Shown piece by piece: positions 1 to 64,000 of a stretch of 64,000 nucleotides of DNA. A program made the translations under genes and the position numbers. Below the pieces are notes generated by a model that saw nothing but the letters and a program-made list of their open reading frames with translations, ran no database searches and was not told the DNA's origin. The stretch is from Pontibacter burrus (GTDB taxonomy: Bacteria; Bacteroidota; Bacteroidia; Cytophagales; Hymenobacteraceae), in NCBI RefSeq assembly GCF_010686685.1, contig NZ_JAAGWD010000003.1:124001-188000 (forward strand), in the 5' to 3' direction. How positions within the stretch are numbered: position 1 is the first letter of the stretch; each line of letters starts with the position of its first letter.

Positions 1-1131
1 ATCGAGCTGGCTAAAATTCTGTTGCAGAAACCCGATCTGATCCTGCTGGATGAACCCACCAACCACCTCGACATCGAGTCGATTCAGTGGCTGGAGGATT
101 TCCTGGTGAACAATGCGAAGGCAGTGATCGTGATATCGCACGACAAAACCTTTGTAGACAATATTACCAACCGTACCATTGAGGTAACAATGGGCCGCAT
201 TTACGACTACAAAGTAAACTATAGCCATTACCTGCAGTTGCGCAAAGAGCGTCGGGAGCAACAGCAAAAGCAGTTCGAAGACCAGCAGAAGGAGATTGCC
301 GATATTACGACATTTATCGAACGTTTTAAAGGCACTTATTCTAAAACGTTACAGGTGCAGTCGCGCGTGAAGATGCTGGAGAAGATGGAGATCGTGGAAG
401 TGGATGAAGTGGATACATCGGCGCTGAACGTAAAATTTCCGCCGGCGCCGCGCTCTGGTAACTACCCGGTTATTGCTGATGGTCTTACCAAAAAGTACGG
501 CGATCATGTTGTATTTAAAGAAGCATCTCTAACTATAAACCGTGGCGAGAAAGTAGCTTTTGTTGGCAAGAACGGCGAAGGGAAGTCAACGCTGGTAAAA
601 GCTATAATGGGCGAGATCGATTTTGAAGGCAATTTGCAGCTTGGGCATAACAGTATGATTGGCTACTTTGCCCAGAACCAGGCTTCGTTGTTGGATGAGA
701 GCCTCACTGTTTTTCAAACTATAGATGAGATTGCTGTAGGAGATGCCCGCACGCGTGTAAAAGACTTACTTGGTGCTTTTATGTTCAGCGGTGACACGAT
801 TGAGAAGAAAGTAAAAGTATTGTCGGGTGGCGAGAAAACCAGGCTTGCAATGATAAAGCTTTTGTTGCAGCCTGTAAACCTGCTGATCCTGGACGAACCG
901 ACCAACCACCTTGATATCAAAACCAAAGATATTCTGAAAGATGCCCTGAAAGCTTTTGACGGTACTTTAATCCTGGTGTCTCATGACCGAGATTTCCTGG
1001 ATGGGTTGGCAACCAAAGTGTTTGAATTTGGCAACAAGCGTATTCGTGAGCACTTCGAGGATATTAACGGCTTCCTGCGTAACAAGAAAATGGAAAACCT
1101 GCGCGAGATTGAGAGAACGGCAGCGAAATAA
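1..1131 (+). CDS. ABC-F family ATPase, 5' truncated by window edge
   Basis: This is the C-terminal part of a soluble twin-ATPase ABC-F protein, a family that binds the ribosomal E site and relieves stalling or confers antibiotic protection. The reading frame is open from base 1, so the start lies outside. What is visible begins at the first domain's Walker B and D-loop (LLDEPTNHLD, about nt 46-75). The charged inter-domain linker follows (about nt 235-430). The complete second domain has Walker A GKNGEGKS near nt 565, signature LSGGEK near nt 820 and a second LDEPTNHLD near nt 890. There is no membrane segment. The C-terminus is short and lacks the long coiled-coil tail of Uup. Family assignment is firm; the subfamily (EttA, Uup or YbiT type) cannot be fixed without the N-terminal half. 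Transcription would originally have ended at the terminator now interrupted by the IS element downstream. Confidence 0.93.
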   Translation: MELAKILLQKPDLILLDEPTNHLDIESIQWLEDFLVNNAKAVIVISHDKTFVDNITNRTIEVTMGRIYDYKVNYSHYLQLRKERREQQQKQFEDQQKEIADITTFIERFKGTYSKTLQVQSRVKMLEKMEIVEVDEVDTSALNVKFPPAPRSGNYPVIADGLTKKYGDHVVFKEASLTINRGEKVAFVGKNGEGKSTLVKAIMGEIDFEGNLQLGHNSMIGYFAQNQASLLDESLTVFQTIDEIAVGDARTRVKDLLGAFMFSGDTIEKKVKVLSGGEKTRLAMIKLLLQPVNLLILDEPTNHLDIKTKDILKDALKAFDGTLILVSHDRDFLDGLATKVFEFGNKRIREHFEDINGFLRNKKMENLREIERTAAK

Positions 1132-1161
1132 ATCTGCCTGTATCAACTATAAAAAAAGGGA

Positions 1162-1181
1162 GTGTAATTTAAACTGTGTCA
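1162..1181 (+). repeat. Left terminal inverted repeat of the IS256 element
   Basis: The sequence matches the reverse complement of 2522-2541 with few mismatches and lies next to the GGAG outer end. It is the presumed transposase binding site. Confidence 0.8.
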
Positions 1182-1263
1182 CTTCAATATTTCAATTTAC
1201 TGGCCCTGTTGGTGTAGTGGTGTGAACCCTTACAGCAACAGGGCCAACCTTTTGAAGTGTGTC

Positions 1264-2487
1264 TCACTTCAAATCCAGCTGCATCCTGTCCCCAAACCAG
1301 ATCGAGAGCTGCTGTGCCGTCTGGCTCCAGTTACTTAGCGGCATGACCCATTTTTTGCTGATGTTCTGGTGAGACAGGTAGATGAGCTTCAACAGTGCCA
1401 TGTCTGTAGGAAAAGCCCCCTTCGTTTTGGTCACCTTCCTGACCTGACGGTGAAAGCCCTCAATGGTGTTGGTGGTATAGATCAGCTTCCGGATCGGCTC
1501 GGTATACCTAAAGTACGTGCTCAGTTTGTCCCAGTTGCGCTGCCAGCTCTCGATGACCTTGGGGTACTTCTTGCCCCACTTTTCCTCCAACTCCAATAGC
1601 CTCAACTCAGCCAGTTCCTTCGTCTCGGCCCGGTACACGGGCTTGAGATCCCGAATAAACTCTTTCTGGTCTTTAGAGCCTACATACTTGATGCTATTGC
1701 GGATCTGGTGGACAATGCAGCTTTGCACTTCGGTCTGCGGAAAGACACTGGTGATGGCTTCGGCAAAGCCTTTCAGATTATCGATGCAGGCAATAAGGAT
1801 GTCAGCTAGGCCCCGCTGCTGCAGATCAGTCAGTACAGAGAGCCAGAAGGCAGCCCCTTCGCTTTCCGACATATACACGCCCAGCAGCTCTTTGTGGCCG
1901 TGGCGGTCAATGCCCAGGATGTTGTATATGGCTTTAGAAATGGTGCGTCCTTCCTGGCGCACTTTATAATGCATGGCATCTAACCAGACGATGCAGTAGA
2001 GCGGATCCAGAGGCCTTGCCTGCCACTCCTTGACCTGGGGCACGATCTTCTCTGTCAGGGCAGCGAGCGTGTCATGGGAGATGTCCATGTCATACATCTG
2101 CTTTAGGTGTGAAGAGATGTCCCGAAGGCTCATGCCCAGACCGTACATGCTCAAAATGCGTGGCTCGAGGTTTTCAGCCAGCACCGTTTCCCGCTTGCGG
2201 ATAATCTGGGGCTCAAAGTTTGAAGAACGGTCCCGGGAGCTCTCCACCTCGATCACCCCGTCTGAGGTGCGCACCTGCTTGCTCACTTTACCATTGCGCC
2301 GGTTGCCTTGCTGCCGTTGCTCATCTGACAGGTGCACCTCCATTTCCGCGTCAAGAGCCGCTTCTAAAAAATGTTTTAACAAGGGACCTAGGGCGCCGTC
2401 TTTGCCAAAGGTGGGTTTGCCACTCCGGAACTCTTCCAGAAACTGGCGCTTGATCTTCTCTAGATCCAGTGAGTTGTTGTCTTCCAT
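1264..2487 (-). CDS. IS256-family (mutator-type) transposase
   Basis: This 407-residue protein is full length for the family and catalyses cut-and-paste or copy-out transposition of the surrounding element. The DDE triad is readable: D170 in IVWLDAMHYK, D236 in LIACIDNLKG and E343 in TTNTIEGFHR. The conserved CxxH (C257, H260 in SCIVHQ) follows the second Asp, as is typical of IS256. The N-terminal third is the helical DNA-binding region. The start ATG lies 59 nt inside the right end, leaving room for a promoter within the element. No frameshift or stop was seen, so the copy looks active. Both termini and the target duplication are intact. Confidence 0.95.
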   Translation of the reverse strand: MEDNNSLDLEKIKRQFLEEFRSGKPTFGKDGALGPLLKHFLEAALDAEMEVHLSDEQRQQGNRRNGKVSKQVRTSDGVIEVESSRDRSSNFEPQIIRKRETVLAENLEPRILSMYGLGMSLRDISSHLKQMYDMDISHDTLAALTEKIVPQVKEWQARPLDPLYCIVWLDAMHYKVRQEGRTISKAIYNILGIDRHGHKELLGVYMSESEGAAFWLSVLTDLQQRGLADILIACIDNLKGFAEAITSVFPQTEVQSCIVHQIRNSIKYVGSKDQKEFIRDLKPVYRAETKELAELRLLELEEKWGKKYPKVIESWQRNWDKLSTYFRYTEPIRKLIYTTNTIEGFHRQVRKVTKTKGAFPTDMALLKLIYLSHQNISKKWVMPLSNWSQTAQQLSIWFGDRMQLDLK

Positions 2488-2521
2488 GTTGACTGTGTTA
2501 AAGGTAATACTCCTAATCCTT

Positions 2522-2541
2522 TGACACAGTTTATTTTACAG
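2522..2541 (-). repeat. Right terminal inverted repeat of the IS256 element
   Basis: Its reverse complement reads TGTAAAATAAACTGTGTCA, matching the left repeat with two mismatches. It lies upstream of the transposase start. Confidence 0.8.
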
Positions 2542-2546
2542 CCTCC

Positions 2547-2583
2547 AAAAAAAGAGCAGCCCGTTTAAAGCTGCTCTTTTTTT
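2547..2583. terminator. Bidirectional hairpin terminator that was the IS target
   Basis: The stem GAGCAGC/GCTGCTC (2554-2560 with 2570-2576) is flanked by seven A on the left and seven T on the right, so it can work in both directions. It serves the small lipoprotein gene on the minus strand and, before IS insertion, the ABC-F gene on the plus strand. The left part of the original structure now lies at 1142-1158 beyond the IS. Confidence 0.85.
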
Positions 2584-2597
2584 ATAGTTGATAAAGC

Positions 2598-2843
2598 TTA
2601 ATCTCTATCCCGATCCCTGTCCTTATCTTTATCGATATTGGTGTCGACTTTCTTGGTTCGGGTTGTAGTATCGTATTCAACTACTGTTTCAGTCACTTCA
2701 TATTCGGTAGGCACTGAGTCGCGGTCTACTACCACCTTATTGTCATCTGCCTCCAGGCTGGTATCTGTGTTGTTTGTTCTATCGCAGGCCATCATTCCTA
2801 ATGATCCCAGGACTACAGCACCTGCTGCTATTATCTTTTTCAT
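2598..2843 (-). CDS. Small lipoprotein, acidic tail
   Basis: This 81-residue protein has a lipoprotein signal: MKK, a hydrophobic stretch and the lipobox LGMMAC, so Cys20 should be lipidated and the protein membrane anchored. The mature part is short, very polar and rich in Asp, Thr and Lys. It ends in alternating Asp with Lys or Arg (DKDKDRDRDRD), which is low complexity and probably disordered. No enzyme motif is visible and I recognise no family. It stands alone, convergent with the ABC-F gene, and ends at the hairpin just downstream. It could be an envelope stress or osmotic-response lipoprotein, but that is a guess. Confidence 0.8.
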   Translation of the reverse strand: MKKIIAAGAVVLGSLGMMACDRTNNTDTSLEADDNKVVVDRDSVPTEYEVTETVVEYDTTTRTKKVDTNIDKDKDRDRDRD

Positions 2844-3216
2844 GGTTTTTATTCTTTAATTACACTCAGCAAAGTATACTTCAATTGAACTATACTTTAC
2901 ACAAATCATAGTTTTTGTACGTGCCAAATATAATAAAGGGTATAATCTGTTCTTTTGAGCACTATTAATCATAATTATTAAGACTCTTGCAGTGTATTTT
3001 TATACTTTATTTATATAGTGCCGTAGAAGCAGATACTCTCTCTACTAAGTTCAATTACTCCTACTCCTCTCATCACCCTGAACTAAAGCTATGCATCTGC
3101 CATCAGAGGCACAGTAAATTTTGGCTACCATTGGGCGCTATAGCTATGACTTAAATCTGGCTAATTGCGCAGGAATTGACTGTCAGGTTATCATTTCGTG
3201 TTTAAAACAAAAAGCT
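2844..3216. other. Divergent intergenic region, 373 bp
   Basis: It separates the minus-strand lipoprotein gene from the plus-strand exported protein gene and must hold both promoters. It is AT rich. A near-consensus minus-strand element (RC of CAAAGTATA at 2870-2878, one base too long for TAnnTTTG) is the only weak candidate. No repeat, RNA gene or further ORF is apparent. Confidence 0.5.
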
Positions 3217-3816
3217 ATGAGAAAACATTTTAATCAGTTACTGGGAATTGCACTAATGGCTGCTGCCGCGTTTGTAGTTGGCTGCGAGGCTGATAAAGGC
3301 GAAGAACCTTCACCACTTGCTGCATCAACTATAGGCGAGGCAAAGGGTAATAATTCAGCTTTGCATAATAAAACATTAGCGGAAGTACGTAGGGCCACCG
3401 CACGCTTCCACAGAGTAGAAGTGGCCGAAGCCGCTGGCTACGTGCTGTCAAGCCCTTGTATCTCAAGTCCGGCAGGTGGTATGGGGCACCACTATGTGAA
3501 CGGTAATTTAGTTGATGGTTTAGTTGATCCATCGCAGCCGGAAGCCCTGGTTTATGAACCGCAAAAAAACGGTAAAATGAAGCTTGTAGCAGTTGAGTTT
3601 CTGGTGGTTGCTGAAGCCTGGGATGCAGTGAACGATGAGCCACCTGTGCTTGGAACGCAGGTTTATGATGATCACCGGAATGATCCGGAGACAAACTATG
3701 GTGGCCCAGGATTTCCAAATTATCAATTGCATGCGTGGGTATGGCAAAACAATCCATCAGGAATGCACGCACCATTTAACCCTACCGTTACCTGCGACTT
3801 TGAACTACAGGAATAG
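3217..3816 (+). CDS. Conserved exported lipoprotein of unknown function
   Basis: I place the start at the ATG at 3217 rather than 3121 because it begins a proper lipoprotein signal (MRKHFNQLLGIALMAAAA, then VVGC) and is preceded by AAAAAGCT, a context shared with other starts here. The mature part of about 175 residues has a distinctive conserved core: an Ala/Glu-rich helix (EVRRATARFHRVEVAEAAGY), then SSPAGGMGHHYVN, PEALVYEP, LVAVEFLV and a C-terminal HAWVWQNNPSGMHAPFNP ending in a Cys. From memory, similar proteins occur across several phyla, including Actinobacteria, without assigned function. The clustered His and Cys residues would suit metal binding, which is inference. It is monocistronic with a strong terminator. 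Confidence 0.85.
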   Translation: MRKHFNQLLGIALMAAAAFVVGCEADKGEEPSPLAASTIGEAKGNNSALHNKTLAEVRRATARFHRVEVAEAAGYVLSSPCISSPAGGMGHHYVNGNLVDGLVDPSQPEALVYEPQKNGKMKLVAVEFLVVAEAWDAVNDEPPVLGTQVYDDHRNDPETNYGGPGFPNYQLHAWVWQNNPSGMHAPFNPTVTCDFELQE

Positions 3817-3837
3817 AAGCTGATCAATTCTATATAC

Positions 3838-3874
3838 AAAAGGGCTGCATCTAAACTATAGATGCAGCCCTTTT
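3838..3874. terminator. Hairpin terminator with AACTATAG in the loop
   Basis: The stem AGGGCTGCATCT/AGATGCAGCCCT has twelve paired bases, preceded by A's and followed by TTTT. The loop is AAACTAT, so the loop plus the first stem bases spell the window-wide octamer. Confidence 0.9.
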
Positions 3875-4058
3875 GGTTTTTGCTCCTTTCTGATCCCGAT
3901 TCCTAACTATAGTTTGCAATATTTGATATCTACCAGTTAAACCAACTTAGCATCGCGCAGCGCAACTATACCTGCAAATTTCAGAAAATCAGGTTAACTT
4001 CGGGCGCTTGCCGGCAACCTGCGTATAGGTTGCTCAGGTATATTTTACAGAACGAACT

Positions 4059-4850
4059 ATGGAACCACAGATCAGAACGGTGCAGGTAACGCGCTACGTT
4101 ACGCCTTTGCGAGAAGGCGGCTCGCTGCCTGCCATCGTGGAAGCTGACGACGACTTTATGTATGTGCTCAAGTTCAGGGGAGCAGGGCAGGGGATTAAAG
4201 CACTTATAGCAGAGCTTATTTCCGGGGAAATTGCCCGTTTACTTGGCTTCAGGGTGCCCGAAATCGTTTTTATACAACTGGATGAAGCCTTTGGGCGCAC
4301 CGAACCAGACGAAGAAATACAGGACCTGCTACGCGCCAGCGAAGGCCTTAACCTGGGCCTGCATTACCTTTCCGGCGCCATTACTTACGATGCCCTGGTT
4401 ACAACGATAGATGAGGAACAGGCATCTAAAATTGTGTGGCTGGATAGCCTCATCACGAACGTGGACCGGACGCCGCGCAATACCAACATGCTGATGTGGC
4501 GTAAAGAACTATGGTTGATCGACCATGGTGCATCGCTGTTCTTCCACCATGCCTGGCAGAACTGGGAAGAGCAGGCCAAACGACCGTTTTCCAATATAAA
4601 AGACCACGTGCTGTTGCCTCAGGCTACCGAACTGGAAACTGCTGATGCCGCCGTCAAAGCAATACTTACCCCGCAACAGATCCAGACTATAGTTGACCTT
4701 GTGCCAGACGAGTGGCTGGAGCAGGTTGAGTCGCCGTTTGAGACAGCAGCCGAACACCGACAAGCCTATGCACATTTCCTAAACACCCGTATTGCTCATT
4801 CCGAAATCTTTACCAACGAAGCCCAACATGCAAGGAAAACACTTATTTGA
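4059..4850 (+). CDS. HipA-like kinase domain protein (HipA_2 type)
   Basis: This 263-residue cytoplasmic protein has the organisation of the small HipA-related kinase family. A candidate ATP-binding lysine is K38 (YVLKFRG). A catalytic-loop motif NVDRTPRNTN follows (N134, D136, N141). A metal-binding DHG (D155-G157 in LIDHGASLFF) stands where kinases have DFG. It lacks the HipA N-terminal domain. The downstream DUF3037 gene overlaps its last 23 nt, so the two are translationally coupled. HipA itself phosphorylates glutamyl-tRNA synthetase in toxin-antitoxin systems; whether this branch is toxic is not known to me. The start ATG follows GAACGAACT, the AACTATG context seen at many starts here. 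Confidence 0.82.
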   Translation: MEPQIRTVQVTRYVTPLREGGSLPAIVEADDDFMYVLKFRGAGQGIKALIAELISGEIARLLGFRVPEIVFIQLDEAFGRTEPDEEIQDLLRASEGLNLGLHYLSGAITYDALVTTIDEEQASKIVWLDSLITNVDRTPRNTNMLMWRKELWLIDHGASLFFHHAWQNWEEQAKRPFSNIKDHVLLPQATELETADAAVKAILTPQQIQTIVDLVPDEWLEQVESPFETAAEHRQAYAHFLNTRIAHSEIFTNEAQHARKTLI

Positions 4851-5211
4851 GTATGCTGTTATCCGGGTGGTGCCCCGGGTAGAGCGCGAGGAGTTCCTGA
4901 ATGTGGGCGTTATTCTGTATTGCCGCGATCAGGGCTTTCTGCACACATTGTATACCTTAAACGAAAACCGCCTGCTGGCTTTTGCGCCGGACCTGGATCT
5001 GGATGAGTTGCTTGCACGACTTCAGGCTTTTGAGCGCATTTGCTGTGGCCGTAAGCAGGGCGGACGTATAGGAGAATTAGGCATTGCCGAGCGTTTCCGG
5101 TGGCTGACTGCCGCACGAAGCACCATTGTTCAGACATCGGCGGTGCATCCAGGGTTGTGCGTGGATGCCAATGAAACGCTGCATAAACTTTTTCAGCAAC
5201 TAGTGCTCTGA
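4828..5211 (+). CDS. DUF3037 family protein, partner of HipA-like kinase
   Basis: This 127-residue cytoplasmic protein starts at the ATG at 4828, inside the end of the kinase gene. That start gives the family's typical N-terminus (FEYAVIRVVPRVEREEFLNVGVILYC), while the longer ORF start does not. The conserved elements are the YAVIRVVP strand, EFLNVGVI, and a C-terminal FRWLTAARSTIVQTSAVHPG block. The function is unknown; DUF3037 genes are regularly found next to HipA_2 genes, so a functional pair (kinase with substrate, regulator or antidote) is likely by association. A convergent terminator follows. Confidence 0.85.
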   Translation: MQGKHLFEYAVIRVVPRVEREEFLNVGVILYCRDQGFLHTLYTLNENRLLAFAPDLDLDELLARLQAFERICCGRKQGGRIGELGIAERFRWLTAARSTIVQTSAVHPGLCVDANETLHKLFQQLVL

Positions 5212-5232
5212 GCTATAGTTGTTACCTGCAAC

Positions 5233-5265
5233 AAAAAAGCCGCTCCTGACTATGGGGCGGCTTTT
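5233..5265. terminator. Bidirectional terminator between DUF3037 and barrel protein genes
   Basis: The stem is AAAAGCCGCTCC with GGGGCGGCTTTT, an A-run on one side and a T-run on the other. It lies between two convergent genes (ends at 5211 and 5298). Confidence 0.88.
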
Positions 5266-5297
5266 CTGCATTACAAACTAAAACAAACAACTATCTC

Positions 5298-7745
5298 TTA
5301 GCTTCCGGCACGGTTCTTTTCTTCTTCGGCGCCACCGGTTCTGCGGCGCGCCGGCGCTACCTGCTGCTTACCAAATCTATAGTTAAAGCTCAGCGTTGCT
5401 ACACGCGAATCGCGGCTCTGGTTAAAGGTTTCGGTGTAGGTGTTGGTAAAGGTGGTGCCAGTGGTTTTGTTGGTATAGAAAACATCGCTTACATTCAGTT
5501 TCAGGCTGGCTTTCTTGTCCCATAGTTGTTTCTGCACGCCAGTAGAGGCAAACCAGATCTGCTCCACATCCATAAAACCATAAGCTTCGGCAGCACGGTA
5601 AACCCCAACCACTTCAGCTGACCATCCCTTACCAAACTGAATGGTGTTGTTGGAGTTGATGTTAAAGCTCGGTTGTCCGTTGCGCAGGTCTGTATTGGCC
5701 AGGTTACCACGATACAAACTATAGAACAGCGTTCCATTGTTCGTGCTGTTAAACCAGTTGCCAATTGAAAAAGGCACCGTTACAGACATGGCATAGTAAT
5801 CGAATCTCGGCAGGTTCTCAAATGACTGCTTCACGATTTTGCTGCCAGGAACTTCAGGCTGTAGCACTTGCACAATTACATCAGCAGTGTAACTATAGCT
5901 CAGCTTGGTAACAATGCGCTGGTCAAACGTGTGGGTAAACTCAAAGGCGTAAGAAGTCTCTGGGTTCAAATATGGGTTGCCGGATGAATAAGTGCTAGGG
6001 TCCAGGTAGTTTTTGAATGGGTTCAGCTGGTTATAAGATGGCCTGTTAATGCGGCGGCTCAGCGATAGGCCCAGGTTGTGCTTTTTGCTCATGGTATAGC
6101 CTACAAAGGCGCTCGGGAAAAGCTGCGTATAGTTGTTATCAAAGGAACGCTCGTCTTCATCCACTATTTCGGCTAGTTGCTCGCCTTTGGCTATCGTGTT
6201 TTCCAGGCGCAGGCCCAGTTGCACGCTTACTTTTTCGCCGGTGCGCGATGCGTTCAGGTAAGCTGCATTAATGTTCTCGTCATACAGAAAGTGGTTGCTC
6301 TTATCCGTATCGAACACGTTGCCACCATTGCTGCGGTTATAAAATTCCAGGTTATTGTCGGCACTTACCAGGCTGCTCTTAATCCCGGCTTCCAGTCTAC
6401 CGTTAATTTTTGTAAGTGGCTGAGCGTAATCTACTTTAGCAGATTGGATCGTAAGTTCGCCATCCAGGGTGCCGTACAGGAGTGCCGGGCTGCGTTTCAA
6501 GGATCCTTCCGGCGTGTAGGTTCTGGTATCAAAGTTCTGGAAATCGGTGTTGCCGTAAGAAATGTAGTCTACGTCAGCAGTCAACTCTTTTCCTGTAGTA
6601 TCAATTGTATGTTTAAGGTTTAAGTTAATGCCATAGTTGCGGCGGTCGTGGCCGGCAGTGGCGTTCGTAATAAATGTAGAGTCGATTGCGCCCATGTTAT
6701 CGCGGCCATCGGCATAATTGCGGTTCTTCCTGTTTATATCGGTCAGGTAGCCACTGCCCACTACGCCAACTATAGTTTTCGGGGTGATTAAGTAATCGGC
6801 GCCGACACGCGCGTTATGGGTTTCAAATTGAAAGTCGAAGCGGTTACGTTGGTCGTAAGTGCCGGTAATGCTTTTATCTTCAGCCAGAAAATTGCGGTAA
6901 ATATCCAGTTGGGTATAATCGTCGCGGAATACATAGTTATAGTTGCCGAACAGGTTCAGTTTTTTTGTACGATGGTTTAGCTGCAGTCCCTGGTTAGTTT
7001 TAAACTTATCGCCATGCCCGAATGAAGTGGAAATGTTTCCGTTGGTGCCCAGGCTCTTGTCGCGTTTCAGTTTGATATCGATGATACCGGAATTACCGGC
7101 TGCGTCGTACTTAGCGGACGGGTTTGTAATGAGCTCGATCTTTTCTACAGAGTTTGCTGATAAGCCGCGCAGCACATTGGCAAGCTCTGAGCCGGTCATA
7201 GGTACCTGCTTGCCGTCTATCATCACAATTACGCCACCACGGCCGCGCATCGAGATGTTATCATTCTGATCAATGGTAACGCCCGGTGCTTTCTCCAGTA
7301 CTTCCAGTGCAGTGTTTCCGGCAGCGGCAATGCTGTTTTCTACGTTCAGAACAGTCTTGTCCAGGTGTTGTTCAATAAGGGGGCGCTGGCCTTCAACTAC
7401 CACCTCATTCAGGGCAGTGCTGTTCTGCATTAAAATAAGAGGTGCCACCTGCACTGGTCCGGATGCGGTGGTAATGTTTATCTCCGGACTCATGATGCGG
7501 GCATAGCCTACCATGCTGGCTGCAATCTTATACTTTCCGGCTTCTATTCCGTCAAACAAAAAAGCACCGGATTCTTCAGACAAGGCACCTTTTACCAGCG
7601 ACGAATCTGCGGCACGAAGCAGCAACACATTGGCATAGCCTACGGCTTTCTTGTCTCCGTCCTGCACGGTACCTTTTATAGTTGCCTGTTGCGCACTAAG
7701 GCTGCTGAACACAAGCAGTAAAAGTGGGAGTAATAAATTCTTCAT
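5298..7745 (-). CDS. Outer membrane beta-barrel protein with CarboxypepD_reg-like and plug domains (paralogue 1)
   Basis: This 815-residue protein begins with a signal peptide (MKNLLLPLLLLVFSSLSAQ). A CarboxypepD_reg-like beta-sandwich follows (about residues 22-110), then a TonB-plug-like region (about 120-225) with the conserved MRGRGGVIVMIDGKQVP and NPSAKYDAAGNSGIIDIKLK segments. The rest is a large beta-barrel rich in alternating aromatic residues (about 230-800). The barrel type matches the outer membrane beta-barrel family (OMP_b-brl_3) rather than classical siderophore receptors. No SusD partner is adjacent, so the substrate is unknown. The start codon sits in AAAACTATGAA, the context shared with the two other paralogues. 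Two more such proteins are encoded at 16026 and 34908. Confidence 0.9.
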   Translation of the reverse strand: MKNLLLPLLLLVFSSLSAQQATIKGTVQDGDKKAVGYANVLLLRAADSSLVKGALSEESGAFLFDGIEAGKYKIAASMVGYARIMSPEINITTASGPVQVAPLILMQNSTALNEVVVEGQRPLIEQHLDKTVLNVENSIAAAGNTALEVLEKAPGVTIDQNDNISMRGRGGVIVMIDGKQVPMTGSELANVLRGLSANSVEKIELITNPSAKYDAAGNSGIIDIKLKRDKSLGTNGNISTSFGHGDKFKTNQGLQLNHRTKKLNLFGNYNYVFRDDYTQLDIYRNFLAEDKSITGTYDQRNRFDFQFETHNARVGADYLITPKTIVGVVGSGYLTDINRKNRNYADGRDNMGAIDSTFITNATAGHDRRNYGINLNLKHTIDTTGKELTADVDYISYGNTDFQNFDTRTYTPEGSLKRSPALLYGTLDGELTIQSAKVDYAQPLTKINGRLEAGIKSSLVSADNNLEFYNRSNGGNVFDTDKSNHFLYDENINAAYLNASRTGEKVSVQLGLRLENTIAKGEQLAEIVDEDERSFDNNYTQLFPSAFVGYTMSKKHNLGLSLSRRINRPSYNQLNPFKNYLDPSTYSSGNPYLNPETSYAFEFTHTFDQRIVTKLSYSYTADVIVQVLQPEVPGSKIVKQSFENLPRFDYYAMSVTVPFSIGNWFNSTNNGTLFYSLYRGNLANTDLRNGQPSFNINSNNTIQFGKGWSAEVVGVYRAAEAYGFMDVEQIWFASTGVQKQLWDKKASLKLNVSDVFYTNKTTGTTFTNTYTETFNQSRDSRVATLSFNYRFGKQQVAPARRRTGGAEEEKNRAGS

Positions 7746-8083
7746 AGTTTTAGATAAGTGTGGTTATAGTTGTTTCGTCTTGGTATTGTGGTCATTCAGA
7801 AAGTTTAAATCCGGCCATTCCAACTCTCGTGCCATGTTTGTAGAAGTTTGATTACCAGTATTTTATGTTAATGATAGTTTGGTGCTTTCATCTGTTTCAA
7901 GTTCCTGGTGTCTGAAAACGAACAGCAATTCGTCTGAAAATGGACAATGCTGCCCGGTTTATAGTTGGACCTCTTATTGTTGCCTGCTGAAAAAGAGTGA
8001 AAGATGGGAGAGAGGTTGCACCACCTGAAATACTTTAACAAAACTTTAACTAAAGTTGCCTCAGGTTGTAAAGTATGAACTAT
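7746..8083. other. Intergenic region upstream of barrel protein gene
   Basis: This 338-bp stretch must carry the promoter of the minus-strand barrel gene. It contains several one-mismatch relatives of the window motif (TTATAGTT at about 7764 and 7960) but no clear TAnnTTTG element on the minus strand and no ORF I would defend. Confidence 0.5.
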
Positions 8084-8117
8084 AAAAAAAGCCGCTCCCG
8101 GGTTGCAGGAGCGACTT
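8084..8117 (-). terminator. Terminator of the selO gene
   Basis: An imperfect stem AAAGCCGCTCC/GGAGCGACTTT follows the selO stop codon. On the minus strand it ends in an A/T-rich run. Confidence 0.75.
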
Positions 8118-8141
8118 TATATTTTTAACTGAAACTATAGT

Positions 8142-9710
8142 TTACGAACTGCACGAAAGCATAGAGCAACCGGCTTTCTGGGTGGCCCATTCCGGGCGCG
8201 TCTGGAAGAATTCATCGAACCGGTTACTGTAAGGATCTTTCATGGCATCCTGTAGTTTCAGGAAAAGCGTGTTATCACCTTGTTCCAGTTCTTCTATGGC
8301 CTGGTGAAGCAGGTAGTTGCGGAGTATAAACCGTGGGTTGGTTTTCCGCATCAGCTCCTGCGATGCCTTTCGCGTAAAGGTGTTGCGGTTAAGTCGCTCC
8401 AGGTAAGCGGAAATCAAACTATAGAGTTGCTCGCTTTGCTCCGGTGTCAGGTCGTTATACAGGCTGTCTTTAAAGTGCTCAGTCACTTCTTCAGCACTTG
8501 CCATGTACAGTGGCAGATCAATCAGCAGCTGGTAGAAGATCGTCATGTCGGGTTTGATAGCGGTAAGCGTTTGCTCAAATTGTGTCACCAGCTCCGTGTC
8601 GGCATTGGTTATCTTATCAAGACCTAGCTTTTTGCCCATCATCTGGTAATACTTCTGCCAGTAAATTTCCTTATAGTGCTCCAGTGCAGGCATCAGCTGA
8701 TCTTTCCCGATTAATGGTAACAGCGCTGCTGCAAGGCAACCTAAGTTCCAGTAAGCTATACCAGGCTGTTTACCAAAGGCGTACCGTCGGCCCGGAAGGT
8801 CGGTGGTGTTCGGAGTAAAGTCCGGATCATAGTCATCTACAAAAGAGTAAGGTCCATAGTCAATCGTTAGCCCCAGCACCGACATATTATCAGTGTTCAT
8901 TACGCCATGCACAAAGCCTACACGCTGCCAATCCACCATCAGACTAGCGGTGCGTTCAACCACTTCCTTAAACCAGTCAAGCACTTTGTTTTCACCCTGC
9001 AGGTGCGGATAATAGCGGTCAATCGTCCAGTTTAACAGGTTTGTCAGGTTTTCGGTTTCTTTGCGGGCGTTCAGCATTTCGAAATTGCCAAACCTTAAAA
9101 AGCTAGGTGCCACGCGCATAACTATAGCTCCCGGCTCGTAAGCCGCATTGCCGTTGTAGAACATGTCGCGCAGCACAGGCTCGCCGGTGCTTACCAGGCT
9201 TAGCGCACGTGTAGTTGGCACGCCCAGGTAGTGCATGGCTTCGCTCATCAGGTACTCCCGCACCGAGGAGCGCAATACCGCACGCCCATCAGCCCTGCGC
9301 GAATAAGCAGTTGGACCGCCTCCTTTTAGTTGTAGTTCGAATGTTTTGCCATCTATAGTTTCCCATTCTCCTAAGGTGATAGCACGACCATCGCCTAGCT
9401 GTCCGGCCCAGCTGCCAAACTGATGCCCGGCGTAACAGGCAGCGTAAGGGTACATGGTGTCGGTTACGTGGTTGCCTCCCAGTATATCAATCTCCTGCTG
9501 GTCTGTTGGCTTCTGAATGCCCAGTTCATTTGCCAGTTCATCAGACCAGGCAAGCAGGGTTACTTTCTCAACAGGCGTAGGAATGGCTTTACTATAGAGT
9601 ACACCCGGGGTCTGTCGAGGCGTTAGGTTGCCACTATCGTCACCGGGAAAAGTGCTTACAAATTCTTTTTTATAGTTTTTAGAGCGAAGGCTCTCTGTGG
9701 TTTTCTTCAT
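8142..9710 (-). CDS. selO: SelO-type protein adenylyltransferase (YdiU family)
   Basis: This is a 522-residue pseudokinase-fold AMPylase that transfers AMP to Ser, Thr or Tyr of target proteins in redox control. I prefer the start at 9710 (MKKTTESLRSKNYKKEF) over 9752 because the extra 14 residues are not family-like. Visible motifs are AGHQFGSWAGQLGDGRA (about residues 94-110), the LKGGGPTAYSRRADGRA nucleotide-binding segment (about 126-142), VHGVMNTDNMS and LTIDYGPYSFVD in the active site. The C-terminus AGCSMLSCSS keeps the paired cysteines that form the regulatory disulfide in bacterial SelO. Length and motifs are complete, with no selenocysteine. The gene is monocistronic with its own terminator. 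Confidence 0.94.
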   Translation of the reverse strand: MKKTTESLRSKNYKKEFVSTFPGDDSGNLTPRQTPGVLYSKAIPTPVEKVTLLAWSDELANELGIQKPTDQQEIDILGGNHVTDTMYPYAACYAGHQFGSWAGQLGDGRAITLGEWETIDGKTFELQLKGGGPTAYSRRADGRAVLRSSVREYLMSEAMHYLGVPTTRALSLVSTGEPVLRDMFYNGNAAYEPGAIVMRVAPSFLRFGNFEMLNARKETENLTNLLNWTIDRYYPHLQGENKVLDWFKEVVERTASLMVDWQRVGFVHGVMNTDNMSVLGLTIDYGPYSFVDDYDPDFTPNTTDLPGRRYAFGKQPGIAYWNLGCLAAALLPLIGKDQLMPALEHYKEIYWQKYYQMMGKKLGLDKITNADTELVTQFEQTLTAIKPDMTIFYQLLIDLPLYMASAEEVTEHFKDSLYNDLTPEQSEQLYSLISAYLERLNRNTFTRKASQELMRKTNPRFILRNYLLHQAIEELEQGDNTLFLKLQDAMKDPYSNRFDEFFQTRPEWATQKAGCSMLSCSS

Positions 9711-9899
9711 AATTAGGTAAGCCGGATCAGGTTTAATATACCGGCAGCACATAGTAACAAATATCAGCCTGGTTTAGTTGATTTTTTTTACTGTTTATAG
9801 TTGTGTATCAGTTAGCTATAGTTGATGCCGGTTCAGCTTATATCCAATGTGCGTTTGCAGACGTATCTAGTATGAAATGAAATAAAAACACTACGAAAA

Positions 9900-10100
9900 A
9901 TGGAAAATAACCTGTCAAATACATCGCTTAGAAGCCTGATGGAGAACCCGTCTCATCTTGCTGATATCATGAAGGATCCGGCCAAAACCGGCCTGGATTT
10001 CTATAATGGTCTTTCGGTAAAAGAAAAACAGTATATATTATTTGCTGCCGCAGCCGGACTTATCGGTTATGCAATTTACCTGGGGCGCCAGGGCAGCTAA
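9900..10100 (+). CDS. Small membrane-anchored protein
   Basis: This 66-residue protein has an N-terminal polar half (MENNLSNTSLRSLMENPSHL) and one C-terminal transmembrane helix, about residues 44-60 (YILFAAAAGLIGYAIYLG), ending in a short charged tail. It has no signal peptide, so it is probably a tail-anchored inner membrane protein. I recognise no family. A strong terminator immediately follows, supporting a real monocistronic gene. The general style (short, polar head, single helix) resembles other small proteins in this window at 13698 and 41944, which may be stress-related; that link is inference. Confidence 0.72.
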   Translation: MENNLSNTSLRSLMENPSHLADIMKDPAKTGLDFYNGLSVKEKQYILFAAAAGLIGYAIYLGRQGS

Positions 10101-10112
10101 TGCAACACTTTT

Positions 10113-10143
10113 AAAGGTATGAGCTCTGACTCATACCTTTTTT
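10113..10143. terminator. Bidirectional terminator
   Basis: The stem AAAGGTATGAG/CTCATACCTTT is followed by further T's. It lies between two convergent genes and slightly overlaps the stop of the minus-strand gene. Confidence 0.88.
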
Positions 10144-10561
10144 ATTTCCGGCCTTTTCCTTTTCTGGCTTTGTGCTGCGCAGTTTTCAGTTCCTTAAATT
10201 CTTCGTTGCTTACCACTACCGTATAGTATAGTTCGGTCAGGATGTTCAGGTCTGCATCATAATCGTAAGCCACCGTCAGGGCAAGTTCTTTATCGGGGTT
10301 CAGCACATAATCATCGCCTTCCTTGTCATAAACCTCAAACTCATACTCGCCTTCTTCCAGTTGTTTGTTCTGGATGCGTGACAGGCAGTCGCCGGTAATT
10401 ACAACCGGTTTTTCGGGCTCTACAATCAGTTCAAATGGCTGAAAATACTTTCCGTCCTTTTTGTGGGTGATGTACTCGATGCGGCTGATATGCAGCTCAA
10501 TATGGCTGTTTGCGTTATCGCGCTTTGGTTTTATATCCTGTATGTTACCTATAAGTTTCAT
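10142..10561 (-). CDS. Hypothetical cytoplasmic protein, 139 aa
   Basis: The product has no signal peptide or membrane helix. It begins MKLIGNIQDIKPKRDNANSH and looks like a mostly beta protein with alternating hydrophobic residues (HIELHISRIEYIT, FELIVEPEKPVVITG, YEFEVYDKEGDDYVL). It ends in a basic tail (KTAQHKARKGKGRK) that could contact nucleic acid. I do not recognise the family. Coding quality is good and a convergent terminator follows, so the gene is likely real. Confidence 0.72.
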   Translation of the reverse strand: MKLIGNIQDIKPKRDNANSHIELHISRIEYITHKKDGKYFQPFELIVEPEKPVVITGDCLSRIQNKQLEEGEYEFEVYDKEGDDYVLNPDKELALTVAYDYDADLNILTELYYTVVVSNEEFKELKTAQHKARKGKGRK

Positions 10562-10667
10562 GGCTGTGTGGGAGCTGAACTAAAAATTGCTATAGTTGCC
10601 CGCGAAGATAAGAACTATAAACCAAACACTTTCCGGCATCAGCATTATAAACGCCTTTAAAGCAAAA

Positions 10668-10694
10668 GACCCGACAAATGGCCGGGTCCTCTGG
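10668..10694 (-). terminator. Terminator of the disordered-protein gene
   Basis: On the minus strand GGACCCGG pairs with CGGGTC across a short loop and is followed by TTTTGCTTT. It lies just past the stop codon at 10712. Confidence 0.7.
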
Positions 10695-10711
10695 TTGTAC
10701 CAATGCTGGCA

Positions 10712-11047
10712 CTATTCCTTTTCATTTCCTAAATTCTCGTTGCTCTTGTGGCCTTTCAGTGTGCTGGCATTTGGCTGGTTATTACGAAATTCCTTGTCTG
10801 TACTGTCGGCGCCACGACTGGTTGTAGTTGGGTTTTGGTTAGAGCCCTGCGGACTATTATTGTTCGGTGTATTTTTACCGGCCTTGGCGCCACCGCTGTT
10901 TCCTTCGCGGCTTGGTTTATTTTCGCCGCGGGTATTATCTGCGCCACCTGCTACACCCTGGGTTTGGGTACCTTTGCCTAAGCCGCTTACGCCCTGGCCT
11001 TTTCTTGAATTCGGATCTTCTGATACGTTTCTGTTATTGCTGCTCAT
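10712..11047 (-). CDS. Disordered hydrophilic protein (Asn/Gly/Ser rich)
   Basis: The 111-residue product has almost no hydrophobic residues, with Asn, Gly, Ser, Lys and Thr dominating (SSNNRNVSEDPNSRKGQGV, NNNSPQGSNQNPTTTSRGAD). It has no signal peptide. Such proteins are typical of desiccation or general-stress hydrophilins, but no named motif is present and the role is inferred from composition only. Antisense ORFs through it are hydrophobic shadows of the same composition and were rejected. A terminator follows the gene. Confidence 0.68.
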   Translation of the reverse strand: MSSNNRNVSEDPNSRKGQGVSGLGKGTQTQGVAGGADNTRGENKPSREGNSGGAKAGKNTPNNNSPQGSNQNPTTTSRGADSTDKEFRNNQPNASTLKGHKSNENLGNEKE

Positions 11048-11331
11048 CGTTTGTTTTCGTTTGGTTTTAAGATCAATTACATATGTGCAGGCCTGCCTGC
11101 GATACAGGTTGTACGAACAAAAGCAGCACTTAGGTTGGCCGCTTCACCCGGAAACCCAAACTGTAGCGCACCTATAGTTTACGGGTACAAACAATAGTTT
11201 ATCTGAAGTGCCGAATATTTCCAAGTTGCCAATTCTGGTATCATTCTAACTTTTTATAGTATATATACGTTTATAGCGTTATGTTAATATGGCTTAGACT
11301 TATTCACCTTTTATAAACTATAAAAACAGGT

Positions 11332-11748
11332 ATGGACAGATTCTTAGGAAATTACGCGCCCCATTTTTATGCGTTGCTACGCATAGTGGCAGGCTTGCTT
11401 TTTGCCATGCATGGTACCCAGAAATTATTCGGGTGGCCCGGCGATGGTGATACCGTTGAGCTTGCATCGCTGATGGGGCTTGCCGGCATTATAGAGCTGG
11501 TCGGCGGGCTGATGATCGCGTTTGGGGTATTTGCAAGCTGGGCTGCTTTTATTGCCAGTGGCGAAATGGCTGTAGCCTATTTTATGGCGCACGCTCCCCA
11601 GGCTATGTGGCCGCTACAAAACCAGGGCGAACTAGCAGCTTTATACTGCTTCCTATTCCTCTACATCGCGGCACGCGGGGCCGGTATCTGGAGCATAGAT
11701 GGGGCACGGCACAGGGATCGGGTTGTTACTGCCGATACGCGCTATTAA
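11332..11748 (+). CDS. DoxX family integral membrane protein
   Basis: This 138-residue protein has four predicted transmembrane helices. It shows the DoxX hallmark of an N-terminal helix with LLRIVAGLLFAMHGTQKLFGW (about residues 15-35) and GLAGIIELVGGLMIAFGVF in helix 2. The family is linked to terminal oxidase or thiosulfate:quinone oxidoreductase subunits and to oxidative-stress membrane complexes; the exact partner here is unknown. The gene is alone, followed by a hairpin, with the broken msrB next on the same strand. Confidence 0.88.
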   Translation: MDRFLGNYAPHFYALLRIVAGLLFAMHGTQKLFGWPGDGDTVELASLMGLAGIIELVGGLMIAFGVFASWAAFIASGEMAVAYFMAHAPQAMWPLQNQGELAALYCFLFLYIAARGAGIWSIDGARHRDRVVTADTRY

Positions 11749-11772
11749 GCTACTCCTATAGTTGTTTAATAC

Positions 11773-11815
11773 TACAGCCACAGCATCTGTCCAAAAGGCA
11801 GGTGCTGTGGCTGTA
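11773..11815 (+). terminator. Hairpin after doxX
   Basis: The 14-bp perfect stem ACAGCCACAGCATC/G(G)TGCTGTGGCTGT is followed by ATAGTTT rather than a clean T-run. It may act as a weaker terminator. Confidence 0.65.
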
Positions 11816-11905
11816 TAGTTTAGCTTCAGCCAGTTGTTTGTATCATACAGACTATAAGTATACTATAAGGTGTAATTTGTAAATCCAAGATTTAATTCAG
11901 TAACT

Positions 11906-12345
11906 ATGCTTCGCTGGAAAGACGTGATCTATTATGCCAAATACGGCAATCCGGAACCTTACCGTAGAGTAGAACATACTGTGCAGGAGTGGAAACTGTT
12001 CCTTAACCCGGAGCAGTACAGGGTAATGCGGAAGGGCGGAACAGAATCTCCCTATCGTAATGCTTATTGCAAAGTATATGATCCCGGTACTTACATGTGT
12101 GCCGGCTGTGGCAGTCTGCTCTTTAATGCTGCGGCTAAGTATCAAGCTATCTCAGGCTGGCCCAGCTTCAAGCAACCTGCAAGTAAAGGGGCATAAAGTA
12201 TAGTTTTGATGACAGCCACCACATGCAGCGTATAGAAGTTTGTTGTAACAGTTGCGACAGCCATCTCGGGCATGTTTTCCAAGTTGGGCCGGAACCTTAA
12301 GGCCTGCGGTTCTGCATCAATTCGGTATGTCTTCTTAAAATATAA
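11906..12345 (+). pseudogene. msrB: Peptide methionine (R)-S-oxide reductase, broken by frameshift and stop
   Basis: Frame 1 encodes 96 residues of an MsrB: the Zn pair CAGC (YMCAGCGSLLF) and SGWPSFKQP, then stops in GCATAA at about 12196. The next frame continues the family exactly from [34 protein letters not shown], then the second Zn pair [14 protein letters not shown] and GPEP. A TAA at 12298-12300 stands where the family has Thr, followed by GLRFCINSVCLL, the segment with the catalytic Cys. So one frameshift and one nonsense change separate three parts of a once complete gene of about 145 codons. Both lesions would have to be sequencing errors for the gene to be intact. The frameshift falls in a TATAGTT relative of the window motif. 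Confidence 0.9.
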
Positions 12346-12531
12346 CTCCAGTTTTTATAGCTTTATATAGATATAGAACTGTATTGTATTAGTACAATTT
12401 ATGCAACTCTAATAGCTAATATGAGTAATTAAATAACCATACGCAGGCCGTACCGGTAGTTGCCTTGTGCCTTTCCGTGGCAGTACTGCTGTATGTTCAC
12501 TGATGTATCAACTAACTCTAAAAACAAACTT

Positions 12532-13686
12532 ATGCTGGCAATGAACTACCGTGGACCCAAGCGGGTCCGGATCGATCACAAACCCATGCCTGAGATACAG
12601 CACCCCGAAGATGCAATTATTCGTGTAACACGCGCCTGCATCTGCGGTTCTGATCTCCACCTCTATAACGGCAACGTACCCGATACACGCGTAGGCACGA
12701 CTTTCGGACATGAATTTACAGGTGTTGTAGAAGAAGTAGGTGCCGAAGTAACCAATGTTAAAGTGGGAGACCATGTGCTGGTGCCGTTTAACATTGCCTG
12801 CGGGCGTTGCGTTTTCTGTAAGCAGGGGTTGTTTGGCAACTGCCACGAATCTAACCCGCAGGCAACAGCGGTAGGTGCAATCTACGGTTACTCGCACACC
12901 GCTGGCGGCTACGATGGTGGCCAGGCAGAATATGTGCGTGTGCCTTATGCCAACACCGGGCCAATGGTTATTCCGCAGGGCATGGACCCGGATGATGCCG
13001 TGATGCTAACCGACGTGGTGCCAACCGGATACCAGGCTGCAGAAATGGCTGGTATACAAACCGGCGATACTGTGATGGTGTTTGGCGCAGGCCCGGTAGG
13101 AATTATGGCGGCGCGCTGTGCCTGGTTGTTTGGTGCTGGCCGTGTTATTATCATTGATAAGATTGATTACCGCCTGGAGTTTGCCCGTAACTATGCCAAG
13201 TGCGAAGCCTACAACTATGAGGAAATTGGCGATCTGGCCGTTTTCGCTAAAAAGCAAACCGACTCGCTGGGCGTGGATGTGTGTATAGATGCGGTAGGTG
13301 CCGAAGCAACAGGGAATGCCATGCAAACTATAACAGGCCGTAAACTACTGCTGCAGGCTGGCTCGGCCACTGCTTTGCACTGGGCTATTAACTGTGTTAA
13401 AAAAGGAGGCATTGTTTCAATTGTGGGGGTATACGGACCTACTGATAACCTGGTACCAATTGGCAACGTGCTCAACAAGGGCTTAACCATCCGTGCGAAC
13501 CAGGCATCTGTAAAACGCTTGCTGCCAAGACTCATCGAGCACGTGCAGAATGGTATTTTGGATCCGAAAGCGCTTATCACTCACCGCTTGCCACTGGAAG
13601 AAGTTGCCGATGGCTACCGTCTTTTCTCTGCCAAACTGGATAACTGCATTAAGCCGGTTCTTATTCCACCATCAGCCAGAATTTAA
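12532..13686 (+). CDS. Zinc-dependent alcohol dehydrogenase (medium-chain, formaldehyde dehydrogenase-like)
   Basis: This is a 384-residue cytoplasmic MDR oxidoreductase. I chose the ATG at 12532 because MLAMNYRGPKRVRI matches the family N-terminus; the upstream 24 codons are not family-like. Catalytic zinc ligands are C38 (ACICGSD) and H60-E61 (GHEFTG). The four structural zinc cysteines are C90, C93, C96 and C104 (CGRCVFCKQGLFGNC). The NAD-binding GxGPVG is in VFGAGPVGIMAARCA (about residues 184-198). It resembles the glutathione-independent formaldehyde dehydrogenase-like branch with an insertion in the nucleotide-binding half. The substrate is not certain. The next gene starts 11 nt downstream and is probably co-transcribed. 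Confidence 0.92.
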   Translation: MLAMNYRGPKRVRIDHKPMPEIQHPEDAIIRVTRACICGSDLHLYNGNVPDTRVGTTFGHEFTGVVEEVGAEVTNVKVGDHVLVPFNIACGRCVFCKQGLFGNCHESNPQATAVGAIYGYSHTAGGYDGGQAEYVRVPYANTGPMVIPQGMDPDDAVMLTDVVPTGYQAAEMAGIQTGDTVMVFGAGPVGIMAARCAWLFGAGRVIIIDKIDYRLEFARNYAKCEAYNYEEIGDLAVFAKKQTDSLGVDVCIDAVGAEATGNAMQTITGRKLLLQAGSATALHWAINCVKKGGIVSIVGVYGPTDNLVPIGNVLNKGLTIRANQASVKRLLPRLIEHVQNGILDPKALITHRLPLEEVADGYRLFSAKLDNCIKPVLIPPSARI

Positions 13687-13697
13687 ATAACAGAACT

Positions 13698-14222
13698 ATG
13701 GAAGATAACAGACCTTTCGAAAATAACAGGGGTACCGAAAATAACCGGAATATTATAGGGTGGGGCATAGATGCAGATCCGAAGAATGACCCTACTTACC
13801 CCATGAAGAACCGCTCAAACGAAGAGCATAAAGGGTATGCCTGGGAGCGGCCTACGCAACAACCTGTAAACATGGAAATACTGCACTCCATCGAGCGCCC
13901 GAATGTTACAGCCGTGTTTGGTACTTCAGTGCCGCCAAGCGGTTTGAGCGGCATGATCAGAAGGCTTGCATTTAAGCGAAGTGAAAACGAGTACAGCCAC
14001 TGGTTGCCACTGATCATTGCTGACCGCGTAAATGTGGTAGAAGGCATTATAGATGATTTTGTGAAGGGCAATTACCCGAACCTATTTGTAGAAAAAGGCT
14101 ACAAAGCAGAATGGAAGCACGACAAGCTCGGCCTTTTCGGTAAGTTCGCCATTTTAGCCGCCGTTACGGCAACAGCTGTGGTACTGCTTACCCGCAACAA
14201 CTCCAACGACGACGAAGATTAA
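13698..14222 (+). CDS. Hypothetical protein with C-terminal membrane helix, in operon with ADH
   Basis: This 174-residue protein has a very polar, Asn/Arg/Glu-rich first half (IIGWGIDADPKNDPTYPMK) and an ordered centre (SVPPSGLSGMIRRLAFKRSE, HWLPLIIADRVNVVEGIIDD). A single transmembrane helix near residues 147-164 (FGKFAILAAVTATAVVLL) is followed by a short acidic tail. It is probably tail-anchored, with the bulk in the cytosol. I know no function. Its 11-nt spacing from the dehydrogenase and the shared terminator indicate one operon, so it may tether or regulate the enzyme; that is inference. The start lies in GAACTATGG, the recurrent start context. Confidence 0.82.
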   Translation: MEDNRPFENNRGTENNRNIIGWGIDADPKNDPTYPMKNRSNEEHKGYAWERPTQQPVNMEILHSIERPNVTAVFGTSVPPSGLSGMIRRLAFKRSENEYSHWLPLIIADRVNVVEGIIDDFVKGNYPNLFVEKGYKAEWKHDKLGLFGKFAILAAVTATAVVLLTRNNSNDDED

Positions 14223-14230
14223 ACTAATTT

Positions 14231-14280
14231 CTCCCTTCTATCTTTCCTTTTCTTTAAGGTGGGTAGAAGGGAGTTTTTTA
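14231..14280 (+). terminator. Terminator of the ADH operon
   Basis: The 10-bp stem CTCCCTTCTA/TAGAAGGGAG is followed by TTTTTTA. Confidence 0.85.
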
Positions 14281-14421
14281 TAGTTTGCCAACTCCCTGCG
14301 CCACTCCAAAGTTAATGCACTTACAACTATAGCTGGAGTTGGAACTATAAACCTGGTCCTCCTTACTATCAACCTGAAAAATCAAAAGCAGGATTTACTG
14401 TTCTGAAGGCTGCACAATCTT

Positions 14422-14429
14422 TATCTTTG
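14422..14429 (+). promoter_or_regulatory. Candidate -7 promoter element of yjjX
   Basis: TATCTTTG is a perfect match to the Bacteroidota -7 box TAnnTTTG, 63 nt before the yjjX ATG. No TTG is found at the usual distance upstream, so confidence is moderate. Confidence 0.5.
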
Positions 14430-14492
14430 TGCCCGAGCCGGGCCGCCCAAACTATAGTTCAGGCTCTGCTTACCAGAACATAATTTCAGCTT

Positions 14493-15053
14493 ATGAGCCA
14501 GCCAAACTTAACTATAGCAGTTGCGTCACTTAATCCGGTTAAAACACAGGCCGCTTTACAAGGCTTCCAGAAGATGTTTCCGGAGATAGGGTTTAATACC
14601 GTACAGGTAAAGGTACCATCCGGAGTTGCAGACCAGCCGATGAGTGATGCCGAGACACTTGCCGGAGCCCTGAATCGTGTAAAAAATGCCTTTGCCGAGG
14701 TTCCGGAAGCTGATTACTGGATCGGGATTGAAGGTGGTGTGGAAGTGCATGATAACGAACTGACCTCTTTTGCCTGGGTGGTAGTGCGCTCTAAAGATGC
14801 CATTGGGAAAGCCCGCTCCGGCGCCTTTTTTCTGCCGCCTGCTGTAGCCGAGCTTGTAGCGCAGGGCTTGGAACTGGGCCATGCAGACGATCTCGTTTTT
14901 CAGAAAAGTAATTCGAAGCAGAAGACCGGAGCTATTGGTTTGCTGACCCATAACGCTGTAGACCGCATGCAACTATACGAGCAGGCCGTTGTGCTGGCAT
15001 TGGTCAGGTTCCGGAACGAAGCTTTGTACCCTGTAGAAACAGCAAAACTATAG
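14493..15053 (+). CDS. yjjX: Inosine/xanthosine triphosphatase
   Basis: This 186-residue house-cleaning NTPase (DUF84 family) hydrolyses non-canonical ITP and XTP so they are not incorporated into nucleic acids. Family signatures are the N-terminal AVASLNPVKTQAALQGF (residues 9-25), VKVPSGVADQPMSDAET (about 39-55), YWIGIEGGVE (about 75-84) with the metal-binding acidic residue, and GAIGLLTH near the C-terminus. The length is normal. The coding region ends in AAA-CTA-TAG, so the stop codon lies inside the CTATAGTT motif. It stands alone, convergent with the next gene. Confidence 0.93.
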   Translation: MSQPNLTIAVASLNPVKTQAALQGFQKMFPEIGFNTVQVKVPSGVADQPMSDAETLAGALNRVKNAFAEVPEADYWIGIEGGVEVHDNELTSFAWVVVRSKDAIGKARSGAFFLPPAVAELVAQGLELGHADDLVFQKSNSKQKTGAIGLLTHNAVDRMQLYEQAVVLALVRFRNEALYPVETAKL

Positions 15054-15087
15054 TTGTTGGAGAGGCAGTCTGATTAGCACAGAACGG

Positions 15088-15861
15088 CTACCATTCCATC
15101 TCGTCATCTTCGTCTTCTTCCGGTTCCCACTCGTCAGGCTCTGTTTCCCAGGTATCTTCTTCACCGGGGATATAGGTCTGAGCGGAAATGCCCGTGGCTG
15201 TAATCAGCTCATCTGCCTGTTGCTGTCGGGTCTCATCAAATACCAGTTCGCCGCTCATCAGGTAACGGTTGGTGTCCAGTAGTACTTCGTAAATGGGGGT
15301 GTGCACATGCTTCGGGATTTTGAGCAGGCGCGGATCGTGCTTATCAAAAGGTGTTTCTACTTTAGAACTATACAGGTAAGGCAGCAGGGTTTTAGAGCAG
15401 CTGATGGCCACACGGTGAACTTCATACTCTTCAAAATACTCCTGCAACCGCTCGTTTATATTCTCAAAAAACTCTATTGTTTCGCCTAAACGAACACGTG
15501 AACCGGCTCTTGATTTACCTTTGGTTTTCAGGTATTTGATCTGGCTGGTGCCCTGCTTTTTTCTCACCATGTAAGAGCGGAAAACCTTGTGGTTATAGTT
15601 GCGGCCATTCTCGAAATACCCCACCGCACAACTACCTGATTGTATCAGCAGAATCACATAATTTACCGGCGTATCTTCTCTGAACTTGCCATGTACTGGC
15701 GGGGCCAGTGTAATGGGCAGACGCAGGTATAGTTGCCCTTCCGCATCATTGCCGGGCAAAAGCAACCTGTGTTTTTCATGATCATATTCGTGCGCTATGT
15801 TGTGCTCCTGCAGGTAGCGAAGCAGGCGAAGTGCACTCTCATAAGGCAGAATACGGTTCAT
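15088..15861 (-). CDS. Vms1-like release factor (VLRF1) domain protein, putative peptidyl-tRNA hydrolase
   Basis: This 257-residue cytoplasmic protein has a core (about residues 65-165) matching the VLRF1 fold. It has an RNase H-like strand (VNYVILLIQSGSCAVGYFENG) followed by KVFRSYMVRKKQGTSQIKYL, with the family's GxxQ loop as GTSQ (104-107; Q107 is the presumed catalytic glutamine). The helical segment GSRVRLGETIEFFENINERLQEY then follows, matching the SLRRYNE region of Vms1/ANKZF1. In eukaryotes Vms1 cleaves peptidyl-tRNA on stalled 60S subunits. Bacterial relatives (bVLRF1, baeRF groups) are proposed to act in ribosome rescue. The C-terminus (about 215-257) is very acidic. The assignment is from motif recognition, not a search. 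Confidence 0.75.
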   Translation of the reverse strand: MNRILPYESALRLLRYLQEHNIAHEYDHEKHRLLLPGNDAEGQLYLRLPITLAPPVHGKFREDTPVNYVILLIQSGSCAVGYFENGRNYNHKVFRSYMVRKKQGTSQIKYLKTKGKSRAGSRVRLGETIEFFENINERLQEYFEEYEVHRVAISCSKTLLPYLYSSKVETPFDKHDPRLLKIPKHVHTPIYEVLLDTNRYLMSGELVFDETRQQQADELITATGISAQTYIPGEEDTWETEPDEWEPEEDEDDEMEW

Positions 15862-15897
15862 GCAATCATGGTTAACTTAAGACTGCAAGATACAATA

Positions 15898-16012
15898 CAG
15901 TTATCAGTAAACAGTAAACAGTAATCAATAAGCAGTAATCAGTAACAGACAACTATAGTTCTACTTACTGATTACTTTTGAGATCTAACTGTTTACTGTT
16001 CACTGATAACTG
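15898..16012. repeat. 115-nt interrupted palindrome centred on AACTATAGTT
   Basis: The outer arms 15898-15923 and 15987-16012 are inverted repeats with 24 of 26 positions paired. The inner arms GTAATCAGTAA (15935-15945) and TTACTGATTAC (15965-15975) are perfect. Both pairs share the same midpoint, 15955, inside AACTATAGTT (15951-15960). The arms are built from repeats of CAGTAA(A/T)CAGT. It could form a long hairpin in RNA or a cruciform. It separates two minus-strand genes and may act as terminator of the upstream barrel gene. It has no coding content and no target duplication. Confidence 0.88.
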
Positions 16013-16025
16013 TTTACTGAATAAC

Positions 16026-18452
16026 CTATCTGCCGGCTTTGTTGTCATTGCTGATCTTTTTGGTGCGCTTGCCGTTGTCGGCGATCATTTGCCCGAAGCG
16101 CCACTCAAATGTTAGGCGGGCGGAGCGGTTGTAGCGGTAGTCAACTATATCGGCGGTAAAGTTATTGTCGGCACGGGTGGCAACCTGCTTGAAACGGCTT
16201 GTGAATGGATTGTTGATGCCCAGGGTCAGGCTCGCTTTCTTATCCATAAACTCCTTTTTAGCCGAAATGCCATGCCAGTACCAGGCAGAATTACGCTGTT
16301 GCAGGCCAATCCAGCCATTGTTATAGTTGCCGTTTACCTGAACAGAGAAATCCTTAGGTAATTTAACGGTACTGTTTACATAAAAATACCAGTTCAGGGC
16401 ATTCCGCTCTAAGCCCAGCGCCTTACTTTCCATGTTTACCATGCGTGCTTCTGCACCTCCATTTAGTTGCCAGATCTTGGTCAGCTGTCCCGACACGTTC
16501 ATGTTCAGGCCATAGGTCATGCGGCTTGCTATGTTCTTCGGCAGCGTAAGCGAAACCCCGTCATCCTCCAGAAAAGAAATATACTCGATCGCGTTATCGG
16601 TATAGCGCCAGAACAAGGCTGAGTTCAGTGAGATGCCTTTTTCCGTGTTTATGCTGTGAGCAAGCTCCAGCCCGTGGCTCAGTTCGGGCTTCAGGTAGGG
16701 GTTGCCGGTACGCAGGTTCATAGTATCACTGGCATCTACCCAAGGGTTCAGGTACCAGATCATAGGGCGCTGGATGCGCTGCGTATAGCTCATTTTTATA
16801 GTTTGGCTGCCAATGCCCTTGGCTATAGTTAAGCTGGGGATCAGGTTGGTATAGTCGTTTTTCAGGGGAGTGGCAGTAGATAAAAATTCGCCCTCAATAT
16901 CGGTGTGCTCCAGGCGCAGGCCGGCTGTTATGTTCCACTTATTTTTTGTGCTCAGGTGCAACGAGGTGTAGCCGGAATAAACCCGTTGAAAATAATCGAA
17001 GTCGTCGGACTGATCAGGGTCCGGGGCGAGTGGGTCGGTGCTGCCCTCAGCTTGTTTTACCCTGAACTCGCTGCCAATGTCGCGGCGGATGGCTTTAGCG
17101 CCTACTTCAATTTTAAGACTGGTTGTGTCGCGGGCGCCGTATAGTTTAAAAGGGTGTGTATAGTCGGTTTGCAGCGTGTATTCCTGGTTGCGGCTATAGT
17201 TGGTGCTGTGCTGGCGCATAGTCAGTTCGTTGCCTTCGGTATAGGTATCGAGGTCATAGAAATAATTGTCGGGCATGCGGCTGTACTGGGTGAGCAGGGC
17301 AAATTCCTGGTCCGGCTTAAAGGTTTTAGTGTAGCCCAGGTCCAACTGCCCGTTACCATACGGGTTTTTGTAGCGCCTTTCGGTGCGGTAAGTAGTAAGT
17401 GGTGCGCCGCTAGCATCACGCAGCTGTATATGGGTCGTTACATCATTCGGGTAATCGCCACCCCATACGTTGCCGGAAAGGTTAATGCGGCTTGTTGAAT
17501 CGGGATCGTAGTCAATACTCAGCTCTCCATATCCGCCTGTACTCAGGTTGTTGCCGGCGCCCTGCTGCGTAAGTATAGAGGTGATCTGCCCGTCTTCCAG
17601 GGCAATGCGGCTGATCTCGTTTCTCCACTTATTGCGGTACTGGTAACCGTTTGCGGCCAATGAAATACCCAGTTTATCTTTACGGTAGCTGAGCTTGGTG
17701 CCAAGCGCTCTGTTCAGGTTGCCGGCAGTTGCATTTACAGATCCGTTAAAACCCTTCAGTCCTTTTTTTGTGATGATGTTAATTACTCCGGCAGAGCCTT
17801 CTGCATCGTAGCGGGCGCCCGGGCTGGTAATCACTTCCACAGACTTGATCACATCGGCAGGCATCTGGCGCAGGGCATCGGCAAGGTTGCGCGCCATCAT
17901 TCCGGATGGTTTGCCGTTTACCAGCACTTTTATGTTGCCATTTCCGCGCATCTGCACATTGCCATCCAGGTCTACGGTTAAGGTGGGCACTTTGCGCAGC
18001 ACGTCAGCAGCAGTGCCGCCTGCGTTGGAGGCATCATTTTCGGCATTGTAAACCAGTTTGTCACCCTTATCTTCTACAAGCGCCTTCATGGCGGTAACCT
18101 CTACGGCTGCCAGCATTTTGCTGTCGGTGCTCAGGTGCAGGGTGCCCAGGGCCAATTCAGGTTTGGCAGTTGTAAGGCTAACCGGAATTTTTCGGGCCTT
18201 ATAGCCAATAAAGGTAAGCTCCAGGGTATAGTTGCCAAGGGGCAGGTTGCTGAGCAGGAATGCTCCTGAACCGTCGGCAGCGGTACCGGCTACCAGTTTG
18301 TCCCCATCTTTCAGAACGGCGTTTGCATAAGCTACCGGTTCAGTTGTAAGAGAGTCAGTTAGAGTGCCGCTTATTTTTCCAGGTTTTTCTGATTGTGCCG
18401 ATGCACTGCTGACAACTGCCATTAACAGCAGTAATGTAAAAAAATGCTTCAT
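16026..18452 (-). CDS. Outer membrane beta-barrel protein with CarboxypepD_reg-like and plug domains (paralogue 2)
   Basis: This 808-residue protein has a signal peptide (MKHFFTLLLLMAVVSSASAQ) and a CarboxypepD_reg-like domain (about 26-112; GTLTDSLTTEPVAYANAVL). The plug-like region (about 120-230) carries VQMRGNGNIKVLVNGKPSG and SPGARYDAEGSAGVINIITKKG. A beta-barrel of about 570 residues ends with FEWRFGQ. It belongs to the same family as the proteins at 5298 and 34908, sharing order of domains and start context AAAACTATGAA. The substrate is unknown. The C-terminus carries a short basic tail beyond the last strand, unusual for barrels that end in an aromatic residue. Confidence 0.9.
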   Translation of the reverse strand: MKHFFTLLLLMAVVSSASAQSEKPGKISGTLTDSLTTEPVAYANAVLKDGDKLVAGTAADGSGAFLLSNLPLGNYTLELTFIGYKARKIPVSLTTAKPELALGTLHLSTDSKMLAAVEVTAMKALVEDKGDKLVYNAENDASNAGGTAADVLRKVPTLTVDLDGNVQMRGNGNIKVLVNGKPSGMMARNLADALRQMPADVIKSVEVITSPGARYDAEGSAGVINIITKKGLKGFNGSVNATAGNLNRALGTKLSYRKDKLGISLAANGYQYRNKWRNEISRIALEDGQITSILTQQGAGNNLSTGGYGELSIDYDPDSTSRINLSGNVWGGDYPNDVTTHIQLRDASGAPLTTYRTERRYKNPYGNGQLDLGYTKTFKPDQEFALLTQYSRMPDNYFYDLDTYTEGNELTMRQHSTNYSRNQEYTLQTDYTHPFKLYGARDTTSLKIEVGAKAIRRDIGSEFRVKQAEGSTDPLAPDPDQSDDFDYFQRVYSGYTSLHLSTKNKWNITAGLRLEHTDIEGEFLSTATPLKNDYTNLIPSLTIAKGIGSQTIKMSYTQRIQRPMIWYLNPWVDASDTMNLRTGNPYLKPELSHGLELAHSINTEKGISLNSALFWRYTDNAIEYISFLEDDGVSLTLPKNIASRMTYGLNMNVSGQLTKIWQLNGGAEARMVNMESKALGLERNALNWYFYVNSTVKLPKDFSVQVNGNYNNGWIGLQQRNSAWYWHGISAKKEFMDKKASLTLGINNPFTSRFKQVATRADNNFTADIVDYRYNRSARLTFEWRFGQMIADNGKRTKKISNDNKAGR

Positions 18453-18849
18453 AGTTTTATTTTGCGGTTAAGTGGTTATAGCCAAAGACAGGTTAAGGCC
18501 TTTGGGTTAGTGATTGATGTAAACTTGGTGCTGTTCCGGAACTGATCGAAAGATGTAAAAGACAGGGGGCTGGTTGCCTGCAGTTATTGTAAAATTTAAA
18601 CTTATCCGTTAAAGGATGTTATTTTATCCGTGAAACTATAGTTGGGAGCAGTGGAAATGATTTGTTTCGGATATCTGAAAAGCTCTGTCTGGCAAGGCTG
18701 TAAGCTGGAGTAAATCAGTAAACTATAGCCTTATCAGAAGCAACCTAAAACACTTGACACTTTATAGTTATTGACGCTCTTGTTTAAACCGCAACGCCGC
18801 GCTGTCGTTTAAAAGGGATGTATTTAAAACTAAACTTAAACAAAAAGCT
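18453..18849. other. Divergent intergenic region, 397 bp
   Basis: It lies between the minus-strand barrel gene and the plus-strand low-complexity protein gene and must hold both promoters. A minus-strand TGTCTTTG (one mismatch to TAnnTTTG) lies about 35 nt from the barrel start. Two CTATAG motif copies occur (about 18636 and 18723). No ORF or RNA gene is seen. Confidence 0.45.
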
Positions 18850-19764
18850 ATGGACAGACGTGACAGAGATCACTATGAACGCGACGATTACAGGTACAAC
18901 AACGACAGCGACAACTATCGGTACAGCAGCAACAGAAATACAGATTATAACCCGGACGATGAACATTACCACAGCGCCCGCAACCTGACCAACGAATTTG
19001 AGCGGGATTACAGAGGAGAGCATAATCGAGGAAGAGATCGGGACGATAGAAGACCACGCAGAAGTTACCACGAAGGCAACAGCCTGGGCGATATGTACGA
19101 GCGCCGCATGCAGGAGGAAGGTCATTCCAGAAGATATTCTAACCCGGAAAACGACACAGGCGAGTTCAGAAGATTCTCTGGCAACCTCGACCACGAACGC
19201 GACCGCTTCAGCAATTACCAGGACGATTACAGAAGCTACCAGGGCAGCGACAGAAGCCGCAGTCAGGACTATAGCCGCAACAACATGAACCAGGGCGATA
19301 TACGCCGTGGCTATGGCATATCGGACCACGAAGGTACATCCGATCGCTTTAACACGCTGAGCCGAAACCAGAACCGAAATAGGTCTGACGATGACCGTAA
19401 CTATAGTTCGGGCCAGCGCTCCAGCTATGGCGGTTCCACTTATACCGGCAATAGTGGTGAATCTTTCCCAGGCTCTAACCGCGGCGTGCCTGATACAACC
19501 TATGGAACCAGTAGTTTTGCCGATGACTATGGCACATCTTTAGGCAGCACCTATGGCAGCACCAACTATGGCGGTGGCACCGGTTACTCAGGTGGTCAGA
19601 GAGGCGGATCTTTTGGCAATAGCAACTATGGCAGCTCATCGGGAAACTATAGCGGCTCAGGTTCTATGGGCAGAGGCAACTATGGCGATAGCAGCGGCTA
19701 CTCCCGTAATTCAGGCTCACGCAATTCCAGACGTAATACCTATGATGGCGATTATGAGATTTAG
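18850..19764 (+). CDS. Low-complexity RDY/SYG-rich protein, prion-like
   Basis: This 304-residue protein has no signal peptide, no membrane helix and almost no Leu, Val or Ile. The first half is rich in Arg, Asp, Tyr, Asn and His (MDRRDRDHYERDDYRYNNDS). A short less biased stretch, EGNSLGDMYERRMQEEGHSRR, lies near residue 75. The last third is Gly/Ser/Tyr rich with repeated (N/T)YG and SYGG steps (STYGSTNYGGGTGYSGG), much like the low-complexity domains of RNA-binding proteins such as FUS. The long ORF with such composition across 304 codons, an AAAAAGCTATGG start context and a perfect terminator argue that it is real. Function unknown; condensate or stress roles are speculation. Confidence 0.8.
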   Translation: MDRRDRDHYERDDYRYNNDSDNYRYSSNRNTDYNPDDEHYHSARNLTNEFERDYRGEHNRGRDRDDRRPRRSYHEGNSLGDMYERRMQEEGHSRRYSNPENDTGEFRRFSGNLDHERDRFSNYQDDYRSYQGSDRSRSQDYSRNNMNQGDIRRGYGISDHEGTSDRFNTLSRNQNRNRSDDDRNYSSGQRSSYGGSTYTGNSGESFPGSNRGVPDTTYGTSSFADDYGTSLGSTYGSTNYGGGTGYSGGQRGGSFGNSNYGSSSGNYSGSGSMGRGNYGDSSGYSRNSGSRNSRRNTYDGDYEI

Positions 19765-19786
19765 ATCACATGATCAGTAATAAATA

Positions 19787-19828
19787 AAACAGCAGCGCCG
19801 GTACATTTTGCACCGGCGCTGCTGTTTT
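19787..19828. terminator. Strong bidirectional terminator
   Basis: The 16-bp perfect stem AAACAGCAGCGCCGGT/CCGGCGCTGCTGTTT (short spacer) has A and T runs on either side. It lies between convergent genes. Confidence 0.92.
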
Positions 19829-19854
19829 ATAGTTTGTAACTGTAGTTATCTGGT

Positions 19855-20496
19855 TTATTGTTTTGGGGCTGGTTGAGTTGCTAACTCACCGGTCAGGAGC
19901 ATGCGCAGTTTCTGGAACCAGCGCAGCGTAACCTGGAATATCGGGCTCTGGATGAAAGTATACAGGAACGTGACCACGCCAATCGGGCCGCTCAGTAAAA
20001 AGCCAATACCCAGCACGATACATTCCACTAAAATCCTGGCCTGGCTAACTGACAACTTGGTACGCTCCGACAGCGAAAGCATAAACCCATCTCGGGGCCC
20101 GGCACCAACACCACCCGCCACGTACAAACCACCTGCAATGCTGGTAATCAGAATCGCGGCAGAAAGCTGCGCGTAGTCCTGCCAGGCATGCGATGCTTCT
20201 GGAATAAAATCAAGCCACAGGAAAAAGTCCATGAACGGGCCAATGAGCAGCGTGTTCAGGAAAGTGCCGATGTTGATGTATTTGCGGTTTACAAACCAGG
20301 CAACGCAGAGCACCAAAAGGCCTACCAGCACACTCCAGGTGCCAATCGTGAAGCCAAATTTTTGAAAAAGTGCCACATTCAGCACTTCCCAGGGGTGCAG
20401 GCCCAGGTATTTTACTTTCACGGCCATCGCATTTCCTAAACCAAACAGCAGCAACCCGGCAAAAAAGAAACTATAACGGATGATCCAGTTTTTCAT
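19855..20496 (-). CDS. YczE/YitT-type integral membrane protein
   Basis: This 213-residue protein has five to six hydrophobic helices. It shows the family's start (IIRYSFFFAGLLLFGLGNAMAVKVKYLGLHPWEVLNVAL, residues 4-42). The conserved GVGAGPRDGFMLSLSER motif (about 129-145) and the VECIVLGIGFLLSGPIGVVTF helix follow. The family (YczE/YyaS/YitT) is of unknown transport function. The start is directly behind a promoter-like TATCTTTG, so the mRNA may be leaderless. A strong convergent terminator follows the gene. Confidence 0.85.
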   Translation of the reverse strand: MKNWIIRYSFFFAGLLLFGLGNAMAVKVKYLGLHPWEVLNVALFQKFGFTIGTWSVLVGLLVLCVAWFVNRKYINIGTFLNTLLIGPFMDFFLWLDFIPEASHAWQDYAQLSAAILITSIAGGLYVAGGVGAGPRDGFMLSLSERTKLSVSQARILVECIVLGIGFLLSGPIGVVTFLYTFIQSPIFQVTLRWFQKLRMLLTGELATQPAPKQ

Positions 20497-20501
20497 GGTG
20501 G

Positions 20502-20509
20502 CAAAGATA
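20502..20509 (-). promoter_or_regulatory. Candidate -7 element directly abutting the YczE-type start
   Basis: The minus strand reads TATCTTTG, a perfect TAnnTTTG, only 5 nt before the ATG. If used, the transcript would begin at or near the start codon. No TTG at the proper distance was found, and the element overlaps the edge of the pepD terminator region. Confidence 0.4.
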
Positions 20510-20510
20510 A

Positions 20511-20542
20511 AAAGAAAGCGCCTGTTGTTGCAGGCGCTTTCA
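20511..20542 (-). terminator. Terminator of pepD
   Basis: The stem GAAAGCGCCTG/CAGGCGCTTTC is followed on the minus strand by TTTTTAT. It lies 25 nt after the pepD stop. Confidence 0.88.
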
Positions 20543-20566
20543 TAACTAAATCTTCAGCTTAAAGGT

Positions 20567-22030
20567 TTATACCTTTACTGGGATGCGCTCCAGTGTCTCC
20601 AGCAAAAAGCCCCAGTATTTCTGTACCGAGCTGATCTGCACTTTCTCGTCAGGAGAGTGGGCGCCTCGGATGTTTGGTCCGAAAGAGATCATTTCCATGC
20701 CCGGATAATTGCCACCCACTATACCGCACTCTAAACCGGCGTGGCAGGCGTTTACATGTGGCTCACCGTCAAACAGTTCGCGGTACAGGTCGCTCATTAC
20801 CTGAACGATTGCAGCGCCCGGAAGCGGTGTCCAGCCTGGATATTGGCCTTTAAATGTAACATCAGCACCTGTTAGCTCAAATGCAGATTTGATCGCATTC
20901 GCCAGGTCCATTTTCTCCGAATCAACAGAGCTGCGGGTTAAGCATTGAATGCTGTATTCGCCGTTCTTCACCAGCACGCGAGCAATGTTGTTTGAGGTCT
21001 GCACCAGGTTCTCGATGTCCGGGCTGAGGCGGTAAATGCCGTTCGGGCAGGCATAAATGCTGCGTAGTAACTTATACTGGAAATCTGCAGCAAACACCTG
21101 CGTTGGTGCAGCTATAGTTTCTATCGTTACTTCTAGGTTCGGGTCGGTGGTGTTGTATTCCTTTTTCAGGATGTCTTTTTGTGCAGCTACAAACGCTTCA
21201 AAAGCTTTCGCCTTGTCCTGCGCCACCACAACTATAGCAAACGACTCACGCGGAATTGCATTGCGTAAACTACCACCATCAATCTCAGCAACCTGCACAT
21301 TAAATTGTTCAGCAGCCTGCGCCAGCACACGGTTCATCAATTTATTGGCATTGCCACGGCCCAGGTGGATATCCATGCCGGAGTGGCCGCCTGTTAAGCC
21401 TTTGATGCTTAAACGATAGCCGGTTGCATTGGCAGCAGCATTCTCAGAGCTATAGGTTCCGGTTGCCGTTACGTCTACGCCACCAGCGCAGCCTATGGTT
21501 AATTCCGTATCGTCTTCCGTGTCCAGGTTCAGCATGATAGAGGCATCCAGCATTCCACCTTTAAGACCTAATGCACCAGTCATGCCGGTTTCTTCGTCAA
21601 TGGTAAACAGGGCCTCCAGTGGCGGGTGTGGAATGTCGTTTGCTGCTAGCAGGGCCATGATGGTTGCCACTCCAATACCGTTGTCAGCGCCTAGTGTAGT
21701 GCCTTTTGCTTTTACCCAGTCGCCATCCACATACATTTCTATGCCTTGCTTGTCGAAATCGAAGGTAGTGTCGGCGTTTTTCTGGTGCACCATGTCCAGG
21801 TGGCTTTGCAGCAATACGGTCTGGCGGTTTTCCATGCCGGCTGTAGCTGGCTTTTTAATGATCACGTTTCCGATCTCATCCACTATAGTTTCCAGGCCAA
21901 GGCTGTTGCCAAAGTCTTTCATAAACTGTATGACGCGCTCTTCTTTTTTAGACGGACGCGGCACAGCATTCAGGTCGGTAAAGTAGTTCCAGAGCGCTTT
22001 CGGCTCGAGTTCTCTTATTTCTTCGTTCAT
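20567..22030 (-). CDS. pepD: Aminoacyl-histidine dipeptidase (M20 metallopeptidase)
   Basis: This 487-residue cytosolic dipeptidase cleaves Xaa-His dipeptides such as carnosine. The M20 di-zinc centre is complete: H77 and D79 (LQSHLDM), D116 (GADNGIG), catalytic E146 with ligand E147 (IDEETGM), and a C-terminal HAGLECG. The lid domain (about 200-380) contains GGHSGMDIHLGRGNA. Length and motifs match PepD of other bacteria. The start ATG follows CATACT in the AxTATG context. It is monocistronic with its own terminator. Confidence 0.95.
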   Translation of the reverse strand: MNEEIRELEPKALWNYFTDLNAVPRPSKKEERVIQFMKDFGNSLGLETIVDEIGNVIIKKPATAGMENRQTVLLQSHLDMVHQKNADTTFDFDKQGIEMYVDGDWVKAKGTTLGADNGIGVATIMALLAANDIPHPPLEALFTIDEETGMTGALGLKGGMLDASIMLNLDTEDDTELTIGCAGGVDVTATGTYSSENAAANATGYRLSIKGLTGGHSGMDIHLGRGNANKLMNRVLAQAAEQFNVQVAEIDGGSLRNAIPRESFAIVVVAQDKAKAFEAFVAAQKDILKKEYNTTDPNLEVTIETIAAPTQVFAADFQYKLLRSIYACPNGIYRLSPDIENLVQTSNNIARVLVKNGEYSIQCLTRSSVDSEKMDLANAIKSAFELTGADVTFKGQYPGWTPLPGAAIVQVMSDLYRELFDGEPHVNACHAGLECGIVGGNYPGMEMISFGPNIRGAHSPDEKVQISSVQKYWGFLLETLERIPVKV

Positions 22031-22151
22031 AGTATGATTTTAGCGGCATACACCTGTAAAAGTGCAGCGCAGGTTTGCATTAATGATAAGCAAATATCCG
22101 AAATTTTGAACAGAGAAACTGCTTTTATTGGAGATAGTTACAGTTGGCAAA

Positions 22152-22436
22152 CTATGGCCACAGCATGATGTCGTTGTACTCGGGGTGGCGCTTTACGAAA
22201 GCTTCTACGGCAGGGCAGGAGGCAATGGCTTTGCAGTTGTTCTCACGGGCATAATTGAGGCCGCAACGCGCTAGTTTATGCGCTATTCCTTGTCCGCGGG
22301 CACTTTCCGGCACAAAGGTATGGTCAAAGTCCATATCTTCTTCTTCGGTGTAACTATAGGTCAGTTCCGCTTCTTCGTCGCCGATAACGATATAAAAACG
22401 CATGTCGTCCTGATCATGCTTTACTTCATGTTCCAT
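22152..22436 (-). CDS. GNAT-like N-acetyltransferase (YjdJ type)
   Basis: This 94-residue protein belongs to the small GNAT-related family that keeps only the acetyl-CoA-binding core. Conserved elements are MRFYIVIGDEEAELTYSY, FDHTFVPESARGQGIAHKL (the P-loop-like RGQGIA) and CKAIASCPAVEAFVKRHPEY. The substrate is unknown. It is a standalone gene. The two cysteines near the C-terminal strand are usual in this family. Confidence 0.9.
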   Translation of the reverse strand: MEHEVKHDQDDMRFYIVIGDEEAELTYSYTEEEDMDFDHTFVPESARGQGIAHKLARCGLNYARENNCKAIASCPAVEAFVKRHPEYNDIMLWP

Positions 22437-22525
22437 AAGGTTAAGTTTGTTTGTGTCTGTAACTATACGGCGGGAGGAGATTGTTGATGGTTAGTTGTTG
22501 ATTGCTGAAACACTTCGTACTTGGT

Positions 22526-22544
22526 GCGAGCGTCCTCGCTCGTG
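22526..22544. repeat. GCGAGCG hairpin repeat, copy 1
   Basis: GCGAGCGTCCTCGCTCGTG forms a short hairpin and closely matches 62755-62772 (GCGAGCGTGCCGCTCGTG). Both lie in non-coding DNA next to motif copies, so this is a dispersed intergenic repeat. Confidence 0.65.
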
Positions 22545-22663
22545 ACAAATTATAGTTGGGCGTCCCGCACAGTTGGATTTCAGACTCAACTATATAACGA
22601 AGTCACGGATCACAGATATGTGCCAGCAAACGAGACTAGCAATTGGTTAGACAAATGGTTAAG

Positions 22664-24004
22664 CTACCTAAACCTAACCACAACCTTCACTTGCCGCGCC
22701 ACCGGATTACCATTTTGCTTGGCCGGCTCCCATGCTGGCCCTTGCTGAATTAATCTTACAGCTTCTGCGTCTGCTTCGGGGTTCAGGCTACGTATGGCAC
22801 GCACATTCTGCAGCTCTCCTTTTTCAGAAACAGTAAACCCAACTATAACGTTGCCTTTAACTTTTGTAGTTAGCGGGCGCTGCTCGTTTTTCAGGTAGAG
22901 TTTGTAAGCGCGCTGGCCTATAGTTGGTTTTGGCTTTTCGATGACAGGCACTACGGCACGTTTGCTGTAACCGGTCACCACTACTTCAGATAACTGTTTT
23001 TCATCGGGCTGCAGGTTTACAGCCAATAAATTGTTTGCACTGTCTACCTGTTGCTCTTTGGTTTCGAAGCCCACGTAACGGAAGCTCAGTACTTTTTTAC
23101 CTGCAGGTACCTGTAGCGAGAAATTGCCATCTTTGTCTGTGGCAACGCCCACTATAGTGCCCTTTACCTGCACGGCAACACCCGGCAACGGATTGCCAGC
23201 AGCATCAGTAACTTTACCCCGAACTACATGTGAACCATCGGTATTTCGCTGAACAGAAACCCCCGCCACTTGTCCTTCCAACGCACGCTGAAGATTCATC
23301 TGGGGAGCTGTAGCCATGGTTCTGGCTTTTGGTCTCGCGGCGGCTATAGTTGCAGTGCTATCCTGTTTCAGATCAAAAGTAACGTCCCCTAAAACTACCG
23401 ATTCTGTAACTTTAGCTACTGAGTTTTCAGCTATCGTTTCTTCATCCAGAATCACTTCTTCAGCAGCAATAACTTTATCGAGAAGGTCTGCGGCAACTAT
23501 AGTTTTAGAAGAGTTCGGCCTTGGCGTTAGGATAGGTTTTTGGTTAGGCTGAGGTTCTTCTATTGTTTCCTGGTTAACTATAGGCGAAGGAGGCGAGAAC
23601 TTAGCTATCGTTTCCGGTTGCTTTGCTTCGGCTTGCTCTACAGCTATAGTTTCAGATGGAGCTTGCAGGTTAGAGTATTGATAATAAAACACCATCACAG
23701 CCGAGCAGATGAGCACAACTATGGCAGCTGCTGCGCGCCAGTCAGCATACCAGACGGCGGCACGGTTTTTCTCTTTTTTGCTCGCCATGCGCTCTTTTAT
23801 ATCGGTAACAGCAGCTAAAGTTTGGTTTGTATCTGATAAAGCCATGCCTTCCACAATATCCGCGCATAGCTCACAGTCCAGCAGGTGTCGCTCCAGCTGG
23901 TGGCTCAGGGCAGGCGACAGCGCTCCTTCCTGGTACTGCCGCAGCAATTTCAGGGTTGGGTGTCCGTCTGTACCGAAAAGTATATGGCGGTTAGCGTGGT
24001 TCAT
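22664..24004 (-). CDS. Mosaic anti-sigma factor: zinc-finger, TM, CarboxypepD_reg-like and TonB C-terminal domains
   Basis: The 446 residues combine four parts. The N-terminal cytoplasmic region has HxxxCxxC (H40, C44, C47), as in zinc-binding anti-sigma factors. A transmembrane helix spans about 91-107. A long periplasmic linker contains a segment like the SusC plug (LQRALEGQVAGVSVQ, about 240-254) and leads to a CarboxypepD_reg-like domain (about 258-345, ending LSEVVVTGYSKR). A TonB C-terminal-like domain closes the protein (about 370-446). The gene overlaps the sigma factor gene by 14 nt, so it is very probably its anti-sigma factor. The periplasmic domains would let it sense an outer-membrane or TonB-linked signal. 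The linker is full of Thr-Ile-(Val/Ala) encoded by the window motif. Confidence 0.88.
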   Translation of the reverse strand: MNHANRHILFGTDGHPTLKLLRQYQEGALSPALSHQLERHLLDCELCADIVEGMALSDTNQTLAAVTDIKERMASKKEKNRAAVWYADWRAAAAIVVLICSAVMVFYYQYSNLQAPSETIAVEQAEAKQPETIAKFSPPSPIVNQETIEEPQPNQKPILTPRPNSSKTIVAADLLDKVIAAEEVILDEETIAENSVAKVTESVVLGDVTFDLKQDSTATIAAARPKARTMATAPQMNLQRALEGQVAGVSVQRNTDGSHVVRGKVTDAAGNPLPGVAVQVKGTIVGVATDKDGNFSLQVPAGKKVLSFRYVGFETKEQQVDSANNLLAVNLQPDEKQLSEVVVTGYSKRAVVPVIEKPKPTIGQRAYKLYLKNEQRPLTTKVKGNVIVGFTVSEKGELQNVRAIRSLNPEADAEAVRLIQQGPAWEPAKQNGNPVARQVKVVVRFR

Positions 24005-24578
24005 GGTGTTTCTCCAGGTATAGTTTCAGGTTGCGTTTCCCGTTCTGGATGTAGCTTTTTACTTTGTTCAGGTCGAAATTCGTTTGTTCTGCAATCTCTT
24101 TATAACTCTTTTGCTGCAGGTAAAACAACTCTACACATGTGCGTTGCTCTGGCGGTAATGTCTCCAGCCCTTGCCGTAGTTGCTGTTCGCTTTGTTCCTG
24201 CAGTTCTGCATCACTAAGATGAAAAAGGTCTGCATTTTCCATAAACGGCGGTGAAGCATCTTCCAACCTTACCTGCTCTTGTCCTTTTTTTGCCCGCAGC
24301 TGCATCAGGCAATGGTTTTTGGTAATTACGTGTAGCCAGCTTTTAAAATTCGAGATCTCGTGTTTCAGCAGCAATTCGGTCAGGCTCTCGAAAACCTGCA
24401 TCGTTGCATCTTTGCTGTTATCTTCATCGTGCAGGTACTTCAGGCAGACCAGATACACCATTTCGGTATGTCGCTCAAAAAGCTCGCCAAGGCAATCCAT
24501 ATCGCCTGTAACGCGGTACTGTTGCACCAGCTGCAGGTCGTCGGGTGGGTTGGCCTTTTTAAAGAATTTGAGAAACAT
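23991..24578 (-). CDS. ECF-type RNA polymerase sigma factor
   Basis: This 195-residue sigma-70 family factor contains only regions 2 and 4. Region 2 (about 20-95) includes LGELFERHTEMVYLVCLKYL and the promoter-melting FKSWLHVITKNHCLMQLR. Region 4 (about 138-190) is a helix-turn-helix with PPEQRTCVELFYLQQKSYKEI. The short acidic linker is typical of ECF factors. It is first in a two-gene unit with its anti-sigma factor and is divergent from the VWA protein gene, whose promoter it may drive. Confidence 0.93.
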   Translation of the reverse strand: MFLKFFKKANPPDDLQLVQQYRVTGDMDCLGELFERHTEMVYLVCLKYLHDEDNSKDATMQVFESLTELLLKHEISNFKSWLHVITKNHCLMQLRAKKGQEQVRLEDASPPFMENADLFHLSDAELQEQSEQQLRQGLETLPPEQRTCVELFYLQQKSYKEIAEQTNFDLNKVKSYIQNGKRNLKLYLEKHHEPR

Positions 24579-24798
24579 GTTTTACCGGACAAAAGAAATT
24601 TAGACAAAGGACAAAAGACTTGTTAGTACATAGTTTTTTGTGAATCCCAGCTTTACAATTGGGTATCCTATCCTTTGAAAACTATAGTTGTAATCCTGAT
24701 TTAAAGAAACACAAAAACGATCAATTAAAAATTTTAAATATTTTTTTATGGAATCGGGGTAGTGGCTGCATCCTGTAACAAACCAAACACTAAAAGCC

Positions 24799-26658
24799 AT
24801 GAAAAAGCCCATCTACTTTCTCCTGATCGTTTTCCTGATGATCTCTACTGCAACTATAGCACAGACCAGAACGATAACTGGTAAGGTAACCGATGCCAGC
24901 ACTGCCCAGGGGTTGCCCGGTGTAGCGATCGTTATTAAAGGAACGAGCAAAGGTGTAGCTACAGATGCAGCCGGAAACTATAGCATGATAGTTTCACCCA
25001 AAGATAAAGTGCTTACCTTCCGGTATATCGGCTACAAAAGCAAGGACGTAACTATAGGCAAGGATTCTGTTATTAACGTTGCCCTGGAAGTTGACAATGC
25101 TCAGTTGACTGAAGTGGTGGTAACAGGATCAAGCCGCAAAAGTCTCAGTAGGGCTTTGGCTGGTAAAACAGTAGGCGTGATGTCGAATCAGAGCTCATTT
25201 GGTTACCTGCCACCGATAGTACACAACACCGAAGAATACCAGCACCTGCCCGAAAGTATTTTCCTGGAAGCTAAAAAGAACCCGCTTTCAACCTTTTCTA
25301 TCGACGTAGACAATGCCTCGTACAGCAACGTGCGTCGCTTTATCAACGATGGCCAGTTGCCACCTGCCGATGCCGTTCGCATTGAAGAAATGATCAACTA
25401 TTTTGATTACGACTACCCGCAACCAACCGGTGAACACCCGTTTTCGGTAACTACAGAGCTGGGTGTAAGTCCCTGGAATAAAGACAATCTGCTGCTGCAC
25501 ATCGGTCTGCAGGGCAAAGAAATTCCTACCGACAACCTGCCTGCATCTAACATAGTTTTCCTGATCGATGTGTCGGGTTCGATGATGAGCCAGGATAAGC
25601 TGCCATTGGTAAAGTCCGGGTTTAAGATGCTGGTGGAGCAGCTGCGCCCGCAGGATAAAGTTGCTATAGTTGTGTATGCCGGGGCGGCCGGTTTAGTATT
25701 GCCATCGACCAACAAAAAGGCCGAAATGCTGGCTGCCATTGAAGCCCTGGAAGCTGGCGGAAGCACGGCAGGTGCAGCGGGCATTAACCTGGCCTACAAA
25801 GAAGCTGAAAAGAACTTTATAAAAGACGGCAACAACCGGGTAATACTGGCAACAGACGGTGATTTTAACGTGGGTGTATCAAGCTCAGGCGAACTGGAAA
25901 GGCTGATAGAGAAGAAGCGCGAAACAGGTGTTTTCTTAACTGTGCTGGGTTTTGGTACCGGTAACCTGAAAGACTCGCGTATGGAGCAATTGGCCAATAA
26001 AGGTAATGGCAATTATGCTTACATCGATAATATTCTGGAAGCCAAGAAAGTGTTTGTAAACGAGTTTGGCGGTACGCTGTTTACCATTGCCAAAGACGTA
26101 AAACTGCAACTTGAGTTTAACCCGGCACACGTAAAGGCTTATCGTCTGATCGGTTACGAGAACCGCGCGCTGAAGAACGAAGACTTTAACAACGATCAGA
26201 AAGATGCCGGCGATATGGGCAGCGGCCACACTGTAACTGCGCTTTACGAGATCGTACCGGCTACATCTAAAAACAACAAAACCGAATTGCAAACGATTGA
26301 TGACCTGAAATACCAGCAAACGCAGCTCAACAACAAAGCAGCCAACACCAACGAACTACTGACCCTGAAACTGCGCTACAAAGAACCAGCCGGCGACACT
26401 AGCAAACTGCTGCAAACTATAGTTACCACGCAAACTATAGATCCAGAAAAACTATCCGACAACTATAAGTTTTCTGCGGCAGTGGCAGCTTACGGAATGC
26501 TGTTAAGAGATTCGAAGTTCAAAGGCTCAGCCAACTATAGCCAGGTGGTAGAACTGGCGCAACAGGCACGTGGGAAAGACGAAGACGGCAACCGTGGCGA
26601 ATTTGTGAAACTTGTAAAAACAGTGCAGCTGATGGATGCCAGAGCCAGCAAAAAGTAA
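24799..26658 (+). CDS. Secreted VWA-domain protein with CarboxypepD_reg-like domain
   Basis: This 619-residue protein has a signal peptide (MKKPIYFLLIVFLMISTATIAQ) and a CarboxypepD_reg-like domain (about 24-110, ending LTEVVVTGSSRK). A plug-like remnant (LSRALAGKTVGVM) follows. The YfbK-type N-terminal domain with NPLSTFSIDVDNASYSNVRR (about 161-180) precedes a von Willebrand A domain whose MIDAS is intact (DVSGSM, 257-262). The C-terminal DUF3520-like region (about 430-610) completes the YfbK architecture. The same beta-sandwich and plug-like sequence occur in the neighbouring anti-sigma factor, which suggests common origin and a shared pathway. It is probably periplasmic or surface-exposed and calcium- or magnesium-dependent in adhesion. 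Confidence 0.9.
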   Translation: MKKPIYFLLIVFLMISTATIAQTRTITGKVTDASTAQGLPGVAIVIKGTSKGVATDAAGNYSMIVSPKDKVLTFRYIGYKSKDVTIGKDSVINVALEVDNAQLTEVVVTGSSRKSLSRALAGKTVGVMSNQSSFGYLPPIVHNTEEYQHLPESIFLEAKKNPLSTFSIDVDNASYSNVRRFINDGQLPPADAVRIEEMINYFDYDYPQPTGEHPFSVTTELGVSPWNKDNLLLHIGLQGKEIPTDNLPASNIVFLIDVSGSMMSQDKLPLVKSGFKMLVEQLRPQDKVAIVVYAGAAGLVLPSTNKKAEMLAAIEALEAGGSTAGAAGINLAYKEAEKNFIKDGNNRVILATDGDFNVGVSSSGELERLIEKKRETGVFLTVLGFGTGNLKDSRMEQLANKGNGNYAYIDNILEAKKVFVNEFGGTLFTIAKDVKLQLEFNPAHVKAYRLIGYENRALKNEDFNNDQKDAGDMGSGHTVTALYEIVPATSKNNKTELQTIDDLKYQQTQLNNKAANTNELLTLKLRYKEPAGDTSKLLQTIVTTQTIDPEKLSDNYKFSAAVAAYGMLLRDSKFKGSANYSQVVELAQQARGKDEDGNRGEFVKLVKTVQLMDARASKK

Positions 26659-26723
26659 CTATAGATGTGTAACTTATACCTGCCCCCGTATGATGCGTAC
26701 TAGCTACAGGAAACTAGTCTTAT

Positions 26724-27410
26724 ATGGGGGCAGCTTTACAATTGTTCAGAAATCTATTCATGGCAGGTTTACTGGCAGGCGCTTTGGTAGCATGTACATC
26801 AGATGAGCCTGCAACCAATACCACACCCGAAACAACCTTATCAGAAGAAGCGCGGATTAGAAACAGGCTGTTGTCGGAAACGCGGGATGAACTGAAAAAG
26901 TGGTTCCGTTTCTATAAACTGGATGCGCATGCCGATACTCTCTTCAAACTCCGCGAAGTGTGGGAAGTCAGTTTGCTTACTTTTCCGGTAAATGATAACT
27001 GGCACGAATTGTATCAGGAGCATCCAAAGCTTTTTAAACCATCTCCGGACAAAGCTACCGTACTTGATATCTATACTTACGAGCGGGTTTTCGATAAAAA
27101 GCGCAGAGGTAAGTTAGCGGTAGCAGCCGACTCGCCGGACAGTGAAGTAGCTATAGTTGACCCTGCAAAAGAGGAGAAGACCCGCCTGATGTTTTGTGGT
27201 ACGCCCTGCCAGTTCGATGATGCCTGGTGGCGCTCCGGCAGCGAAGTAATTGTAGTTGGCCTGGTACAGGAAACGGAACAGGAGTATTACCCAACCCTGT
27301 GGCACATCAACCTCGATACGGATACCATCCGGCAATACACAGCAACACAGGCAGCCAATCCAGATATGAAGAAGAACTACCTCGTGGATGAAGTGTTTGA
27401 TGAGCTGTAA
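26724..27410 (+). CDS. Putative lipoprotein, unknown function
   Basis: This 228-residue protein has a short lipoprotein signal (MGAALQLFRNLFMAGLLAGALVAC, lipidation at C24). The mature part begins with a Thr-rich linker, then a helical segment (RLLSETRDELKKWFRFYKLDAHADTLFKL) and a mixed C-terminal domain with CGTPCQFDDAWWRSGSEVIVVG. That domain holds a CxxxC pair (C153 and C157) and aromatic residues. I know no family. It lies 65 nt behind the VWA gene on the same strand and may belong to the same transcript. The start could also be 26760, but that would leave no basic N-region. Confidence 0.75.
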   Translation: MGAALQLFRNLFMAGLLAGALVACTSDEPATNTTPETTLSEEARIRNRLLSETRDELKKWFRFYKLDAHADTLFKLREVWEVSLLTFPVNDNWHELYQEHPKLFKPSPDKATVLDIYTYERVFDKKRRGKLAVAADSPDSEVAIVDPAKEEKTRLMFCGTPCQFDDAWWRSGSEVIVVGLVQETEQEYYPTLWHINLDTDTIRQYTATQAANPDMKKNYLVDEVFDEL

Positions 27411-27435
27411 GAGGAGCCTGAACTATAGCTACCTC

Positions 27436-29214
27436 TTAATTTGAGAATTTCCGGATGATGGCGTTGAGCAGGGATTTGTTCTGGCCTGGCGTAAGTTCGG
27501 TTTTCAGATCGAAATAGGGATTGGCGTTGTATTGCCCGAACAGCACGCTGATGCTGATAACAGTTGCCAGCATAGTTATAGTTAAGGCAAAGAAGCGGAT
27601 GCTGCTGTAAAAGCCATGTCGTGTACGCCAGATAAACATGCGCAGTGGCATTAGCACAGGTTGCAGCACACGAGCCTGTATAAAGTTTACTCTGAACCAA
27701 TGCACCCATTTTTCCTGGCCTATCAGTACAATGCTGCCCAGTATTGTCACATTCACCAGCGCAAATAAGGCCATCATTTGCACATAAGGGTTGCTATACA
27801 AATGCCCGTACTCCAACTGGCTATAGTATATTGCCCCAATGCTGATACCGCAGATAGCCAGGTTTGGCAGGTTAAGCAGGTAGTTGTTCTGCGGTTTATC
27901 ATCTTTAGGCGTCGGGATGTAAGGTACTTTTATGCGCAGAATCGAGTAGATCAGGCCAAGGCAGAAAACCCACCAGGTACCCGTTCTTAGAATGCCACCA
28001 AACATGTGAAAGCCGTTCTCGTTTTGCTCATGAAACCAGCGCTGCGTAAAGTGCCTGATACAGATCGATATGCAGAAGAAAGGAGCAAACATCAGTACAA
28101 AATCCCCAAGCGGCACATACCACGGAAATTCTGCCAGCATCAAAGCCAGTATAGGTATGGCAAAATCGACCAGGTTAAATACCCCGAACAGATAATAAAG
28201 TGGTAATGTGAAGTAGTGTATCTTCTGGCGCCAGGTAAAATGCCGAAACAGCTTAGGATATGTAGTAAAAAGTAGCTCAAAGGTGCCGCGTGCCCATTTT
28301 ATTTGCTGCTTATAGTATGCAGACATGGTAGCCGGAACCAGCCCACGGGTCAGGATTTTAGGAACATAAACTGATTTCCAGCCTTTGGCGTGCAGTTGCA
28401 TGGCCGTGTGCATGTCTTCTGACAGGCCAGCTGCATGTCCGCCAATGCTATCCAGGGCAGTGCGGCGGAAAGTGCAGTTGGCGCCAATTGCCTGCACGGT
28501 ACCGTAGCTGTTCATGCCCATCATTAAAGGGCCGTAGAAACTATAAGTTTGTTCGGCAGCGCCATAAGCCACCAGACTCTCTTTGCGGTTACTATAAGCC
28601 TGTACTACCTGCACAAAACCAATCTTTGGATCCTCGAAAAAAGGCAGAACTTCATCTAAAAACTCAGGCTCAGGCACATGGTCCGGGTCCAGGATCAGGC
28701 AGATGTCGCCGCTGGCCTGCTTCAGTGCATTGTTGATGTTACCTGCTTTGGCATCTACTTTTAAAGTTCGTGTAACATATGTTACCCCTAAACGCTCGCA
28801 TGCTGCTTTCAGCACTGGGTCGTTGCCTTCGTCGCACAGGTAAGTGTTGTGGGGGTATTTAATGCGCTGAATAGCTTCCAGGGTACCAATAATCATTTGA
28901 TGCGGCTCGCCCGGACAGGCTGTAGTAAAAACATCCACTGTAAAAGATGTTTTCAGTACTGGCCGATTAGGTACACTTACGGAGAAGTAATGATACCACT
29001 CATGCAGTGTTCGCAGGATTTTAAACCCTAAAGCCGTTGTTAGTAACCAATATAGTGGAGCATAGCCAATATGATCTTCATCTATAAACCAGTACAGAAA
29101 CGAAACCATACAAAGCAGCCCAAGCACTATCATAAACCGTACAATTCGAACATCGCCAGGTTTCGGGCGTTTTAAAACAGGTGGGGTAATATGTGCAGAG
29201 GCTGTGGTAGGCAT
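27436..29214 (-). CDS. Family 2 glycosyltransferase, cellulose-synthase-like membrane enzyme
   Basis: I place the start at 29214 (592 residues) because the longer ORF reaches the ATG of the divergent gene and leaves no promoter. Two helices (about 24-45 and 50-65) precede a cytosolic GT2 domain with all key motifs: D128 (LCDEGND), DPD at 176-178, a SED in place of the usual TED (265-267) and the QxxxW motif Q303-W307 (QQIKWARG). Several further membrane helices follow (about 335-545). Such enzymes polymerise and export beta-glucans or related polysaccharides. No PilZ domain is seen. The divergent neighbour is a glycoside hydrolase, supporting a polysaccharide locus; the polymer is unknown. 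Confidence 0.9.
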   Translation of the reverse strand: MPTTASAHITPPVLKRPKPGDVRIVRFMIVLGLLCMVSFLYWFIDEDHIGYAPLYWLLTTALGFKILRTLHEWYHYFSVSVPNRPVLKTSFTVDVFTTACPGEPHQMIIGTLEAIQRIKYPHNTYLCDEGNDPVLKAACERLGVTYVTRTLKVDAKAGNINNALKQASGDICLILDPDHVPEPEFLDEVLPFFEDPKIGFVQVVQAYSNRKESLVAYGAAEQTYSFYGPLMMGMNSYGTVQAIGANCTFRRTALDSIGGHAAGLSEDMHTAMQLHAKGWKSVYVPKILTRGLVPATMSAYYKQQIKWARGTFELLFTTYPKLFRHFTWRQKIHYFTLPLYYLFGVFNLVDFAIPILALMLAEFPWYVPLGDFVLMFAPFFCISICIRHFTQRWFHEQNENGFHMFGGILRTGTWWVFCLGLIYSILRIKVPYIPTPKDDKPQNNYLLNLPNLAICGISIGAIYYSQLEYGHLYSNPYVQMMALFALVNVTILGSIVLIGQEKWVHWFRVNFIQARVLQPVLMPLRMFIWRTRHGFYSSIRFFALTITMLATVISISVLFGQYNANPYFDLKTELTPGQNKSLLNAIIRKFSN

Positions 29215-29318
29215 AAGATGCAGTACTGGGTGAATTGCACTGTTATCGCTATATCGGGTAAACAGATACCATAAAAGATCAAAGGAACTTCCGGTAGCTA
29301 TACTCGTATTGCGGCTTG

Positions 29319-29326
29319 TAAGTTTG
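29319..29326 (+). promoter_or_regulatory. Candidate -7 element of the glycosidase gene
   Basis: TAAGTTTG matches TAnnTTTG, 47 nt before the chosen start codon. There is no TTG at the ideal upstream distance. Confidence 0.4.
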
Positions 29327-29373
29327 CTGTAAACCCTACTTTTTCTACACCCTGGCATATGAATCCTGTGAGA

Positions 29374-30687
29374 ATGAAATTCTATAACGGAATTATTGTT
29401 TTATTTTGGCTTGTTTTTGTATTATTAGTTGCTTCCTGCCAAAATACCGGTACAAAAGGCAAAGTGTTTGAAGCAAAAGGCCGGACCGTTGAAATAGTAG
29501 GTTCTCCCGGAAACTATAAATTGTACCGAAACGGCGAACCTTATTTTATTAAAGGTGCAGCCGGCTACGAGTATTTTGATCGGGTAAAAGCTTATGGCGG
29601 AAACTCGATCAGGGTATGGCATACCGAAGATGCAGACCAAATACTAGATGAGGCACATAAACATGGTTTAACCGTAACATTGGGTTTATGGCTGGGCAGG
29701 GAGCGCGAAGGGTTTAATTACTACGATAAAGATCTGGTAGCACAGCAGAAAGAAGAGCTACGCAAAGTGGTAATGAAATACAAGGACCATCCGGCATTAC
29801 TTATGTGGGGTATTGGTAACGAACTATACGCCGAAAGCGCTAACGTAAAAGTTTGGGATGCTGTAAACGAAATTGCGGAGATGATTCACGAAATCGACCC
29901 TAACCACCCGACTACCACCACAGTGATGAACGTGCCGCTGAAGGACATCAACTTGATTGCGAAGCGCTGCCCGGCCCTGGATGTGTTATCTATCAATTCT
30001 TTCGGGGCGATGCATAACCTGCGCGATGAGTTGGAAAAAAGTGCCTGGAAGGGACCATTTATTGTATCGGAGTTTGGAGCACGAGGTTACTGGGAAGCTT
30101 TTTACACCGAATGGCTGGCTCCGATAGAGCAAACAAGCTCTGAAAAAGCCGCGTTTAGCCGTGAGCGTTACGAGCGTACCATTGAGGCGGATACTGGCAA
30201 CTGCCTGGGCAGTTATGTTTTTATGTGGGGAAACAAGCAGGAAACCACACCTACGTGGTTTAGCCTGATAGCGGAAGGTGGCGAGGAAACAGAGCTTGTA
30301 CATGATATGGAGGAACTATGGACCGGGAAAAAAACAACCCGAAACAAACCACCTTATATCGCCTACTTAACTATAAACGGCCAGCATGCCATCGATAATG
30401 TGTACTTGCCAGCAGGAAAACCTGCGATAGGTAAAGTATATGCTTTTGACCCGGAAGGCAAAGCCTTACAGCTACGTTGGGAAGTATTACCTGAGACCAA
30501 ATCTGAGGACGGTAACACCGGGAATGAGAAAAAACCAGCCCCACTCGAGGGTATAATTCAGGATACTACTGGCCAACAGGTAACGCTTATCCCAAAAAGC
30601 AAAGGCCCGCAGCGCTTATTTGTATATCTCTACGATGGCGACGGAAATGTCGCGACCGCTAACTTCCCTTTCTTTGTAAAAGAGTAA
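29374..30687 (+). CDS. TIM-barrel glycoside hydrolase lipoprotein (GH2/GH5-like)
   Basis: The start at 29374 gives a clean lipoprotein signal (MKFYNGIIVLFWLVFVLLVASC, lipidation at C22) and 437 residues. A TIM-barrel catalytic domain spans about 35-300. The acid/base E150 is in WGIGNELY and the probable nucleophile E233 in FIVSEFGARGYWE, an arrangement typical of clan GH-A enzymes. FIKGAAGYEYFDRVKAYGGNSIRVWHTED resembles the GH2 catalytic domain start. The C-terminal 110 residues form an Ig-like beta domain. It is anchored to a membrane and divergent from the GT2 synthase, so it may trim or edit the same polymer. The family number is uncertain. Confidence 0.88.
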   Translation: MKFYNGIIVLFWLVFVLLVASCQNTGTKGKVFEAKGRTVEIVGSPGNYKLYRNGEPYFIKGAAGYEYFDRVKAYGGNSIRVWHTEDADQILDEAHKHGLTVTLGLWLGREREGFNYYDKDLVAQQKEELRKVVMKYKDHPALLMWGIGNELYAESANVKVWDAVNEIAEMIHEIDPNHPTTTTVMNVPLKDINLIAKRCPALDVLSINSFGAMHNLRDELEKSAWKGPFIVSEFGARGYWEAFYTEWLAPIEQTSSEKAAFSRERYERTIEADTGNCLGSYVFMWGNKQETTPTWFSLIAEGGEETELVHDMEELWTGKKTTRNKPPYIAYLTINGQHAIDNVYLPAGKPAIGKVYAFDPEGKALQLRWEVLPETKSEDGNTGNEKKPAPLEGIIQDTTGQQVTLIPKSKGPQRLFVYLYDGDGNVATANFPFFVKE

Positions 30688-31294
30688 ACCGAAAATCCGG
30701 ATGCTTCTTCCGGTTGCCAAAACTCCCTGTCTTCTAGTTTAATACAAAGCCTGATCAGTATCTGATTCGAGGCAAATTCTTTTTATGCCTGTAGGGTATG
30801 TTTTGGACGGAGGCAATTGGCATAAAAGAATCATGATCGCAATTTCTGAAATGTTACTTTCCGCTATAATTATTCCCTTAAGTTTTAAGTGATGGAAGCA
30901 AACTGCTGAAAACCAATGGTGTAACATCAAAACCTAGTGTTCATTCCACACATACTGGTTAGCTTGCAGGAAATGATCTGCAACATGCAGAAACTGCAAG
31001 CTAGTACTGCTACTTCATTTCTTTTAAAAGACCGGAAAGCATTAAAAAAAGGTTACAAGATTTATATAAATAGTTATTTACCAGCATTTTCAGTGTGTTA
31101 CTTTTAGGTATGAAGATTCCTTTGTTCTGGTAATAAAGTGAGATAGGTTTGGGATATTGAATGTTATGTAAAATTAACCCAGAGCTGGAGCAGCCGGCTT
31201 TGCAGGCATAGCAGGAGATCGAAGACCGGAAGTGGGGACGACCTGAATTTGTTTTTACTTTTTTATTATATGTTTCACTTTAACACCTTAACAC
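30688..31294. other. Intergenic region, 607 bp, AT rich
   Basis: It contains the promoter at 31122-31151 described below. The only ORF in it (30739-30930, minus) has no start context or family features and I do not believe it. I see no hairpin terminator after the glycosidase gene and no repeat or RNA gene in the rest. The window motif CTATAG is absent here. Confidence 0.6.
31122..31151 (+). promoter_or_regulatory. Bacteroidota-type promoter of the M57 protease gene
   Basis: TTG (31122-31124), a 19-nt spacer and TAGGTTTG (31144-31151) match both boxes of the Bacteroidota housekeeping consensus. Transcription would start about 31158, giving a leader of about 137 nt before the ATG at 31295. 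Confidence 0.72.
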
Positions 31295-32101
31295 ATGAAA
31301 ATTAAAAATTTACTTCTGCTGCCAGCGCTGGTAGCTACCATGCTGTTCACATCGTGCGAGCAGAAAGAAGAAGATGCAGTAGCGCAAAACGCTGTTTCTG
31401 AAATGAGCATGACCCGTATCAAGCAAATGGGTTTCAGCACAGACAATGTGCAGAAAGTTAAAGAAGGTTACCTGGTAGAGGGTGACATTATTTTAACTGA
31501 CAAAGACCTGAATGAGAATACATTGGTACAAGCACTACGTGTAGGGGACGTAGAGCAGTACCGTACCACTAACCTGGTAACTGTGGGTTCTACTACACGC
31601 ACGATCAACATTGCCGTATCTACTTCACTTCCATCTTCTTATGTAACTGCTGTAGATGAAGCAATCCGTCGCTTTAATGCGGAGAACCTGCGCCTGCGCT
31701 TCCAGCGTGTGTCTTCAGGCTATAACATCCTGATCACAAACGCTCCAAGTGGCTCATCTTACCTGGCATCAGCTGGTTTCCCTTCTGGTGGTAACCCATA
31801 CAACAGAGTTCAGGTTAACTCTGCTTACCTGGGCTCTAACCCTGGTACTAATTACCTGGCTACTATTCTGGCACACGAAATCGGTCACTGCATCGGCTTC
31901 CGTCACACAGACTACATGAACCGTGCTTATTCATGCGGCGGCTCTTACTACAACGAAGGTGCTTCTACAGTAGGTGCTGTTCATATCCCGGGTACGCCAA
32001 CAGGTGCTGATCCAAACTCATGGATGCTGGCTTGTATCGGATCTGGCGTGAACCGTTACTTTAACGCAAACGACAAAACTGCTCTGAATTACCTGTACTA
32101 A
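31295..32101 (+). CDS. M57 family zinc metalloprotease, lipoprotein
   Basis: This 268-residue protein begins with a lipoprotein signal (MKIKNLLLLPALVATMLFTSC, C21). A propeptide-like region (about 30-95) is followed by a compact metzincin-type catalytic domain with HEIGHCIGFRH: zinc ligands H194, H198 and H204 and catalytic E195. The HExxHxxxxxH form and the Bacteroidota distribution fit the M57 dual-action HEIGH peptidases. The Tyr-rich C-terminus (YFNANDKTALNYLY) closes the domain. It is probably surface- or periplasm-anchored. The gene has its own promoter and a strong terminator. Confidence 0.92.
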   Translation: MKIKNLLLLPALVATMLFTSCEQKEEDAVAQNAVSEMSMTRIKQMGFSTDNVQKVKEGYLVEGDIILTDKDLNENTLVQALRVGDVEQYRTTNLVTVGSTTRTINIAVSTSLPSSYVTAVDEAIRRFNAENLRLRFQRVSSGYNILITNAPSGSSYLASAGFPSGGNPYNRVQVNSAYLGSNPGTNYLATILAHEIGHCIGFRHTDYMNRAYSCGGSYYNEGASTVGAVHIPGTPTGADPNSWMLACIGSGVNRYFNANDKTALNYLY

Positions 32102-32121
32102 GTTCTACCCTTAGTCTAGGC

Positions 32122-32158
32122 AAAAGCCCCGGTTGATCTGATCTTCCGGGGCTTTTTG
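32122..32158 (+). terminator. Terminator of the M57 protease gene
   Basis: The stem AAAAGCCCCGG/CCGGGGCTTTT with a 13-nt loop is followed by a T-run. Confidence 0.9.
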
Positions 32159-32209
32159 TCTTCATAGCAGGAAGGCACTAAGCTATAGTTTAAGCTGATT
32201 TGAATTATA

Positions 32210-32575
32210 TTAGTTAGGAGATTGAACTGATCGGCACATCAGGAAAATACGGTCGCTAAGCTTACCGTCATCATCCGGGATGTAGGCTACAAATTCCCAT
32301 CCCTGGGTGCCTAAATAATTCAATACTCCGGTCGGTGCACTAAACTCAATTTTATTGCCTGATGCATCCTTTATATGGTCGCTGGTGCCGTCTGCCCTGC
32401 CAAAGTTAAGGTAGGCAGTATAGTTTTTACGGAGCAGAAAAGGGCTTACCTGTACCCTTACATATTCTACCGGACTTACCGAGGTAGTTTGTGTGTTAGT
32501 CTGCGCCTGTGCAAAATTGCTGATCGAGAAGCCAAGGCCAATAATCAACAGAAGAAGCGTGAAGTTTCTTTTCAT
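32210..32575 (-). CDS. Small exported protein, unknown
   Basis: This 121-residue protein has a signal peptide (MKRNFTLLLLIIGLGFSISNFAQAQ, cleavage after AQA). The mature part of about 96 residues looks like a small beta domain: VEYVRVQVSPFLLRKNYTAYLNFGR, then VLNYLGTQGWEFVAYIPDD and IFLMCRS. The LNYLGTQGWEFV segment recalls short DUF4177-like domains with a conserved LN..G..GWE pattern. Function unknown. It is convergent with the protease gene. Confidence 0.8.
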   Translation of the reverse strand: MKRNFTLLLLIIGLGFSISNFAQAQTNTQTTSVSPVEYVRVQVSPFLLRKNYTAYLNFGRADGTSDHIKDASGNKIEFSAPTGVLNYLGTQGWEFVAYIPDDDGKLSDRIFLMCRSVQSPN

Positions 32576-32760
32576 GTTGTCAGATTATAGTTTGCTGTAT
32601 TTAACTCATGAGTTATAAAGGCTCCAAAAACCATGCCTATATTTTAAAATTCCTATATTTAATTGGTTGAGATCGCTTTAAACTCATCTGCTAACCTGTA
32701 GGCAACTGAAATGGAATAATTGGAATCTAAAAATATTTAATTGAGTATATACAACACGAA

Positions 32761-33219
32761 ATGGATATTAAACCACCTAGGGTATTGTTAATGGATATTT
32801 TAGATGTGCAGGTTTTACCGGAGCAGTCATTATTATATAGTGCATTTAACAGAGACCTGAACCACGAAGAATTTAAAGCTGCTTTACTATATGTTGTGGA
32901 CCAGTTTCAAGAGCATAGTACATTATACTGGCTACTCGATAGCTCTCGTAACAACTTTACGCTTCAGGATCAGGGCTGGGTTATAAAAGAGTTGTCGCTA
33001 TTGATAAACCAGACAACTATAAGGAAAGCAGCGTTGGTGCACAACGGTAATGTTTTCGAGTCTCTAGTCGCTGACATCATGCGCGACCGGATTTATCATT
33101 CTCATGGCCCAGTGCAGGAACTGGAGCATTTTTCGAGTATACCAGCTGCCTTGGATTGGCTGCTACCTGGCATTCCTCAGGATTTTTTCAAATTCATTTC
33201 CCCGGCAGATAAACTATAG
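32761..33219 (+). CDS. STAS/SpoIIAA-like protein, paralogue A
   Basis: This 152-residue cytoplasmic protein is predicted alternating alpha/beta. It resembles SpoIIAA-like or STAS proteins in layout: an N-terminal strand (QSLLYSAFNRDLNHEEFKAAL), a central WLLDSSRNNFTLQDQGWVI, a strand KAALVHNG and a C-terminal helix with SIPAALDWLLPG. The same N- and C-terminal patterns occur in the proteins at 33999 and 40117 (LLYxxxxRDxNxxEaKA and EALsWLLP). No catalytic residue is evident. The stop codon is AAA-CTA-TAG, inside the CTATAGTT motif. A role as a partner-switch or sensory protein is inference only. Confidence 0.78.
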   Translation: MDIKPPRVLLMDILDVQVLPEQSLLYSAFNRDLNHEEFKAALLYVVDQFQEHSTLYWLLDSSRNNFTLQDQGWVIKELSLLINQTTIRKAALVHNGNVFESLVADIMRDRIYHSHGPVQELEHFSSIPAALDWLLPGIPQDFFKFISPADKL

Positions 33220-33398
33220 TTACTGCTATTCATAGGTTTTACTACTTCTGAATATCCTATAACTGTACCTTCTTTAAGTAACAATACGTATCTATATAGT
33301 AATACTTTAAGAGGTTGAAAGTTTTTTGCTTAACTTTCATTAGATCAGGCTTATTACCTGGAGTACGAAATCTTTTTCTAAACTAAAAAACATGCTTT

Positions 33399-33842
33399 AT
33401 GGGCTTTTTAAAAGAGTTTAAAGAGTTTGCCATGCGTGGCAACGTAATGGACCTTGCAATCGGGGTAATAATTGGTGCTGCATTTAGCCGTATAGTTGAT
33501 TCGGTTATCAATGACCTGTTTATGCCGCTTGTAGGCAAACTGATAGGTGATATGGATTTCTCTAACCTGTATATACCGCTCTCTGCAGATGTGCCTTCGG
33601 GCTTGGCTTTAGAAGAAGCCCGTAAACTGGGGGCGGTATTTGCCTGGGGTAATTTTATTACTGTGCTGCTTAATTTCCTGATTCTTGCCATGATCATTTT
33701 TGCCATTATTAAAGCGATGAACCGCATGATGCGCAAAAAAGCAGCTGCCCCGGAAGTGCCACCTGCCCCAACCAAAGAAGAAGTGCTGCTAACTGAAATG
33801 CGCGATTCGCTGCGCCAGATCGCTACACGCAATCCGATGTAA
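33399..33842 (+). CDS. mscL: Large-conductance mechanosensitive channel MscL
   Basis: This 147-residue channel opens under membrane tension to release solutes in hypo-osmotic shock. Features are the N-terminal amphipathic helix (MGFLKEFKEFAMRGNVMDLA), TM1 with VIIGAAFSRIVDSVINDLFMP (about 22-43), a periplasmic loop, TM2 (about 87-107, WGNFITVLLNFLILAMIIFAII) and a cytoplasmic C-terminal helix. Length is normal. It sits between two STAS-like genes on the same strand but with generous spacers, so no operon is implied. Confidence 0.97.
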   Translation: MGFLKEFKEFAMRGNVMDLAIGVIIGAAFSRIVDSVINDLFMPLVGKLIGDMDFSNLYIPLSADVPSGLALEEARKLGAVFAWGNFITVLLNFLILAMIIFAIIKAMNRMMRKKAAAPEVPPAPTKEEVLLTEMRDSLRQIATRNPM

Positions 33843-33998
33843 GCTTAAACTATAAGCTACTGACCATGGCTGGTAAAATAATAGGTGGTAACTATAGAAT
33901 ATCAGTTTTTAGCTTGAAAGGGAAGGTCGCTTTTAAAATTTGGTAGATTTTAGCGCTATATCTGTACCTTTACCCGAACAAGCTATAAAAACTACTTG

Positions 33999-34412
33999 AT
34001 GTTGCTCCACAAGGACGGGTTAATTGAACTGAATTACGAAGTCGCAAATGATATTCTCTCCATGGACTGGCCGGATCTCACAGGATTCACCATGCCGGAG
34101 ATAAGCTATTCGATCCGTAAGCTGATTGATACACTTCGCCATTATGATATTAAATATCTGCTGGTAAACTCGCAGCAAAGTAATGTGTCGGAGCTTACAA
34201 GGGCAGAATACCAGCGGGTGCTAATGGAGTTTGTACAACAACTGATGAACACAAGGCTGCAAAAACTTGCCCGTATATCGACATTTGATATTTCCCGGGA
34301 AAACGTGGTGGACGGGATTGCTGAAGTTGCCCTTATTCAGTTGGGCATACAGTTTGAGTTTCGGAATTTTCAGTACATGGAGGCCGCGCTTGACTGGCTT
34401 AGAGATAAGTAA
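33999..34412 (+). CDS. STAS/SpoIIAA-like protein, paralogue B
   Basis: The ATG at 33999 is preferred over the TTG one codon earlier. The 137-residue product is cytoplasmic and alpha/beta, with MLLHKDGLIELNYEVANDILSMDW, DIKYLLVNSQQSNVSEL, RLQKLARIS and a C-terminal MEAALDWLRD. This matches the final helix of the proteins at 32761 and 40117 (AALDWLLP, EALSWLLP). The family is divergent but the order of elements is the same. Function unknown; see the finding on the three paralogues. The convergent terminator downstream separates it from cspA. Confidence 0.72.
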   Translation: MLLHKDGLIELNYEVANDILSMDWPDLTGFTMPEISYSIRKLIDTLRHYDIKYLLVNSQQSNVSELTRAEYQRVLMEFVQQLMNTRLQKLARISTFDISRENVVDGIAEVALIQLGIQFEFRNFQYMEAALDWLRDK

Positions 34413-34424
34413 CGATAACATAAA

Positions 34425-34457
34425 CAAAAAAGCCTTACCACATGGTAAGGCTTTTTT
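34425..34457. terminator. Bidirectional terminator between paralogue B and cspA
   Basis: The perfect stem AAAAAAGCCTTACCA/TGGTAAGGCTTTTTT has a tiny loop. It serves genes converging from both sides. Confidence 0.93.
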
Positions 34458-34482
34458 GATGTTTGCAATCTTATATCAATTA

Positions 34483-34674
34483 CTAAGCGCGTCTTACGTT
34501 AACTGCGTTTAGGCCTTTTCTTCCTTCCTGCAATTCAAAAGTTACTTTGTCGTTCTCTTTGATCTCATCTACTAATCCAGTAACGTGTACAAAGTACTCT
34601 TTTGCTGAATCATCCTCTTTGATAAAACCAAAACCTTTTTCGGTGTTAAAGAATTTTACTGTTCCGTTATTCAT
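34483..34674 (-). CDS. cspA: Cold-shock domain protein
   Basis: This 63-residue single CSD is an RNA chaperone that melts structured mRNA. RNP1 is KGFGFIK (residues 13-19) and RNP2 reads YFVHVTG instead of the usual FVHFS. The OB-fold ends GLNAVNVRRA. The length is typical of CspA paralogues (63-70). The leader upstream (34675-34830) is AT rich with several T-runs and may hold the thermosensitive element common to csp genes, but I cannot show a structure. A bidirectional terminator follows. Confidence 0.95.
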   Translation of the reverse strand: MNNGTVKFFNTEKGFGFIKEDDSAKEYFVHVTGLVDEIKENDKVTFELQEGRKGLNAVNVRRA

Positions 34675-34851
34675 GATGTTTTTTTATTATACCCATACTA
34701 CACACTTCCTTTATAAAATGTTCAAGTTTTTGTTAAAACAGTAAAATATTTCGATAAAAAGTGCCTTCTTTCGCTCAAATCGCACTTTTATTTTTGTAAC
34801 CTGATTTTGATTTATACTTTAAGGGATAGACTATAGTTAGTGGCATGCTAT

Positions 34852-34886
34852 AAAAAACAGACCACAACCTTAAGGTTGTGGTCTGT
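34852..34886 (-). terminator. Terminator of barrel protein paralogue 3
   Basis: The perfect 14-bp stem ACAGACCACAACCTT/AAGGTTGTGGTCTGT is followed on the minus strand by TTTTTTA. Confidence 0.92.
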
Positions 34887-34907
34887 AAGCTAAAACATGC
34901 AAACTGA

Positions 34908-37325
34908 TTAATTGCCTGTCCGGTTCAGTTCGTCCAGGTTTACATTACGTTTCTTCGTTTCGAATGCGTTGCCTTTGTTAAAGTTGTAACGCAGGTGCAC
35001 TCTTACTGCCTGACCGCCGTGGTATTGATCGATCGTGTTCACGTTGCCGTCAACTACGGTATCTATTTTCACCATGCGGGATTTAAATATATCGGTAAAG
35101 TTTAAGGTTACAGCCAGTTTATCTTTCAGGAAGCTGCGCTTAAAGCCGGCATCTACCCACCACATCTGCTCAAACTCGAATAAGCCGTATACTCCTGGCC
35201 CCTGGTAAACGCCACTCAGTTCCAGACGGATGTTTTTTGGCAACTGTATATTGTGGCTGCTCATGGCACTGAGGTTGAGCTGCTCGGTGGTTTCAGTAAA
35301 GTCGTTAACCGTAGTTGTAAAGTGCTGGTAAGCCAATGTTATATTGTTATTGATTTCCCATTTGCCCGGCTTTACACGAATAGGGGCAACCAGGGTAGCA
35401 TTTGCACTTGTAAACTTATCCATGTTTCTACGCTCGAAAATGGTCAGGTTCTTGTCAGCATGGAAAACCGGTACTTCGCCAATAAAATCGGAAGTTACAG
35501 CATAGCCAAGCACCAGGTTATAGGTTTGCTTATACATCTGGGTTACCTCAAAGGAGTTTGTGTATTGTGGCTTCAGGTGCGGGTTACCAGTTGCCAGGGT
35601 GTAAGGGTCGATGTAGAACACGAATGGGTTCAGGTGCTCGTAATGCGGACGGTTAATGCGGCGGCTGTATTTGTAGCTTACCTGGTAATTATCGCTCACT
35701 TTCTGCTGCAGAAACACACTCGGGAACAGGTTCAGGTACTTACGGTCGTTTTGTTCGTTACGGGCTTTGCCTGTTGTATGCTCAGCACGTAAACCAGTCT
35801 GCAGGTTCCACTGCTCGCCGAATTTAACAGAGTAGTTTGCATAGCCAGCAATAATATCTTCCGTAAAAACAAAATGATTGCTTCGTTCCGGTACAAACAC
35901 GGCAGTATTATCGTTTATGTTATAGTAAGCCAGCTCATTATCTGACACCACATGACTGTACTTGGCACCCAGTTCCATTTTTCCTGTTTTACCCAGTGCT
36001 CTTGAAAAGTCTGTTCTGACAGAGTAAATGTCATAGTTGGTTGGGTTCAGATTTCTGAACTCGTTTACACGTGCCGGATCTGTGCCACCAACCCGTTCAA
36101 AACTGTGGTACATATCCGTTTCCGTATCATTTTTAATTGTGGCATAATCAACGTCGGCGGATAGGGTGGAGGTACCAAGTTTGCCTGTATAGTGCAGGTT
36201 AAATGTGCCGTTCTTGTAAGTGTTATCCATGTCAGTGTTAGACAGAATAAGAGTATCGTTAGGAGTGAGCCTGTCGGTACGTAGGGATCTGGTAAAGAAG
36301 GTGTTCTTGTTGTCGCCGTACTGCAGGTTGGCTATCATGCCTACGCTATGGTTTTCGGCCAGGTCGTAATCGGTTGCTAAGCGCAATGTTGGCGACAGAT
36401 TTTCTCTTTCTTCCAATCCATCCTGTGTCATGTATTTCTTGCCCTGAGCGGTGTTCATGATACGGCTTCCTTCCAGGTCGCGGAAGCGTGGGCGGCGCGA
36501 CAGGTCAGCATTTACTGATGTATTCCACTTGCCATGTTTCAGGTTTAAATTACCGCCGGTTGTCATACCATGGTAGCGGTTGTACTGGTAACCCGCATAA
36601 ACGCCGCCATTCAAACCAAATAGCAGGTTCTTTTTCAGGTTAATGTTGATGATGCCTGATGTGCCTTGTGCATCATACTTTGCAGATGGATTAGTAATGA
36701 TCTCCAGGTCTTTCAGGTTTTCAGCAGACATACCTTGCAGCAGGTTTTGCAGGTCTTTGCCACTCAGGTAAGAAGGTTTGCCATTAAGCAGGATCTGTAC
36801 ACCCCCTTTACCGTTCAGCGTAATATTTCCTTCCTGATCAACCCAAACGCCCGGCGACTTTTCGAGCACTTCGTAAGCCGTGCTTCCGGTTGCAAGGGCA
36901 GTGCCTTCCACACTAACAACCATTTTATCGGCTTCGTTAACTATAGTTGGGCGCAGGGCCTGCACAGTTACTTCCTTCAGCACTTTTGCATCAGATTTCA
37001 GCTGTAGTTTGCCAAAGTCTTTTGATGCAGCGCCATTAATAACAAAGACAGGGCTTTGCAGCTGCTGGAAACCAAGCGCACTGATCTTGAGATAGTAAGA
37101 GCCGGCAGCAGGCGTCTTGATTTTGAACTTTCCGTCCATGTCGGCAATGGCGCCGGTTACAACCGCAGCAGTGGCACTGTTTACCACTGCTACGTTTGCA
37201 AAACCGACAGCCTGGTTACTTTCATCATGGATGGTACCGGTAAGTGAACTCTCTGACTGTGCGTTTACAGAGGTAGTAAATACGCATATCAGTAGGAGCG
37301 TCAGTAGGAGATAGATCTTTTTCAT
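34908..37325 (-). CDS. Outer membrane beta-barrel protein with CarboxypepD_reg-like and plug domains (paralogue 3)
   Basis: The start at 37325 gives MKKIYLLLTLLLICVFTTSVNAQ, a good signal peptide; the longer ORF adds 21 residues that would lie across the promoter. The 805-residue product has a CarboxypepD_reg-like domain (about 27-110), a plug-like domain (about 120-225) with INLNGKGGVQILLNGKPSYLSG-type and TNPSAKYDAQGTSGIININL motifs, and a barrel of about 570 residues. It is the third member of this family in the window. The start codon lies in AAAACTATGAAA. A consensus promoter is at 37358-37388. Confidence 0.9.
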   Translation of the reverse strand: MKKIYLLLTLLLICVFTTSVNAQSESSLTGTIHDESNQAVGFANVAVVNSATAAVVTGAIADMDGKFKIKTPAAGSYYLKISALGFQQLQSPVFVINGAASKDFGKLQLKSDAKVLKEVTVQALRPTIVNEADKMVVSVEGTALATGSTAYEVLEKSPGVWVDQEGNITLNGKGGVQILLNGKPSYLSGKDLQNLLQGMSAENLKDLEIITNPSAKYDAQGTSGIININLKKNLLFGLNGGVYAGYQYNRYHGMTTGGNLNLKHGKWNTSVNADLSRRPRFRDLEGSRIMNTAQGKKYMTQDGLEERENLSPTLRLATDYDLAENHSVGMIANLQYGDNKNTFFTRSLRTDRLTPNDTLILSNTDMDNTYKNGTFNLHYTGKLGTSTLSADVDYATIKNDTETDMYHSFERVGGTDPARVNEFRNLNPTNYDIYSVRTDFSRALGKTGKMELGAKYSHVVSDNELAYYNINDNTAVFVPERSNHFVFTEDIIAGYANYSVKFGEQWNLQTGLRAEHTTGKARNEQNDRKYLNLFPSVFLQQKVSDNYQVSYKYSRRINRPHYEHLNPFVFYIDPYTLATGNPHLKPQYTNSFEVTQMYKQTYNLVLGYAVTSDFIGEVPVFHADKNLTIFERRNMDKFTSANATLVAPIRVKPGKWEINNNITLAYQHFTTTVNDFTETTEQLNLSAMSSHNIQLPKNIRLELSGVYQGPGVYGLFEFEQMWWVDAGFKRSFLKDKLAVTLNFTDIFKSRMVKIDTVVDGNVNTIDQYHGGQAVRVHLRYNFNKGNAFETKKRNVNLDELNRTGN

Positions 37326-37357
37326 AGTTTTATAGCGTTGTGTGATAATTGATGATG

Positions 37358-37388
37358 CAAATATAGTGTAAGGTACTTTGCAATACAA
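37358..37388 (-). promoter_or_regulatory. Bacteroidota-type promoter of barrel protein paralogue 3
   Basis: On the minus strand TTG (37388-37386), a 20-nt spacer and TATATTTG (37365-37358) match both boxes of the consensus. The -7 box is 32 nt before the chosen start codon, which also supports that start. Confidence 0.75.
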
Positions 37389-37714
37389 GGTACTATTGAA
37401 ATATGTTACACCTATTTAGATGAATGCTGGCTTTTTGTCTGTAAACACCCGGTACTTATAGTTTAAACAGGTAAAATTTTAAGGTAAGCATCAACCCAAA
37501 TAATGCATTGAACTTTTAAGTTTGGGCTAAAGATGTGCAGCAGGAGCAAAGGGTTGCCTGAAGTATTGAAAATATTAAAGCCCTTTGAGAGTTTATAGTT
37601 TACCAGCGGATATGGCTTAAGTCTAGCTATAGTTTAGGTTTTGCCTGATTACAAAACAGATAAGCGGATAACTATAGCGATTATTAAATTCTGAAAAGAT
37701 CAGGTAATAAAAAG

Positions 37715-37743
37715 TAAAAGCCACCTTATACAGGTGGCTTTTA
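37715..37743 (-). terminator. Terminator of the outer membrane protein gene at 37822
   Basis: The stem TAAAAGCCACCT/AGGTGGCTTTTA has a 5-nt loop. Confidence 0.88.
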
Positions 37744-37821
37744 GCTTATCAGGGTTTAATGTATAGGGTTGGTTTGGGGATCGGGACTACTCTCTGTTTG
37801 CTGTTATTGGGGATCACAGCA

Positions 37822-38697
37822 TTAAAAAGCAATGCCTAAGTTAAAGCCAAAGGCTCTCACGCCACCGAACGGACCGTTTAGCTTGCCAAACATACCATTG
37901 TCTTTTATAGTAGCATCTACATATTTTTTATCGCCAATTGTGAAGAGGTCTTCCACTTCGGTCTTTAGATCAGCTCTTTCCTGCTCGGTCAGCATGCTCA
38001 GGTCGGTAAGGGCTGATAAGTTGCCGGATAATTTACCGTAATGCGCGCCTACAATGTACCAGTCCAGCGTAACACGCTTCGCGATCAGCCACTGGGCACC
38101 AAACATAATACCACCGCCAAAACCTTTCAGTTCTGCGTTGTATGGCAGGTCGTGTTCAATATCAAAATCACCAACATACGTATCCAGGTAAGAGAGGTCT
38201 ACTGTAGTATACCTGCCATATAAAGAAACATACAAACCGCGTGCGCCAGCTTTTTTGCCGGAATAAAAGCGCAGCTCGCCGGTAATGGCACTCGTACCTA
38301 CGTTCCCTTTCTTCAGGTCCTCTTCAAAAGAATCGGTTTCCTCGTCGCTGGAGATGTCGGCTATTTCTATGGCTTTATCAACTATAGGCAGAGAACTGAT
38401 CTGGGAGGAGGGCATAAAACTATAGCCAGCAACAAAGGTGATTTTGCGTGCCAGCGTGCGCTCATAAGTGAAGCTATAGTTTCGGAAAGCCAGCGATGAC
38501 AGGTTCATCTTCACACTGTTTTTCCTGAATACCTCCGTGTCCGGCAGCACTGCAGGGCGAACAGAATCAGCTTCCAGCGAAGTCTGTATCGTGTTTGCGG
38601 CATCAACTGACAAGACAGGGTTTGAATTGTTTTTGCTTTGGGCTGCACAAAGGCCAACCGTTAAGCAGCAGCTTAATGTGAGTATAATGTGTTTCAT
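37822..38697 (-). CDS. Outer membrane beta-barrel protein (DUF3575-like), 291 aa
   Basis: It has a signal peptide (MKHIILTLSCCLTVGLCAAQ). The mature part reads as repeated amphipathic strands: VKMNLSSLAFRNYSFTYERTLARKITFVAGY, LRFYSGKKAGARGLYVSLYGRY, FGGGIMFGAQWLIAKRVTLDWYIVG and a final GVRAFGFNLGIAF, ending in an aromatic residue as expected for outer membrane barrels. An acidic loop lies near residues 115-130. The NLSSLAFRNYSFTYERTLA pattern recalls the small Bacteroidota DUF3575 barrels. The gene is alone and has a terminator. Function unknown. Confidence 0.8.
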   Translation of the reverse strand: MKHIILTLSCCLTVGLCAAQSKNNSNPVLSVDAANTIQTSLEADSVRPAVLPDTEVFRKNSVKMNLSSLAFRNYSFTYERTLARKITFVAGYSFMPSSQISSLPIVDKAIEIADISSDEETDSFEEDLKKGNVGTSAITGELRFYSGKKAGARGLYVSLYGRYTTVDLSYLDTYVGDFDIEHDLPYNAELKGFGGGIMFGAQWLIAKRVTLDWYIVGAHYGKLSGNLSALTDLSMLTEQERADLKTEVEDLFTIGDKKYVDATIKDNGMFGKLNGPFGGVRAFGFNLGIAF

Positions 38698-39016
38698 AAG
38701 CAGGGTGAAGGTCTGTGTACTTTTTCGTTAAGTATTACAATGATATCTGGCGTTAAAATATGAGTTACACTACTATAGTGTATAGTTGCATTGATTTGTA
38801 TCTCAGCGAGATGCAGGCCTTTGATGACCGGAACTTATGTTATTTCATAGTAATGGGAAGTATCCCTGAGAAGTGTTTCAAAGTTCTGCAGATTCGCAGA
38901 TAAATAGAATACCCACTTCTGAGTATTTATTACATTTCTAAATTAAAAGTGTAACTAAAATTGAGTGTTCCAATTAAATATTTATTTAACTATATTTAAA
39001 GGGTAAACACCAAGCT
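38698..39016. other. Divergent intergenic region, 319 bp
   Basis: It separates the minus-strand barrel gene and the plus-strand PAS-LuxR gene. The sequence TATATTTA at about 38990 is one mismatch from TAnnTTTG, but no TTG sits at the right distance. One CTATAG copy lies at about 38773. No further feature is seen. Confidence 0.45.
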
Positions 39017-39727
39017 ATGAAGTTACAGAACACGTCGGGCGACATGACGGAGCCTGTTATGCTGAAAGAACGGATAAAGCGTAAGATTGCAGAAGTTGAT
39101 GCCGTATCTGATATACTGCCTGCAGTGGTTATTATTCATAACATACAGGATGGGTTGGCTGTAGAGTATATGTCCAGGCGGGGAGCCGAGCTGCTGGGCT
39201 TTACGGTTGATGAAATTCGTGACCTGGGTGAAAATTACCATCACCGTTTCTTCAATTCTGAAGATGTGGAGCATTACCTGGTAAAAGCAAAAGAGCTTCT
39301 GGATCAGAATGATAACAACTATATCATATCGCTTTTCCAGCAGGTGCGGGCCTCGGAGCAGCACCCCTGGAATTGGTACCTGACCACGATCAAGATCCTG
39401 ATGTGGGATGATGAAGGCAAACCTCTTTTAACTATAAGCCTGGCCTGCCCTATAGATCCGCTGCATCATGTTACCTCCAAAGTGGCGCGGCTGCTGGAAG
39501 AGAACAATTTTCTGCGCTTAAACTATAGCCGTTTCAGTAAGTTGTCTGGGAGAGAACAGGAAGTGTTGCGGCATATAGCGCTGGGTAAGTCGGCAGCAGA
39601 GAGTGCAGATGAACTATGCATTTCCACAACTACCGTAGAAACGCACCGCCGCAACATCAAAAGAAAGCTCAATACATCCTCTTTTTATGAGCTTACCCAA
39701 TATGCGCGTGCTTTCGACCTGATCTGA
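39017..39727 (+). CDS. PAS-domain LuxR-type transcriptional regulator
   Basis: This 236-residue cytoplasmic protein has a PAS-like sensory domain (about 30-150; LPAVVIIHNIQDGLAVEYMSRRGAELLGFTVDEIRDLG, then HRFFNSEDVEHY) and a LuxR helix-turn-helix (about 170-232). Its HTH pattern is LSGREQEVLRHIALGKSAAESADELCISTTTVETHRRNIKRKL. There is no receiver domain. Ligand and targets are unknown. It is followed convergently by a stand-alone LuxR-HTH gene. The start follows CCAAGCTATG, similar to other starts in the window. Confidence 0.9.
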   Translation: MKLQNTSGDMTEPVMLKERIKRKIAEVDAVSDILPAVVIIHNIQDGLAVEYMSRRGAELLGFTVDEIRDLGENYHHRFFNSEDVEHYLVKAKELLDQNDNNYIISLFQQVRASEQHPWNWYLTTIKILMWDDEGKPLLTISLACPIDPLHHVTSKVARLLEENNFLRLNYSRFSKLSGREQEVLRHIALGKSAAESADELCISTTTVETHRRNIKRKLNTSSFYELTQYARAFDLI

Positions 39728-39759
39728 TCAGCAGATCCGTGCCCTGTTTCCTTATCAGT

Positions 39760-39969
39760 TCAGGAAAGTATAGACTCCTTATATGCCCAACAGATGAGCT
39801 GATAAGAATTTACAAATCCTTTCTTCTGTAGCATGTTGTACAGATACCGTTTAACTATAGCATCGGGCAACCCAAGCTCTCTGCTAATGTCAGCTTCTGA
39901 GCGGCCCTCTGCCAGCAGCTCTATAATTTTGCATTCGCGCCTACTTAATAATCGTGTATGTCTCTCCAT
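39760..39969 (-). CDS. Stand-alone LuxR-type HTH protein
   Basis: The 69-residue product consists of little more than one LuxR helix-turn-helix (RRECKIIELLAEGRSEADISRELGLPDAIVKRYLYNMLQKK). It lacks any sensory domain, so it may bind DNA constitutively or act as a dimerisation antagonist, as small GerE-type proteins do. It lies on the minus strand convergent with the PAS-LuxR gene, and the STAS-like gene is 147 nt upstream on the same strand. Length and composition are consistent with a complete small gene, not a fragment, though a remnant of a longer regulator cannot be excluded. Confidence 0.78.
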   Translation of the reverse strand: MERHTRLLSRRECKIIELLAEGRSEADISRELGLPDAIVKRYLYNMLQKKGFVNSYQLICWAYKESILS

Positions 39970-40116
39970 ACCTAAAAGCAGTATTGAAATCAGAAATGTG
40001 CCTGTAAACTAAGTGCTTACAATATGTGTAATCATCAGGCAAAATTCAATACTCACTTTTGGTGATTTTTGTGTAATAAAAGGAAGGGTTACAACTATAA
40101 ATTAGTTAAATTAAAT

Positions 40117-40557
40117 TTAGCTGCCAGGGGTCATCAGGTCTTGCAGGCGGTAGTGCTGCAGATTTGGCAAAAGCCAGCTAAGTGCTTCTTCAACTGTATC
40201 AAACACTTCCATTAAAACCTGCTTGCCAAAAATACGATAGGCCTTTTCGCGTATCATTCGTAATTCAGCATAATGTGTGCGTGAGTGAGGCGTAACAACC
40301 GCAACATATTTGATAGAGGTACTGGTAAGCATAAAGCTGAATTCTTCTACCACCCACTTCAGTTCAGCAACTGTTCGGGGTTGTAAAACAGTGCTGTCCT
40401 GCAGCCATAACCTGGTATCATGCTCCACCAACTTTTTGTAAATAAACTGCAGACCTGCTTTATATTCAGCCTGGTTTACGTCACGGGTCCACCTGCAATA
40501 GAGCAGTTGTTTCTTGCTGTCCAGCCGATACTCCAGATAATCTGCGGGATTTCCCAT
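40117..40557 (-). CDS. STAS/SpoIIAA-like protein, paralogue C
   Basis: This 146-residue cytoplasmic protein opens with DYLEYRLDSKKQLLYCRWTRDVNQAEYKAGLQFIYKKL, close in pattern to paralogue A (LLYSAFNRDLNHEEFKAAL). The centre LWLQDSTVLQPRTVAELKWVVEEF corresponds to A's LYWLLDSSRNN region, the strand SIKYVAVVTP to KAALVHNG, and EEALSWLLPN to AALDWLLPG. Family membership with A is clear by eye, and more remote with B. It sits upstream of the small LuxR-HTH gene on the same strand. Function unknown. Confidence 0.78.
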   Translation of the reverse strand: MGNPADYLEYRLDSKKQLLYCRWTRDVNQAEYKAGLQFIYKKLVEHDTRLWLQDSTVLQPRTVAELKWVVEEFSFMLTSTSIKYVAVVTPHSRTHYAELRMIREKAYRIFGKQVLMEVFDTVEEALSWLLPNLQHYRLQDLMTPGS

Positions 40558-40700
40558 TTAAATTTACAATGAAGCTAAAACAAAAATCGAAAGTTCTGCA
40601 GCTACACGAGGCCAAAGCCTTTAGCAGGAGCGTAAATATAACAAAATAGATTCGGTAAAAGCAATATAACTGCTTTATTATCAGTGGTATTTGAGCGGAG

Positions 40701-41162
40701 CTATAGTTCGGACTGTCCGTAAAGAATCAGCAACTCGCCCGAACCGGAAACATGATATTCCATGGCTTTCATCAGTGCTTCGCGTGTGCTGCCGGTTGGC
40801 AGGTCCAGCTTTACATCCAAGGCATACACCCTGAAAAAATACCGGTGCGTACCGATAGCAGGGCAGGGACCTTTATACAGCGTAGTACCAAAATCATTAT
40901 TCCCCATAATGCCGGCCGTTAAGCCTTCTTCAATATCAGGTTCCGGCGGAAGATCCCAGGCCAGCCAGTGAGTCCAGGTGCCGCCGGGAGCATCTGGGTC
41001 TTCAAGCAGCAAAGCCACGCTTGCCGTGTTGAGTGGCAGGTTTTCCAGTTTCAGTGGCGGGTTAATATTATCTCCGTCGCAGGTAAAGCGTCGTGGCATT
41101 TCCTCACCGGGCTCAAACTCAGAGCTGGTCAGGTTGATCTTGGTTAAAGTTGTAGTTTCCAT
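40701..41162 (-). CDS. YbhB/YbcL family Raf kinase inhibitor-like protein (PEBP fold)
   Basis: This 153-residue cytoplasmic protein has the bacterial PEBP signature: LTSSEFEPGEEMPRRFTCDGDNINPPLKL (about residues 11-39), LLLEDPDAPGGTWTHWLAWDLPP (anion-binding pocket, about 51-73) and GTHRYFFRVYALD (about 103-115). Bacterial members bind small anionic ligands; their biological role is largely undefined. The gene is alone on the minus strand. The motif GAGCTATAGTTC lies just after the stop codon. Confidence 0.92.
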   Translation of the reverse strand: METTTLTKINLTSSEFEPGEEMPRRFTCDGDNINPPLKLENLPLNTASVALLLEDPDAPGGTWTHWLAWDLPPEPDIEEGLTAGIMGNNDFGTTLYKGPCPAIGTHRYFFRVYALDVKLDLPTGSTREALMKAMEYHVSGSGELLILYGQSEL

Positions 41163-41395
41163 AAGCAGGCAGTATTACTTTATAAGCAGTAACAAAACCC
41201 AGTATGGGAATTAATATAGTGAGCTGGGTTACTGATGCTATAGTTATACGGGGTTCAGGTTTAATGATCGGGGGTAGGCACTTGCTGCTATAGTTGGTGG
41301 TAAAACGGGTAAGCGTGTATTTTTAGAAAGTAACTGTTTTTAACAAGTAAATAGGGCGCTCGTATACAAAATCAGATAAATGTATAATCAAATGG

Positions 41396-41404
41396 AAAGG
41401 AGGT
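41396..41404 (+). promoter_or_regulatory. Perfect Shine-Dalgarno site of hsp20
   Basis: AAAGGAGGT lies three bases before the ATG at 41408. This is unusual for the window, where other genes lack a recognisable Shine-Dalgarno sequence. It decides the start. Confidence 0.85.
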
Positions 41405-41407
41405 AAC

Positions 41408-41866
41408 ATGAGATCGCTAACCAGAAGAGATGAAAACAAACCTGCTGCCCGCAATATGTTCTCCGGTTTTTTCAGCGACATAGACCGCATGTTCGAAAAC
41501 GATATGTTTCTGATGCCCATGCATCTGAACAGATTCGGCAACATGCCCGCTGCCAACGTACGCGAAACCGATAAAGAATATGCCATTGAACTTGCCGTAC
41601 CCGGCATGAAAGGAGAAGACTTTGAAATAGAAGTTGACGAGAATATGCTGATGGTGAGCTGCCAGCAGGAAGCAGACACCAAAGAAGACAAGGAAGGTTA
41701 CACCCGCCGGGAATATAACTATAGTTCGTTCAGCCGTTCATTCAGGCTACCGGAAACTATAGCAGAAGATAAGATTAAAGCACAATATACGAATGGAGTG
41801 CTGCATATTACTGTACCTAAGTCTGTGCCCAAAGCGCAGCGCCGTAAGCGCATAAACGTAGACTAA
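41408..41866 (+). CDS. Hsp20/alpha-crystallin small heat shock protein
   Basis: This 152-residue ATP-independent holdase keeps unfolded proteins soluble. The N-terminal arm contains the phenylalanine-rich FSGFFSDIDRMFENDMF. The alpha-crystallin domain (about 48-140) runs from NVRETDKEYAIELAVPGMKGEDFEIEVDENMLMVSC through YNYSSFSRSFRLPETI to the conserved ITVPK. A short basic tail (AQRRKRINVD) replaces the usual IXI motif. The AAAGGAGGT ribosome binding site is the only canonical one seen in the window, suggesting strong or stress-tuned translation. A terminator follows. Confidence 0.94.
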   Translation: MRSLTRRDENKPAARNMFSGFFSDIDRMFENDMFLMPMHLNRFGNMPAANVRETDKEYAIELAVPGMKGEDFEIEVDENMLMVSCQQEADTKEDKEGYTRREYNYSSFSRSFRLPETIAEDKIKAQYTNGVLHITVPKSVPKAQRRKRINVD

Positions 41867-41880
41867 CATCAGCGTAATCA

Positions 41881-41927
41881 CAAAACAAAACGCCCCGGCA
41901 GGACAAACTGCTGGGGCGTTTTGTTTT
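41881..41927. terminator. Terminator after hsp20
   Basis: The stem AAAACAAAACGCCCC/GGGGCGTTTTGTTTT has a short imperfect centre, with T's following. Confidence 0.9.
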
Positions 41928-41943
41928 CAGACTTTAAAAAGAC

Positions 41944-42228
41944 TTATCTGCCTTTAGGATCTGTGCTGTCTTTGCCTAGTTGTTTAACTAATTTATTATA
42001 AACACCAAGCAGTAGGAAAGAAGGAGCCCACTGTCCGACAAACAAGGCTTCTTCGTCTTTTCTTAACACTTTAAGTGTAGCCGATACAGCCATAGAACCT
42101 AATGCTGCCCATAAGTAGATATCAGATGGTATTCTGGCTGTATACTCTTCGATAGCAGCTGCTACTGGTCCTTCCTGTTTCCTTGGGTTAAAGTTTTCTG
42201 CTTTGTTTTTAAGGTCTTGTGCTTCCAT
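41944..42228 (-). CDS. Small membrane protein, unknown
   Basis: The 94-residue protein has a polar N-terminus (MEAQDLKNKAENFNPRKQEG), a helix around 36-53 (SDIYLWAALGSMAVSATLKVL), a charged turn, and a second hydrophobic stretch around 64-80 (QWAPSFLLLGVYNKLVKQL), so it may be a two-helix hairpin. It has no signal peptide. Several Bacteroidota genomes carry short proteins of this style near stress genes, but I cannot name a family. The start lies in ATAACTATGG. It converges with hsp20. Confidence 0.72.
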   Translation of the reverse strand: MEAQDLKNKAENFNPRKQEGPVAAAIEEYTARIPSDIYLWAALGSMAVSATLKVLRKDEEALFVGQWAPSFLLLGVYNKLVKQLGKDSTDPKGR

Positions 42229-42764
42229 AGTTATATTTTGTTTATCGTTATTTACATTGATTTAAAAAAACGGATTAAGCTGTTTAAGGTTTGATTTCTT
42301 ATAAATATTTGTAGAAATGAGCTCGTTAGCGCCAAGTGGAACAAAAGCTGAAATTAAATGTTTAAACAGTAGCAATGTGTTGAAAAAATGTGGCATAGTT
42401 ATAGCTGCAACTACTTTTGAAGTGTGCACCGTATAATGGCACAAATAATCGTTGCTTTTAAGTAAAGTAACTGCTTACTTTGAACCACTTATTGAAGAAT
42501 AGACTTGCTACCTTTTAGCATACATCTGACTGCTTTACAAATGCCAATAACAGGCCTTGTAACTACTTCGCATCACCTTTCGCTAAGTGATGTGCTGAAT
42601 GGATATTGCCTGCACTTTTTCTCCGTTCCGAAAGACTTTAGCAAGTAAGCCGGAGCAGAGAATATCCGGCAAGCTCCCCGAATCCAACAGTGCAGTGTTG
42701 GTACCTATAGTTGCAGAAGCAACTGCACAGCTATAAACCTTAATATTTTTATTTAATCATTGTT
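42229..42764. other. Divergent intergenic region, 536 bp
   Basis: This region separates a minus-strand small membrane protein gene and the plus-strand FMN-protein gene. It is AT rich, with one motif copy at about 42706 close to the downstream gene. The short ORF at 42262-42444 (minus) has no supporting feature. No RNA gene, hairpin terminator or clear TAnnTTTG promoter was recognised. Confidence 0.5.
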
Positions 42765-44327
42765 ATGTTAACCAAACTTAGCGTAAGGCAATTGCTGGCT
42801 GTTGCTTTTGCCGCCCTTTTTGCGCTTGTGTTGTTTTTAGGCTACCAACAACCGGCTTATTTGTGGCTTTTGGTGTTGCTCGTACCATTACAGGTGGTTT
42901 ACTGGCACAACATACGGCAGCCTAAACATTCTATACTCCGCAATTACCCGTTGCTGGGCTATTTCAGATACCTGTTAGAAAGTATCCGCCCTGAGCTTCG
43001 CCAGTATTTCTTTGAGTCGGACTTGGATGGCAAGCCGTTTAACCGCCGGCAGCGTTCTATTGTGTACCAGCGTGCCAAAAACGTACGCCAGACGGTACCA
43101 TTCGGAATGCAGACCGACAGCCAGGCCACTGGTTTTGAGTGGATTGCCCATGCTATGTTCCCGGTGCACATTCCGTCAGATGACCTGCGTGTAAAAGTAG
43201 GAAGCAGCCGGTGTCAGCAACCTTACGACTGTAGCATCTATAACATCTCGGCTATGAGCTATGGCTCGCTGAGTAAGACTGCTGTTACAGCCTTGAGTGC
43301 GGGTGCCAAGCTTGGTGGCTTTGCCCATAACACTGGTGAGGGTGGTGTCAGCCCGTTCCACATACAAGGTGGCGGCGACCTGATCTGGCAGATTGGTACA
43401 GGTTATTTTGGTTGCCGCGATAGCCAGGGTAATTTCTCTGAGAAACTATACGAAGAACAGGTATCTCACCCAAATATTAAGATGGTAGAGATAAAGCTGT
43501 CGCAGGGTGCAAAGCCTGGGCACGGCGGTATATTACCGGCTGCCAAGAACACGCCTGAAATTGCTGCTATCCGTAAAGTGGAGCCACACACTACAGTTGC
43601 TTCGCCTCCGGGACACTCTGCCTTTAAAGACCAGTTTACGATGTTATTGTTCATCGAAAAACTAAGAATATTGTCAAAAGGCAAACCTATCGGTATAAAG
43701 TTATGTATTGGTAATGAACTGGAGTTCGAGCGCCTTTGCCAGGAGATGATGCATAACCAGATTTTCCCTGACTTTATTACCGTAGACGGCGCTGAAGGTG
43801 GTACGGGTGCTGCACCACTTGAATTCACTGACAGCCTTGGAATGCCGCTTTACGATGCGCTTGCCTTTGTACAAACCATGCTGGAGAAGTACAAACTGCG
43901 TGACGAGATTAAGGTAATAGCGGCTGGTAAGATTATTACCGGTGTCGATATTATCAAAGCTGTTTCGCTGGGTGCTGATATTTGCTATAGTGCCCGTGGG
44001 ATGATGTTTGCTCTTGGTTGCATCCAGGCATTGCAGTGCGACTCAGGACGTTGTCCGGTTGGTATTGCTACGCAGGATGAGAACCTGTATAAGGGGCTTG
44101 ATATGGCGGATAAACGTGTAAGGGTGGCTAATTTCCACGGCAATACCATTAAGTCAACTATAGAAGTGATGGAAGCCTGCGGATTCGACAGCCTGGACAG
44201 CATTACGCCGGACAAGGTCTTCAGAAGAGTAGACTCAGGCAGAACGGTAAGTTTCAAAGATATTTATTTCAGTGAAACGAACGCTGGCAATGTCCTGAAT
44301 GCGAACCATAAATTAATACTGAACTGA
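42765..44327 (+). CDS. FMN-binding glutamate synthase family protein (membrane-anchored)
   Basis: This 520-residue protein carries two N-terminal membrane helices (about 11-48) and a glutamate synthase-like TIM barrel that binds FMN. SAMSYGSLSKTAVTALSAGA (about 162-181), GGVSPFHIQGGGDLIWQIGTGYFG, KPGHGGILPA and ITVDGAEGGTGAAP line the active site. The Cys pattern C-x5-C-x4-C (CIQALQCDSGRC, followed by PVGIATQ) matches the 3Fe-4S site of glutamate synthase. It lacks the glutaminase domain, so it may act with another amide donor or a different substrate. A Rnk/GreA-like gene starts one base after its stop. Confidence 0.92.
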   Translation: MLTKLSVRQLLAVAFAALFALVLFLGYQQPAYLWLLVLLVPLQVVYWHNIRQPKHSILRNYPLLGYFRYLLESIRPELRQYFFESDLDGKPFNRRQRSIVYQRAKNVRQTVPFGMQTDSQATGFEWIAHAMFPVHIPSDDLRVKVGSSRCQQPYDCSIYNISAMSYGSLSKTAVTALSAGAKLGGFAHNTGEGGVSPFHIQGGGDLIWQIGTGYFGCRDSQGNFSEKLYEEQVSHPNIKMVEIKLSQGAKPGHGGILPAAKNTPEIAAIRKVEPHTTVASPPGHSAFKDQFTMLLFIEKLRILSKGKPIGIKLCIGNELEFERLCQEMMHNQIFPDFITVDGAEGGTGAAPLEFTDSLGMPLYDALAFVQTMLEKYKLRDEIKVIAAGKIITGVDIIKAVSLGADICYSARGMMFALGCIQALQCDSGRCPVGIATQDENLYKGLDMADKRVRVANFHGNTIKSTIEVMEACGFDSLDSITPDKVFRRVDSGRTVSFKDIYFSETNAGNVLNANHKLILN

Positions 44328-44328
44328 T

Positions 44329-44733
44329 ATGAACACAATTTATCTGACCGACAAAGATTACGAGCGTCTGCACAGTTTAGTGCAGGTGCAACGCCAGAAC
44401 GGTGGTGCTGCTGCCGTTGATGGTTTATGCCAGGAACTGAAACGCGCTAAAGTAGTGCCAACAGAAGATATTCCGAAAGATATAGTTACGATGAACTCGC
44501 TGGTTCGCCTGAAAGATCTGAAAGGTGGTAATACGATGGAAATTACAGTAGTTTACCCGAAAGATGCAGATCTGGCGAGCCGTAAAATCTCTGTGCTTGC
44601 ACCAGTTGCTACTGCTATACTTGGCTGCAAAGTAGGAGACGAAATTGAATGGCCAGCCCCGAAAGGTAATCTGTCTTATAAAGTAGAATCAATACTGTAT
44701 CAGCCGGAAGCGGCAGGAGATTTATTCCTATAG
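44329..44733 (+). CDS. rnk: Rnk/GreA C-terminal domain transcription elongation regulator
   Basis: This 134-residue protein resembles Rnk (regulator of nucleoside diphosphate kinase). A short N-terminal coiled helix (TDKDYERLHSLVQVQRQNG) is followed by the GreA/GreB C-terminal FKBP-like domain (about 52-134), with MNSLVRLKDLKGGNTMEITVVYP and SVLAPVATAILGCKVGDEIEWPAP. Rnk binds RNA polymerase without cleavage-inducing acidic tips. The 1-nt spacing from the upstream gene indicates one operon. The stop codon TAG is within CTATAGTT. Confidence 0.87.
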   Translation: MNTIYLTDKDYERLHSLVQVQRQNGGAAAVDGLCQELKRAKVVPTEDIPKDIVTMNSLVRLKDLKGGNTMEITVVYPKDADLASRKISVLAPVATAILGCKVGDEIEWPAPKGNLSYKVESILYQPEAAGDLFL

Positions 44734-44778
44734 TTTTTCCCCGCTCCTGATACGGAGTACTATTCTGTGTTCAGCATC

Positions 44779-44820
44779 TATAAAGGCCAAAGCCGCTATC
44801 CAGCGGCTTTGGCCTTTATA
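44779..44820. terminator. Strong bidirectional terminator
   Basis: The perfect 19-bp stem TATAAAGGCCAAAGCCGCT/AGCGGCTTTGGCCTTTATA has a 4-nt loop. It lies between the convergent rnk and hrpB genes. Confidence 0.94.
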
Positions 44821-44821
44821 G

Positions 44822-47368
44822 TTAAATTGGTCTCTTTTTTGTGCCCCGTGTTGGTTCTGCTTCTAGTGGATTCTCAGGCCAGTAATGTTTCGGGTAGCGG
44901 CCTCGCAGGTCTTTCCGTACCTCAAAATATCCGTTTGCCCAAAAACTGCGCAGGTCGCGAGTTACCTGTACCGGCCTGGAAGCCGGCGAGAGCAGGTGCA
45001 GGAGCAAGGGGATTTTGCCACCACCAATTCGCGGTGTGTCCAGCATGCCAAAAACTTCCTGCAGGCGCACAGCGAGTACAGGTGTTGCAGGGTCAGTATA
45101 ATCCAGCGCAATACGGGAGCTACTTGGTACCTGCAGATGAGTAGGGGCCAGTCGATCCATTTCCTGCCTTTGTTCCCAGTCCAGCGCGGAAAGCAGTATT
45201 TCATTAAAGTCCAGCTTACTGACCTGCTCTATAGTTCGCAGGCCAGTCAGGTGCGGCAACAGCCAGTCCTCCATCGTTATCTCAAGCTCCTCATCCGACA
45301 AATCAGGCCAGGATTCTGGTGCTAAAAAGTGCAAAAAGACTAGGCGCTGCCGTGTTTTTACAGCTTGTTCAGGCCAGGGTAGTCTTTCAAGTCCCTGCTC
45401 TTTTAGTGCCCGTAACAGTACATCTGCCACCTCTTCCGGGTCAGGCTTTGGTTGCGTGGTTTCTGCTAATAGCAGTGCTCCTAAACGTGTTATATTTCTG
45501 GCTATAATGCGCCCGGTTGCTGCATCAAATCTAATTTCATCCAGTTCTTCAGCCTGGTCTCCAAAAATCTCCATTAGCTCTGCTTTATCCAATGGAGCAG
45601 CCAGTAAAATCCTTGGTTGATTCCCGGTTTCCAGGTGGGCGATACTATAATAATCCGATTCGCTGAAAAGCTCGGTTGGCAAAGCAGCACGCTGGCCTGT
45701 TACCAAACGAACCCGACCGGATGCTTCGCGCTGGGCCAGGCGATCTGGGTAGGCGAGGGCCGTTAAAAATCCGGCAGCATCGGGTTTTATTTTTTCGCCG
45801 GTAGTGCGGGTGCGCTGCATCATATGCGTTGCCTGTTCTTTCACCCTTCGTAGCGCATTCTCATCTAGTACAAAGCCTGGCGTGGGCGGCCTTTTGCCAG
45901 TCAGTATTTCCAACCGAAGCACAAGGTCCGGCAGTACATTTCCTCGGGTAGTATCAACCTGTTTCAGTATATCTTTTTCTGATAATAAGGCGGAAAGCGC
46001 GCATGCTGTTGCGCCCAATCCGGCTTCTTTGCCACGAATGACAAGATGGCCAAGCCTCGGTGATAAGCCTAAAGAAGCAAGTGCTTTTCCATGTGCTGTT
46101 GCCTTGCCGTTCTCATCTATAGCTTGCAGGCGAAACAACAGGTCGCGGGCGAGGGAAAGCGCGGTAACAGGTGGTGTGTCAAGCCAATTCAGTTCGGTCG
46201 CATCTTTTACTCCCCAGATGGCCAGCTCTAGCGCCAGCCCGGTCAGGTCGGCTTCACAGATTTCGGGTAGTTGCCTTTCAGCCAGTTGCATCTGATCAGC
46301 ATTAGACCATAAGCGGTAACATACACCGGGCCCTAAACGTCCGGCACGGCCACGGCGCTGGTCGGCGGCTGCTTTTGAAACAGGTATAGTTGCCAGGGTA
46401 GTAAGCCCGGTGCGTGGTACAAACCGTGGCACACGGGAATAACCACCGTCAACTACAATTTTTACACCTTCTATAGTTAAGCTTGTTTCGGCAATGCTGG
46501 TAGCCAGTACTATTTTGCGCCACCCTTTGGGAGCAGGCTGAATAGCGGCCATTTGTTTAGACAGTTGCAGGTCGCCGTGCAGAATGTGCAGGTCAATAGT
46601 TGGGTCCAGTTTTCCTTCCAATTGCAGCGCTACCCTAAGCATCTCACCCATACCAGGCAAAAAGACCAGTATATCACCTTCCGGCTCATCTTTTAATGCT
46701 TTCCTGATAGCTTTAGGAACGAGGTTAGTTAATCGTTCAGCTGGGCGGTTGCCGGCAGCTGCTACTTCAGCCTGTGGCAGGTAATGTGTTTCTATCGGAA
46801 ATTGCCTTCCTTCGCTCCTAATCACGGGCGCATCTAACCAGGTAGCTATCGTTGTGGCATCCAGCGTTGCACTCATGATCAGAATCCGAAGATCTGGTCG
46901 TAGCACTGCCTGTGCATTTAAGGCCAGCGCCAGGCCCAGATCTGCTTGTAGGTTGCGCTCATGGTACTCATCAAAAATAATCGCCGCGATTCCTTCCAGT
47001 GCCGGGTCATCCTGTATCAGTCGGGTTAAGATGCCTTCTGTTACTACTTCCACACGGGTCTTTTCCGATACCACATGCTCCATTCGTACCCAGTAGCCTA
47101 TCGTTTGCCCTACTGGTTCATGCAGCAGATCAGCCATGCGTTGTGCAGCACCACGTGTTGCAAGTCTGCGCGGTTCCAGCACGAGTATTTTGCCGTCGTT
47201 TCGCCACTCAGTTTGTAACAGAGCCAGCGGTACAAGGGTAGTTTTACCGGCACCGGGCGGGGCTTCCAGTACCACGCGCGTGTGGGTTTGCAATGCATTC
47301 AGAAGTCGAGGGAGCGCTTCGGTTACGGGCAAATCGGGTAAATCCGAAAAATTGTAAGCAGTAGACAT
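44822..47368 (-). CDS. hrpB: ATP-dependent helicase HrpB
   Basis: This 848-residue DExH-box RNA helicase has motif I APPGAGKTT (36-44), motif II DEYH (IIFDEYHERN), motif III SAT in IMSATLDA and motif VI QRRGRAGR. The helicase-associated winged helix (HA2) domain is in the middle, and the HrpB-specific C-terminal domain (about 690-848) ends near SPASRPVQVTRDLRSFW. The exact role in rRNA or mRNA remodelling is unclear in this phylum. Length is normal. The start has no close upstream partner. It converges with rnk at the strong terminator. Confidence 0.96.
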   Translation of the reverse strand: MSTAYNFSDLPDLPVTEALPRLLNALQTHTRVVLEAPPGAGKTTLVPLALLQTEWRNDGKILVLEPRRLATRGAAQRMADLLHEPVGQTIGYWVRMEHVVSEKTRVEVVTEGILTRLIQDDPALEGIAAIIFDEYHERNLQADLGLALALNAQAVLRPDLRILIMSATLDATTIATWLDAPVIRSEGRQFPIETHYLPQAEVAAAGNRPAERLTNLVPKAIRKALKDEPEGDILVFLPGMGEMLRVALQLEGKLDPTIDLHILHGDLQLSKQMAAIQPAPKGWRKIVLATSIAETSLTIEGVKIVVDGGYSRVPRFVPRTGLTTLATIPVSKAAADQRRGRAGRLGPGVCYRLWSNADQMQLAERQLPEICEADLTGLALELAIWGVKDATELNWLDTPPVTALSLARDLLFRLQAIDENGKATAHGKALASLGLSPRLGHLVIRGKEAGLGATACALSALLSEKDILKQVDTTRGNVLPDLVLRLEILTGKRPPTPGFVLDENALRRVKEQATHMMQRTRTTGEKIKPDAAGFLTALAYPDRLAQREASGRVRLVTGQRAALPTELFSESDYYSIAHLETGNQPRILLAAPLDKAELMEIFGDQAEELDEIRFDAATGRIIARNITRLGALLLAETTQPKPDPEEVADVLLRALKEQGLERLPWPEQAVKTRQRLVFLHFLAPESWPDLSDEELEITMEDWLLPHLTGLRTIEQVSKLDFNEILLSALDWEQRQEMDRLAPTHLQVPSSSRIALDYTDPATPVLAVRLQEVFGMLDTPRIGGGKIPLLLHLLSPASRPVQVTRDLRSFWANGYFEVRKDLRGRYPKHYWPENPLEAEPTRGTKKRPI

Positions 47369-47444
47369 AAAGCAAAGTTCTTAATTATGCATGAGAAAAT
47401 TGCTGCGGCCTGCTGAAAGTATGCACTAGGGTATCTGTTACTAT

Positions 47445-47477
47445 AAAATAAAACCGCCCAGTTGTGCTGAGCGGTTC
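47445..47477 (-). terminator. Weak hairpin after the small ORF
   Basis: AACCGC and GCGGTT flank a 13-nt loop, with a T-rich tail on the minus strand. Confidence 0.55.
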
Positions 47478-47496
47478 TAAGGGAGTCTGTTGCAGT

Positions 47497-47586
47497 TTAT
47501 TGTTTCTTTTTTCTAGCGGCTCTCCTGAAATAAAAGGTTAACAGGGTAAGGCCACTCAGGAAAATAATTAATTCCACTATTCCCAT
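47497..47586 (-). CDS. 29-residue single-helix membrane microprotein
   Basis: The sequence starts MGIVELIIFLSGLTLLTFYF and ends RRAARKKKQ, a single transmembrane helix with a strongly basic cytoplasmic tail, obeying the positive-inside rule. It lies 24 nt downstream of the APC permease stop on the same strand, with no terminator between. Small proteins of this kind often associate with transporters. Coding evidence is the composition, the ATG start and a clean stop; there is no homologue I recognise. It is too short for most ORF callers, so it may be missing from annotations. Confidence 0.6.
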   Translation of the reverse strand: MGIVELIIFLSGLTLLTFYFRRAARKKKQ

Positions 47587-47609
47587 CGTTTAACTATAGT
47601 TTAAGCAGA

Positions 47610-49103
47610 CTAACTTACTGGTATTTTGCCAGCCTGCTGTTCTTCGTTCTGCCTGCGTAGTTTACTATGTTTTCGTCCGTATGTAAAGTATACGATAATA
47701 CCGATAACCATCCAGATGATTAATCGCATCCAAGTATCAAAGCCCAGGTTCAGCATCATGTATCCGCAGATCAGAATGCCCAGAATTGGCACAAGCGGAA
47801 CAAAAGGCGTTTTGAACGGGCGTTTCAGTTCCGGGCTTGTGTGGCGGAGCATGATGATGCCAGCACATACTATAACGAAAGCCAGCAAGGTTCCGATGCT
47901 AACCAGTTCGCCAAGTAACCCGATGGGGAAGATACCAGCAATGGCAGCTGCAATAACACCGGTAACTATAGTTGCCACATACGGCGTATTGAAACGCGGA
48001 TGTACTTTGCCGAAAAACGCAGGCAGCAATCCATCGCGGCTCATGGCATAGAAAATACGTGGCTGACCCATCAGCATTACCAACACAACAGAAGCAAGCC
48101 CAGCTATGGCACCAATGCCTGTAAAAAAGTACAGCCATTTAAGCGAAGGGCCCGCAGCTGTTAGTGCTACCAGCACCGGATCCGGAACGTTCAGGTTTTT
48201 ATAAGATGTAAGACCTGTCAGCACTAGCGACATTAAAATGTATAGTAGGGTACAGATTCCCAGTGATGCCAGCATACCAACAGGCATATCGCGCTGTGGG
48301 TTTTTAGCTTCCTGGGCTGCTGTACTTACAGCATCAAAACCGATATAGGAGAAGAACACAATGGCGGCGCCCTGCACAATACCACTCCATCCGTAACGGG
48401 TGCTACCGTTTGGCAATATCTCCAGTTCCGGGATAAAGGGCTTCCAGTTAGCTGTATTCACATACTGAAAACCGAAGGCAATTACTAGCAGCACAATAGC
48501 AACTTTAATCACCACGATCAGGTTGTTGAACTTTGCGGATTCACGCATGCCTATAATCAGCAGTGCGGTAAATACCAGGATGAGGAATACAGCCGGCAAA
48601 TTTACCAGTGTGCCGGTGGTAGTTAGGTTAGTACCGTCATAAGCAAGCGGAGCACTGGCAACTATAGCTGGTATCTCAATTCCGAGAGACCGTACCAGGC
48701 TGACGAAGTTGCCGCTCCAGCCAACTGCTACGGTAGCGGCACTGAACAGGTATTCCAGAATAAGGTCCCAGCCAATGATCCAGGCAATAAATTCGCCCAG
48801 TGTTGCATAGCCGTAGGTATAAGCACTACCGGCTACGGGTATCATAGAAGCAAATTCGGCATAGCATAAGCCGGCAAACAAGCAGCCCAGGCCCGCAATT
48901 ACAAAAGAGAGTACGATGGCAGGTCCGGCCGCATTTGCTGCTGCCGTACCGGTTAACACAAAGATACCGGCACCGATAATGGCACCAATACCCAGCATGG
49001 TTAAGTTAGAGGCACCCAGGGTTCGTTTCAGGGTATGTTCCCCGTGTTCCGATTCCTTGATCAGTTTATCGACAGACTTTGTCGCGAAAAGGTTTTTAAG
49101 CAT
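47610..49103 (-). CDS. APC family amino acid permease (cationic amino acid transporter-like), copy 1
   Basis: I choose the start at 49103 (MLKNLFATKSVDKLI) because it fits the family; the longer ORF adds 14 residues. The 497-residue protein has twelve to fourteen membrane helices and APC hallmarks: LTMLGIGAIIGAGIFVLTG (helix 1, GAGIF), GSAYTYGYATLGEFIAWIIGWDLILEY and GFDAVSTAAQEAKNPQRDMP. It resembles the CAT branch, which carries Arg or Lys in related bacteria, but the substrate is not proven. A microprotein gene follows 23 nt downstream. A close paralogue lies at 49598. Confidence 0.93.
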   Translation of the reverse strand: MLKNLFATKSVDKLIKESEHGEHTLKRTLGASNLTMLGIGAIIGAGIFVLTGTAAANAAGPAIVLSFVIAGLGCLFAGLCYAEFASMIPVAGSAYTYGYATLGEFIAWIIGWDLILEYLFSAATVAVGWSGNFVSLVRSLGIEIPAIVASAPLAYDGTNLTTTGTLVNLPAVFLILVFTALLIIGMRESAKFNNLIVVIKVAIVLLVIAFGFQYVNTANWKPFIPELEILPNGSTRYGWSGIVQGAAIVFFSYIGFDAVSTAAQEAKNPQRDMPVGMLASLGICTLLYILMSLVLTGLTSYKNLNVPDPVLVALTAAGPSLKWLYFFTGIGAIAGLASVVLVMLMGQPRIFYAMSRDGLLPAFFGKVHPRFNTPYVATIVTGVIAAAIAGIFPIGLLGELVSIGTLLAFVIVCAGIIMLRHTSPELKRPFKTPFVPLVPILGILICGYMMLNLGFDTWMRLIIWMVIGIIVYFTYGRKHSKLRRQNEEQQAGKIPVS

Positions 49104-49217
49104 TGGTAAACTATAGTAAATGATACATAACATAAGCTTTGCCAACTATAGCGTAGCAGCAAAGGAGCACCTTATAGTTTATAAGACAGGAAAGGTGATT
49201 GAACTATAGCAACCTGA

Positions 49218-49577
49218 TTAAGGAGCGTTGGGAAATATCAGGAACCGGGTAGATCCGGAAGCAAAAGCCTGTATTGTTTTTAGAGGCTTATGCGAAAGAA
49301 TGGTAGCTTGGGAATGTGGTAGCCAGCGTAATGCGTTGTAAAATGGTAGGTCCGACTCCTCTGCGCCGGAACTGGTGCTTGTTTCGGAAGGCGCAACCCA
49401 GGCAACCGGATCGCTTTTCTCTTCGGGTGTAAGCTTTTCGTTATGCGCAGATGCGGAAGCAAAACTATTGTGCTGTGGTGCGTTTGTTTTCTGAAAAGCC
49501 GTGAAAACAGAAAAGCAAAACATAGTGGCCCACAGCAGCAGGAGCAGGGACGTTCCTATGTTTTGCTTTTTCATCAT
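49218..49577 (-). CDS. Small membrane or exported protein, unknown
   Basis: This 119-residue protein has an N-terminal hydrophobic segment (about 8-28, IGTSLLLLLWATMFCFSVF) that can be a signal anchor. The rest is polar and low-structured (QKTNAPQHNSFASASAHNEKLTPEEKSD), with a final segment of moderate hydrophobicity (FASGSTRFLIFP). It lies 20 nt after the larger permease gene on the same strand, so it may be in the same operon. No family is recognised. Confidence 0.65.
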   Translation of the reverse strand: MMKKQNIGTSLLLLLWATMFCFSVFTAFQKTNAPQHNSFASASAHNEKLTPEEKSDPVAWVAPSETSTSSGAEESDLPFYNALRWLPHSQATILSHKPLKTIQAFASGSTRFLIFPNAP

Positions 49578-49597
49578 GTAGTTTACTTTAGTATGAA

Positions 49598-51334
49598 CTA
49601 TAGTTTGTGTCTGCCCAGCTTACTATTACGGTAACCATAAGCAAAGTATAAGATCAGACCCAGCACCAGCCAACCCAGGAAACGGCTCCAGTTCGTAATG
49701 CCGAGCTCGGTCATCAGGTACAGGTTGGTAAGCAAACCAAGCACCGGTATCAGCGACAGGTTGCGTTGTATAGAAAGCACCAGCATAATGGCAGCAACTA
49801 TAATAAAGCCCAACAGCGGTAGTTTATGCTGAAACTCTTCCCAGCCACCTTCTGTGCTCAGTAGTGTGCTTAACGTCTCGGGGCTGTAAACCAGGATAAG
49901 TGTAACAACTATACCTAAAACCGGAGGCAGTGCATATTTAGCATTTATATATGGTACCCGGAAACCCTTGTGCACAACAGCCATCTCTTTTTGTTTTTCT
50001 TCCATTACCAATATACCTCCACACACTAATACGAAAGCAAAGAGCGTCCCGATACTTGTCAGGTCGGTTACTTCGGTCAGGTTCATGAACAGCGCAGGGA
50101 TGGCCACTACAAAACCGGTAACTATAGTTGCAAACCACGGGGTTTTATACTTCGGGTGAATGCTGGAGAAGATCTTAGGCAAAAGGCCGTCGCGGCTCAT
50201 GCTCATCCAGATACGTGGCTGGCCATACTGGAACACCAGCAGTACGCTGGCCATGGCCACAATGGCACTCACCGCCACTATACCAGCCATCATATCCATA
50301 TCTACTCTGGAGAATACAAAGGCCAGCGGGTCACCAACAGCCAGCTCGTAATAAGGCACCATTCCGGTTAAGATCAGGGCCAGTATCACGTAAAGCGTTG
50401 TACAGATAATAAGCGCCAGGATCATGGCACGTGGCAGGTCGCGTTGCGGGTTCTCACATTCTTCAGCGGTGGTAGAGATGGCGTCAAAACCAATATAGGC
50501 AAAGAATACTGCGGAAACACCTTTCAGGATACCGGAAATACCGTTAGGTGCAAAAGGAGACCAGTTATCCGGATTCACATAAAATGCACCTACAACTATA
50601 ACCAGCAGGATAACGATAAGCTTAAGCAATACCAGGAGATTTGCAGTGCGTTTCGATTCTTTGATACCAATATAAACCAGGTACGTGATCAGGAATGTGA
50701 TACCCAGTGCCGGAATGTCTGCTACAAGCCTGAGGCTGCCAAGGGTAGGGGCGTTCAGCCAGGCCAGGTAAGCCTCTTGCAGGTAAGCTGGCAGATCAGT
50801 TAAGGCCTGACCCTGGGCCATGAGCTCGGTTGCTTCGGCAAAGCCGCGCGATGCACTCAGAAAATCCATGGTCAGGTATTCAGGTATGCCCATTCCAAGG
50901 CCCTGCAGCAAAGCCGTAAAATAATCAGACCACGAAATAGCCACAGCAATGTTACCAATAGCATATTCCATCAGCAGGTCCCAACCGATAATCCAGGCTA
51001 CCAGCTCGCCAAACGAAGCATAGGCATAGGTATAGGCGCTGCCGGAAACCGGAATAGAAGATGCAAACTGGGCATAGCAAAGCGCAGAAAAACCGCATGC
51101 AATTGCTGTAAAAATAAACAGGAGCGAAACACCGGGTCCGCCGGCTGCACTGGCATTGCCTATTGTGCTGAAAATACCGGCCCCGATAATAGCCGCGATC
51201 CCAAAAGAAACCAGGTCTTTCAGGCGGAGTGTCCGCACCAGTTTGGTGCCTTGTATCGAATCATCCAGTTCATAATCGGCAAGGAGGGCCGTTCCGCTTT
51301 TGCGGCGGGTAATGTTCTGTAAAAATTGACGCAT
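49598..51334 (-). CDS. APC family amino acid permease (cationic amino acid transporter-like), copy 2
   Basis: This 578-residue permease has the same core as copy 1: LVSFGIAAIIGAGIFSTIGNASAAG, SSIPVSGSAYTYAYASFGELVAWIIGWDLLMEYAIG and FFAYIGFDAISTTAEECENPQRDLPRA. An extra loop of about 45 residues (about 160-210, MDFLSASRGFAEATELMAQG) lies between helices 4 and 5. The C-terminal four helices make it longer than copy 1. The gene begins 15 nt after the LPG-synthase-like gene and belongs to an operon kup, LPG-like, APC, hypothetical. Confidence 0.93.
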   Translation of the reverse strand: MRQFLQNITRRKSGTALLADYELDDSIQGTKLVRTLRLKDLVSFGIAAIIGAGIFSTIGNASAAGGPGVSLLFIFTAIACGFSALCYAQFASSIPVSGSAYTYAYASFGELVAWIIGWDLLMEYAIGNIAVAISWSDYFTALLQGLGMGIPEYLTMDFLSASRGFAEATELMAQGQALTDLPAYLQEAYLAWLNAPTLGSLRLVADIPALGITFLITYLVYIGIKESKRTANLLVLLKLIVILLVIVVGAFYVNPDNWSPFAPNGISGILKGVSAVFFAYIGFDAISTTAEECENPQRDLPRAMILALIICTTLYVILALILTGMVPYYELAVGDPLAFVFSRVDMDMMAGIVAVSAIVAMASVLLVFQYGQPRIWMSMSRDGLLPKIFSSIHPKYKTPWFATIVTGFVVAIPALFMNLTEVTDLTSIGTLFAFVLVCGGILVMEEKQKEMAVVHKGFRVPYINAKYALPPVLGIVVTLILVYSPETLSTLLSTEGGWEEFQHKLPLLGFIIVAAIMLVLSIQRNLSLIPVLGLLTNLYLMTELGITNWSRFLGWLVLGLILYFAYGYRNSKLGRHKL

Positions 51335-51349
51335 GTAGTATGGGTGTCT

Positions 51350-52444
51350 TTAAGCCATCTGCTGATGGGTAGGTTTCTCTATGGAGTCAGTGTTATTTTC
51401 AGGCGAATCTTTACTAAAAACCTGAACAACCCAGCGTGGTAATACCACCGCCCCGATGAGCAAGTACAGGTAATATGTTAGCAAACGATAGAGCAAGATA
51501 ATAATAGTTGTGAAGCTCCCAATAAAAACACCGAAAAAAGCCGGAAAAGCCAATTCAGCAAAGCCTGCACCACCAGGCGTTACCGATACAAACAGCACAA
51601 TCTTGTAAATCAGGTTTCGCGAAAAAATAATGATGTGATCATCAAAGGTCAGGTTTGTAAAAGCAGCAATCAGGCAGCCGATGATAATGTAGCGCGCTGT
51701 CCAGACAAAGAAGGTAGAAATGCTGGCATGCAGCCAGTAAGCCGTCTTTTTGGTGCGCAGGTGCTTCGAGGCAATAAGCAGTTCGTTGGCGTGCGTAAAC
51801 AGCGCAATACGCCAGCGTTTGAACAGCTTTACCTGCCCCATGCGTATCATAAGGCGTTTTACGGCCTTCGGGTTAATGAATAGCGCATAAAACATGGTGA
51901 AGGCATAAAGCGCAATCAGCAAATACGAAATAAGGAAAGCAATGCCAATACTGTTGCGTAATGTTTCGCTGATGCCGGCAATATCCGGTATCAGCTGATC
52001 GCCTGCCAGCAAGATTACAACAGGCACAGCCAGCACAAAATACATATTATCGAGCATAGCTGTAACCATAACCTGAGCGATGGCCTTACCCAGCTGTATT
52101 TTCTCTTTAAAGAGGATGAAAGCCGCAATGGTAGACCCACCAACCACCGAAGGCAGCACACAGGAGGCAAACTCCCATAACATGATAACGTTGAAACTTT
52201 GCTTCCAGCTCAGGGCTTTTTCGGTAATGTACCGGATGCGGTACATGTAGCCGAAGTCGCGTATGAAAAGTACCAGTAACGCCATGCCCGCCCAGAAAAG
52301 ATTAGCCTGCAGCAGTGTTTGCAACTGGCCGGGTTCATAGTTTTTGTATAACATGTAGCCCACCACACCCAGCCCGAGCAGCACAGGTAACAGAATGCGG
52401 CGCGCTGAGAATTTTTTCTGGAATTGCTCCTTCGTTAAAGCCAT
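51350..52444 (-). CDS. LPG-synthase-type membrane protein (flippase-like, UPF0104)
   Basis: This 364-residue integral membrane protein has about eight helices, belonging to the lysylphosphatidylglycerol synthase transmembrane family. Recognisable segments are LPVLLGLGVVGYMLYKNYE (helix 1), the conserved VLPSVVGGSTIAAFILFKEKI near residue 100, and GGAGFAELAFPAFFGVFIG (about 305-323), matching the family's PGGxGxxE motif. It lacks the cytosolic lysyl-transferase domain of MprF, so it may be a lipid flippase or related membrane protein. It lies between kup and a permease in an operon with spacings of 9 and 15 nt. Confidence 0.87.
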   Translation of the reverse strand: MALTKEQFQKKFSARRILLPVLLGLGVVGYMLYKNYEPGQLQTLLQANLFWAGMALLVLFIRDFGYMYRIRYITEKALSWKQSFNVIMLWEFASCVLPSVVGGSTIAAFILFKEKIQLGKAIAQVMVTAMLDNMYFVLAVPVVILLAGDQLIPDIAGISETLRNSIGIAFLISYLLIALYAFTMFYALFINPKAVKRLMIRMGQVKLFKRWRIALFTHANELLIASKHLRTKKTAYWLHASISTFFVWTARYIIIGCLIAAFTNLTFDDHIIIFSRNLIYKIVLFVSVTPGGAGFAELAFPAFFGVFIGSFTTIIILLYRLLTYYLYLLIGAVVLPRWVVQVFSKDSPENNTDSIEKPTHQQMA

Positions 52445-52453
52445 AATGTATAG

Positions 52454-54391
52454 TTAAGCCATTACACGTTTCAGCTCCGGCAGTTTTGCAGGGCTTATCA
52501 CAAGTGGCACTTGCTCCACTTTCACAGAACTGGTATCCAGCCCAAACCACCTGCTCTCCGATATAGCGAACTTCTTAATATTGAAGTACCATTCCATTAT
52601 CAGGCGATTTTTAAAGGGCAGATCGTTTTCGTAGGAGAGGAACTTCTCAAGAACCACAAACCGGAAATCCCCGATCCGGTTCTGCTTGCTGAGGGAGTCG
52701 TAGCGGCTGGTGATATCTACTTCGCCGTTGGCCACCAATTCTTCTACTACTTTTCTGAAAAACAGGTTGATGCGCTGTTCTACCCTGAAGCCCAGCTTAA
52801 AGTCAATGCGGATAACATGGCCAGGTTCTAGCTGCTTTACTTTATACTCCGAGGTAAACGGTTTGTCGGTTGTCTCAACGTGTACAAACCAATAAATGTC
52901 GGCACGTTTCGGGCGTTTCTGGAAGATCGAATAAATCACCTTCGATTCTACATCCTTTGGTTTCGGAGCGCTGGTCATAAACACCAGATGCGTACTGTAT
53001 TTAGGGATGGTGTCATCGTCGCTCAGCTCTTTCAGCGCCGGAAGGTAATTTTTAAGCCGTACATATTCTGTTAAGTTACGCTTAATGTAGAAGGCTTTTA
53101 TCCAGATATACATCACCGTAAGCAGCAGGCCGCCAATCATAATTGTTACCCAGCCTCCATGCGGGAACTTGCTCAGGTTTGCAACCATAAAAGCCAGCTC
53201 TATCGAGATATACACAGCAAGGAACAAGGTAACTATAGCTAGCGACTTAAACCTGGTGTACAGGTAATAGCTCATCAGGATGGTGGTCGAAAGCATTGCC
53301 ATCGTTATAGCCATTCCGTAAGCTGCCTCCATGTTTGCAGACTCGCGGAAGTACAATACAATACCAATACAGCCTGCCCAGAGCAAACGGTTTACGCTAG
53401 GTACAAACAGTTGCCCTTTTTGCAGGGTAGGATACACCAGCTTTACACGAGGCCACAAATTCAACCGGATCGCTTCTGATATAAGCGTAAAAGAACCTGT
53501 GATCAGGGCCTGACTGGCTATGATAGCAGCTATAGTTGCAATGGCAATCCCGAACAACAGGAACCACGAAGGCATAATGCCATAAAAGGGATTTTCTCTC
53601 AGTACACTACCTTCTTTGGTCATCAGCCAGGCGCCCTGCCCCAGGTAGTTCAGCAGCAGGCATATCTTCACAAAGCCCCAGCTCAGCCTGATATTGGGTC
53701 TGCCGCAGTGGCCCAGGTCAGAATACAGCGCTTCAGCACCTGTGGTACATAAAAATACTGCCCCAAGCACCCAGAAACCTCCCGGGTAATTTATAAGCAG
53801 GTTGTATGCATAGTAGGGGTTTATTGCCCGCAGTATCTCAGGATGTTCTGCAAGCGATAAGCCGCCCAGCACGCCAAGCATCGTAAACCAAAGCAGCATG
53901 ATCGGTCCGAAGGCCTTGCCCACAATTTCGGTACCGAAGCTCTGCAGCAGGAAGATGATGGTGATAATGCCGATAACTATAGGCACAGTTGGAATGTCCG
54001 GCTGTATGATACGAAGCCCCTCTACTGCAGATGAAACCGAGATAGGTGGCGTAATCATGCCATCGGCCAGCAACGCAGCTCCGCCAACCATTGCCGGAAC
54101 TATAAGCCACGGCGCACGGCGGCGGATTAACGTGTAAAGCGAAAAAATACCGCCTTCGCCGTTGTTATCTGCCTGCAGGGTAAGCAGTACATATTTTATA
54201 GTTGTCTGCAGGGTAAGTGTCCAGAAAACGCAGGAAATACCACCGTATACCAACGTTTCTGTAATAGACGCGCTACCCAGAATGGCCTTCATCACATACA
54301 ATGGAGAAGTACCGATGTCTCCGTATATAATGCCCAGAGAAATTAAAACGCCGGCTGTAGAAACAGCGCTGGTTTTAGATAAATTACTCAT
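52454..54391 (-). CDS. kup: Kup-type potassium uptake transporter
   Basis: The 645-residue protein has about twelve membrane helices (about 10-440) and a cytoplasmic C-terminal domain of about 200 residues. The family signature GDIGTSPLYV occurs at residues 24-33. Charged residues in the first helices (LLADGMITPPISV; EGLRIIQ) match Kup/HAK K+-H+ symporters. Length is normal. It is first in the minus-strand operon of transporters, which suggests K+ homeostasis linked to osmotic or amino-acid stress. The gene starts 89 nt after the DedA gene ends, with no hairpin seen between them. Confidence 0.94.
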   Translation of the reverse strand: MSNLSKTSAVSTAGVLISLGIIYGDIGTSPLYVMKAILGSASITETLVYGGISCVFWTLTLQTTIKYVLLTLQADNNGEGGIFSLYTLIRRRAPWLIVPAMVGGAALLADGMITPPISVSSAVEGLRIIQPDIPTVPIVIGIITIIFLLQSFGTEIVGKAFGPIMLLWFTMLGVLGGLSLAEHPEILRAINPYYAYNLLINYPGGFWVLGAVFLCTTGAEALYSDLGHCGRPNIRLSWGFVKICLLLNYLGQGAWLMTKEGSVLRENPFYGIMPSWFLLFGIAIATIAAIIASQALITGSFTLISEAIRLNLWPRVKLVYPTLQKGQLFVPSVNRLLWAGCIGIVLYFRESANMEAAYGMAITMAMLSTTILMSYYLYTRFKSLAIVTLFLAVYISIELAFMVANLSKFPHGGWVTIMIGGLLLTVMYIWIKAFYIKRNLTEYVRLKNYLPALKELSDDDTIPKYSTHLVFMTSAPKPKDVESKVIYSIFQKRPKRADIYWFVHVETTDKPFTSEYKVKQLEPGHVIRIDFKLGFRVEQRINLFFRKVVEELVANGEVDITSRYDSLSKQNRIGDFRFVVLEKFLSYENDLPFKNRLIMEWYFNIKKFAISESRWFGLDTSSVKVEQVPLVISPAKLPELKRVMA

Positions 54392-54480
54392 TATGGGATA
54401 TCTAAGCTTAGCAGTTACTTACAATGAACAAGAAATCCGACGATGTCATAGCCGCTTTGTATTGATATGCTACAAACATG

Positions 54481-55137
54481 TTAAGCCTGCTTGCTGGCTG
54501 CCATACGCTGTTTAATAATGGTATAAATAGGTGGCATCAACGATATGAAAATGATACCCAGTATCAGCAGCGAGAAGTTGGAGCGCACCGTAGGCAGGTT
54601 TCCAAACATATAACCCATCATCATAAAGAACACTACCCAAACAAAAGCACCTACAACGTTAAAGACCAGAAAGCGCTTATAGTTCATGTTTCCCATACCC
54701 GCTACAAAAGGCGCGAAAGTGCGCACGATAGGAACAAAACGGGCATAAATTATCGTGCGGCCACCGTATTTTACATAAAATTTTTCGGCCTGTTGCAAGT
54801 GCGATTTGCGCAGGAACCAGTAGTCTTTATTATAAAACCTGCGGCCAAATTTATTTCCTGTAAAGTAGTTAAAAGAGTCGCCAAGAATTGCCGCAAATAT
54901 TAACAAACCCTGTAGGTACCATACATTCAAATCAGAAGATGGCAGCGCAGCAAGTGCACCTAATGCAAAAAGTAAGGAGTCGCCGGGTAGGAAAGGCGTA
55001 ACTACCAGGCCTGTCTCACAGAAAATAATAATGAAAAGGATGAGGTATATCCAGTTCTCGTACTGATTTAACAGTTCTACCAGGTGCTGGTCGATGTGCA
55101 GAATAAAGCTGATCAGGTGCTGAATGAGCTCCAACAT
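54481..55137 (-). CDS. DedA family membrane protein
   Basis: This 218-residue protein has the DedA pattern: LILFIIIFCETGLVVTPFLPGDSLLFALGALAAL (about 34-67), with E41 of the ExG and D54 of PGD. A central loop F-GRRFYNKDYWFLRKSHLQQAEKFYVKYGG is followed by YARFVPIVRTFAPFVAGMGNMNYKRF (about 141-166) with the RxxPxxRxxxP motif. DedA proteins act as undecaprenyl-phosphate flippases or maintain membrane potential. It is followed on the same strand by kup. Confidence 0.94.
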   Translation of the reverse strand: MLELIQHLISFILHIDQHLVELLNQYENWIYLILFIIIFCETGLVVTPFLPGDSLLFALGALAALPSSDLNVWYLQGLLIFAAILGDSFNYFTGNKFGRRFYNKDYWFLRKSHLQQAEKFYVKYGGRTIIYARFVPIVRTFAPFVAGMGNMNYKRFLVFNVVGAFVWVVFFMMMGYMFGNLPTVRSNFSLLILGIIFISLMPPIYTIIKQRMAASKQA

Positions 55138-55239
55138 AATAATTGTTAAAGGTTAAGGATGAGAGATAAAGGTATACCGTCGGCCTCTGAAACAGCCTTG
55201 GTACGGATGCTATAGTGTGTCGGATAAAATACAGAGCAT

Positions 55240-55587
55240 TTAGGGACCGGCTGTAAAGATAGTATGCAGGCCATTCTCTTTTAAAGCAGATGCCGGGGAA
55301 GCAACTATAGCCAGTTCAGTAACATCAGGTGAATGGGGGATTTGCTGCAGTAATTGCTGGTTAACCGGCACAAGTTGGTCTTTTGCCAGTTTCAGAATTG
55401 CTTCGCTTTCGGCAACTATAGTTCCTGTTGTAAACTTGGATACAGGTCCATCTGATTCCGTTTCCTGCAGCAATGCCAGCAACCGGCTGTCAGGCATAGA
55501 AGTTGCAGCATGCAGAGGCATAACCAGCACGCTCAACAACATCACTAATAATACAAGCTGCTGTTTTAACATCTGAAAAACTAACAT
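55240..55587 (-). CDS. Small exported protein, unknown
   Basis: This 115-residue protein has a hydrophobic N-terminus (MLVFQMLKQQLVLLVMLLSVLVMPLHAA) consistent with a signal peptide. The mature part of about 87 residues is helical and Thr/Ala rich (TESDGPVSKFTTGTIVAESEAILKLAKDQLVPVNQQLLQQI). No family is recognised. Two motif copies lie inside it, encoding TIV and VAS segments. Support is modest; the upstream neighbourhood is intergenic. Confidence 0.6.
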   Translation of the reverse strand: MLVFQMLKQQLVLLVMLLSVLVMPLHAATSMPDSRLLALLQETESDGPVSKFTTGTIVAESEAILKLAKDQLVPVNQQLLQQIPHSPDVTELAIVASPASALKENGLHTIFTAGP

Positions 55588-55794
55588 CGCCGATTAAGCC
55601 CGCAAAGGAATAACGCAGCAGCATGTAAAACAACTATATGCATAAAAGAATTTCATAATTCTGGCACCTTCCCTACAAATCTGGCGGGTATTTATGCCGT
55701 GCTCAGAAAAAAATAATGCTGTGCCACAAGGCAATGTTTTGCAAACTTGTTATCTCTACTTAATTTCAAGCCTTTATATTTTATCAACACCTAC

Positions 55795-57447
55795 ATGTCT
55801 TCTAAAAAATCCAAACACCCTAAAGGACTGTATTACCTGTTCTTTTCCGAGATGTGGGAGCGCTTTGGCTTCTATCTCATGCTGGCCATCTTCTTCCTGT
55901 ACATGATTGATGCACAGAACGGCGGCCTTGGAATCTCAAAAGAGAATGCTTCTGATATTTTCGGGACCTTTATCGCATTTGTGTATTTAACCCCCTTTGT
56001 AGGTGGCTTGCTGGCAGACCGCGTGTTGGGTTACAGGCTCTCGATCTCGATCGGTGGTATCTTGATGGCACTTGGTTACATCGGACTAGCATTGCCCGGC
56101 GATTTTGCCATGATTGCTTCTCTTGCGCTGATCATCATCGGTAACGGTTTCTTTAAACCAAATATTTCCACGTTGCTGGGCGGGCTGTATTCTAAACCTG
56201 AGTATCAGGAGCAGAAAGATACAGGCTATAACATCTTTTACATGGGTATAAACGTGGGGGCCTTTATAGCGCCGTTTGTGGCGTCGTACCTGCGTAACAA
56301 CTATGGCTGGGGCTATGCTTTTGCTGCTGCCGGTGTTGGTATGTTCCTGGGCGTACTTATTTTCTGGCTGGGTAACAAGCACTACAAAGAAGCTGATGTG
56401 CTGAAGCCTGCCGCTAAGAACGATATGTCGCTGACCCGTATTTTCAGCATTGTTATTCTGCCAGCAGTTATTGCGGGTGTGCTGGGCTGGGTACTTATTC
56501 CGGGCAACATCTTCGGTTCCGACTCTACCGATGCCTTTATTTTTGGTGCTATCCCGATCATGGTGTTTTACGGTTCGCTTTGGGCGCGCGCCTCTGCCGA
56601 AGATAAAAAACCGATTGCAGCCCTGCTTTCCATCTTTGCTGTAGTTATCGTTTTCTGGGCGATTTTCAAGCAGAATGGTACAGCGTTAACAACCTGGGCC
56701 GAGTACTACACTGACCGTGAAATGGTAGAGGGACTGGAAGGGCCAGCCGGAGCCATTGGCATGGTGCAGAAAGTAGACCAGAGCCTGTCTACCGTTCCGG
56801 ATTATGACGGTAACTTCAGAGCCCGTACTGATGCGGATGGCAAAGTAATTACAAAAGAAGGTGTTTCTCCTTACCTGAATAACCTGCCGCAGCAAGACTG
56901 GCCATCAGAAGGCAAGCCCCTTTCGCTGATCTCAACGGAGCTGTTCCAGTCTATCAACCCGTTCTTCGTAATTCTTCTTACGCCGCTGGTAGTTTGGTTC
57001 TTTACGTTCCTGCGCCGCCGAGGCAAAGAGCCATCAACACCGGCTAAAATTATGTGGGGACTTATTATTACAGCCCTGAGCACACTGGTAATGGTGGGTG
57101 CTGTGTTTGCCGGTATGAACGGGGCTGAAAAAAGCTCGGCCATGTGGCTGGTTGGTTCCTATGCCGTAATCACGATAGGGGAGCTGTTCCTGAGCCCGAT
57201 GGGCTTATCGCTGGTTTCAAAACTAAGCCCGCCTCGCCTGACTGCCCTGATGATGGGCGGCTGGTTCCTGTCTACATCTATCGGTAACAAGTTATCGGGA
57301 GTGCTGGCCAGTATGTGGGATAAATACGATCATAAAGCGTACTTCTTCCTGGTAAACTGCTTAGGTTCGCTACTGGCTGCCTTTGCCATTTTCCTGATGC
57401 TGAAGTGGCTGCGTCAGATTGTATTGGCACACACCGGCAAGAGCTAA
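55795..57447 (+). CDS. POT/PTR family proton-dependent oligopeptide transporter
   Basis: I choose the ATG at 55795 (MSSKKSKHPKGLYYLFF); the track's earlier TTG would add an unlikely N-terminal extension. The 550-residue MFS protein imports di- and tripeptides with protons. The family's ExxER motif is at E19, E22, R23 (SEMWERFGFY). The PTR2 signature FYMGINVGAFIAPFVASYLR occurs around residue 143. Lengths and the two extra helices between bundles match bacterial POT transporters. The gene is monocistronic with a terminator. Confidence 0.94.
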   Translation: MSSKKSKHPKGLYYLFFSEMWERFGFYLMLAIFFLYMIDAQNGGLGISKENASDIFGTFIAFVYLTPFVGGLLADRVLGYRLSISIGGILMALGYIGLALPGDFAMIASLALIIIGNGFFKPNISTLLGGLYSKPEYQEQKDTGYNIFYMGINVGAFIAPFVASYLRNNYGWGYAFAAAGVGMFLGVLIFWLGNKHYKEADVLKPAAKNDMSLTRIFSIVILPAVIAGVLGWVLIPGNIFGSDSTDAFIFGAIPIMVFYGSLWARASAEDKKPIAALLSIFAVVIVFWAIFKQNGTALTTWAEYYTDREMVEGLEGPAGAIGMVQKVDQSLSTVPDYDGNFRARTDADGKVITKEGVSPYLNNLPQQDWPSEGKPLSLISTELFQSINPFFVILLTPLVVWFFTFLRRRGKEPSTPAKIMWGLIITALSTLVMVGAVFAGMNGAEKSSAMWLVGSYAVITIGELFLSPMGLSLVSKLSPPRLTALMMGGWFLSTSIGNKLSGVLASMWDKYDHKAYFFLVNCLGSLLAAFAIFLMLKWLRQIVLAHTGKS

Positions 57448-57470
57448 GCTTATTCCAGATTAAAAATTTG

Positions 57471-57507
57471 AAGATCCGCCTGAACTATAGTTTGGGCGGA
57501 TCTTTTG
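57471..57507 (+). terminator. Terminator with AACTATAGTTT in the loop
   Basis: The stem GATCCGCC/GGGCGGATC flanks the loop TGAACTATAGTTT. A T-run follows. The loop carries the window motif, as in the terminator at 3838. Confidence 0.88.
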
Positions 57508-57609
57508 TTTAAAGGCCAGTTGATAACTATAGTTCAGCATGAGCCGGTATTAACTACGTATTTGCTACTGCGTAGAGAGGGGGTAAGTATTATCTAAAAT
57601 GAAGCGCCA

Positions 57610-58512
57610 GTGCAAAAAATAATGTATACTGCCCCAAACCAGAGTTGGGAGTGGATAGATGTAGAAAACCCGAGTGCAGAAGAGCTGCAGGATCTTGGCC
57701 AGAAATATGGCCTGCACCCTTCGTCGGTGCGCGATTGCCTGCAGCCCGAGCACCTTCCTAAATATGAGATTGCGAATAATATTGTATTTATTATCACCCG
57801 CATTTATGATGCAAAGGCCCACATAGAAGCCGATACCATACAGGAACTGACCAACAAACTATCGATTTTTTATCACGAAAAATTCATTATTACGGTACAC
57901 CGCTTCCCCGTCGACCTTATACCCGAGATTGTTGAGAAATACATTGATACAGGTCTGATTAAAACGCCCGGCAGTCTGCTTACCCGTATTGTTCGTTCTG
58001 CGCTTCGCACCTTCGACGATCCTGCCGTTAAACTGGCCGACGACCTGGATTATTACGAGACCAAAACATTCCTGCAAGCAAAACCGGTATCGCTTACCAA
58101 GGGGCTTTATCATCTGAAACGCAAAGTAGCTGTATCTAAAAGGGTACTTAAGTTATCAGAAGTAATATTGGTTAACATGCATTTGCAGAAACTATCTTCG
58201 ACGGAGCTACAGGACCTGAAGGATCTGTACGTGCACATGACCACGCTTTTTGATGAGCTCAACGACAGTGCGAATCATTTGGTCAATACCTATATTTCGC
58301 TCTCGTCGCAGCGCACGAACGAGGTAATGCGGGTGCTTACTATTTTCTCGGTGTTTTTTATGCCGCTCACGTTTATAGTTGGCATTTATGGCATGAACTT
58401 CCGGTTTATGCCTGAGCTGAATGTTTGGTATGGTTACCCGTTGGTGTTATTCATGATGCTGCTCATCACTGCTGTGATCTATGTCTGGTTCAGGCGCAAA
58501 GGCTGGCTTTGA
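57610..58512 (+). CDS. corA: CorA-like magnesium (divalent cation) transporter
   Basis: This 300-residue protein has a large cytoplasmic N-terminal domain of alpha/beta and long helices (about 1-235). Two C-terminal membrane helices surround the selectivity motif GMN (YGMNF, about 261-263). It ends FRRKGWL, the typical basic finish. Mg2+ or Co2+ uptake is the family role. The GTG at 57610 or the ATG at 57622 could be the start; the family fits either. The gene stands alone, 162 nt after the POT gene. Confidence 0.93.
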   Translation: MQKIMYTAPNQSWEWIDVENPSAEELQDLGQKYGLHPSSVRDCLQPEHLPKYEIANNIVFIITRIYDAKAHIEADTIQELTNKLSIFYHEKFIITVHRFPVDLIPEIVEKYIDTGLIKTPGSLLTRIVRSALRTFDDPAVKLADDLDYYETKTFLQAKPVSLTKGLYHLKRKVAVSKRVLKLSEVILVNMHLQKLSSTELQDLKDLYVHMTTLFDELNDSANHLVNTYISLSSQRTNEVMRVLTIFSVFFMPLTFIVGIYGMNFRFMPELNVWYGYPLVLFMMLLITAVIYVWFRRKGWL

Positions 58513-58570
58513 TTGATAAAGGTCAATAACATTATTGATGCAAGTCATCATTTGTGAACTGATTCCGATA

Positions 58571-58578
58571 TACTTTTG
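58571..58578 (+). promoter_or_regulatory. Candidate -7 element of the Cys-rich protein/TonB receptor/BNR operon
   Basis: TACTTTTG matches TAnnTTTG, 56 nt before the ATG at 58635. A TTG is 16 nt upstream, shorter than the usual 19-21. Confidence 0.5.
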
Positions 58579-58634
58579 CAGGGTAAAGGAGTACAATAGT
58601 TTAAGTTCTCCGGATATTTTGCTGAAAGCAACCC

Positions 58635-59012
58635 ATGAGAAATTTCTTTGTTATATCGCTACTGGCCATTATGCTGCTGCAGATTTTCAGCAAGGTGGTG
58701 GTCGTAGTTGATTACCAGGCGAACAAAGAATTTATTATGGAGTTTCTGTGCATTAACCGCGACAAGCCCGAACTGGAATGTGAAGGCAAGTGCCAACTGA
58801 CCAAAAAGCTGAAGGAGCAGCACGAGACAGATAAACAAACCGATGAGCGTGGTCAGAAACAGGAAGTGCAGGTAAATCTGTACTGCCAGAATCTGTTCTC
58901 GCTTCCAGCCTCCATACATCCAGCTATAGTTTCTTATTCCACAGTTTATAGTTGCAACTATAGTTCTGACGTACATCAGAGCATTTACCACCCACCACAG
59001 TTTATAGTTTAA
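58635..59012 (+). CDS. Small Cys-rich exported protein
   Basis: This 125-residue protein has an N-terminal hydrophobic helix (about 4-24), MRNFFVISLLAIMLLQIFSK, that is a signal or anchor. A conserved core follows: FIMEFLCINRDKPELECEGKCQLTKKLKE, with C39, C49 and C53 in C-x9-C-x3-C, and further cysteines at C84 and C107. From memory, Bacteroidota homologues share CxNxDKPxxxCxGKCxL and precede TonB receptors in loci thought to handle metals, possibly copper, though I cannot prove this. It is followed by the TonB receptor gene about 100 nt downstream on the same strand. Confidence 0.82.
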   Translation: MRNFFVISLLAIMLLQIFSKVVVVVDYQANKEFIMEFLCINRDKPELECEGKCQLTKKLKEQHETDKQTDERGQKQEVQVNLYCQNLFSLPASIHPAIVSYSTVYSCNYSSDVHQSIYHPPQFIV

Positions 59013-59113
59013 CCAGCGGGCGTGTGCGCCGCCATTTCTTATTGCAAAGGTGTATGCCTGTTGCATGCTTTGTCGCACGCTTCTAAATCTGATAAACTAT
59101 AAATTTTACTGAC

Positions 59114-61405
59114 ATGAAAAGGTTGGTAACCGGCTTTGTGTGCCTGATGGCACTGTGCCAGATAACTTATGCCCAAACGATAACCAAAGGGCAGGTAATA
59201 GATGCTTTAACCAAAGAGCCCCTATATGGCGTAACCATACGCACCACCGATGCCAAAGCCGGAACTATAAGCGGTATTGACGGGACTTTTAACCTGAATA
59301 TGCCGGCGCCTGCCGACTCGCTGGTGTTCTCATACATTGGTTACGATCTTCAGAAAAAGCCTTTAAATAAAGGTGAACTGCTGGTGCAACTGAAACCATC
59401 CTCAAACCAACTGAACCAGATTGTGGTTTCGGCCAGCCGCGAGGCGTCTACCCGTACGCAAACGCCTGTTGCCATCAGTGCCATTTCAAAAGAAGTACTG
59501 CTCGAAACCAAGCCTGTATCGCTGGAGCAGGTGCTGAATAAGGTAAGCGGCGTATATATGGTAAACCTGGGCAACGAGCAGCATACCATGGCTATTCGTC
59601 AGCCAATAGGCTACAAGAGTCTGTTCCTGTACCTGGAAGATGGCATTCCGATCCGCACAACAGGTAACTTTAACCACAACGCCCTTATAGAGATAAACAT
59701 GGGCGCCCTGCGCAATGTGGAAGTTATTCGCGGACCTGCTTCATCGCTTTACGGCAGCGAAGCCATCGGAGGCGCAATCAACTTTATAACCCAGGCCCCT
59801 GCCCAGATTTTTACGGCAAGAGTTCAGGCCGAAGGAAGTGACCGCGGTTATCGTCGCACGGATTTCAGCGTGTCTAACACTTTTGGCAAGCTGGGTGTGT
59901 ATGTGGCTGGGTATTATGCGGCACAGCGCAATGGTATTATAGAACACAGCGATTTCGATAAACTGGCACTCACCCTAAGAGCTGACTATAGTTTTAGCGC
60001 CACTACAAAACTGATTACCTCTGCCAGCCTGGTAGACTATAAAACCGACCAGACCGGAGGACTGGACAGCACCCGTTTTTACAGCAAGGAATATAGCAGT
60101 CTGCACACTTTTACTTACCGCAAAGTGGATGCATTGCGTTTGAGAGCCACCCTGGAACACAAATGGAATGCCCAGCACAGCACACAGGTAACCGGCTTTT
60201 ACCGCAACAATGCCATCGGCCAGAATCCGTTTTATGCCATCAAAAACGTAAAAGGAAACCCACTGAAAGCCCAGGGCGAGCTGAACGAAGATGCCTTTCA
60301 GAGCTTTGGCTTTGTTGCACAGCATAAAACCATGTTCTCGTTCCTGGATGCACAGCTCATAAGCGGTATCAGCACCGACTATAGCCCTGCATCTTACGAG
60401 GCTGAGCAGATCGACATTGACAGAAACGAAACCGGGAAATACACGAACTATAGCAAAACCGGCACGCTGCTGACCGATTACGATGTAAAGCTACTTAACA
60501 CAGCAGCCTATGCCCAGTTCGAGCTAAACCCGATCGAGAAACTGAAAGGGGTTGCGGCCCTGCGTTATGATAGGCTGGATTTTGATTTTGATAACCACCT
60601 GGAGCCTGGAGCTTTTACCGGTGCGCCGGATGAGAAGAACGGTTTCCAGAGCCTTACCCCGAAACTTGGCCTAACTTATGACCAGGGCCGCGACATCGGG
60701 CTGTACACCAACTATAGTGTAGGATTTACCCCGCCACAGATTACGGAACTATACCGCGGCGTGCAGGTGCCTATACTTAAGCCTGCCAACTATAACAACT
60801 ACGAGCTTGGCGGCTGGATCAGTTTTGCGCAGACCAAAGGCTACCTGGATGTAAGCTTTTACCAGTTGGATGGAAGAAATGAGATCGTAAACGTGCGGTT
60901 GGATGATGGCTCTTACGAAAATCAGAATGCCGGACGTACCCGCCACCGCGGCTTGGAATATACCCTGAAATATGCACCGGTTGACGGGCTGAACTTCCGC
61001 TTTAGTGGCACCAATGCAAAACACGCTTACATAGAATATAACGAGAAGGGAGTTGAGTTTGCAGGTAAGGAAATGGCAACAGCTCCGCGCTTTATCAGCA
61101 ACACCGAAGTAACCTACAAACCTGCTCTTGTAAAAGGTTTGCGCCTTGGCCTGGAGTGGCAACACATGGACAGTTATTACTTGGATGCGGCAAACTCTGA
61201 GAAATACAGTGGCTACGAGCTGCTGAATGCCAGGATCGGGTATGTGCTGATTGGATTTGATCTATGGGCGAATGTACTGAACCTGACCAACGAACTATAT
61301 GCTACCACCGCAGACAAAAATGCCTGGGGCAAGAGCTACCGTCAGGGCGCACCAAGAACCGTGCATCTGGGAATTGGCTATACGCTGGGCGCAAGAGCAA
61401 AATAA
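59114..61405 (+). CDS. TonB-dependent receptor
   Basis: The 763-residue outer membrane receptor has a signal peptide (MKRLVTGFVCLMALCQITYAQ). A CarboxypepD_reg-like domain (about 24-100), a TonB-box-like segment (LNQIVVSASREAS, about 99-111) and a plug (about 115-225) with GIPIRTTGNFNHNALIEINM and VIRGPASSLYGSEAIGGAINF follow. A 22-strand-sized barrel ends with HLGIGYTLGARAK. It is a real TonB receptor, unlike the three barrel paralogues elsewhere in the window. The neighbours suggest import of metal or a metal-loaded ligand; this is inferred. Confidence 0.93.
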   Translation: MKRLVTGFVCLMALCQITYAQTITKGQVIDALTKEPLYGVTIRTTDAKAGTISGIDGTFNLNMPAPADSLVFSYIGYDLQKKPLNKGELLVQLKPSSNQLNQIVVSASREASTRTQTPVAISAISKEVLLETKPVSLEQVLNKVSGVYMVNLGNEQHTMAIRQPIGYKSLFLYLEDGIPIRTTGNFNHNALIEINMGALRNVEVIRGPASSLYGSEAIGGAINFITQAPAQIFTARVQAEGSDRGYRRTDFSVSNTFGKLGVYVAGYYAAQRNGIIEHSDFDKLALTLRADYSFSATTKLITSASLVDYKTDQTGGLDSTRFYSKEYSSLHTFTYRKVDALRLRATLEHKWNAQHSTQVTGFYRNNAIGQNPFYAIKNVKGNPLKAQGELNEDAFQSFGFVAQHKTMFSFLDAQLISGISTDYSPASYEAEQIDIDRNETGKYTNYSKTGTLLTDYDVKLLNTAAYAQFELNPIEKLKGVAALRYDRLDFDFDNHLEPGAFTGAPDEKNGFQSLTPKLGLTYDQGRDIGLYTNYSVGFTPPQITELYRGVQVPILKPANYNNYELGGWISFAQTKGYLDVSFYQLDGRNEIVNVRLDDGSYENQNAGRTRHRGLEYTLKYAPVDGLNFRFSGTNAKHAYIEYNEKGVEFAGKEMATAPRFISNTEVTYKPALVKGLRLGLEWQHMDSYYLDAANSEKYSGYELLNARIGYVLIGFDLWANVLNLTNELYATTADKNAWGKSYRQGAPRTVHLGIGYTLGARAK

Positions 61406-61425
61406 ACTATAAATCCGCACAACAC

Positions 61426-62688
61426 ATGACACGCTCATTCAACATACTTTATACTTTGTTTCTGGCGCTGTTTCTGGTAATTGCCAGTTGCAGCCAGAAC
61501 CGCCAGCCAGCTAACCAGGCAGATTTTGCACAGGTACCGGCTTCGCCTGTTTCAATTTCAACGCCGGGATTGTCGGCATCGTGCCCGTACCTAACCCAGG
61601 ATAATAATGGCAACGTGGTGCTGAGCTGGGTGCAGGCTATTGATACTACGGAAAATTACCTGATGGCTTATGCTGTTTCTGATGACGGTGGGAAGACCTT
61701 TGGCGAAATGCAAACTATAGCCACCACCAAAGGAGTACACCCGCACGACGAGAACCTTCCCCGGATCCTGTACCGGAGCAACGGCGATATCATTGCCATG
61801 TATCCGGTTAGCAATCCGAATCCGAAGAACAGTTATGCCGGACTGGTTTTTTACACGCAGTCGTTTGATGGTGGTAAGACCTGGACCGAAGCCAGGCAAC
61901 TGTCTGAAGACACGGTTAACAGCATAGATGAACGCTATTTTGATATGGAAGAGCTACCAAACGGGGAAGTAGGGGCCATCTGGCTAGACTCCAGAAAAGA
62001 AACCGACAAGGAAGGCTCCAGCTTATACTTTGCCAGTACAAACGGGCGCAACGGTTTTACAAATGAGAAAGTGATCGATACCCAACTCTGCCAATGCTGC
62101 CGCACGGATCTGTATGTAGATAATGAACAGCAATTGCACGTGGCGTACCGCGGCATCCTCAACGACAGCATCCGCGACATGATGCACCTGGTATCATTAG
62201 ACGGAGGTAAAACATTCTCAGGACCAGAGCGCATCAGCGCTGATAACTGGGTAATTGATGGTTGTCCGCATACTGGCCCGGCTATGACCTCGAATAAGTT
62301 TGGAATGCACTATGCCTGGTTTACGATGGGCGGTGGAAGCGGCGTGTACTATAGCCAAAAAGAGCCCGGCAAAACCTTCACTCCCCGCGAAACTATAAGC
62401 AATGCACCGGCAGCCCGGCACCCACAACTCAGCACGTTCAATAATGGAAAACTGGCTATAGTCTGGGACGAACGAGGCGGCAGCGACAAGAAAAGCAACT
62501 ACATTGGGTTACAGATCCGCAGCGAGAACGGAGCCCACCTGAGAACCGCACAGCTTACAGCAGCCAATGGCAATGCAGTGTACCCGGTTATCACAACTAT
62601 AAAAGACAAGGAGCTGCTGGTAGCTTATACAGTTAAGAAAGATAATGGCAATGAAGTGTGGTGGCAACTGGTAAAACCTGAGATATAG
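61426..62688 (+). CDS. BNR-repeat (sialidase-like) lipoprotein with CxCC motif
   Basis: I chose the start at 61426 because the longer ORF runs over the TonB receptor's end in another frame, whereas MTRSFNILYTLFLALFLVIASC is a proper lipoprotein signal (C22). The 420 residues form a probable six-bladed propeller with Asp-box repeats SDDGGKTF (85-92), SFDGGKTW and SLDGGKTF. Sialidase active-site residues are not evident. Four unusual cysteines stand out: C53, C222, C224, C225 (LCQCCRTDLYVD) and C280 (DGCPHTGPAM). They suggest metal or heme binding rather than glycan cleavage. The gene lies 20 nt behind the TonB receptor and is probably in its operon. Confidence 0.85.
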   Translation: MTRSFNILYTLFLALFLVIASCSQNRQPANQADFAQVPASPVSISTPGLSASCPYLTQDNNGNVVLSWVQAIDTTENYLMAYAVSDDGGKTFGEMQTIATTKGVHPHDENLPRILYRSNGDIIAMYPVSNPNPKNSYAGLVFYTQSFDGGKTWTEARQLSEDTVNSIDERYFDMEELPNGEVGAIWLDSRKETDKEGSSLYFASTNGRNGFTNEKVIDTQLCQCCRTDLYVDNEQQLHVAYRGILNDSIRDMMHLVSLDGGKTFSGPERISADNWVIDGCPHTGPAMTSNKFGMHYAWFTMGGGSGVYYSQKEPGKTFTPRETISNAPAARHPQLSTFNNGKLAIVWDERGGSDKKSNYIGLQIRSENGAHLRTAQLTAANGNAVYPVITTIKDKELLVAYTVKKDNGNEVWWQLVKPEI

Positions 62689-62712
62689 ACTATTGTTCTA
62701 TTGTTACATGAA

Positions 62713-62763
62713 TTGCTGGCGCGAGCCGTTTGCTAGCGCGAGCCGTTTGCTGGCGCGAGCGTG
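62713..62763 (+). repeat. 17-bp tandem repeat, three units
   Basis: The units TTGCT(G/A)GCGCGAGCCGT occur at 62713-62729 and 62730-62746, with a third diverging unit at 62747-62763. The GCGAGC core is shared with the hairpin repeat at 62755-62772. It is too short and too few to be a CRISPR array. Confidence 0.8.
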
Positions 62764-62772
62764 CCGCTCGTG
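62755..62772. repeat. GCGAGCG hairpin repeat, copy 2
   Basis: GCGAGCGTGCCGCTCGTG is nearly the same as the copy at 22526-22544. Both are intergenic and can form a short stem. Confidence 0.65.
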
Positions 62773-63227
62773 TCTCATTATGGTGTAGAGTCTCCTGACT
62801 CAACTGGCCTGGAATGACAAGATTGCGTTAAGCGTTTACTATAGTTTGTAAGCAGTTCGTTCTATAGTCAGCTATAGTTGCAACCCGACACAAGCAGTTC
62901 GTGCTATAGTTGCTGTTGATCCTGGGAGCTCTACTGGCCAATAGTTTTATAGTTGACTTTGGTGCGCTCACGGCCGCGGGGCCCCGTCTTCGGGCATCGC
63001 GCGGTGTACATTTCTTTTGCTCGTTCCTCGCAATGCCTGACGCCACCAGAAATCTACAAGGCGCTCAACCCAAAGACTGAGATCACTCGATAGCTACCAC
63101 TATAGTTTGATGAATGGCTATAGTTGCTTGGGTTTTCCGTGGTTGTTGTTCCATGGGCAGGCTGCGCCTGCCTGTTCGTGGTTAGTAACTATAGTACGAT
63201 AGCGCAAACTATAGCAGCAGCATAAAG

Positions 63228-63254
63228 TCCCCCTTTGAAGGGGGCAGGGGGATG
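63228..63254. repeat. G-rich hairpin repeat, copy 1
   Basis: GTCCCCCTTTGAAGGGGGC followed by AGGGGGATG forms a C5/G5 hairpin plus a further G5 run. A related element is at 63304-63332. Similar elements are common between genes of Bacteroidota. Confidence 0.7.
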
Positions 63255-63303
63255 ACTAACGCTAACTATAGAACTATAATTCCAACTATAGTAATTGCAG
63301 CAA

Positions 63304-63332
63304 CTCCCCTCTTGGGAGGGGTAGGGGTGGGT
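63304..63332. repeat. G-rich hairpin repeat, copy 2
   Basis: CTCCCCTCTTGGGAGGGG followed by TAGGGGTGGG shares the layout of copy 1: a C/G hairpin, then a second G run. Confidence 0.7.
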
Positions 63333-63434
63333 TAATTGGCAACTATAGAACTACAGCTCAAACTACAGGCAATGACCCAGTCCCAGCACGGAAAAAAGCC
63401 TCACTGATAATCTGTAACAAACTATAATCAACAA

Positions 63435-64000
63435 CTAACAATCAACAATTAGCGATTCAGGCACCATGGCCTCTGTCAGATCTTCAGCTTCAATGACACC
63501 ACCCGAAGGGAGATCAGCTAAGAGTAAATTTCCGATACGCACACGTACCAAGCGCAGTGTAGGAAAACCGACGGCGGCGGTCATTTTGCGCACCTGCCTG
63601 TTTTTGCCTTCTGTAACTGTAATGGAAACCCAACTGGTAGGGCCATGGCGGTCGTCTCGGATCTTACGGCTGCGCGGAGGAAAACCAGGAGCCTGCTCCA
63701 ACCGGAAAGCGGAACATGGCAGTGTTCTATAGTTTACGCCATTTATCCCTATATCAACGCCCTGCTGTAGTTGTAAGATGGCTTCGTCGGTTATCAGGCC
63801 ATCTACCTGGGCATAGTATTCTTTTTCTACATGTTTGCTGCGTACCTGCTCGCTTACCTTGCCATTTGTTGTGAGCAGCAGCAGGCCTTCGCTGTCTTCG
63901 TCCAGGCGGCCAATAGCCATAGTTCCATCCGGAAAATCATGTAGTTCGCCCAGCAGCTTTTTCTTTTTGTGCTCGCAGACAAACTGACTCAGGTAACCAT
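63435..64000 (-). CDS. RNA pseudouridine synthase (RsuA/RluE type), 5' truncated by window edge
   Basis: The minus-strand frame is open from the window edge (64000), so the start lies beyond it. The visible part begins GYLSQFVCEHKKKKLLGELHD, then the catalytic motif GRLDEDSEGLLLLTTNG (D of GRLDEDS is the active-site Asp), KHVEKEYYAQVDG, and the C-terminal VTEGKNRQVRKMTAAVGFPTLRLVRVRIG. This matches the RsuA/RluB/RluE subfamily, which modifies rRNA uridines. GYLSQF and size point to RluE (U2457 of 23S rRNA), but the first residues are missing. The gene has no S4 domain in the visible part. Confidence 0.9.
   Translation of the reverse strand, partial: GYLSQFVCEHKKKKLLGELHDFPDGTMAIGRLDEDSEGLLLLTTNGKVSEQVRSKHVEKEYYAQVDGLITDEAILQLQQGVDIGINGVNYRTLPCSAFRLEQAPGFPPRSRKIRDDRHGPTSWVSITVTEGKNRQVRKMTAAVGFPTLRLVRVRIGNLLLADLPSGGVIEAEDLTEAMVPESLIVDC

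Follow-up and report, generated by a model that had tools for sequence, protein, structure and literature searches.

A likely copper-import operon in Pontibacter burrus joining a Cys-containing leader, a TonB-dependent receptor, and a CxCC propeller

Three consecutive plus-strand genes of Pontibacter burrus, at positions 58635-62688 of the window (the whole 64,000-nucleotide stretch of DNA analyzed), probably form an operon for copper import that belongs to the cruR-crtA-crpH type and is built from different parts, i.e., a copper-sensing leader, a TonB-dependent receptor, and a CxCC propeller. Support at the level of sequence comes from the unit itself, its conserved residues, the near-fixed distance between the Cys and Pro-Pro motifs of the leader, a copper-related gene context, and the presence of a PepSY_TM gene in place of gene 3 at sister loci. 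A more far-reaching proposal, which is tentative and leans slightly towards doubt, is that the CxCC propeller is a copper protein of a new class (thiolate Cu(II) reductase/Cu(I) acceptor), swapped several times with the PepSY_TM partner of copper TonB transporters in operons headed by copper-sensing FHPP arrest leaders.

Copper entry into Gram-negative bacteria is poorly known, and little was found for Bacteroidota in the literature searched. In the available portion of PMC12992588, copper-related RAPP/RGPP leaders are reported in various lineages, except groups such as Bacteroidota. The FHPP-type leader family would be the missing Bacteroidota counterpart, marking copper operons phylum-wide; the papers found do not describe arrest at leaders of the FHPP type.

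The initial annotation had listed a Cys protein, a TonB receptor, and a BNR propeller on the plus strand, and all three reading frames are present at 58635-62688. The features are as follows.

58551..58578, plus strand: promoter-like site TTTG-N16-TACTTTTG, a weak pattern match between corA and the leader gene
58635..59012, plus strand: probable leader (uORF) protein, 125 aa, with a hydrophobic segment at the N-terminus, the Cys motif, a spacer that aligns poorly, and YHPPQFIV at the C-terminus
58749..58793, plus strand: putative Cys sensor motif C39-x9-C49-x3-C53, including CxxxC, invariant in 22 homologues
58869..58998, plus strand: 3′-terminal stretch of the leader ORF with C>G, a possible Rho-utilization region
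58989..58997, plus strand: His-Pro-Pro codons of the C-terminal [F/Y]HPP motif, the proposed ribosome-arrest site
59013..59113, plus strand: intergenic gap of 101 nt, the proposed control region
59114..61405, plus strand: TonB-dependent receptor, 763 aa, the proposed copper importer
59558..59602, plus strand: plug stretch Met149 to Gln163 (..NEQHTMAIRQ), with Met149, His157, and Met159 invariant in 40 receptors
61426..62688, plus strand: BNR β-propeller lipoprotein, 420 aa, with four invariant Cys
62089..62100, plus strand: CxCC motif (C222, C224, C225, within LCQCC), conserved across homologues
62263..62265, plus strand: fourth invariant Cys, C280, in GCPH

The propeller ORF as listed comprises 474 aa and starts inside the receptor gene; the likely start of the lipoprotein is the ATG at 61426, 20 nt past the receptor stop.

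Leader, receptor, and propeller occur together in 71 of 76 named loci. In 70 named loci they lie on one strand, in order, and less than 600 nt apart with the receptor ORF unbroken; one locus (L093) has a complete unit, but its receptor is split over two ORFs. The median gap in the named loci, computed from longest-ORF starts, is 102 nt between leader and receptor versus 2 nt between receptor and propeller. The flanks of the unit differ between loci. A POT transporter and CorA adjoin it only in the closest Pontibacter genomes and are not counted among its members. Three Dyadobacter loci harbor the propeller without an adjoining leader or receptor. Judged by these sequence comparisons, the three genes are a real, conserved unit.

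Gene 1 is probably a leader and not the periplasmic Cys chaperone of the initial annotation, because a Pro-Pro lies beside its stop codon, the Cys-PP spacing is nearly fixed, and the layout is that of CruR/CutF. C39, C49, and C53 are unchanged across 22 family homologues, and the looser pattern C-x7-11-C-x3-C is found in 88 of 91 members of the leader family sampled across the phylum. Pro-Pro occurs 1-8 residues ahead of the stop in all 91; within the last 10 residues it is present in 91/91 leaders versus 6/217 and 1/424 other called ORFs. All 16 fetched members whose profile match stops short of the C-terminus also carry it. The spacing from the third Cys to PP is 67.3 (sd 2.17, range 63-74; 88 members), whereas leader length has an sd of 13.4. 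A same-strand gene follows in 89 of the 91, and in two phylum leaders the next gene is on the opposite strand. Among the named loci, PP is present in 70 of 71 leaders; the one leader lacking it belongs to a locus whose propeller, too, is split over two ORFs. The endings are mostly FHPP/FRPP/FQPP or PPP, not the RAPP/RGPP reported as arrest motifs in the available text of PMC12992588. The family is present in 140 of 395 phylum genomes.

The invariant Cys motif and the copper gene context would also suit an alternative with a periplasmic Cys copper chaperone as gene 1 and, as gene 3, a protein that captures metal at the cell surface for import by gene 2. However, a chaperone has no need for a Pro-Pro at the stop or for a near-fixed spacing over a poorly alignable linker, and differently composed small ORFs ending in RGPP head like receptor-propeller pairs elsewhere (RGPP in four of seven divergent loci looked at, FHPP in one). 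This alternative is considered unlikely. Returning to the leader, its N-terminus is hydrophobic by eye, it matches no Pfam family at E ≤ 1, and its profile finds no relative among solved structures at E ≤ 10; searches of open-licence PMC papers brought up no earlier description of it. The leader may sense copper while being made.

The initial annotation's proposal of a metal uptake or sensing system is supported by the gene context, which narrows the metal to copper. The 86 genes directly behind leader-family genes include 39 with Plug (TonB receptors), 16 MbnP, six YtkA, and three SCO1. Leader loci also hold PCuAC, HMBD, YHS, and CCP_MauG, the last adjoining MbnP. MbnP/MbnH are copper proteins. 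At single loci, SCO1 follows the three-gene unit, CopC and HupE lie beside a distant propeller, and an HMBD P-type ATPase lies near another. Shorter propeller relatives have 74 neighbors over 19 loci, among them six E1-E2 ATPases, three HMA domains, one ACR_tran, and two DUF3347.

The receptor matches Plug (PF07715), the TonB β-barrel (PF00593), and CarbopepD_reg_2, and its fold matches PqqU with TM values of 0.75/0.86. Met149, Met159, and Met654 are unchanged in 40 receptors, which share no invariant Cys; beyond the plug residues Met149, His157, and Met159, further candidate ligands are Met654, His188, His611, and His637. The nearest folds (PqqU/YncD, FhuA, FoxA, and FecA) and the best NCBIfam match, TonB-siderophor, which falls under its cut-off (162.9 of 223.5), would fit an iron or haem system in which a ferric chelate enters through the receptor and its iron is released with help from the third gene. 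The few characterized PepSY_TM proteins are ferrisiderophore reductases according to the available text of PMC13038864. Nevertheless, the same text links CrpH-type PepSY_TM to copper, and the leader-family neighbors include MbnP, SCO1, PCuAC, HMBD, and YHS, making an iron role improbable and copper the favored metal.

The propeller matches BNR_2 (PF13088) above cut-off (E 8e-12) as well as Asp-box. Its model (pLDDT 88.4) adopts a propeller fold and superimposes on 8q82_A with a VIA Z of 31.7 and an rmsd of 2.6 over 309 aligned residues. A sequence search for direct solved relatives gave only weak matches, and conservation autocorrelation has weak peaks at lags 51-54 and 39-41, which are not taken to prove a metal site. 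The initial annotation had pointed to LCQCC plus two more Cys. C222, C224, C225, and C280 are unchanged throughout an alignment of 49 propellers that reaches down to 39% identity. In contrast, C53, the other Cys of the mature part besides the lipobox C22, is absent from the invariant list. Cysteine conservation, which that annotation had proposed as a check, is thereby evident in both gene 1 and gene 3. CxCCxT plus GCP occurs in 75/75 full-length named homologues and CxCC in 19/19 shorter relatives; it is also found in 53/53 distant propellers, from a search of 54 loci of which one gave no called match. Searches of open-licence PMC papers brought up no CxCC propeller.

The BNR_2 and Asp-box matches, together with the closest solved folds (Photorhabdus lectins, CylK, and sialidases), could be read as a carbohydrate-active or lectin propeller in an operon for glycan use. 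Identity to these folds is only about 6-15%, and the four invariant Cys would not be needed for such a role. Nine flanking genes at four named loci contain no glycan family (SprA, short-chain dehydrogenase, PKD/CHU_C, TonB receptor, PepSY_TM, FtsX/MacB, ABC ATPase, SecA, and one without a family), so that the carbohydrate locus named beforehand as the refuting outcome was not seen there. The shorter propeller relatives, moreover, adjoin metal ATPases. Pfam, NCBIfam, and fold searches yield the propeller fold only; a carbohydrate role was set aside as the main reading and is very improbable.

We favor a thiol copper acceptor or reductase as the putative role of the propeller. It is more likely a periplasm-facing partner than the surface capture protein first suggested, because at least two acidic residues directly after the lipid Cys occur in only 2 of 42 homologues, a rough pattern counted in the 42 of 49 with a recognizable lipid Cys. 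Acidic residues at this position are the rule for lipoprotein surface export. One propeller carries a Met/His-rich insertion, which would suit surface capture. The 104 same-strand neighbors of distant propellers include eight TonB receptors, seven peptidases M19, four thioredoxin-like proteins, and three DsbA/VKOR proteins, and no copper family is among the 25 commonest of their 90 families. CxCC could therefore be a thiol-redox feature.

The third gene behind this receptor family is either a CxCC propeller or a PepSY_TM protein, and in 82 loci with a propeller and 27 with PepSY the two never both follow the receptor. When the PepSY type that partners the receptor is searched for by profile, it has no match in the 82 propeller loci, and the 27 PepSY loci hold no propeller; in the 19 family genomes among the latter, none is found genome-wide at E ≤ 0.001. 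One partner matches PepSY_TM directly (E 9e-12), and the others were called with a profile built from four. Among 20 family receptor loci without a propeller, PepSY is absent in one and a leader match in three. A shorter PepSY_TM type (372-396 aa) occurs in 3 of the 82 propeller loci, in two of them behind a second TonB receptor that comes after the unit and in the third about 8 kb away.

Because propeller and PepSY labels interleave on receptor trees, the third gene appears to have been swapped repeatedly. Five label changes are observed, against a mean of 7.7 and a minimum of 5 in shuffled labels; thus, the partners follow ancestry only in part. On the basis of these loci, gene 3 is exchangeable, propeller for PepSY_TM, in its place behind the receptor, and the propeller seems to stand in for a putative copper reductase of related bacteria. 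The exchange offers a direct genetic test of the function of CrpH-type proteins: if the two are interchangeable, their shared job would be copper reduction or release.

Copper binding, arrest, and the direction of control are inferred, as are import, the location of the propeller, and reduction. The N-terminal hydrophobic segment of the leader would direct the growing peptide to the Sec translocon; C-x9-C-x3-C may bind copper, and the ribosome would pause at the Pro-Pro beside the stop. Under copper scarcity, this pause would allow expression to continue into gene 2; when copper is bound, it would be relieved and expression would drop, perhaps because Rho terminates transcription within the 3′ part of the leader and the 100-nt gap that follows. 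The leader 3′ stretch has 27-29% C and 13-14% G in 78-nt windows. C exceeds G in this stretch in 83/86 homologues versus 33/86 in the 5′ part; the same holds for 61/86 in the gap and 49/86 where the next gene begins. The weak promoter-like site upstream was matched by pattern to the Bacteroidota-type consensus TAnnTTTG. The receptor would import copper or a copper chelate. The lipid-anchored propeller, probably on the periplasmic side, would accept copper with its clustered Cys plus C280, probably reduce Cu(II) or strip copper from its carrier, and hand it on towards oxidase assembly.

The closest known system is cruR-crtA(bfrG)-crpH of Bordetella pertussis, with which the unit shares the order leader, TonB transporter, envelope partner, as described in the available portions of PMC9426467, PMC12914433, and PMC13038864. 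The leader resembles CruR in having a Cys motif and a Pro-Pro close to its stop, as well as a long following gap and a C>G bubble. Sister loci of this receptor family have PepSY_TM as third gene, as in crpH. However, CruR is a DUF2946 protein with CxxC and RAPP about 45 residues apart, whereas the Pontibacter leader family has C-x9-C-x3-C and an FHPP-type end 63-74 residues apart. DUF2946 membership is rejected: the leader lacks a Pfam match, and PF11162 is found in 0 of 19 genomes, the Pontibacter genome included. Here a CxCC propeller takes the place of the third gene, and the receptor has invariant Met and His, including Met149, Met159, and Met654, whereas the CrtA logo in the accessible text of PMC12914433 shows two conserved His and no conserved Cys or Met.

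The leader also resembles the CutF-like proteins of PMC9973294 (less than 150 aa, PP in the last 15 residues, CxxxC, and a same-strand gene within 1000 nt), having 125 aa, PP four before the end, and a receptor 101 nt on. In the available text, 19-40% of the CutF-like list is Bacteroidota, many of them listed without description in the main text, and the present leader family is therefore probably included. CutF itself differs in that it controls a multicopper oxidase via a stem-loop, copper prolongs its pause, and its Cys-PP spacing, like that of CruR, is 45 rather than 67 in the portions consulted. OprC, in the available part of PMC8610252, is likewise a TonB-dependent receptor with Met/His ligands including an HxM pair, yet it uses a CxxxM-HxM site with HxM in the barrel wall; the 40 receptors here lack this site, have no invariant Cys, and place HxM in the plug. 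Finally, the propeller shares its fold and Asp boxes with sialidase-like and PHL/PLL lectin propellers but differs from them in its four invariant Cys and copper context.

The operon comprises three consecutive plus-strand genes, as the initial annotation had proposed, with only the start of the lipoprotein gene shifted:

58635-59012, plus strand, Cys protein of 125 aa (ORF)
59114-61405, plus strand, TonB receptor (ORF)
61426-62688, plus strand, BNR lipoprotein, i.e., the CxCC propeller (ORF, start moved from that of the initial annotation)

The closest named homologues of the propeller come from Pontibacter species. Among 200 genomes of the same family as the window's 4.3 Mb assembly, 42 have a propeller match of some kind; the match is close (E below 1e-60) in 23, including one where it falls into two pieces. 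In 76 propeller-bearing loci of named organisms, covering Pontibacter, Rufibacter, Adhaeribacter, Chitinophaga, Dyadobacter, Flavobacterium, and others, the propeller is always present (76/76; as two ORFs in locus L143), and the three genes occur together in 71. They are ordered on one strand, at most 600 nt from each other, in 70 of these 71, the remaining one being L093, whose receptor is two ORFs. The Cys protein was not detected in five of the 76 loci: L090; L091, which lies at a contig edge and has a receptor-barrel fragment by Pfam; and the Dyadobacter loci L092, L096, and L097, which also have no receptor adjoining the propeller. Flanking genes vary from genus to genus. The median gap, computed from longest-ORF starts, is 102 nt behind the Cys gene versus 2 nt between receptor and propeller. 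In the window as a whole (1-64000), the palindrome CTATAG is strongly over-represented, both within genes and in gaps, with 119 occurrences versus 14.9 expected (sd 3.8), and none of 100 shuffles exceeds 25.

Gene 1, initially taken for a possible periplasmic Cys chaperone, is on sequence grounds a predicted leader peptide. A profile of 22 homologues detects its family in 140 of 395 phylum genomes (E ≤ 0.01); membership of DUF2946 is rejected, as that profile is not matched. Eighty regions chosen from the phylum profile list, pooled with six loci brought in by propeller hits, contain 91 members, each scoring above 25 bits. A Pro-Pro pair (PP) lies 1–8 residues ahead of the stop in 91/91 and within 4 in 83/91, the background for PP in the last ten residues being 6/217 among other ORFs of 90–199 aa and 1/424 among those of 200 aa or more at the same loci. 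In the 88 members that carry the Cys pattern, the third Cys and the PP lie 67.3 residues apart (sd 2.17), while total length is much more variable (sd 13.4). Because the profile itself includes the C-terminal motif, matches stopping short of it were considered separately; 18 are listed, 16 were fetched, and all 16 have the PP end. The named-locus leaders end in FHPP, FRPP, or FQPP in 70 of 71 cases, the lone exception being that of L143, where the propeller is split.

For 89 of the 91 members, the first downstream gene of at least 150 aa shares the leader's strand. C exceeds G in the 3′ part of the leader ORF in 83/86 members, and elsewhere in 33/86 (5′ part), 61/86 (gap), and 49/86 (start of the next gene). 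This 3′ excess resembles the bubble reported for cruR in connection with Rho, and part of it could stem from amino-acid bias alone. Directly behind the leader genes (n = 86, with five of the 91 members left out and one of the 86 being a second leader, in L183) are found TonB Plug (39), MbnP (16), YtkA (6), Phenol_MetA_deg porin (4), and SCO1 (3) genes; these regions were chosen non-randomly, by rank and genus, and one batch was chosen to be away from propellers. Individually scanned neighbors include MbnP (as in L358), CCP_MauG, SCO1, PCuAC, PepSY_TM, HMBD, YtkA, and YHS, and in L180 SCO1 lies behind the propeller. Such gene surroundings point to copper.

In the receptor, Met149, His157, Met159, His188, His611, His637, and Met654 are candidate ligands only; all seven are invariant across 40 sequences, namely that of the window and 39 others with 39–83% identity to it. 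The closest folds to its model (pLDDT 81.2) are PqqU, YncD, FhuA, FoxA, and FecA.

Two kinds of protein occupy the third place, behind this receptor family: the CxCC propeller in some operons and a PepSY_TM protein in others. The 16 leader-receptor operons of the phylum sample (15 tallied plus L182, which has an extra ORF ahead of its receptor) comprise six with the propeller, eight with PepSY, and two in which the fetched stretch ends before the third gene can be assigned; the 6:8 ratio is of little meaning, as the six were fetched because of their propeller. A profile of the partner PepSY type finds it in 0/82 propeller loci, and the propeller is found in 0/8 PepSY loci of the phylum sample. 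The expectation, set beforehand, was that family genomes with the receptor and without the propeller should have PepSY. The receptor occurs in 65 of the 200 family genomes. Twenty-four of these match at E = 0, and a close propeller is present in 23 of the 24 (the exception, G039, is 78% complete). Of the remaining 41, 20 were fetched: PepSY is beside the receptor in 19/20 and the propeller in 0/20, with no propeller match anywhere in these genomes at E ≤ 0.001. A leader match is found in 17/20, with a PP end in 17/17; L365, the one locus without PepSY, has an upstream PP-ended ORF.

The propeller and PepSY kinds are interleaved on both receptor trees (61 and 71 tips). Four Flavobacterium propeller receptors are nested among PepSY receptors (supports 1.0, and 0.94 or 0.88), and the PepSY receptor of L254 clusters with L178 and L181 (supports 1.0, 0.996). 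The least number of label changes is 5 on the 61-tip tree (shuffles: mean 7.7, minimum 5) and 7 on the second (69 labelled tips, no shuffles). A shorter PepSY_TM type, of 372–396 aa, is found by Pfam and a wider search in 3/82 propeller loci (L078, L079, and L179, in the last about 8 kb away from the unit); thus, the exclusion applies only to the operon's third place and to PepSY_TM proteins of the longer partner type. In L078:11321-14822 and L079:11321-14829, the unit is followed on the same strand by a second TonB receptor and the shorter PepSY_TM gene. Non-homologous exchange at one operon place suggests a common job, from which we infer a role for the propeller's thiols in accepting or reducing copper.

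The propeller has a sialidase/lectin-like fold, and 49 sequences all share C222, C224, C225, and C280. CxCC is retained in 53/53 distant relatives found and in 19/19 shorter relatives within the family. The distant relative in L187 has a thioredoxin-like gene beside it as well as CopC and HupE, and in L191 an HMBD P-type ATPase lies three genes further along. Counting against the copper reading, no copper family is among the 25 commonest families of the distant relatives' 104 same-strand neighbors, which are led by TonB receptors (8) and peptidase M19 (7), with thioredoxin-like, DsbA, and VKOR at 3–4 each. Each distant propeller in L310, L311, L315, L319, L322, L333, L334, L336, L337, L339, L340, and L343 is preceded by a gene of 131–155 aa; the five read appear by eye to be hydrophobic membrane proteins, and a Pfam scan of two gave no family.

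At some of their loci, the shorter propellers (349–375 aa, CECCKPS or CPCCRPS type; L034, L035, L054-L066, and L068-L071) adjoin E1-E2 ATPases, DUF3347 genes, and an RND gene, and these propellers may be part of metal resistance. Their 74 neighbors in 19 loci include six E1-E2 ATPases, three HMA, one ACR_tran, two DUF3347, and one Cation_ATPase_C match. The propeller of L053:9236-10561 has a Met/His/Asp-rich insertion (HGDMDMGMHMDKEG) directly ahead of its GSSLY strand, as might be expected of a copper-binding loop. In L133, the stretch that follows the unit (8333-11420) encodes a small Cys protein, an HMA protein, and a receptor-like protein (containing AACCNLSESFE; Pfam match to a carboxypeptidase-like domain only), possibly a second metal system.

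The locus is best read as an operon for copper import, in which a copper-sensing arrest leader precedes a receptor bearing invariant Met/His residues and the CxCC propeller, which would stand in for the PepSY_TM partner. Its anatomy, spacing, context, and exchange are observed, and we infer every metal step. In Bordetella pertussis, PMC9426467 places CruR at the head of crtA and crpH and describes copper sensing via a CXXC of the nascent chain, with a pause at the C-terminal RAPP. CrpH supports haem-copper oxidases, and its role as a copper reductase is its authors' speculation (PMC13038864). Both CrpH and the partner PepSY are PepSY_TM proteins; membership of the latter in the CrpH subfamily is putative.

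Seven divergent receptor-propeller loci, from the same phylum outside the window's class and including the named locus L090, extend the comparison. Small upstream ORFs end in RGPPSA (L190), RGPPAA (L192 and L309), RGPPVV (L193), and FHPPRLVG (L189), and no PP-ended small upstream ORF is found at L090 or L188, the latter having the propeller ahead of the receptor. RAPP and RGPP are arrest motifs according to PMC12992588. CutF action involves a CxxxC and a Pro-rich end, as described in PMC9973294; the leader family agrees with those of its CutF-like rules checked here and may therefore already be in its list, unnamed. The predicted PP-ended Cys leader shares the layout of the copper-responsive leaders CruR and CutF.
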